From the IMG/VR virus record IMGVR_UViG_3300046810_000563, positions 1 to 21,270 of that record: DNA of 21,270 bases. One strand, 5' to 3'. Within the stretch, counting starts at the first letter, position 1. Every line of letters starts with the position of its first letter. The position numbers and the translations under genes are program-made. This document shows positions 1 to 21,270 of the stretch, one piece after another. Under the pieces are notes generated by a model. That model saw only the letters and a program-made list of their open reading frames with translations. It had not been told where the DNA came from and did no database searches. This DNA comes from a virus.

Positions 1-9
1 GGTGAGTCG

Positions 10-3000
10 ATGAACATTGCAGAACTCGGCGTCAAGATCGACTCGGCCGATGCAATCGAGGCCAAAACGAGCCTGGATGAAATGGCGAAGGCCGGCGGCC
101 GGGCCGAGCAGTCCGCTGTTTCGCTGATGAACGAAATGCAGGCGCTGGAGAAATCGCTTTCTACCAGCGCCAAGACCACGCAGGACCTTGCCCGACAGCG
201 CGATGCGTTGGCGAAGTTGACCAAGACCGGAGCTTATGGCGAAGCTGAGGCCGCAAAGATCTCGGCGCAGCTCGACAAGCAGCAGTTAGCGCTGGCCAAG
301 TCGGCCATGGATGAACAGAAGGCGCTGAATAGCCTGCTGGGCGCCATCGACCCCGCCCGCTCCGCGCTGGCGAAGCTGGATACGCAGGTCGAGCAATTGG
401 GCAAGCATCTGGATGCAGGCCGGATCAGCCAGGACCAGTACAACACTGCTCTGAGCAAGATCGACAAGGACTACGACAAGCTCAACAAAACCACCACAGG
501 CTTCGACAAGCTGCGCCTCGGCACGCGCCAGGCACAGGAAAACGTCGTTCAGTTGGGTAATGCGCTTTCCTCGGGTGATTGGGGGAGTGGTGTCCGTGCG
601 GTCACCCAGCTTGGAGCCGGCGCTGAAATATCTGCTGCGAGATTGCTGACCATGCTTGGTCCGCTGGCTTTAGCGGCTGCCGCCGTTGGGGTGCTCGCGT
701 ACTCTTACTACAAAGGCAGCGAGGAGCAGGACAGCTACAACAAATCGCTGATCCTGACGGGTAACTATGCTGGCGTCAGCGCTGGCCAGCTTGGCGACAT
801 GGCGCGCCAGGTTAGCGCCACAGTTGGCACCACCGGCCAAGCCGCTGAGGTACTTGCGCTGCTGGCCGGCAATGGAAAGATTGCTGGCGAGAGCTTTACG
901 GGCATCACTCAAGCCGCGGTCTCGATGCAGGAAGCGACCGGCAAGGCCGTGAGCGAGACTGTCGCCGAGTTCGCCAAGCTCGCCGACGACCCAGTCAAGG
1001 CATCTGCCGCGCTGAACGAGCAGTATCACTACCTTACTGCGTCGGTTTACTCGCAAATCACCGCGCTGGAGAAGCAGGGCGACCATGCCGGCGCCGTGAA
1101 GCTGGCCACCGAATCGTTCGCTGATGCAATCAACGAGCGCACGCCGAGAATCCTCGAGAACCTGAGTTTCTGGGAGAAGGGCTACAACGCCGTTGCTCGG
1201 GCTGCTGATGGACTGAAGAATATCGGGCGTAGCGATATCGGCGCCGATATCGAGCAGGCTCAACGCGACTTGGCCGGCGCACAGGCTGGCAATGTCGGCC
1301 TGTTCCAGAATAAACAGGAGATGATCGATCTCTACCAGAATCGTCTCAACATGCTGGAGGATCAGAAGGCTGCCGAAGCCGATATAGCCAAATGGCAAGG
1401 AGAGCAGGCGAAAGCTCAGGGCGATGCCGTCTCTTCAATGGCGAAGGTAGACGCACTCACCAAGTCAGCGTGGACGAATGAGCAAAAACGTACCGACGCG
1501 ATCAAGGAATACAAGCGGCAGCTCGAAGACATCCGCAAGGTCGCACCCAATGACCCGCGGCTGAATCAGGCGGCGATCGACAAGAACCTAGCGAACATCA
1601 ACGACCAGTTCAAAGACGCGAAAACGGCAGGTACTCAGGTCGATCTGACCGGCTTCAACAGTGCTAAGAACAACTTGGCAGCCATCAGTGAGGAGTACAA
1701 AAACGCCCAGAAGAAACTGGACGCCGCGCAGAAGGCCGGACTCGTTTCTCAAGCCGACTATGCCCTGAAACGCGAAGCGCTGATCGGCAACGAGCGAGAC
1801 GAAGTGACCACAGCCTACGAGGCTGAGATATCCGCGCTAGAAGCCGCGAAGTCGAAAAAGACCACCTCTGCCGCGCAAAGCATCCAACTGGACCAGAAGA
1901 TCGCCGACGCCCGCGCGGGAATGGTCAAAGCGCAGAAGGATGCGGACAGCCAGCTCGAGGTTCTGGCCACAAACGAAACTGGCCGCCTCGCTCGACAAGA
2001 GCGCGCCATAGCGACCTACGTTCAGGCCTTGGCTCAGCAGCAGCGAGCTCTGGAACTGGCAGGGCAGCGCGCGGTTCTTGGCGTCGGGCAGGGTGATCGC
2101 CAGAACGCGCTCAACAGTGAGCTGAACAGCCAGCAGGATCGGTTTGCTCAGCAGTCGCTGGAACTGGCAAACCAGAAATCCGATCCGTCGCGGAACATGT
2201 CGGAGGATGAGTTCGCCCGGAAGTCGCAGGCTCTCGCCGATGCGAACAAAGCTGCCACCGACCAAATCCGCCAGAACTACGCGGACGTGGAGGCTGCACA
2301 GGGTGATTGGACCAAGGGCGCGACATCGGCCTGGGCCAACTATCTGGACTCGGCGAGCAACATTGCCGGACAGACGAAAACCTTGTTCGGTAACGCTTTC
2401 AGTTCGATGGAGGACGCGATCGTCAACTTCGCCATGACCGGCAAGCTGTCGTTTGCTGACTTCACCAAGTCGATTCTCGCAGATATGGCGCGTATCGCTA
2501 CCCGTCAGGCCAGCTCGGCGTTGCTGAGCAGTCTCGTCGGCGCTGCCACCAGCTACTTCACTGGCGGTGGTGGCGGTAATGGGCTGGCGGCTGGCTCAGC
2601 AGGTGCAACGTCGTCGAATCTCGGCGCGTCCTCGGCAGGTTACTCCAGCACCTACTTCCCGCAGGCGCTCGGCGGTGCCTGGTCGTCGGGTGTGCAGATG
2701 TTCGCCAACGGCGGCGCCTTCACCAACAGCATCGTCAGCGCGCCGACCGCGTTCGGCATGGCCGGCGGCCGGGCGGGAGTCATGGGTGAGGCGGGGCCGG
2801 AGGCGATCATGCCGTTGACCCGAACTTCCAGCGGCAAGCTGGGCGTTCTCGCGGCTGGAGGTGGTTCCGGGACTGCAATCAGCATCAGCGCGCCGGTCAC
2901 GGTGGTGACCGAGGATCGCAGCTCTGAAGGCATGCAGATCGACCAACAAGCGCTTTCCAAAAACCTACAGTCGCAAATGCAGGCCGTGGCCGAGAAAGCC

Positions 3001-3060
3001 GTTGCTGACTCTTGGCGCGCGGGCGGTACCAGCTTCCGAAATGCAAATGGGAGGGCCTGA
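10..3060 (+). CDS. Tail length tape measure protein (lambda H-like)
   Basis: This 1016-aa protein should span the inside of the tail tube, set tail length and be ejected into the cell envelope during DNA entry. The first 200 residues and roughly residues 400-750 are long, charged, Ala/Gln/Lys-rich helices of coiled-coil type. A hydrophobic segment lies near residues 213-232. The C-terminal third holds the lambda tape-measure C-terminal domain (from about DWTKGATSAWANYL to a Gly-rich stretch), followed by GGRAGVMGEAGPEAIMPLTR, a tail typical of these proteins. The ATG has a modest GGTGAG ribosome site at the very edge of the window. The tail chaperone genes (lambda G/GT) are expected just to the left. 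The stop overlaps the start of the M-like gene. Confidence 0.95.
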   Translation: MNIAELGVKIDSADAIEAKTSLDEMAKAGGRAEQSAVSLMNEMQALEKSLSTSAKTTQDLARQRDALAKLTKTGAYGEAEAAKISAQLDKQQLALAKSAMDEQKALNSLLGAIDPARSALAKLDTQVEQLGKHLDAGRISQDQYNTALSKIDKDYDKLNKTTTGFDKLRLGTRQAQENVVQLGNALSSGDWGSGVRAVTQLGAGAEISAARLLTMLGPLALAAAAVGVLAYSYYKGSEEQDSYNKSLILTGNYAGVSAGQLGDMARQVSATVGTTGQAAEVLALLAGNGKIAGESFTGITQAAVSMQEATGKAVSETVAEFAKLADDPVKASAALNEQYHYLTASVYSQITALEKQGDHAGAVKLATESFADAINERTPRILENLSFWEKGYNAVARAADGLKNIGRSDIGADIEQAQRDLAGAQAGNVGLFQNKQEMIDLYQNRLNMLEDQKAAEADIAKWQGEQAKAQGDAVSSMAKVDALTKSAWTNEQKRTDAIKEYKRQLEDIRKVAPNDPRLNQAAIDKNLANINDQFKDAKTAGTQVDLTGFNSAKNNLAAISEEYKNAQKKLDAAQKAGLVSQADYALKREALIGNERDEVTTAYEAEISALEAAKSKKTTSAAQSIQLDQKIADARAGMVKAQKDADSQLEVLATNETGRLARQERAIATYVQALAQQQRALELAGQRAVLGVGQGDRQNALNSELNSQQDRFAQQSLELANQKSDPSRNMSEDEFARKSQALADANKAATDQIRQNYADVEAAQGDWTKGATSAWANYLDSASNIAGQTKTLFGNAFSSMEDAIVNFAMTGKLSFADFTKSILADMARIATRQASSALLSSLVGAATSYFTGGGGGNGLAAGSAGATSSNLGASSAGYSSTYFPQALGGAWSSGVQMFANGGAFTNSIVSAPTAFGMAGGRAGVMGEAGPEAIMPLTRTSSGKLGVLAAGGGSGTAISISAPVTVVTEDRSSEGMQIDQQALSKNLQSQMQAVAEKAVADSWRAGGTSFRNANGRA

Positions 3061-3398
3061 TGGCCATCGAGAAATTCACCTGGCCAACCCAGCGCGGGGA
3101 AACACCCGATATCAATTATCGGGTGCGCACCTCGAAGTTCGGCAACGGCTATGCGCAGAACGTCGGCGACGGCCCGAACAACAAAGAGGACTCCTATCCG
3201 ATCATCTATACCGGCCGGAAGGCCAAGGTGCAGCAGATCATGGCGTTCCTCGACCGGCATGCCGGGGCGAAAGCGTTTCTCTGGACAACGCCACTCGGTG
3301 AACTCGGTCTGTTCACCTGCAAAAATCCCGCTCCCACACCAATGGGCGGCGAGGTCTTCAAACTCACCGCCACGTTCGAGCGGGCATTCCAACCATAA
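3060..3398 (+). CDS. Minor tail protein, lambda M-like
   Basis: This 112-aa protein of the phage minor tail protein M family is part of the tail-tip complex under the tube. The chosen start is the ATG overlapping the tape-measure stop (TGATG), preceded by GGGAGGG. It gives the typical beginning MAIEKFTWPTQRGETPDINY. An in-frame ATG 48 nt upstream lies inside the tape-measure gene and is less likely. The length and the pattern (RVRTSKFGNGYAQ, a central DRHAGAKAFLWTTP segment, and a C-terminal KLTATFERAF strand) fit the family. It is followed 9 nt later by the L-like gene, which suggests translational coupling. Confidence 0.92.
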   Translation: MAIEKFTWPTQRGETPDINYRVRTSKFGNGYAQNVGDGPNNKEDSYPIIYTGRKAKVQQIMAFLDRHAGAKAFLWTTPLGELGLFTCKNPAPTPMGGEVFKLTATFERAFQP

Positions 3399-3407
3399 GG
3401 GGTAATC

Positions 3408-4157
3408 ATGCCGCTGATCAGTGACATCCAGGTGCTAGAGCCTGGCAGCGAAGTGCTGCTCTTTGAATTGGACGGCACGGATTACGGCGCGGATGTACTG
3501 CGCTTCCACGGGCACGCAATACCGCACACGCCGGCCGAGTTGATTGCCGCCGGCGACGATGCCGACCAACTGCCGGCGAAGGCGATCTACTGGCAGGGCA
3601 ACGAGTACAGCGCCTGGCCGATGCAGATCGACGGCATCGAGGCGAACGGCGACGGCACGGCGGTACGACCGACGCTGTCGGTGGGCAACGTCAACGGACG
3701 CATCACCGCGCTCTGTCTGGCCTTCGAAGATCTGCTCGAGTTCAAACTGACGATGTGCCACACGCTCGGCACTTACCTCGATGCTGCCAACTTCCCGGTC
3801 GGCAACCCGACGGCCGACCCAACCCAAGAGACGATCGAGGTCTGGTACATCGACCAGAAAACGAACGAAGACGGGGAGACTGTCAGCTGGGAGCTTGCCA
3901 GCCCGGGCGACGTCGGCAATGAGTCGATTGGCAGGCAGGCCACGACCCTGTGCCACTGGTGCCTCACTGGCGGCTATCGCGGCCCGAACTGCGGTTACAC
4001 CGGGCCATACGTCACGAAGGATGGCGTGATCACCGACAACCCCGAACTGGACGAGTGCGATGCCACGCTTGGCAAGGGTTGCATTCCTCGTTTCGGCGAG
4101 GGAAATCCGTTGCCGTTCGGCGGATTTCCCGCTGTGAGTTTGATCGCAAGGAGCTGA
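3408..4157 (+). CDS. Minor tail protein, lambda L-like, with iron-sulfur cysteines
   Basis: This 249-aa tail-tip protein matches lambda gpL. The C-terminal domain carries cysteines at 182, 185, 195, 217 and 225. The last four have nearly the spacing of the four cysteines that bind an iron-sulfur cluster in the lambda protein. The C-terminus (NPLPFGGFPAVSLIARS) has the usual family ending, so the gene is complete despite the insertion that follows. The ATG is preceded by AAGGGG at good distance. An AAGGAG just before the stop (4148-4153) looks like a ribosome site for the next tail gene, K, but the K start now lies about 770 bp away. Confidence 0.93.
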   Translation: MPLISDIQVLEPGSEVLLFELDGTDYGADVLRFHGHAIPHTPAELIAAGDDADQLPAKAIYWQGNEYSAWPMQIDGIEANGDGTAVRPTLSVGNVNGRITALCLAFEDLLEFKLTMCHTLGTYLDAANFPVGNPTADPTQETIEVWYIDQKTNEDGETVSWELASPGDVGNESIGRQATTLCHWCLTGGYRGPNCGYTGPYVTKDGVITDNPELDECDATLGKGCIPRFGEGNPLPFGGFPAVSLIARS

Positions 4158-4160
4158 TAG

Positions 4161-4256
4161 AATAGGCCTGTGCGGCTAGGTTGATCCCCGAAAAGCCGGC
4201 CCCTAACCGGCCTGCCGCACTCTATTAGTTAGGGCTTCATACTGTAGGGGTGTGAA
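4161..4256 (+). promoter_or_regulatory. Structured RNA leader of the HNH cassette
   Basis: The 96 nt between the L-like gene and the HNH gene can fold strongly. AATAG pairs with CTATT and GTGCGGC with GCCGCAC, giving a long closing stem (about 4161-4229). Inside it GCCGG and CCGGC form a hairpin. A second hairpin pairs TTCATAC (4236-4242) with GTGTGAA (4250-4256), with one G-U pair, and ends at the HNH start codon. Its 7-nt loop is G-rich (TGTAGGG), so the likely ribosome site lies in loop and stem. This could limit HNH translation or be part of a mobile cassette. I see no group I intron core. Function is inference; the complementarity is seen directly. Confidence 0.55.
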
Positions 4257-4880
4257 ATGAAAGGCAAAAAGACAGACCTGCTCGGCAGGTTGTTCGGCCG
4301 CTTGATTGTGACTGAAGAGTCGCCATCCGTAGGGCGCAAAGCGCACTGGGTGTGCCGCTGTGAATGCGGAACCGTCAAGGTTGTTGGCGCGGATGCTTTA
4401 ACCAGAGGGGCCACACTTTCATGCGGCTGCCTAAAGAAAGAACTTGCTACGACGCATGGGCTGTTTGGTCATGAGCTTTATCAGACCTGGGCCAATATGC
4501 GCGATCGATGCGAGAACGAAAAATGCAAAGATTTTCCAAACTACGGGGCTCGCGGCATACGCGTATGCGATGAGTGGAAAGATTTCGCTGTATTCGTTAG
4601 TGACATGGGCCCGCGGCCAAAAGGGCACACCATTGAGCGTGTTGATGGAAGCATGGGGTATTCGCCGGGCAATTGTGTTTGGGCAACAACGCAAACACAG
4701 AACAGAAACAAAAGGACGAACCTAACACTGCGTCTTGGTGATACCGAAATGTGCGCCAGTAGGTGGGCAGAGCAAACAGGAATTCCGCTGCATGTTATCT
4801 GCGAGCGGAAAGCTATCGGATGGTCAGACGAGGATGCGGTGACAAAATCCGTCAGGCGCTACACCAAAAAAACAGCATAA
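4257..4880 (+). CDS. HNH-type homing endonuclease-like protein
   Basis: This 207-aa protein belongs to a widespread phage family of free-standing HNH (sometimes HNH/AP2) proteins. The N-terminal part has Cys pairs that may bind zinc (C33, C35, C37, C56, C58). The middle part (about 70-152) has the family block YQTWANMRDRC, then YGARGIRVCDEW, then HTIERVDGSMGYSPGNCVWAT with H124 as likely metal ligand, and NRNKR. The C-terminal 50 residues (WAEQTGIPLHVICERKAIGW) look like a small DNA-binding helix-turn-helix. It sits alone between two tail genes, with its own structured leader and terminator, as expected of a selfish insertion. Whether it still cuts DNA is unknown. Confidence 0.82.
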   Translation: MKGKKTDLLGRLFGRLIVTEESPSVGRKAHWVCRCECGTVKVVGADALTRGATLSCGCLKKELATTHGLFGHELYQTWANMRDRCENEKCKDFPNYGARGIRVCDEWKDFAVFVSDMGPRPKGHTIERVDGSMGYSPGNCVWATTQTQNRNKRTNLTLRLGDTEMCASRWAEQTGIPLHVICERKAIGWSDEDAVTKSVRRYTKKTA

Positions 4881-4881
4881 C

Positions 4882-4905
4882 AAAGGGCGCTTAGGTGCCC
4901 TTTTT
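4882..4905 (+). terminator. Intrinsic terminator after the HNH gene
   Basis: AAAGGGC (4882-4888) pairs with GCCCTTT (4897-4903) and the T-run continues to 4905. It begins one base after the HNH stop. It would stop late transcription before K unless the polymerase is antiterminated or reads through. Confidence 0.7.
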
Positions 4906-4920
4906 ATTGGGCTCATAAAA

Positions 4921-5685
4921 ATGCAGAAGAACCTCCTAAAGGCATTTACCGATCACGCTGCAGAAACGTATCCGAATGAGGCGTGCGGGCTTGTGGTTCG
5001 TGACGGCAGGTCGCGGAGATACATCAGGTGCACGAACGCGGCCAAGGACAGGTCTGAGCAGTTCAGTATTCCACCGGAGGAGTACGCAGCGGCTGAGGAT
5101 ATTGGGGAAGTCCTTGGGGTATTTCACAGCCACCCAGACGCGACGAGCCGACCCTCTCCGGCAGACCTTGCCATGTGCTGCGCTACGGCTTTGCCATGGT
5201 GGATTCTCAGTTGGCCCGAAGGAGACTTCAGGGAAGTGCTGCCGGAACCGCTAACTCCGCTGTTGAAACGGCCATTCGTGCACGGCGCTTGGGACTGCTG
5301 GCAGGTCTGCGCCGATTGGTACAAGCGCGAGTGGGGGCTGGAGTTCGAAGCTTTCAAACGCGCCGATGGGTGGTGGGAGAGCAAGGACAACACCAGCCTG
5401 TACGAAGCTAACTACGAGGCGGCCGGCTTCTACCGAGTTGACCAGCCACAGCGCGGCGACATGATCGTGATGGAAGTGGGGCGCACGGTGTACCCGAACC
5501 ACGCCGGAATCTTTTTAGGTGCGGATCCGACATTGCCCGGAGAAGATGCCGCGACGTTCGGCCCCGGGCCTTTCCTGTTGCACCACCTGTACAGCAGACC
5601 GTCAGAAGTTATCGTTTTCGGTGGGCCGTGGCTCGACCGGACACGCCTGATTCTCAGGCACAGAGGGGCAGGATTAAGCACATAA
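4921..5685 (+). CDS. Tail assembly protein, lambda K-like (JAMM + NlpC/P60 domains)
   Basis: This 254-aa protein is needed to assemble the tail tip and probably acts as a peptidase at the cell wall during infection. The N-terminal half is a JAB/JAMM metallopeptidase: E20, the HSHP motif (H69, H71) and S79...D82 are all present. The C-terminal half is an NlpC/P60 cysteine peptidase with C126 (HGAWDCWQV) and a later catalytic His in NHAGIFLG. The ATG begins a typical K protein (MQKNLLKAFTDHAAETYPNE). Only weak GGG stands upstream, and it overlaps the region just after the HNH terminator. In related phages K follows L directly; here the HNH cassette separates them. Confidence 0.93.
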   Translation: MQKNLLKAFTDHAAETYPNEACGLVVRDGRSRRYIRCTNAAKDRSEQFSIPPEEYAAAEDIGEVLGVFHSHPDATSRPSPADLAMCCATALPWWILSWPEGDFREVLPEPLTPLLKRPFVHGAWDCWQVCADWYKREWGLEFEAFKRADGWWESKDNTSLYEANYEAAGFYRVDQPQRGDMIVMEVGRTVYPNHAGIFLGADPTLPGEDAATFGPGPFLLHHLYSRPSEVIVFGGPWLDRTRLILRHRGAGLST

Positions 5686-5759
5686 TGTTGGAGAGTTTTC
5701 CGTGGTGGAGGCAAAGACCGTCAAATGATAATCTTATTTTTTTCAGACGATGGATCGCA

Positions 5760-6158
5760 ATGATCGACAAGCTTCTAACTACTGCACTTGCATGCGCTGT
5801 TTTGCTCGGCTCCCCATCTGCAATGGCTTGGACTGATGACGGTGGGAAGATAGTTTTTAGTCGTGGCGAAATAGACCATTGTTCGCAACTAGCCCTCGAC
5901 GCTGGCGCGTTAATGCTCGGCAGGCAGGCAAATGAGCCGCCTTATTTTGATCGAGACCAATATGAAGTGCCATCAGCGGCGAGAAAAAGCATGCGGGAAA
6001 GTTTGTCACGAATGGTGCTTACCTACCCCGTACGAGACACTACTGAAGAAAGGCAGAACGATCTTAAGGGCTTTATGAAGTCGGCGAAGCTGATCTGCAT
6101 AAAAGCCTATATGGAGTCGGTTCCTGCGAGCCCTCACGCACAGACAGCAGCACCCTGA
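5760..6158 (+). CDS. Secreted protein of unknown function (prophage cargo)
   Basis: This 132-aa protein is not recognised. It has a clear Sec signal peptide (MIDKLLTTALACAVLLGSPS, cleavage expected after AMA at residue 23). The mature protein of about 109 residues contains two cysteines (C41, C113) that could form a disulfide in the periplasm. An in-frame ATG at 5685 overlaps the K stop and would add 25 residues (MLESFPWWRQRPSNDN...). I prefer 5760 because it puts the signal peptide at the N-terminus, but its ribosome site is weak. The AT-richer sequence at 5725-5750 could hold a promoter. Its place inside the tail operon and its export suggest a lysogen-expressed moron acting at the envelope. 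That is inference. Confidence 0.65.
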   Translation: MIDKLLTTALACAVLLGSPSAMAWTDDGGKIVFSRGEIDHCSQLALDAGALMLGRQANEPPYFDRDQYEVPSAARKSMRESLSRMVLTYPVRDTTEERQNDLKGFMKSAKLICIKAYMESVPASPHAQTAAP

Positions 6159-6232
6159 CCCTTTCGGTGCACAAATTTTTGCACGCTTCCAGCGGGTGTT
6201 ACATTGCCAGCATTTCCACAGGAGTGACCTGC

Positions 6233-6298
6233 ATGAAATTGATCGTAGGAGCGCTGGCGGTGCTGGGTGCAGCGCCCGTTTTGTCATCGGGGGCGTAA
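6233..6298 (+). CDS. 21-codon ORF encoding a bare signal-peptide-like segment
   Basis: ATG at 6233 has a good GGAG site 8 nt upstream and encodes MKLIVGALAVLGAAPVLSSG followed by A and a stop, so it is almost only a hydrophobic export signal. Its stop is immediately followed by the ATG of the next gene (TAAATG). The first 13 codons resemble the start of the lipoprotein gene at 6628 (MRILIGALALALLAGC), including a shared GGAGCGCTGGCG. It may be a decayed lipoprotein gene, or a leader peptide coupling translation of the next gene. A possible promoter lies upstream: TTGCAC near 6178 with an extended -10-like TGTTACATT. Confidence 0.4.
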   Translation: MKLIVGALAVLGAAPVLSSGA

Positions 6299-6625
6299 AT
6301 GGAGCTGTCTCGCCTCAATGAGCTCTTTTTCGAGAACAACTGCGTAGCTTCGATGCGGCTCGAAATGGTGGATTTCAAATACAACCTCACGCTGACCATG
6401 TCTTCCGCCGATGATCCAGAAACCGAGGGTGTGACGGCTGTTTTTCATGACGTGAGCGCACTGAAGCTATGCGGCTTCGGTGGCGGGCTAACCCAATTCA
6501 TGGACCTCGTCGTGACTCGCATCGACGACGGCCTCGATAGAATTCGGTACGAGCTGAGGGATAGTGAGGATGAAAAAATCTCGTTCTATTTCTTCACCTT
6601 CAGCGTGCGTGACCACAAGGAGTAA
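6299..6625 (+). CDS. Small cytoplasmic protein of unknown function (prophage cargo)
   Basis: This 108-aa acidic protein has no signal peptide or membrane segment. It alternates strand-like stretches (MRLEMVDFKYNLTLTM, DRIRYELRD, ISFYFFTFSV) with a Gly-rich turn (KLCGFGGGLTQF). The pattern recalls small single-domain bacterial proteins found beside immunity-type genes, but I cannot name a family. It starts directly after the stop of the 21-codon ORF, which carries the ribosome site, so the two are probably translationally coupled. It ends 2 nt before the lipoprotein gene, forming one cargo operon. Confidence 0.65.
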   Translation: MELSRLNELFFENNCVASMRLEMVDFKYNLTLTMSSADDPETEGVTAVFHDVSALKLCGFGGGLTQFMDLVVTRIDDGLDRIRYELRDSEDEKISFYFFTFSVRDHKE

Positions 6626-6627
6626 AT

Positions 6628-7050
6628 ATGCGGATTTTGATAGGAGCGCTGGCGTTAGCGCTTTTGGCGGGGTGTGCGACTTCGCCGACGCCTTCCAATG
6701 AAGCCAAGCAGGCGCCGGCCAGCCAGCTGTCGGCCTACCAGGCCAAGCCATCAGGGGCATATGGGACACTGCAAGTGATCCAGGACTCTGGGCAGACCGG
6801 AAGCCTTTGTTCAATGGCCGTTTTTATCGATGGCAAACAAGCCGCCAAGCTCGACCCGGGTCAGAAGGCATCTTTCTATCTGCCGCCTGATTCGGTTTCA
6901 GTTGGCGCCGCTTACACCGGCTCTGGCATCTGCTCCATGGGTGCAGCCCGAGTGGAGCGGGAAGCGATCGTGAAAGACGGCGCGGTCAAGAAATACCGAG
7001 TTTTCACCGGGGGCGATGGGCAGATCGACATACTGCCCACGACTCTCTGA
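6628..7050 (+). CDS. Prophage-encoded lipoprotein (possible superinfection exclusion)
   Basis: This 140-aa protein has a type II signal peptide: MRILIGALALALLAGC with lipobox LAGC and the lipidated Cys at 16. Residues 17-45 are a Ser/Pro/Ala/Gln-rich linker. The rest looks like a compact beta domain with two similar CSM segments (GSLCSMAVFIDGK and SGICSMGAARVE) that may be joined by a disulfide. AAGGAG overlaps the end of the preceding gene, at good distance to the ATG. It is the last gene of the cargo block and is followed by a strong terminator. Phage lipoproteins in such positions often block receptors or DNA entry by related phages. This role is inference; no specific family was recognised. 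Confidence 0.75.
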   Translation: MRILIGALALALLAGCATSPTPSNEAKQAPASQLSAYQAKPSGAYGTLQVIQDSGQTGSLCSMAVFIDGKQAAKLDPGQKASFYLPPDSVSVGAAYTGSGICSMGAARVEREAIVKDGAVKKYRVFTGGDGQIDILPTTL

Positions 7051-7054
7051 ACAG

Positions 7055-7075
7055 ACCGCCTCCGGGCGGTTTTTT
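7055..7075 (+). terminator. Intrinsic terminator closing the cargo block
   Basis: ACCGCC (7055-7060), loop TCCG, GGCGGT (7065-7070) and a following T-run. It lies 4 nt after the lipoprotein stop and 17 nt before the start of the I-like gene. Confidence 0.85.
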
Positions 7076-7092
7076 ATTGCTTGGAGAATGGC

Positions 7093-7701
7093 ATGTGCTC
7101 AGCAATTACCTACACGCCAATGACGAAAGTCATGTTGTCCGGCTCGCTTGCGAAGAAGTTTTTTCGAAGCAAGGCATTCCTTCTCGACGGCGGATCGGCC
7201 GTGGAGGTGTTCCGTGCGCTCAATGCGACCGTTGATGGTTTCGCTGAGGAAATTAAACGATTGGAGCGCCTTGGACTGAAGTTTGCGATCTTCCGGAATC
7301 GCGCAAACATCGGAATGGACGGATTCGATCTTGGCGGCACACGAGAAATCCGCATTGTTCCAGTGATTGGTGGCAGCAAGCGTGCCGGGGGGTTACAGAC
7401 CATTATCGGCACAGTGATGATCGCCGCAGCCTATGTACTGTCATTCACTCCGTTTGCAGCCGCATCGCCGTTTTTGTATGCGGCCGGCGCGTCGATGGCG
7501 ATCGGTGGCGTTATTCAAATGCTCAGCCCCCAAGCCTCAGGCCTGAAGCAAAGCGCCTCCCCCGAAAACTCCCCGTCGTACGCCTTCGGCAGCGCCAAGA
7601 ACACCACGGCCAGCGGCAACCCGGTACCGATCTGCATCGGAGAGCGCCGGTGGGGTGGAATGATCATCTCAGCCTCCATCCTGGCTGAGGACAAAGTGTA
7701 A
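7093..7701 (+). CDS. Tail assembly protein, lambda I-like
   Basis: This 202-aa protein of the lambda tail I family is required for tail-tip assembly with J, K and L. The N-terminal ~95 residues form the soluble domain (VMLSGSLAKKFFRSKAFLLD, REIRIVPVIGGSKRAGGLQT). Two hydrophobic stretches follow (about 101-122 and 126-145). The end is a Gly/Ser/Pro-rich segment with GNPVPICIGERRWGGMIISA, typical of the family. I chose ATG 7093, with GGAG 6 nt upstream. A TTG at 7081 would lengthen it by 4 residues but lacks support. Its own operon has been split from K by the cargo block and from J by the reverse-strand gene. Confidence 0.92.
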   Translation: MCSAITYTPMTKVMLSGSLAKKFFRSKAFLLDGGSAVEVFRALNATVDGFAEEIKRLERLGLKFAIFRNRANIGMDGFDLGGTREIRIVPVIGGSKRAGGLQTIIGTVMIAAAYVLSFTPFAAASPFLYAAGASMAIGGVIQMLSPQASGLKQSASPENSPSYAFGSAKNTTASGNPVPICIGERRWGGMIISASILAEDKV

Positions 7702-7706
7702 AAAGT

Positions 7707-7991
7707 TTATGACTGAGGGGAGGCTGAAGGGCGCGGTTGCTTCTTAAAGTTTGAGGTCCGAATGTACCTGGCAAGCATCCATAATCCGCTACCAACTGCG
7801 GCAAACGCTAGAGCGAAAATCAATTCGGCAAATCCCTGACCAATCTGTTGGGGCGTTACATATCTGGAGAGCATTTTTACCGAAGAGGTGATGATTGTGT
7901 ATGCAGTGAAAATCCACAACACGGCTGAAATTGCGTACACCGGAAGCGAAAGGATCGTTCGTAGCCAAATTGGAGCTTTTTTCATCAGCAC
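7707..7991 (-). CDS. Small inner-membrane protein on the opposite strand (prophage cargo)
   Basis: This 94-aa protein has two predicted membrane helices (about residues 10-33 and 54-75) and a basic C-terminal tail (RYIRTSNFKKQPRPSASPQS). It is convergent with the I-like gene, with stops 5 bp apart. The start is either GTG at 7991, with AAGGA 5 nt upstream, or ATG at 7985, two codons in. Its orientation against the late operon means it must have its own promoter, so it is probably expressed in the lysogen. A TAGAAT on the - strand at 8052-8047 is a weak -10 candidate. Function unknown; a role at the membrane, such as excluding other phages, is only inference. Confidence 0.65.
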   Translation of the reverse strand: MLMKKAPIWLRTILSLPVYAISAVLWIFTAYTIITSSVKMLSRYVTPQQIGQGFAELIFALAFAAVGSGLWMLARYIRTSNFKKQPRPSASPQS

Positions 7992-8040
7992 TTATTTCCT
8001 TGATGACTGAGTCGAGCGCCTCATCGTAGGAGGGCTCAGC

Positions 8041-8082
8041 ATGCGAATTCTATCATCACGACTTTTACAGAAATGCCATTAG
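8041..8082 (+). pseudogene. 13-codon ORF, probable remnant of a small gene
   Basis: An AGGAGG site (8029-8034) 6 nt before ATG 8041 is among the best ribosome sites in the window, yet the frame encodes only MRILSSRLLQKCH before a TAG. The terminator hairpin begins one base later. The first codons resemble the lipoprotein start at 6628 (MRIL). This looks like the beginning of a deleted cargo gene joined to its terminator; a leader peptide is the alternative. Confidence 0.35.
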
Positions 8083-8083
8083 G

Positions 8084-8105
8084 CCGCCCAAGAGGCGGTT
8101 TTTTT
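8084..8105 (+). terminator. Intrinsic terminator just before J
   Basis: CCGCC (8084-8088), loop CAAGA, GGCGG (8094-8098) and a run of seven T. It lies 16 nt before the J start codon, so J expression needs read-through, antitermination or a transcript starting in between. Confidence 0.75.
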
Positions 8106-8121
8106 ATGCCTGGAGGAAAGC

Positions 8122-11100
8122 ATGGGCGCAGCAGCACAGATCGATATCCACGGCGAGAAGGGCGGCAGCAGCAAGCCGAAGTCGCCAGTCGAAGCCAGCG
8201 ACAGCCTGCGCTCGACCAACTTGGCAAAGCTGCTCATCGCCGTGGGCGAGGGCGAGTTCGACGCGGTGCCGACCGAATACGACATCTGCCTGGACAACAC
8301 GCCGATCCGCGATGCCAGCGGCAACTACAACTTCCCCGGTGTGAAGTGGGACTGGCGCCCTGGCTCAGTGAACCAGACGTACATCCCCGGCATCCCTTCC
8401 GTGGAGAACGAGACTTCACTGAATGTCGAACTGCGCAGCGATGCGGCGTGGGTGCGCTCCATCACCAACACCCAGCTTTCGGCTGTGCGCGTGCGTCTGG
8501 CATGGCCAGCCCTGCAGCGCGCTGACGACGAAGGCAATGTCGGTGGCTACCGCATCGAATACGCAATCGACGTGGCCACCGACGGCGGCGCCTATCAGCA
8601 AGTGCTGTTGGATGCAGTTGACGGCAAGACCACCACGCGCTACGAGCGCTCGCGCCGCATCGATCTGCCGGACGCCACCACTGGCTGGCAGATCCGCGTG
8701 CGCCGCCTGACGCCGAACCAGAACAGCAACAAGATCGCCGACACCATGCTGGTGGCTGGTTACACCGAAGTCATCGACGCCAAGCTGCGTTATCCCAATA
8801 CCGCGCTGCTCTACATCGAATTCGATGCCGAGCAGTTCACCAACATCCCAGCGGTGACCGTTAAGTGCAAGGCGCGGCGCTGGATGGTGCCGAGCAACTA
8901 CGACCCAATCCTGCGCTCCTACACCGGAACGTGGGACGGCTCGATGAAATCGGCCTGGACCAACAATCCGGCGTGGATCACTTACGGCATTTGCACCAAC
9001 GACATGTTCGGCCTGGGCAAGCGCATCAAGTCGTTCATGGTCGACAAATGGGAGCTGTACCGGATCGCCCAGTATTGCGATCAGATGGTGCCGAACGGTC
9101 TTGGCGGTCTGGAGCCGCGTTTTCTTTGCGACATGAACCTGCAGGGCAAGGCTGACGCCTGGTCGCTGCTACGCGATATCGCCGGCATCTATCGGGGCAT
9201 GACTTACTGGGCGCAGGGGCAGTTGGTGATGCAAGCGGACATGCCGCGCGCCCAGGACTTCGACTACGTCTTCACCCGCGCGAACGTCATCGATGGGAAG
9301 TTTTCGTATGGCAGCGCCTCGGCGAAGACGCGTTACACCCGTGCGCTGGTCAGCTACGACAACCCTGCAAACAACTACGACACAGACGTCATCCCTTTTG
9401 CTGACCTCGAATTGCAGCGCCGCTACGGTGATCGCCCGACCGAACTGAGTGCCATTGGTTGCACTCGCGCATCCGAGGCCCAGCGCCGCGGCAAGTGGGC
9501 GATCCTGAGCAACAATCAGGATCGCACCGTATCGTTCAAGACCGGCATGGAGGGTGTGATCCCGTTGCCCGGGCACATCATTCCGGTGGCGGATTCGCTG
9601 CTCGCTGGGCGTGAGGTTGGCGGGCGCATCTCGGCCGCGTCTGGCCGCGTGGTGACGCTCGACCGTGACACCCAAGCCAAGGTCGGTGACCGCCTGATCA
9701 TCAACCTGCCGGGCGGCCGCGCGGAAGGTCGCACAGTGCAGAAGGTCAGCGGCCGCGACGTGACCGTCACCACCAACTACAGCGAGCCGCCGATCGCGCA
9801 ATTGCAATGGGCGCTCGATGCCAATGACTTGGCAATTCCGTTGTACCGCGTGCTGCGCACCAAGCGCACCACCGAAGGCGACTTCGAAATCAGTGCGCTG
9901 CAATACGAGCCAAGCAAGTTCGCCTACATCGACACCGGCGCTCGGCTTGAAGAGCGCCCAATCAGCGTGATCCCGATCACGGTAGTGCCGGCGCCGGCGA
10001 GCGTAACGCTGGTATCCACTTCGGCGGTTGTCCAAGGGTTGGCCGTGGCCACCATGACCATAAGTTGGCCTGCCGTACCTGGCGCCGTCGGCTACGACAT
10101 CGAGTGGCGCAAAGACAGCGGCAACTGGATCAAGCTGCAGCGCACCGGCATGACCAACGTCGATGTCGTTGGGATTTACGCGGGCGCCTACGTGGCCCGG
10201 GTGCGGGCGGTGAGTGCGTTCGATATCACGTCGATCTGGCGCAATTCGATCCTGACCAATCTCAAAGGCAAGCAGGGATTGCCGCCGGCGCTCAGCTACC
10301 TGAATGCCACGCCACTGCTGTTCGGCATCTACCTGAAGTGGGGTTTCCCTGCTGGCGCGGAGGATAGCCAAAGGACTGAAATCTGGTACAGCCAAACCAC
10401 CCAGCTCGACATGGCTACCAAACTCACCGACCTGGCTTACCCGCAAAGCGACTTCTCCATGCTCGGCCTGCGGGCTGGCGTGACGTTCTACTTCTGGGGC
10501 CGGATCGTCGACAAGATCGGCAACATCGGGCCGTGGTATCCGATCGGTATCGGTGTGCAGGGCCAGTCGAGCTCCGACGCCGCGGCGATTCTGGAAATGA
10601 TCGCCGGTGAGATTGGTCGCACCGAGTTGGGGAAAGACATCCTCGATGAGATCGACAAAATCCCAGGGCTCCAAGCACAGATCGATGCATTCGATGGGCT
10701 GAAGAGTTATGACCCGGAAGCGACCTACGAGGAATACGACCTGTTGGTGGTGGGCAAACGGATATATCAAGCCACCGGCCCGGTGCCAATCTACACGCCG
10801 CCGCCGAATCCTGCTTACTGGCTCGACGTTGGGCAGACAGTGCAGACGGCAAACGGCTTGGCTCAGCAGGTTCAAACCAACACGGCCGGCATCACCGATC
10901 TCGACGGCGTGGTGACTGCGCAAGCGACGGCATTCCAAGCGCTGCGGGCCTCCTACCGCGACGAAGATGGAGAGGGTGACGCACAGGATGCTTTGCGTGG
11001 ATGGAATGCAACGACCAGCTTTGCCGAAGAGGTGAAGGTCCGGGCCTCGCAAAACAGCGCGCTTACGCAGCGGGTCACAACGCTTGATGCGGAAGTGGGC

Positions 11101-11685
11101 GAGAACTCGGCCCACCTGACTGAGCTGGAACAGACGGTCGCCACAAACGAAGAAGCCACTGCCACCAAAATCACGCAACTGACCGCCACGGTCGGAGATA
11201 ACACATCCGCCATTCAGGAGACGGCTGAAGCGTTTGCCGATCTCGACGGCAACCTCAAGACGATGTGGTCGGTGAAGATGTCGGTCACGGCCAATGGTCA
11301 GTACGTGGCGGCCGGCATCGGCTTGGGGATTGAGAACGTGGACGGCGTTTTCCAGAGCCAGTTCCTGGTGGCTGCTGATCGGTTCGCGATCGTCAACACG
11401 ATTGCTGGCGGCGCGATCTCGGTTCCGTTTGCAGTACAGGGCGGTCAGGTGTTCATGCGGTCAGCTTTCCTACAGGACGGCAGCATCACCAATGCCAAGA
11501 TCGGCAACTTCATCAGCTCGAACAACTACATCGCCGGCGTGCAGGGCTGGATTCTCAACAAAGACGGGACGCTTGAGATCAATGGCATCGTGCCCGGTCA
11601 GGGGCGGCTGGTGATCAACTCGTTGAACGTCTCGGTCTACGACGTCAATAACGTGCTGCGCGTGCGTCTTGGATATCTTGGGTGA
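8122..11685 (+). CDS. Tail tip host-specificity protein, lambda J-like
   Basis: This 1187-aa protein forms the central tail tip and contacts the receptor. The N-terminal ~600 residues are the conserved J tip region (e.g. SLRSTNLAKLLIAVGEGE, then YDICLDNTPIRDASGNYNFP). Two fibronectin type III-like domains follow (about 630-715 and 730-815). A small aromatic-rich block at about 861-905 (YDPEATYEEYD...IYQA...YW) resembles carbohydrate-binding modules. Next comes coiled coil (about 910-1035), then a DUF1983-type segment (GIGLGIENVDGVFQSQFLVA) and a short C-terminal domain likely to set specificity. GGAGG stands 5 nt before the ATG. Length is close to lambda J (1132 aa). The two genes that follow are probably tip accessories. 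Confidence 0.95.
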   Translation: MGAAAQIDIHGEKGGSSKPKSPVEASDSLRSTNLAKLLIAVGEGEFDAVPTEYDICLDNTPIRDASGNYNFPGVKWDWRPGSVNQTYIPGIPSVENETSLNVELRSDAAWVRSITNTQLSAVRVRLAWPALQRADDEGNVGGYRIEYAIDVATDGGAYQQVLLDAVDGKTTTRYERSRRIDLPDATTGWQIRVRRLTPNQNSNKIADTMLVAGYTEVIDAKLRYPNTALLYIEFDAEQFTNIPAVTVKCKARRWMVPSNYDPILRSYTGTWDGSMKSAWTNNPAWITYGICTNDMFGLGKRIKSFMVDKWELYRIAQYCDQMVPNGLGGLEPRFLCDMNLQGKADAWSLLRDIAGIYRGMTYWAQGQLVMQADMPRAQDFDYVFTRANVIDGKFSYGSASAKTRYTRALVSYDNPANNYDTDVIPFADLELQRRYGDRPTELSAIGCTRASEAQRRGKWAILSNNQDRTVSFKTGMEGVIPLPGHIIPVADSLLAGREVGGRISAASGRVVTLDRDTQAKVGDRLIINLPGGRAEGRTVQKVSGRDVTVTTNYSEPPIAQLQWALDANDLAIPLYRVLRTKRTTEGDFEISALQYEPSKFAYIDTGARLEERPISVIPITVVPAPASVTLVSTSAVVQGLAVATMTISWPAVPGAVGYDIEWRKDSGNWIKLQRTGMTNVDVVGIYAGAYVARVRAVSAFDITSIWRNSILTNLKGKQGLPPALSYLNATPLLFGIYLKWGFPAGAEDSQRTEIWYSQTTQLDMATKLTDLAYPQSDFSMLGLRAGVTFYFWGRIVDKIGNIGPWYPIGIGVQGQSSSDAAAILEMIAGEIGRTELGKDILDEIDKIPGLQAQIDAFDGLKSYDPEATYEEYDLLVVGKRIYQATGPVPIYTPPPNPAYWLDVGQTVQTANGLAQQVQTNTAGITDLDGVVTAQATAFQALRASYRDEDGEGDAQDALRGWNATTSFAEEVKVRASQNSALTQRVTTLDAEVGENSAHLTELEQTVATNEEATATKITQLTATVGDNTSAIQETAEAFADLDGNLKTMWSVKMSVTANGQYVAAGIGLGIENVDGVFQSQFLVAADRFAIVNTIAGGAISVPFAVQGGQVFMRSAFLQDGSITNAKIGNFISSNNYIAGVQGWILNKDGTLEINGIVPGQGRLVINSLNVSVYDVNNVLRVRLGYLG

Positions 11686-11688
11686 ACT

Positions 11689-12012
11689 ATGGCTTATGGA
11701 ATGAGGGTCTGGGGCGCTGATGGCGTCCTTCAGGTCGATGAGAATTCGTTCACCATTCGGGTGCTGTTCTCCACGCTGGTCACGTTCGCCCTTGGGGCCA
11801 GCAAAGGGAATCAGGATTTCTCGGTTCCCGGTATATCGCCGGGCAACGGGACGGCAATCGTGGTTCCCATCGGCGCATACCCAGATTCGCAAATGCAATT
11901 TGAAACTGAAGTTCTCGACGGCTTGGTGCGGGTTTACAACCACACGCGCACCTATGCCGCCAGCTTCACGTCGTCTGGCACCATGCGGTTGATCGTAATG
12001 AGGTGGGGGTGA
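11689..12012 (+). CDS. Small tail-tip-associated protein
   Basis: This 107-aa, strand-rich protein starts 3 nt after the J stop and overlaps the start of the next gene (TGATG). No signal peptide or enzymatic motif is seen. Its N-terminus (MAYGMRVWGADGVLQVDENS) resembles both the N-terminus and an internal segment of the next protein (QYGMRLWDGAGKLLFDSGTP). I infer a small beta-sandwich structural or receptor-contact protein at the tail tip. The family name is not known to me. Confidence 0.75.
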   Translation: MAYGMRVWGADGVLQVDENSFTIRVLFSTLVTFALGASKGNQDFSVPGISPGNGTAIVVPIGAYPDSQMQFETEVLDGLVRVYNHTRTYAASFTSSGTMRLIVMRWG

Positions 12013-12692
12013 TGGCTTTTGGACTGCAATACACCAATAACACCAACACCGTGGTCATTGATTCGGAGTTCGCTAGGCTAATGGTGATCTCCACTGGCCG
12101 GTTCGCTCCCACGGAAGAGGGCGGGCTAGGATCGACGACCTACTTTGTTCGACCTGTGACTTCGCAGGAACCACCCTTGGTGTTCGTGCGGCCTGACACT
12201 GTTGGCGGTATCGCTGGCCTCTGCCGGATGCGGCTGATCGGGTCGGCGGGGAACTGGGTCGGCTTCTACGTTCGGGCGTATGACGCAAACACCGCTCAAC
12301 CGAATGGGCGCTACTTCGTCGCAGCTTTCGCGGCGCAGCCGGTGGCGCAGTACGGCATGCGTCTCTGGGATGGTGCGGGGAAGTTGCTTTTTGATTCGGG
12401 CACACCCAACGCGACATTCACCCGGGCTTTCCAGAACTGGAACTACGTGAAGTACGACACGTCGCCTCAAGGGCTGACGCGGATCTACTACTCGGTACCG
12501 TTCAACTTCCCGCAGAACGAATACATGCTGCTGAACAACTTTGGCATGGCCATGACCGCAGGCAGCGCCGTTCCTCGCGATCTTTATTGCTGGTGGGACT
12601 TTCCTAACTCAACGCTGTACGCCGTGACTGTCGCGGTGTCCAACCCGTTCGCGTTCTTCCTGCCGGCTGTCTTCGCAAAAATCGCCGCCTAA
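12012..12692 (+). CDS. Tail-tip protein related to its upstream neighbour
   Basis: This 226-aa protein has its ATG at 12012 overlapping the preceding stop, with a G-rich stretch (GAGGTGGGGG) just upstream. A GTG 9 nt earlier is possible but unnecessary. The sequence is rich in strands and aromatics (NWVGFYVRAYD, FQNWNYVKYDT). The YGMRLWDGAGKLLFD segment near residue 113 matches the start of the 11689 protein, so this gene may have two related domains. It is likely a minor structural protein of the tip or fibre base, since it lies between J and the fibre gene. Confidence 0.75.
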   Translation: MAFGLQYTNNTNTVVIDSEFARLMVISTGRFAPTEEGGLGSTTYFVRPVTSQEPPLVFVRPDTVGGIAGLCRMRLIGSAGNWVGFYVRAYDANTAQPNGRYFVAAFAAQPVAQYGMRLWDGAGKLLFDSGTPNATFTRAFQNWNYVKYDTSPQGLTRIYYSVPFNFPQNEYMLLNNFGMAMTAGSAVPRDLYCWWDFPNSTLYAVTVAVSNPFAFFLPAVFAKIAA

Positions 12693-12710
12693 ACAAATAA
12701 GGAAACATCC

Positions 12711-13976
12711 ATGACCTGGTACAAATCGGGAACGGTCTCTGTTGCTCAAAATTCCAATGCGGTGATCGGCGTCGGCACGGCTTTCATCGCGAACTCGCGT
12801 GTTGGTGATGCCTGGATCGGCCCAGATAGTGGGCTGTACGAGGTCACCAACATTGCGAGCGATACGGCGCTTTCGATCTCGCCGCCGTATAAAGGCCAGA
12901 CCGTTTCGGGCGGAACTTATGCCCTCGCGCCGATGCAGGGTTATTTGAAGGACACGGCCGATGCCCTCAGGCAGGCCTCGTTAGAGGTAGGCGGTGCACT
13001 GGATGGGCTGGAGGAAAGCGTGCTGTCGGCAAGTCAGTCGGCGGACGCTGCTCTTGCTTCCAAAAATGCTGCCGGGGAATCGGCGGCAGCTGCGGGTCAG
13101 TCCGAAACTGCGACGCTGGAATACAAAAACGCGGCGGGTCTTTCGGCCACTGCCGCGGAGCAATCGGAGGCAGCATCGCTTGGCTACAAGAATGCCGCCG
13201 AGACGTCTGCAACCAATGCTGGGCAATCGGAACAGGCCTCCCTTGGTTACAAGGATGCTGCGGCACTTTCTGCGCAGAATGCCGCAGCATCCGCTGCTTC
13301 AGCCGGAAATTTAGGGGTTGGTTCTGGTTACATCGATGGGTTGATCCCGTCTTGGAACTCAAGCAGCTCGATCACCGTTTCTGCCGGGGCGGCGTTCATC
13401 CAGAGTTCGAACAAAGTCCTGCGGGTCCTATCACCCATCACTCTGACGGGCATCGGGGGATTGAGCGCCGATGTGTTTTATTACCTTTATCTATACGAAA
13501 ACGCAGGAGCACCGGCGATCGAACTGTCTGCAGTCGTTCCCGCTGCGCCGTTTTCGGGCGCGGCCCGGTCAAAAACCGGGGATTCATCGCGGCGCTTTGT
13601 TTGCGCACTGCGTTCCAGTGCTAGTGGAACCATTTATATCTTCCAAGTGGCTGACGGGCTGATATTTTATTCAACCAACACTGCCGCCGCACCGTTCCGC
13701 CGCCTCAGCGGTGGTGGTTCAAACGTCTATGCCTCCGTATCACTCTCGACGGTGGTTCCTCCAACTACTCAAACGGCAATTATCCGAGGAAGCGCCGCTT
13801 CAGGTGTAGCGGGGGTGAGCAACTCGTTCGCAGGCAATGTGCTGATGACTCAATTCGATTCCGGTTCGCGTTATATGGTTGCGTTCCCAACAGCCGCAGA
13901 TCAATCGATCCTTTACATTATGCTTAGCGCTGGCACCTTTACTTTAGACGTTTGTGGATACGGGATGGATCGATAA
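12711..13976 (+). CDS. Tail fibre protein with 21-residue repeats
   Basis: This 421-aa protein is the likely receptor-binding side or tip fibre. Residues 1-90 form an attachment domain that I recall from Pseudomonas phage fibres (MTWYKSGTVSVAQNSNAVIG, then a GLYEVTNIASDTALSISPPY segment). Residues 117-179 are three 21-residue repeats of the type SKNAAGESAAAAGQSETATL, with a partial fourth. They are Ala/Ser-rich and probably a trimeric shaft. From about 205 a Ser/Gly/aromatic beta-rich C-terminal region follows that should hold the receptor contact. GGAAAC precedes the ATG after AATAA. The stop overlaps the start of the chaperone gene. Confidence 0.88.
   Translation: MTWYKSGTVSVAQNSNAVIGVGTAFIANSRVGDAWIGPDSGLYEVTNIASDTALSISPPYKGQTVSGGTYALAPMQGYLKDTADALRQASLEVGGALDGLEESVLSASQSADAALASKNAAGESAAAAGQSETATLEYKNAAGLSATAAEQSEAASLGYKNAAETSATNAGQSEQASLGYKDAAALSAQNAAASAASAGNLGVGSGYIDGLIPSWNSSSSITVSAGAAFIQSSNKVLRVLSPITLTGIGGLSADVFYYLYLYENAGAPAIELSAVVPAAPFSGAARSKTGDSSRRFVCALRSSASGTIYIFQVADGLIFYSTNTAAAPFRRLSGGGSNVYASVSLSTVVPPTTQTAIIRGSAASGVAGVSNSFAGNVLMTQFDSGSRYMVAFPTAADQSILYIMLSAGTFTLDVCGYGMDR
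13059..13247 (+). repeat. Three 63-bp coding repeats in the fibre shaft
   Basis: Codons 117-137, 138-158 and 159-179 of the fibre encode related units (YKNAAGLSATAAEQSEAASL, YKNAAETSATNAGQSEQASL), and a fourth partial unit starts at 13248. The DNA copies have diverged, so the repeat is old, but unit number could vary between related phages. Confidence 0.85.
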
Positions 13977-14326
13977 TGCCATATGCAATTACAGAAAAGA
14001 GTTGGCGCGGAATCGAAGAGGGCTGGCCGCTGCAGGAAGGCGAGTTCTACGTTGAAGATATTCCGCTAGAGCTAATCGAGAAGGTTGAGCAAATCGACGT
14101 TGAGCGTTCTTCTCGCGCCTTGCTAGAGAGGCGACTGGCGGAGACAAGCCAGGTCATCGCACCGCTTCAGGCTGGAGTAGATATCGATGAGATTAGCGAT
14201 GAAGATCGTTTGAGATGGCGATCGTGGAAACGCTATCTGATTGCCCTGAGCAACACAACCGAGCGCCCGGGATGGCCAGAAGCTCCGGATTGGCCAACTA
14301 TCCCTGCTTGGCCTACGATTACTTGA
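13976..14326 (+). CDS. Tail fibre assembly chaperone
   Basis: This 116-aa protein ends in the pattern EDRLRWRSWKRYLIALSNTT followed by PGWPEAPDWPTIPAWP, which is typical of caudoviral tail fibre assembly proteins that help fibres trimerise or stay bound to the tip. The start is the ATG overlapping the fibre stop (TAATG), giving MPYAITEKSWRGIEEGWPLQ. An in-frame upstream ATG at 13952 lies within the fibre gene. Tight coupling to the fibre gene supports the role. Confidence 0.88.
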   Translation: MPYAITEKSWRGIEEGWPLQEGEFYVEDIPLELIEKVEQIDVERSSRALLERRLAETSQVIAPLQAGVDIDEISDEDRLRWRSWKRYLIALSNTTERPGWPEAPDWPTIPAWPTIT

Positions 14327-14410
14327 TAATTCATAGTTTAGTCATCGGAGAGATACAGCTTTTCCTTGATGTGTGCAGATGTTTAAATGCAGCTCATTTT
14401 GGAGGGGCAG

Positions 14411-15445
14411 ATGGAAAAAAAGCAGCGTTTTGCAGGGGCAGATGGTATCCGTGGATTCGCATGTCTCATTGTGCTAATCGCCCACATCCCAGGCTTCTTT
14501 TTTCCGCAGATAGCTTCATATTTCTCCGGAACGGGTAAATACGGGGTTTGGCTGTTTTTTGTTCTGAGTGCGTTTTTACTCACGTCAAGGTTCATGCAAA
14601 CAGGCTTTGGTTTAACATCTCTCATCAGTTATTCCCTAGGTCGATTTCTAAGAATTATTCCAATTTTCATCTTGGTATTATTCGTTTATTGGTCGCTAGG
14701 CTATGCGGGATTATTGACTGCGTCAGATTTATGGCTTGCAGCCACAATGAGCAATGGCTATGCGCATCTTTGGACGATTCCCGTAGAATTCAAATTCTAT
14801 TTAATACTGCCGTTTTTTGCTTTTTCGTTTGTATGGGTTGCTAATAGATATGGCACCTATGCAGCAGCGGGCATTGCCGTGATGGAAATAATTATACATC
14901 AACTAATATGGCCGTATTGGTTTACCCCGGCAAACAGTATCGACACTCGCTGGTACATACCAAGCTTCATATTTGGTTGCTGCGCCGCTGTAATTATTCC
15001 TGGATCAAGGCTGGCAAAAGATAGATGGCCAACGCTGATCGGGTGTGTTGTAATAATTTTATTATTAGCTCTTAGTCCAGGTGGGAGGATGGTGTTGCTA
15101 GGCACACCGCCCGATGGCTGGCTTATGGATAAATTCATACTTTTGAGCTTTTTTTGGATGCTATTCATAATAGGCCTAGCTCACGGCAATGGCCTCATCG
15201 GTACAGTTATGAGGAGCGCGCCTTTAAGATATCTCGGTGCATGGAGCTACTCTATCTATCTCATTCACTGGCTTTTCTATCTTTCGGTATCTTCTATTGG
15301 GAAAGGGTGGGCATTTGCGACCATTGCTTTCCTGCTGACGATATTGTGCGGCGCGGCAATGTTCATCTTGATTGAATCACCCATTGAACGCTTCAGGCAC
15401 TCTACCCAAAATAAATTTCTCGGAATCAGGATGTTAGCTAATTAA
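14411..15445 (+). CDS. Acyltransferase 3 family membrane protein (probable O-antigen acetylase)
   Basis: This 344-aa protein has about ten membrane helices and the motifs of the OafA/acyltransferase-3 family: RFAGADGIRGFACLIVLIAH at the N-terminus with the conserved His, LWTIPVEFKFYLILPFF, GAWSYSIYLIHW, and ESPIERF at the end. Such enzymes transfer acetyl groups from the cytoplasmic side to surface sugars. Phage copies commonly alter O-antigen and so block reinfection. The start ATG has GGAGG 6 nt upstream; an ATG 24 nt earlier is less likely. The gene is clearly AT-richer than the tail genes, indicating separate acquisition. It closes the late transcription unit, ahead of a strong terminator. 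The sugar substrate is unknown. Confidence 0.88.
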   Translation: MEKKQRFAGADGIRGFACLIVLIAHIPGFFFPQIASYFSGTGKYGVWLFFVLSAFLLTSRFMQTGFGLTSLISYSLGRFLRIIPIFILVLFVYWSLGYAGLLTASDLWLAATMSNGYAHLWTIPVEFKFYLILPFFAFSFVWVANRYGTYAAAGIAVMEIIIHQLIWPYWFTPANSIDTRWYIPSFIFGCCAAVIIPGSRLAKDRWPTLIGCVVIILLLALSPGGRMVLLGTPPDGWLMDKFILLSFFWMLFIIGLAHGNGLIGTVMRSAPLRYLGAWSYSIYLIHWLFYLSVSSIGKGWAFATIAFLLTILCGAAMFILIESPIERFRHSTQNKFLGIRMLAN

Positions 15446-15460
15446 CCCATCGTTACAACC

Positions 15461-15485
15461 AAACCCGCTTATGCGGGTTTTTTTT
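15461..15485 (+). terminator. Intrinsic terminator after the acyltransferase
   Basis: AAACCCGC (15461-15468), loop TTAT, GCGGGTTT (15473-15480) and a continuing T-run. It separates the acyltransferase from the endolysin. Confidence 0.88.
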
Positions 15486-15538
15486 CGCCCGGAGAATAAA
15501 CTCCGATCACTAAGCAGCAGTTGCTAAAAATCATTCCA

Positions 15539-15562
15539 AGCGCCGCCATACAAGGCGGCGCT
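15539..15562 (+). promoter_or_regulatory. Hairpin ahead of the endolysin
   Basis: AGCGCCGCC pairs perfectly with GGCGGCGCT around a 6-nt loop, followed by TTCGTTATT, which is a poor T-run. It lies about 20 nt before the endolysin start. It could be a weak terminator or a brake on endolysin synthesis; the sequence does not decide. Confidence 0.45.
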
Positions 15563-15582
15563 TTCGTTATTGGAGAACATAT

Positions 15583-16005
15583 ATGCCTGTGACTGATAAA
15601 GACCGCGACATCCTCGCCCGCACACTTTGGGGCGAGGCCCGAGGCGAAGGCACGGCTGGCCAAGTTGCCGTAGCCTGGACTATCCGCAACCGCGTGTTCG
15701 ATGGAAAGGAAAAGTCATGGTGGGGTGAAGGCTACGCCGGCGTTTGCCAAAAGCCCTATCAGTTCAGTTGCTGGAACAAGTCCGACGCGAACTATCAGTT
15801 CCTGATCGGCGTGAAGCAGATCCCGTTCCGCGAACTGGCTCAATGTCGGATCGCTGCTGACCAGGTGATCGACGGAAAGGTGCCAGACCCGACTGGTGGT
15901 GCCACGCATTACTACGCGACCAGCATCAAGGCACCGGGCTGGGCGGCGAAGGCCAAGCAGACGCTGAAGCTCGGGCACCACATCTTCTTCAAGGATGTGC
16001 CGTGA
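15583..16005 (+). CDS. Endolysin, SleB-like cell wall hydrolase
   Basis: This 140-aa protein matches the SleB / cell wall hydrolase family used as endolysin by many Pseudomonas phages. The N-terminal motif ARTLWGEARGEG contains the probable catalytic Glu, followed by GQVAVAWTIRNRV, YQFSCWN and GGATHYYA, all typical of the family. No signal peptide or membrane anchor is visible, so release would require a holin, which I do not find nearby. GGAG stands at a normal distance from the ATG. The last 17 bp overlap, tail to tail, the 3' end of the - strand gene. Confidence 0.9.
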   Translation: MPVTDKDRDILARTLWGEARGEGTAGQVAVAWTIRNRVFDGKEKSWWGEGYAGVCQKPYQFSCWNKSDANYQFLIGVKQIPFRELAQCRIAADQVIDGKVPDPTGGATHYYATSIKAPGWAAKAKQTLKLGHHIFFKDVP

Positions 16006-16708
16006 TCTTCTGAACAAAACCTTTCCCTGCGCAGGTCGGGCAATCCTCCCGCACATCAAAGCGATCAAGGCAGTCGGGACATATGCTGAAGGCCGCTGAT
16101 TCGATATGGGGTCGTACCTTTTCAAAAGCACGTAGATCCCGCTCCTCCTGCGCGACTTGCGCTGCATCTACAAGCGCTCGGTAAACATCTGCATCGCAAA
16201 GCGGTCGATGCGTTACGCCGGCGATCATTCGCTCGGTCTCTACCAACTGATATCGGCGACCATTCATTTCCAGAGCCAAGCCTGTAATCCGTCCAATTCT
16301 TCTGGAGAGCCCCAAGGTCAGCCGCACTCCATCCGCGTCGGAGTACACCTTGCCGTCGTAGGCGAAGGAGGCGCCGCGCGGTTCGTCATTGGCGAAGTTG
16401 AATATCGAGCGGCTGATAGTGCCCAGCAGGTTTCCGTTGTCGATCTGCACGACGTCATAGGTCGAGGCGCCTCGGTAGTGTCCGGACGAGTTCTGCAACT
16501 CCTCGACGGCATGCCAGTACGCAGCATCTGCCATCTCGTTCATGTCGAACTGTTCAAGCTGGTCGATCAGGCCCTCATCGCGGAGCGTAACTGCCATCTC
16601 GTGAAGGGTTTCCCGATGCCCCTCTGGGTTTTGCATACGGAAGTCCTGATCGTCGAGAGTCGCGCGCCATCGCTGGAGCCGGAGGGTTTTCGCTTGGTCG
16701 AAATTCAT
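15989..16708 (-). CDS. LexA-controlled prophage protein with C-terminal zinc ribbon
   Basis: This 239-aa protein has no assigned function that I recognise. The N-terminal ~90 residues are helical and acidic and the middle is strand-rich. Near the C-terminus CPDC and CPTC lie 10 residues apart, the second in CPTCAGKGFV, like a DnaJ-type or rubredoxin-like zinc knuckle. The ATG at 16708 is the first start codon in frame and lacks a strong ribosome site. A LexA box ends 25 nt upstream, so the gene should be repressed in the quiet lysogen and induced by DNA damage. It runs against the late genes at the extreme right end of the prophage. A role in induction or in nucleic acid binding is possible but unproven. 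Confidence 0.75.
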   Translation of the reverse strand: MNFDQAKTLRLQRWRATLDDQDFRMQNPEGHRETLHEMAVTLRDEGLIDQLEQFDMNEMADAAYWHAVEELQNSSGHYRGASTYDVVQIDNGNLLGTISRSIFNFANDEPRGASFAYDGKVYSDADGVRLTLGLSRRIGRITGLALEMNGRRYQLVETERMIAGVTHRPLCDADVYRALVDAAQVAQEERDLRAFEKVRPHIESAAFSICPDCLDRFDVREDCPTCAGKGFVQKITAHP

Positions 16709-16730
16709 GCTGCTGGGTTCGCTGTACGAA

Positions 16731-16750
16731 TGCTGTATGCATGTACAGTA
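16731..16750 (-). promoter_or_regulatory. LexA binding site (SOS box)
   Basis: On the - strand the 20 bases read TACTGTACATGCATACAGCA. They match the E. coli consensus TACTGTATATATATACAGTA at 16 of 20 positions and keep CTG-N10-CAG exactly (16733-16748). The site sits 25-40 nt before the ATG of the 16708 gene, where it would cover the promoter. Confidence 0.85.
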
Positions 16751-16791
16751 GTCGAGGCGAGGCAGCCGGGCGAGGGTGAGGCGACGAGCTG

Positions 16792-17001
16792 TCAGTCGGG
16801 CGTCATCAAAACAGCCAAAGTCATTTTGATGAACTCTTCATTTCGATCGAGCGCAGCGAGAGAGCTTCGGACGTTTTCCGCGACATCGGCGGATCCGCGC
16901 TGCTCGACCCAAAGGGTGAGCTCCATGATGGCGGCTTCAAGGGCTAGTTGGTTTTCGTTGATCTTTACGAGCAGGGAAGGGAGTAGATCTGAGTTCGGCA
17001 T
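16792..17001 (-). CDS. Small prophage protein resembling a host neighbour
   Basis: This 69-aa, mostly helical protein (MPNSDLLPSLLVKINENQLA, then ELTLWVEQRG) has unknown function. The ATG at 17001 has GGAGG 8 nt upstream; longer starts are not supported. It resembles the host protein at 17799-18029 along its whole length: LL, Q, a WV...G core, a following helix with conserved R and L, and a TL near the end. The two genes also share a motif in front of their ribosome sites. It lies upstream of, and in the same direction as, the LexA-controlled gene, but that gene has its own promoter region. Confidence 0.65.
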   Translation of the reverse strand: MPNSDLLPSLLVKINENQLALEAAIMELTLWVEQRGSADVAENVRSSLAALDRNEEFIKMTLAVLMTPD

Positions 17002-17273
17002 TTTGGTTTCCTCCGTGGACGAAACCTGAGTAGCAGGGGGATTCATTGTCGGCAGAACGCCGGAGGAAGGCAAACGGCTGAATCATGCAGAATCGGTATA
17101 CCGCGAGTCTGCAGTCGCCGATAAGACAAGAAACTTTACGCGGATTTCAGAGCCTTTTTTCGGGCCGCAATCATTTAAAGAGATGCGGAAACATTGGGCT
17201 GCATGGCAGCCTTTCAAGGTTGATTGCGGACCAGAAAACCTATCAGAAGGTGCGGCCTGATTGATTTTCACTC
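17002..17273. other. Non-coding right end of the prophage
   Basis: There is no convincing gene in these 272 bp. They should contain the promoter of the 17001 gene on the - strand. A short perfect hairpin (GGCTGC-ATG-GCAGCC, 17197-17211) may be a weak transcription stop. A long - strand frame running through here translates the tRNA fragment and is not a gene. Confidence 0.5.
17021..17030 (-). promoter_or_regulatory. CTCAGGTTTC motif ahead of the 17001 gene
   Basis: On the - strand CTCAGGTTTC begins 29 nt and ends 20 nt before the ATG. The identical 10-mer stands one base nearer the start of the host paralogue (18048-18057). Shared bases continue into the ribosome site (ACGGAGG). It may be a promoter element or only common ancestry. 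Confidence 0.35.
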
Positions 17274-17332
17274 GGGACTTAAAATCCCCCGCTCGTAAGG
17301 GCGTGCCGGTTCGATTCCGGCTTCGGGCACCA
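17274..17332 (+). other. attR: 3' fragment of a tRNA-Leu(UAA) gene
   Basis: The 59 bp comprise the anticodon arm with loop CTTAAAA (anticodon TAA), the long variable arm of a class II tRNA (CGCTC-GTAA-GGGCG), a perfect T arm (GCCGG-TTCGATT-CCGGC), the 3' acceptor strand TTCGGGC and encoded ACCA. The D arm and 5' acceptor strand (GCCCGAA expected) are absent: the sequence to the left is phage DNA. This is the usual footprint of integration into the 3' half of a tRNA gene, with the intact tRNA restored at the other end. The exact core length cannot be fixed without the other junction. Confidence 0.88.
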
Positions 17333-17340
17333 TGAATAGC

Positions 17341-17379
17341 AAGGGCTTGCATGAATAACTTCATGCAAGCCCTTTTTTT
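17341..17379 (+). terminator. Strong terminator, probably that of the original tRNA-Leu
   Basis: A 15-bp perfect stem (AAGGGCTTGCATGAA at 17341-17355 with its complement at 17360-17374), loop TAAC and a run of seven T. It lies 8 nt after the tRNA CCA, where the terminator of the tRNA transcript would be, so it is host DNA beyond attR. Confidence 0.9.
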
Positions 17380-17403
17380 GTCTTGAATAAAGTCAGTTGG
17401 CAC

Positions 17404-17688
17404 TCAAACGTAAGCTTGGCGGGCAAAGCCCCGTGGCAAGCGTTGGCGGCCAGCCATCGCTGTGAGGCGTTGCTGCCACTCAGTGCGCCAGTTCACCGCG
17501 CTATGCGCAGTTTTGCCTTGGCGGGACGTGCGTCGCGCCGCATTTCGTTGATCTTTACGAGCTTGTTTATACGCTTCAGTGTTGCGGCAACTGCGGCATT
17601 TGACGCGGTTGAGTTCGCGACTTGCCGTGAGATGTTGGCCTTTGTGACCACAGGCCAGATGTCCGTCGATGTTGAAATGAATGACCAT
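17404..17688 (-). CDS. Small Cys/His protein, probable zinc ribbon
   Basis: This 94-aa basic protein begins MVIHFNIDGHLACGHKGQHL and contains CGH followed 16 residues later by CRSC, which could bind one zinc ion. The C-terminal half is rich in Arg, Lys and Gln. I recall similar short proteins in Pseudomonas genomes but no known function; nucleic acid binding is a guess. ATG 17688 has AAGGAGG 7 nt upstream, whereas the upstream in-frame ATG at 17766 has no such site. It is the first host gene after the attachment site. Confidence 0.65.
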   Translation of the reverse strand: MVIHFNIDGHLACGHKGQHLTASRELNRVKCRSCRNTEAYKQARKDQRNAARRTSRQGKTAHSAVNWRTEWQQRLTAMAGRQRLPRGFARQAYV

Positions 17689-17798
17689 CAGACGCCTCCT
17701 TCGTGACGTGTACAGTTTTTTGACCGCGCACGAAAGAAGGCGTTCATGAGAACGAAACGCGGGCAAAACTCCGTAAACCGAGGTGTCGCTGCAATCGC

Positions 17799-18029
17799 TT
17801 ATCTGAACCGCGGCAGCGGCCGATCGGCAGGCTTGAGTGACGACAGCGTATTGCGGATCAGCGGTCCATCTTTCTCGATGTCGTTCAGACGATCACGGAT
17901 GCGCAGGGCTGTCGGATGCCCGCCTTGATGGTCGACCCAGTCGGCGATCTCTTTGCAGGCGGCTGCGAGGCGCGCCTGGCGGGCGTCGAGCAGGGTGAGG
18001 AGGGTTGTGATGGACTCTTTTTCGGACAT
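17799..18029 (-). CDS. Small helical host protein, paralogue of the phage gene at 16792-17001
   Basis: This 76-aa protein (MSEKESITTLLTLLDARQAR, then KEIADWVDHQGGHPT) is predicted all-helical with a short Pro/Arg tail. No function is known to me. GGAGG stands 6 nt before the ATG. Compared with the phage protein across attR, I count about 15 identities in 57 aligned residues, including the WV..(Q/R)G centre. The CTCAGGTTTC motif is shared upstream. Confidence 0.7.
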   Translation of the reverse strand: MSEKESITTLLTLLDARQARLAAACKEIADWVDHQGGHPTALRIRDRLNDIEKDGPLIRNTLSSLKPADRPLPRFR

Positions 18030-18047
18030 GGAACACCTCCGTTCTAT

Positions 18048-18057
18048 GAAACCTGAG
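18048..18057 (-). promoter_or_regulatory. CTCAGGTTTC motif ahead of the 18029 gene
   Basis: This is the same 10-mer as at 17021-17030, 19 nt before the ATG, followed by an ACGGAGG ribosome site as in the phage copy. Function not established. Confidence 0.35.
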
Positions 18058-18064
18058 CTGCAGC

Positions 18065-18086
18065 AAAAAGCCCGCGAGCTGCGAGC
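18065..18086 (-). terminator. Possible terminator of the 18378 gene
   Basis: Read on the - strand, GCTCGC, loop AGCTC and GCGGGC (one G-U pair) are followed by five T. It lies about 62 nt after the stop of the gene at 18148-18378. Confidence 0.55.
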
Positions 18087-18147
18087 CAGATGCCGTGGGG
18101 CGCCGCTCCATCAGCTGGTTTCAGTATAGACCCGCTTTAGCGCGGCA

Positions 18148-18378
18148 TCAGCCGGAAGGCTGGCGGGCCGGTGATGGGGAACTGGCTGCGTTGAGGCGCT
18201 GACATTCTTTGAGTGCATCCCGCTCGACGTCGTAGCCATCGCCGATGAAACCATTCGTGCGCGTGTCGCAAATGCGAAACCAGCCAATCGCCTCGGCGGG
18301 TTCATGCAGGGTTTCTCCGGCGCGTCGACCGTGAATGATGACTTTCTTGCAGCGCTTCACGACGAATATGTCTTCCAT
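18148..18378 (-). CDS. Small protein of unknown function
   Basis: This 76-aa protein begins MEDIFVVKRCKKVIIHGRRA and continues with GWFRICDTRTNGFIGDGYDV, a compact alpha/beta-looking domain with a Ser/Pro-rich tail. No family is recognised. The ATG at 18378 has only a weak GGTGATG upstream. A longer start at 18429 would add 17 residues (MLRASIVDVTRISCGDA), but the 18378 start leaves a cleaner N-terminus. It is in the same direction as its neighbours but separated by a probable terminator. Confidence 0.6.
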   Translation of the reverse strand: MEDIFVVKRCKKVIIHGRRAGETLHEPAEAIGWFRICDTRTNGFIGDGYDVERDALKECQRLNAASSPSPARQPSG

Positions 18379-18449
18379 GGCATCACCGCAGCTGATTCGT
18401 GTCACATCAACTATAGAAGCCCTCAGCAATCGTGCAAAAAATAGACAGC

Positions 18450-20087
18450 TCAGCTCGTCGGTTGCAGGAGCCAGCCGTGTGGCTGCCAGTGCAAGTGATG
18501 ACTGGCATTCAATGCCCGCAGAAACGCCTGATCGTGGGACACCGCGACAATTGCACCAGGAAATGTCTGCAACGCCTGTTCGAAGGCTTCCACCGAAGGC
18601 AGATCCAGATGATTGGTTGGCTCATCGAGCAGCAATAGCTGCGCCGGTGTCTGGCGCCACAATGCGAGGGCGAGGGCAGCTTTCAGTCGCTCACCGCCAC
18701 TGAGCGAGGCGCAGGGTTGGGTCGCGCGTCGCGCATCCAGTTGCAGGTGAGCTAGATAGCTGCGCAAGGTGCCTTCGTTTAACGGCGTTTGCTGCGCCTG
18801 CAACTGCTCGACAATTGAAGTTCGCTCATCGAGCAGTCGCAGATGCTGATCGAGAAAGGCGAACGGCACATGAGTGGCGCATTCTCCACTCACGGGAGCC
18901 AGTTCTGTGGCGAGCATTTTCAGCAATGTCGATTTGCCGCAGCCATTGGGGCCGGTGACCGCAATGCGCATCGGTCCATGGACGGTAAGGTTCAGACAGG
19001 CTGCCGGCGAATCGACTGGCAACCAGGGCAAACGGGCATCAATCAACGTGCAGACCTGGCGAGCACTCGGCACCCCACTTCCCGGCAGGTTGATCAGCAC
19101 GTCATCCTCCGGCAAAACGTTGGCGTAAGCTTCACGGACGCGCGCATCCAGACCGGATTTGCGCGTTTGCTGGGCAGCTTTTACCTGCCCCATGATCTCC
19201 TTCGCTGCGGCTTTCATGGCCGCTCGTTCAAAGCCGGCAACGTTCGCGGTTTGCGCATCGCGTCGACTGCCCGCCGCGTGACGCTGGATGGTGTCGTGCT
19301 CACGTTGCAGCCGTGTTCGCTCCCGTTGGCGTTCACTTCGCACCTGATCGAGCTGAGCCTGAGCAGCAACCTGGTGGATCTGACGCTGCTCAACGAATTG
19401 TGAATAACGGCCGCTGAAGACGGTTGCACCCGAGGGCGTGAGTTCGACGATGCGCCGCATCTGCTCCAGCAATTGGCGGTCATGGCTGACGACAATCAAG
19501 CCGCCGCGCCATTGTTCCAGCCTGTTCATCAGCCATTCTCGCCCCGTGCTGTCGAGGTGATTGGTCGGCTCATCCAGCAGCAACAATTGCGCATCACTCA
19601 ACAGCGCACCGATCACGGCGATTCTGGCTTGCTGGCCGCCGCTGAGGTTGTCCGTCAAATCAGTTGCAATGATGTCGCGGAGGTCCGCCTCATCGAGACG
19701 CTGACGCAAGCGCTCCGCTAGGTCCCAGCGCTCGCCGATAAGGTCGAAATCTTCGGCCAGGGCGCCGCCCTGATCCACTCTTTCCAGTGCTGCGAGCACT
19801 GTAGCGGTGCCCGTCGCCTCGGCAACGGTTTGCCCGGCTGTGGCTCCGGATGATTGCGCAACGTAATGCACGGTGGCGTAGCGTATGACGTTGCCTGCAG
19901 TGGGCTGCAATTGCCCGGCGATCAACCGCGCAAGCACACTTTTGCCGACGCCATTGCGCCCGACGATTGCGGTCGGTTGATGGTCGAACGTGAGATTCAG
20001 CTCATCGAAAATCGTCTCGCCATTGGCGAATTGAAAACTCGATTGATTTAGAGAAACGAGAGCGGGCGTACGCGAGACGTGAGTCAT
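18450..20087 (-). CDS. ABC-F family ATPase
   Basis: This 545-aa protein has two ATP-binding cassettes and no membrane segment, as in ABC-F proteins, which act on ribosomes. Cassette 1 has Walker A GRNGVGKS (43-50), signature LSGGQQAR (about 147) and Walker B LLLLDEPTNHLD (about 166). A charged helical linker (about 225-310) follows. Cassette 2 has GPNGCGKST (about 377), LSGGERLK (about 461) and a second LLLLDEPTNHLD (about 481). All catalytic motifs look intact. The ATG at 20087 has GGAGG 6 nt upstream; the longer frame to 20150 lacks support. Whether it is a translation factor or an antibiotic-resistance type cannot be told from motifs. Confidence 0.93.
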   Translation of the reverse strand: MTHVSRTPALVSLNQSSFQFANGETIFDELNLTFDHQPTAIVGRNGVGKSVLARLIAGQLQPTAGNVIRYATVHYVAQSSGATAGQTVAEATGTATVLAALERVDQGGALAEDFDLIGERWDLAERLRQRLDEADLRDIIATDLTDNLSGGQQARIAVIGALLSDAQLLLLDEPTNHLDSTGREWLMNRLEQWRGGLIVVSHDRQLLEQMRRIVELTPSGATVFSGRYSQFVEQRQIHQVAAQAQLDQVRSERQRERTRLQREHDTIQRHAAGSRRDAQTANVAGFERAAMKAAAKEIMGQVKAAQQTRKSGLDARVREAYANVLPEDDVLINLPGSGVPSARQVCTLIDARLPWLPVDSPAACLNLTVHGPMRIAVTGPNGCGKSTLLKMLATELAPVSGECATHVPFAFLDQHLRLLDERTSIVEQLQAQQTPLNEGTLRSYLAHLQLDARRATQPCASLSGGERLKAALALALWRQTPAQLLLLDEPTNHLDLPSVEAFEQALQTFPGAIVAVSHDQAFLRALNASHHLHWQPHGWLLQPTS

Positions 20088-20232
20088 CGGCACCTCCAAA
20101 AAATGTCGTAAAAACTGACAAGCGCCGAGCACGGCGTGTCGCGAAGGCATTTTTAGAAGGTTGCGTTGTTCACTTCTGCGGTCATCCAGAGGGAGGGAAA
20201 GGTGGCTAGCCTAGAGGACGTCGCCGCACGGA

Positions 20233-21270
20233 TCAAGGTGCGTCTGTCACTTCACTCATGCGCTCAAGGAACATCGCCAACGCCACTTCCTCGGGACGCA
20301 GGCCTTTGCGTACGCGCGGACGCGGCAATTCGGCGAGGGCGCCGAGCATGAAGTTTTCCACCACGGCCGGGTGGATATAGCACTTGCGACACACGGCAGG
20401 CGTGTTGCCCAATTGCTTGGCCACCCCTTTGACCATTTCCACCACATGCCGCTTGGCCTCGGTTTCGGTCTCGTGGGTCAGTTCGCGCAGCACCGACAGC
20501 GCCAAGGCACTGCCGGCCCAAGTGCGGTAGTCCTTGGCCGTGAATTCAGCGCCAGTGAGGGTTTGCAGATAGCTGTTGACGTCGGACGAGCTGACGGTGT
20601 GCCGCTCGCCGTGCTCATCCAGATATTGAAACAGGTTCTGACCGGGCAGTTCGAGGCAGCGTTTGATGATGCGCGCGAGCCGACGGTCCTTGACGGTGAT
20701 CTGGTGTTCCACGCCGCTTTTGCCGCGAAACTGGAAGAGGATCGCGCTGCCGTTGACCTCGACGTGGCGGCTGCGCAGGGTGGTCAGACCGTAGGAGCGA
20801 TTGTCTCGCGCGTATTGTGTGTTGCCGACGCGGATCAGCGTGGCGTCGAGTAACGTAATCACGGTGGCCATGACTTTGTCACGGCTGAAACCCGGCGCGG
20901 CGATCAACGCTTCGAGCTGCTTGCGCAACTTCGGCAAGGCCAGACCAAATTCCCGCAAGCGTGAATACTTGTCGGCATCGCGCACTTCGCGCCAGCGCGG
21001 GTGATAGCGATATTGCTTGCGACCACGAGCATCAATCCCGGTGGCCTGCAGATGGCCGCGCGGATCGGCGCAGATCCAGACGTTGGTGTAAGCCGGGGGC
21101 ACGGCGAGGGCGTTGATGCGTTTGATTTCGTCGGGATCGGTAATCCGTTGGCCTGACGGCTCGAAATAACTGAACTTGCCGCGCAGTTTCTTGCGGGAAA
21201 TACCGGGCTGGGTGTCATCGACGTAGTGCAGGTCGGATGGCAGTGTGAGATTGAGCTCGGTATCTGGCAT
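20233..21270 (-). CDS. DNA topoisomerase IB (poxvirus-like)
   Basis: This 345-aa enzyme relaxes supercoils by nicking one strand through a 3'-phosphotyrosine. The N-terminal DNA-clamp domain (DLHYVDDTQPGISRKKLRGK, AYTNVWICADPRGHLQATGI) is followed by the catalytic domain with R147 (LIRVGN), K184 (FRGKSG), R249 (DYRTWAG) and the nucleophile Y298 (CRKCYIHP), the expected pattern. Length fits the bacterial family. The window ends exactly at the ATG, so upstream sequence and ribosome site cannot be judged. The 145 bp between this gene and the ABC-F gene hold no gene I can support. Confidence 0.95.
   Translation of the reverse strand: MPDTELNLTLPSDLHYVDDTQPGISRKKLRGKFSYFEPSGQRITDPDEIKRINALAVPPAYTNVWICADPRGHLQATGIDARGRKQYRYHPRWREVRDADKYSRLREFGLALPKLRKQLEALIAAPGFSRDKVMATVITLLDATLIRVGNTQYARDNRSYGLTTLRSRHVEVNGSAILFQFRGKSGVEHQITVKDRRLARIIKRCLELPGQNLFQYLDEHGERHTVSSSDVNSYLQTLTGAEFTAKDYRTWAGSALALSVLRELTHETETEAKRHVVEMVKGVAKQLGNTPAVCRKCYIHPAVVENFMLGALAELPRPRVRKGLRPEEVALAMFLERMSEVTDAP

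Follow-up and report, generated by a model that had tools for sequence, protein, structure and literature searches.

The two textbook cases of antisense control of phage genes by a structured RNA are C4 of phages P1 and P7 (RF01695), an RNA of three stems that heads the transcript under its control, and CI of phage P4, whose one exposed loop has two targets in the same transcript. C4 arises through RNase P processing (PMC5320573), and the CI RNA pairs with its sites seqA and seqC, causing early termination (PMC4825925). In the Salmonella prophage Gifsy-1 the short isoform of the IsrK leader activates its own read-through mRNA (PMC4825925). The endonuclease genes seg and mob of phage T4 and mobE of phage Aeh1 lie between conserved genes and are controlled at their ribosome binding sites. 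The locus described here, found in a stretch of viral DNA of 21,270 nt (IMG/VR record IMGVR_UViG_3300046810_000563, below called the window), resembles each of these systems in part. We propose that a mobile HNH endonuclease cassette entered the junction of tail genes L and K, bringing its own control region, that the leader RNA of the cassette represses the HNH gene by pairing over its Shine-Dalgarno sequence, and that K is made from the late transcript. We put the probability of this explanation as a whole at roughly 0.6.

In the window gene L (3408-4157, plus strand; Pfam PF05100, E 2.4e-63; stop codon TGA at 4155-4157) and gene K (4921-5685, plus strand; Pfam Prok-JAB and NlpC/P60, phrog_30), which starts with the ATG at 4921, are separated by a long insert. 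The sequence AAGGAG at 4148-4153 (plus strand), within the end of L and followed by CTGATAG at 4154-4160, is the ancestral Shine-Dalgarno sequence of K, now orphaned. The original prediction had located these elements and the HNH gene correctly, and had held that an HNH cassette separates the ribosome binding site of K from its start codon. A comparison of 86 L-K junctions, the window included, bears this out. In 76 of them only 1-2 nt lie between the stop codon of L and the ATG of K, and the ribosome binding site of K falls within the end of L, the usual uninserted junction reading GGAGCTGA(C/T)ATG. Thus these relatives, which lack the HNH gene, have the short spacing that had been predicted, and neither the same long L-K gap nor a different K site was found among them. 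Nine junctions (the window, L004, L005, L016, L018, L062, L067, L092 and phage phiAH14a, which is L001) carry an insert of 763-920 bp, in every case at the same base and starting with TAGAAT directly after the stop codon of L; these nine are not all independent, as L004 and L005 are near-copies of the window and L018 and L067 are 98% alike. The one remaining junction, that of phage Alize (L003, 1732-1962), has a gap with a small ORF of another kind, and the junction therefore appears to be an insertion hot spot.

The gene inside the insert (4257-4880, plus strand) encodes a 207-aa HNH endonuclease of the free-standing homing type (phrog_374, E 2.8e-60), an HNH family protein located between conserved genes and missing from relatives. 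Comparison of the protein with solved structures gave no meaningful match. The HNH gene of phiAH14a at the same location is 42% identical, and L016, L062 and L092 have other HNH genes in the insert (37-45% identity). The left edge of the element falls inside L: the L gene of L016 is 100% identical to that of the uninserted L033 over 540 nt, beyond which the identity drops to 70% in the penultimate 30-nt bin and 47% in the last, with the L protein preserved despite the nucleotide divergence. This synonymously recoded end, about the last 55 nt of L, recurs in inserted relatives, the window being a hybrid, and in other inserted relatives the ribosome binding site at the end of L is itself rewritten. 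Co-conversion during homing would be expected to leave a flank replaced in this manner, cleavage by the enzyme being putative. Judged from the sequences, the insert is a mobile HNH cassette, a probable moron, consisting of the recoded L end, a -10-like TAGAAT, a structured RNA, the HNH gene and a terminator.

The leader of the cassette is a module in its own right. Over the first 100 bp or so of the insert L016 and the window are 92% identical, yet their HNH genes differ, and in L215 and L253 this leader, with an unchanged loop, accompanies yet other HNH genes at different late-gene locations. The view that the leader is a fixed partner of this HNH family was abandoned, as homologues of the HNH protein occur in eight other phages without a nearby match to the leader RNA.

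Elsewhere in the window, two ORFs that lie between K and the lipoprotein/I genes (5628-6625) have no Pfam or PHROGs match and are possibly more inserted cargo, and an O-acetyltransferase gene located behind the tail fibre region (14387-15445) is likely a surface-modification moron. The last part (18450-21270), with an ABC-F ATPase-like gene and another ORF on the minus strand, differs in gene order and orientation and is probably bacterial DNA past the prophage end; no tRNA was found.

The insertion would come at a price for K. For the region preceding K, base pairing with the 16S rRNA tail is predicted at -2.4 kcal/mol in the window and at -3.0 to -3.7 kcal/mol in the other inserted phages, compared to -5.8 to -7.7 kcal/mol for the K site of uninserted relatives. 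The insert thus costs K its ribosome binding site, in agreement with the weak site noted in the original prediction. The terminator that had been proposed between the HNH gene and K is also there: a hairpin at 4883-4904 (plus strand), AAAGGGCGC-UUAG-GUGCCCUUU followed by UUAUU, with a 9-bp stem running into the T run and a folding energy of -14.4 kcal/mol, which is retained in most inserted relatives. A consensus terminator scan did not report this hairpin, because the stem takes up part of the T run. In lambda-like phages the late transcript is subject to Q-type antitermination. As K is preceded by a terminator-like hairpin and lacks a good ribosome binding site, its expression most likely relies on a late transcript that reads through the cassette. 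Of the three options named in the original prediction this read-through is the likeliest, and it fits the K sites of all inserted phages, which are weak but present. Late antitermination would bring transcription as far as K, and K would be made at a lowered initiation rate.

The structured leader that had been suspected before the HNH gene is real, and its family identity, previously missed, is int-alpA RNA (RF02996). The match covers 4169-4234 (plus strand) and scores 49 bits in cmscan, above the gathering cut-off of 35.8; this cut-off was reached by all of 17 sampled loci. The family was reportedly first described by Weinberg and colleagues in 2017. In Rfam it is classed as an sRNA. The family fold is a three-way junction with the strands CUAG, CGAAAAG and CUG, and the window leader has the pairs of stems P1 (4170-4175/4215-4220) and P3 (4195-4199/4207-4211) as well as these strands (CTAG at 4176-4179, CGAAAAG at 4189-4195, all on the plus strand), as verified pair by pair in the alignment. 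It counts against our model that a plain energy fold of the window RNA prefers another, lower-energy structure to the family fold. A DNA-similarity search of phages and plasmids with the leader alone returned nothing, because int-alpA is conserved in structure and not in sequence. In a literature search, mostly without subscription journals, no function of int-alpA was found described, the one paper that names it giving presence or absence only; neither were the downstream sites, the hairpin and the cargo pattern reported below, so an earlier report may exist.

Upstream of the RNA, at 4158-4163 (plus strand), lies the -10-like hexamer TAGAAT (extended form TGATAGAAT), which is identical in all phages with the L-K insert. 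It has no good -35 element, and stem P1 begins 7 nt downstream of it. Among 180 non-redundant int-alpA copies, gathered from contigs of viruses and from the genomes of bacteria belonging to several phyla, a -10-like hexamer precedes the RNA in 55, usually 4-6 nt before P1, against 7 of 178 in a control stretch, suggesting that the transcript may start at P1. No promoter in the window passes a strict sigma-70 scan, which counts against the model. A U-rich, G-poor, terminator-like tract follows P1 across the family and suggests that a short sRNA form may exist; its weakness in the window is a further point against the model.

In the window the RNA lies between L and K, and not between int and alpA, the context that gave the family its name. 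This name does not define the family, as most sampled copies precede endonucleases, antirepressors or other cargo. In a set of 149 downstream proteins the commonest matches were HNH and GIY-YIG nucleases and antirepressors (Rha, AntA/AntB, KilA-N), the rest being spread over many other phage genes. Several copies are of interest for their location. Phage phiAH14a has a second int-alpA (L001, 3935-3999) with a different loop, TTACCTCC, directly 3' of K and before another HNH gene, its K thus being flanked by two independently keyed cassettes. Phage PMG1 (records 7093 and 14801) has weaker matches (L430, about 790-875; L431, about 800-861) preceding small genes that lie as inserts among the head-tail and tail genes, the one in L431 before a homologue of D3 Orf23. 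In phage Alize an int-alpA-like RNA is found just 5' of the Rha antirepressor gene (L432, about 888-963), and a Candidatus Brocadiia contig (L309) carries three int-alpA copies within 5 kb on the minus strand (802-870, 3172-3240 and 5612-5678).

The feature that ties the leader to the gene behind it, and which the original prediction had not noticed, is the P3 loop, CCCCUAA at 4200-4206 (plus strand). This loop has two complementary sites within the same leader and is our candidate for an antisense seed. Site 1, UUAGGG at 4229-4234 (GUUAGGG at 4228-4234), would form a duplex of -10.0 kcal/mol with the loop, and site 2, UAGGGG at 4245-4250, which is the Shine-Dalgarno sequence of the HNH gene, a duplex of -12.2 kcal/mol (both sites on the plus strand, energies predicted). 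Site 2 is part of a hairpin directly before the HNH start, P4 (4236-4256, plus strand), UUCAUACU(GUAGG)GGUGUGAA, with the Shine-Dalgarno sequence in its loop and 3' arm. Besides its two own sites, the only loop-complementary 6-mer on the plus strand of the window is at 13311, inside a gene.

Complementarity was scored for 167 non-redundant int-alpA loci with a simple scheme of our own, applied alike to controls in which the loops were dealt among the loci in 100 runs, keeping their anti-Shine-Dalgarno bias. The mean score was 14.9 for the best site, compared to 9.0 +/- 0.3 for dealt loops (control maximum 9.7), and 11.8 for the second site, compared to 4.9 +/- 0.3 (control maximum 5.7). The Shine-Dalgarno zone holds a loop-complementary site in 152 of the 167 loci, and 119 have two sites of at least 5 bp, i.e. 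one loop with two targets in the same transcript. Perfect 5-mer matches of the leader to its own loop are most frequent at -26 from the start codon (26% of loci, 1.8% in the control) and at -12 (25%, 2.7% in the control), both peaks being about tenfold above control. A stem of at least 5 bp around site 2, corresponding to hairpin P4, is present in 100 of 135 loci, whereas shuffling leaves it in 29%. In orthologous leaders preceding DUF1376-type cargo site 1 follows each change of the loop core and site 2 matches in every case (loop core/both sites: CATC/GATG, CGTC/GACG, CTTC/GAAG, TATC/GATA, CATT/AATG). This covariation was read residue by residue; a pair count on a MAFFT alignment was dropped, site 2 being misaligned between rows. 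The predicted pairing between loop and sites is thus well supported. In some genomes with two int-alpA copies the loops would cross-react, which counts against the model.

From these observations we infer the following course of events. Transcription starting at the -10-like element, or passing over it on the long late transcript, would yield a three-way junction exposing the P3 antisense loop, which could pair either with site 1, just 3' of the RNA, or with site 2 in hairpin P4. The latter pairing, made by the leader in cis and/or by a released sRNA in trans, would hide the ribosome binding site of the HNH gene, and the endonuclease would be kept silent in the lysogen and on the late transcript; site 1 would serve as a competing or second binding place for the loop. 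More generally, the int-alpA family is probably an antisense brake on mobile genes.

The presence of two sites can be read in another way. Across the loci site 1 tends to match the loop slightly better than site 2, so that pairing with site 1 and an open Shine-Dalgarno sequence would be favoured, as in an 'on' or switch design. In such a cis switch the pairing of the loop with site 1 would be the 'on' and with site 2 the 'off' state, thrown by a signal bound to the junction or by a trans-activating sRNA like IsrK, whose short isoform provides a precedent. Two nearly equal, mutually exclusive partners of one loop and the strongly conserved junction are consistent with this proposal, but the loops vary freely between loci, the cargo is diverse and mobile, unlike that of ligand switches, and there is no ligand-related theme among the genes; we consider the switch a minority possibility. 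It is also rather improbable that the leader controls transcription in the way of P4 CI, with the pairing on nascent RNA leading to early termination of HNH and perhaps of K. The U-rich tract directly after P1 in the family, the termination caused by CI at seqA and seqC, and the overlap of seqC with a Shine-Dalgarno sequence in phage P4 all speak for this mechanism, but in nearly every locus site 2 keeps the distance from the start codon expected of a Shine-Dalgarno sequence, a constraint that termination alone would not impose.

The preferred reading, repression by pairing over the Shine-Dalgarno sequence, must also be weighed against an incidental leader, i.e. an ordinary homing endonuclease gene with a hairpin at its ribosome binding site, the complementarity being a by-product of anti-Shine-Dalgarno sequence in the loop. 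Hairpin P4 by itself covers the Shine-Dalgarno sequence, and hairpins hiding ribosome binding sites are reported for mobE in work cited in PMC2988022. This would leave it unexplained, however, why dealt loops, which keep the same bias, score far lower, why site 1, which is no Shine-Dalgarno sequence, matches the loop too, and why orthologous leaders covary; we find this explanation very unlikely. Finally, the option mentioned in the original prediction that the RNA between L and K is removed, by an intron or ribozyme, deserves hardly any credence: restored spacing between AAGGAG and K would be good, but an Rfam scan of 3900-5100 at a loose threshold gave int-alpA and one sub-threshold match on the opposite strand, and no intron or ribozyme family, the insert has its own -10-like element and terminator, and where the ribosome binding site at the end of L is rewritten removal would not help. 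The insert also sits between two genes, where splicing would not be required for an intact reading frame.

It is interesting to compare the int-alpA leader with the systems mentioned at the outset. Like the T4 seg and mob genes and Aeh1 mobE, the HNH gene of the window lies between conserved genes, with a flank replaced in a manner resembling co-conversion and with control at the ribosome binding site; the difference is that this control would include an antisense-type leader RNA. As with IsrK, the leader may occur as a short sRNA and as part of a read-through mRNA, acting on the ribosome binding site of the next ORF, but IsrK activates and belongs to another sequence family. The likeness to C4 lies in a structured RNA at the front of the transcript controlled, in an antirepressor operon as target, in the pairing of a loop (b' of C4) at a ribosome binding site (icd in phage P1), which is predicted for the window, and in the position of the other site just after the RNA. 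In C4 each of the two sites has a segment of its own, a' or b', whereas both int-alpA sites match one loop. RF01695 had no match in 3900-5100 at an E-value of up to 5, while C4 of phage P1 itself scores 68.8. The design of P4 CI, one exposed loop (seqB) and two sites in the same transcript (seqA and seqC), one of them over a Shine-Dalgarno sequence, on a mobile phage carrier, recurs in the int-alpA leader. The CI targets lie on either side of the RNA and work through early termination, whereas the int-alpA sites are both downstream, and CI is processed from a longer transcript, whereas the -10-like element of the window suggests a start at stem P1. Neither phage P4 nor phage P1 has a match to RF02996, so C4 and CI were rejected as int-alpA members, and the resemblance is one of working, not of membership.

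Our model assigns a putative role and mechanism to an RNA family without a function in the literature searched, and it indicates that mobile endonucleases can sit in an essential tail operon under tight control. The two-site design was found before about 150 very different genes in phages and bacteria, and the variable P3 loop would be a ready-made, swappable specificity element. We see about an even chance that int-alpA stands beside C4 and P4 CI as a third class of phage antisense leaders, independent of both and very widespread, which silences mobile endonucleases and antirepressors across many bacterial phyla by means of a changeable loop keyed to two sites, a resident copy also silencing the same cassette when it comes in. 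The comparison suggests that antisense control of phage cargo in the manner of C4 and CI occurs far more often than these two textbook cases would imply.
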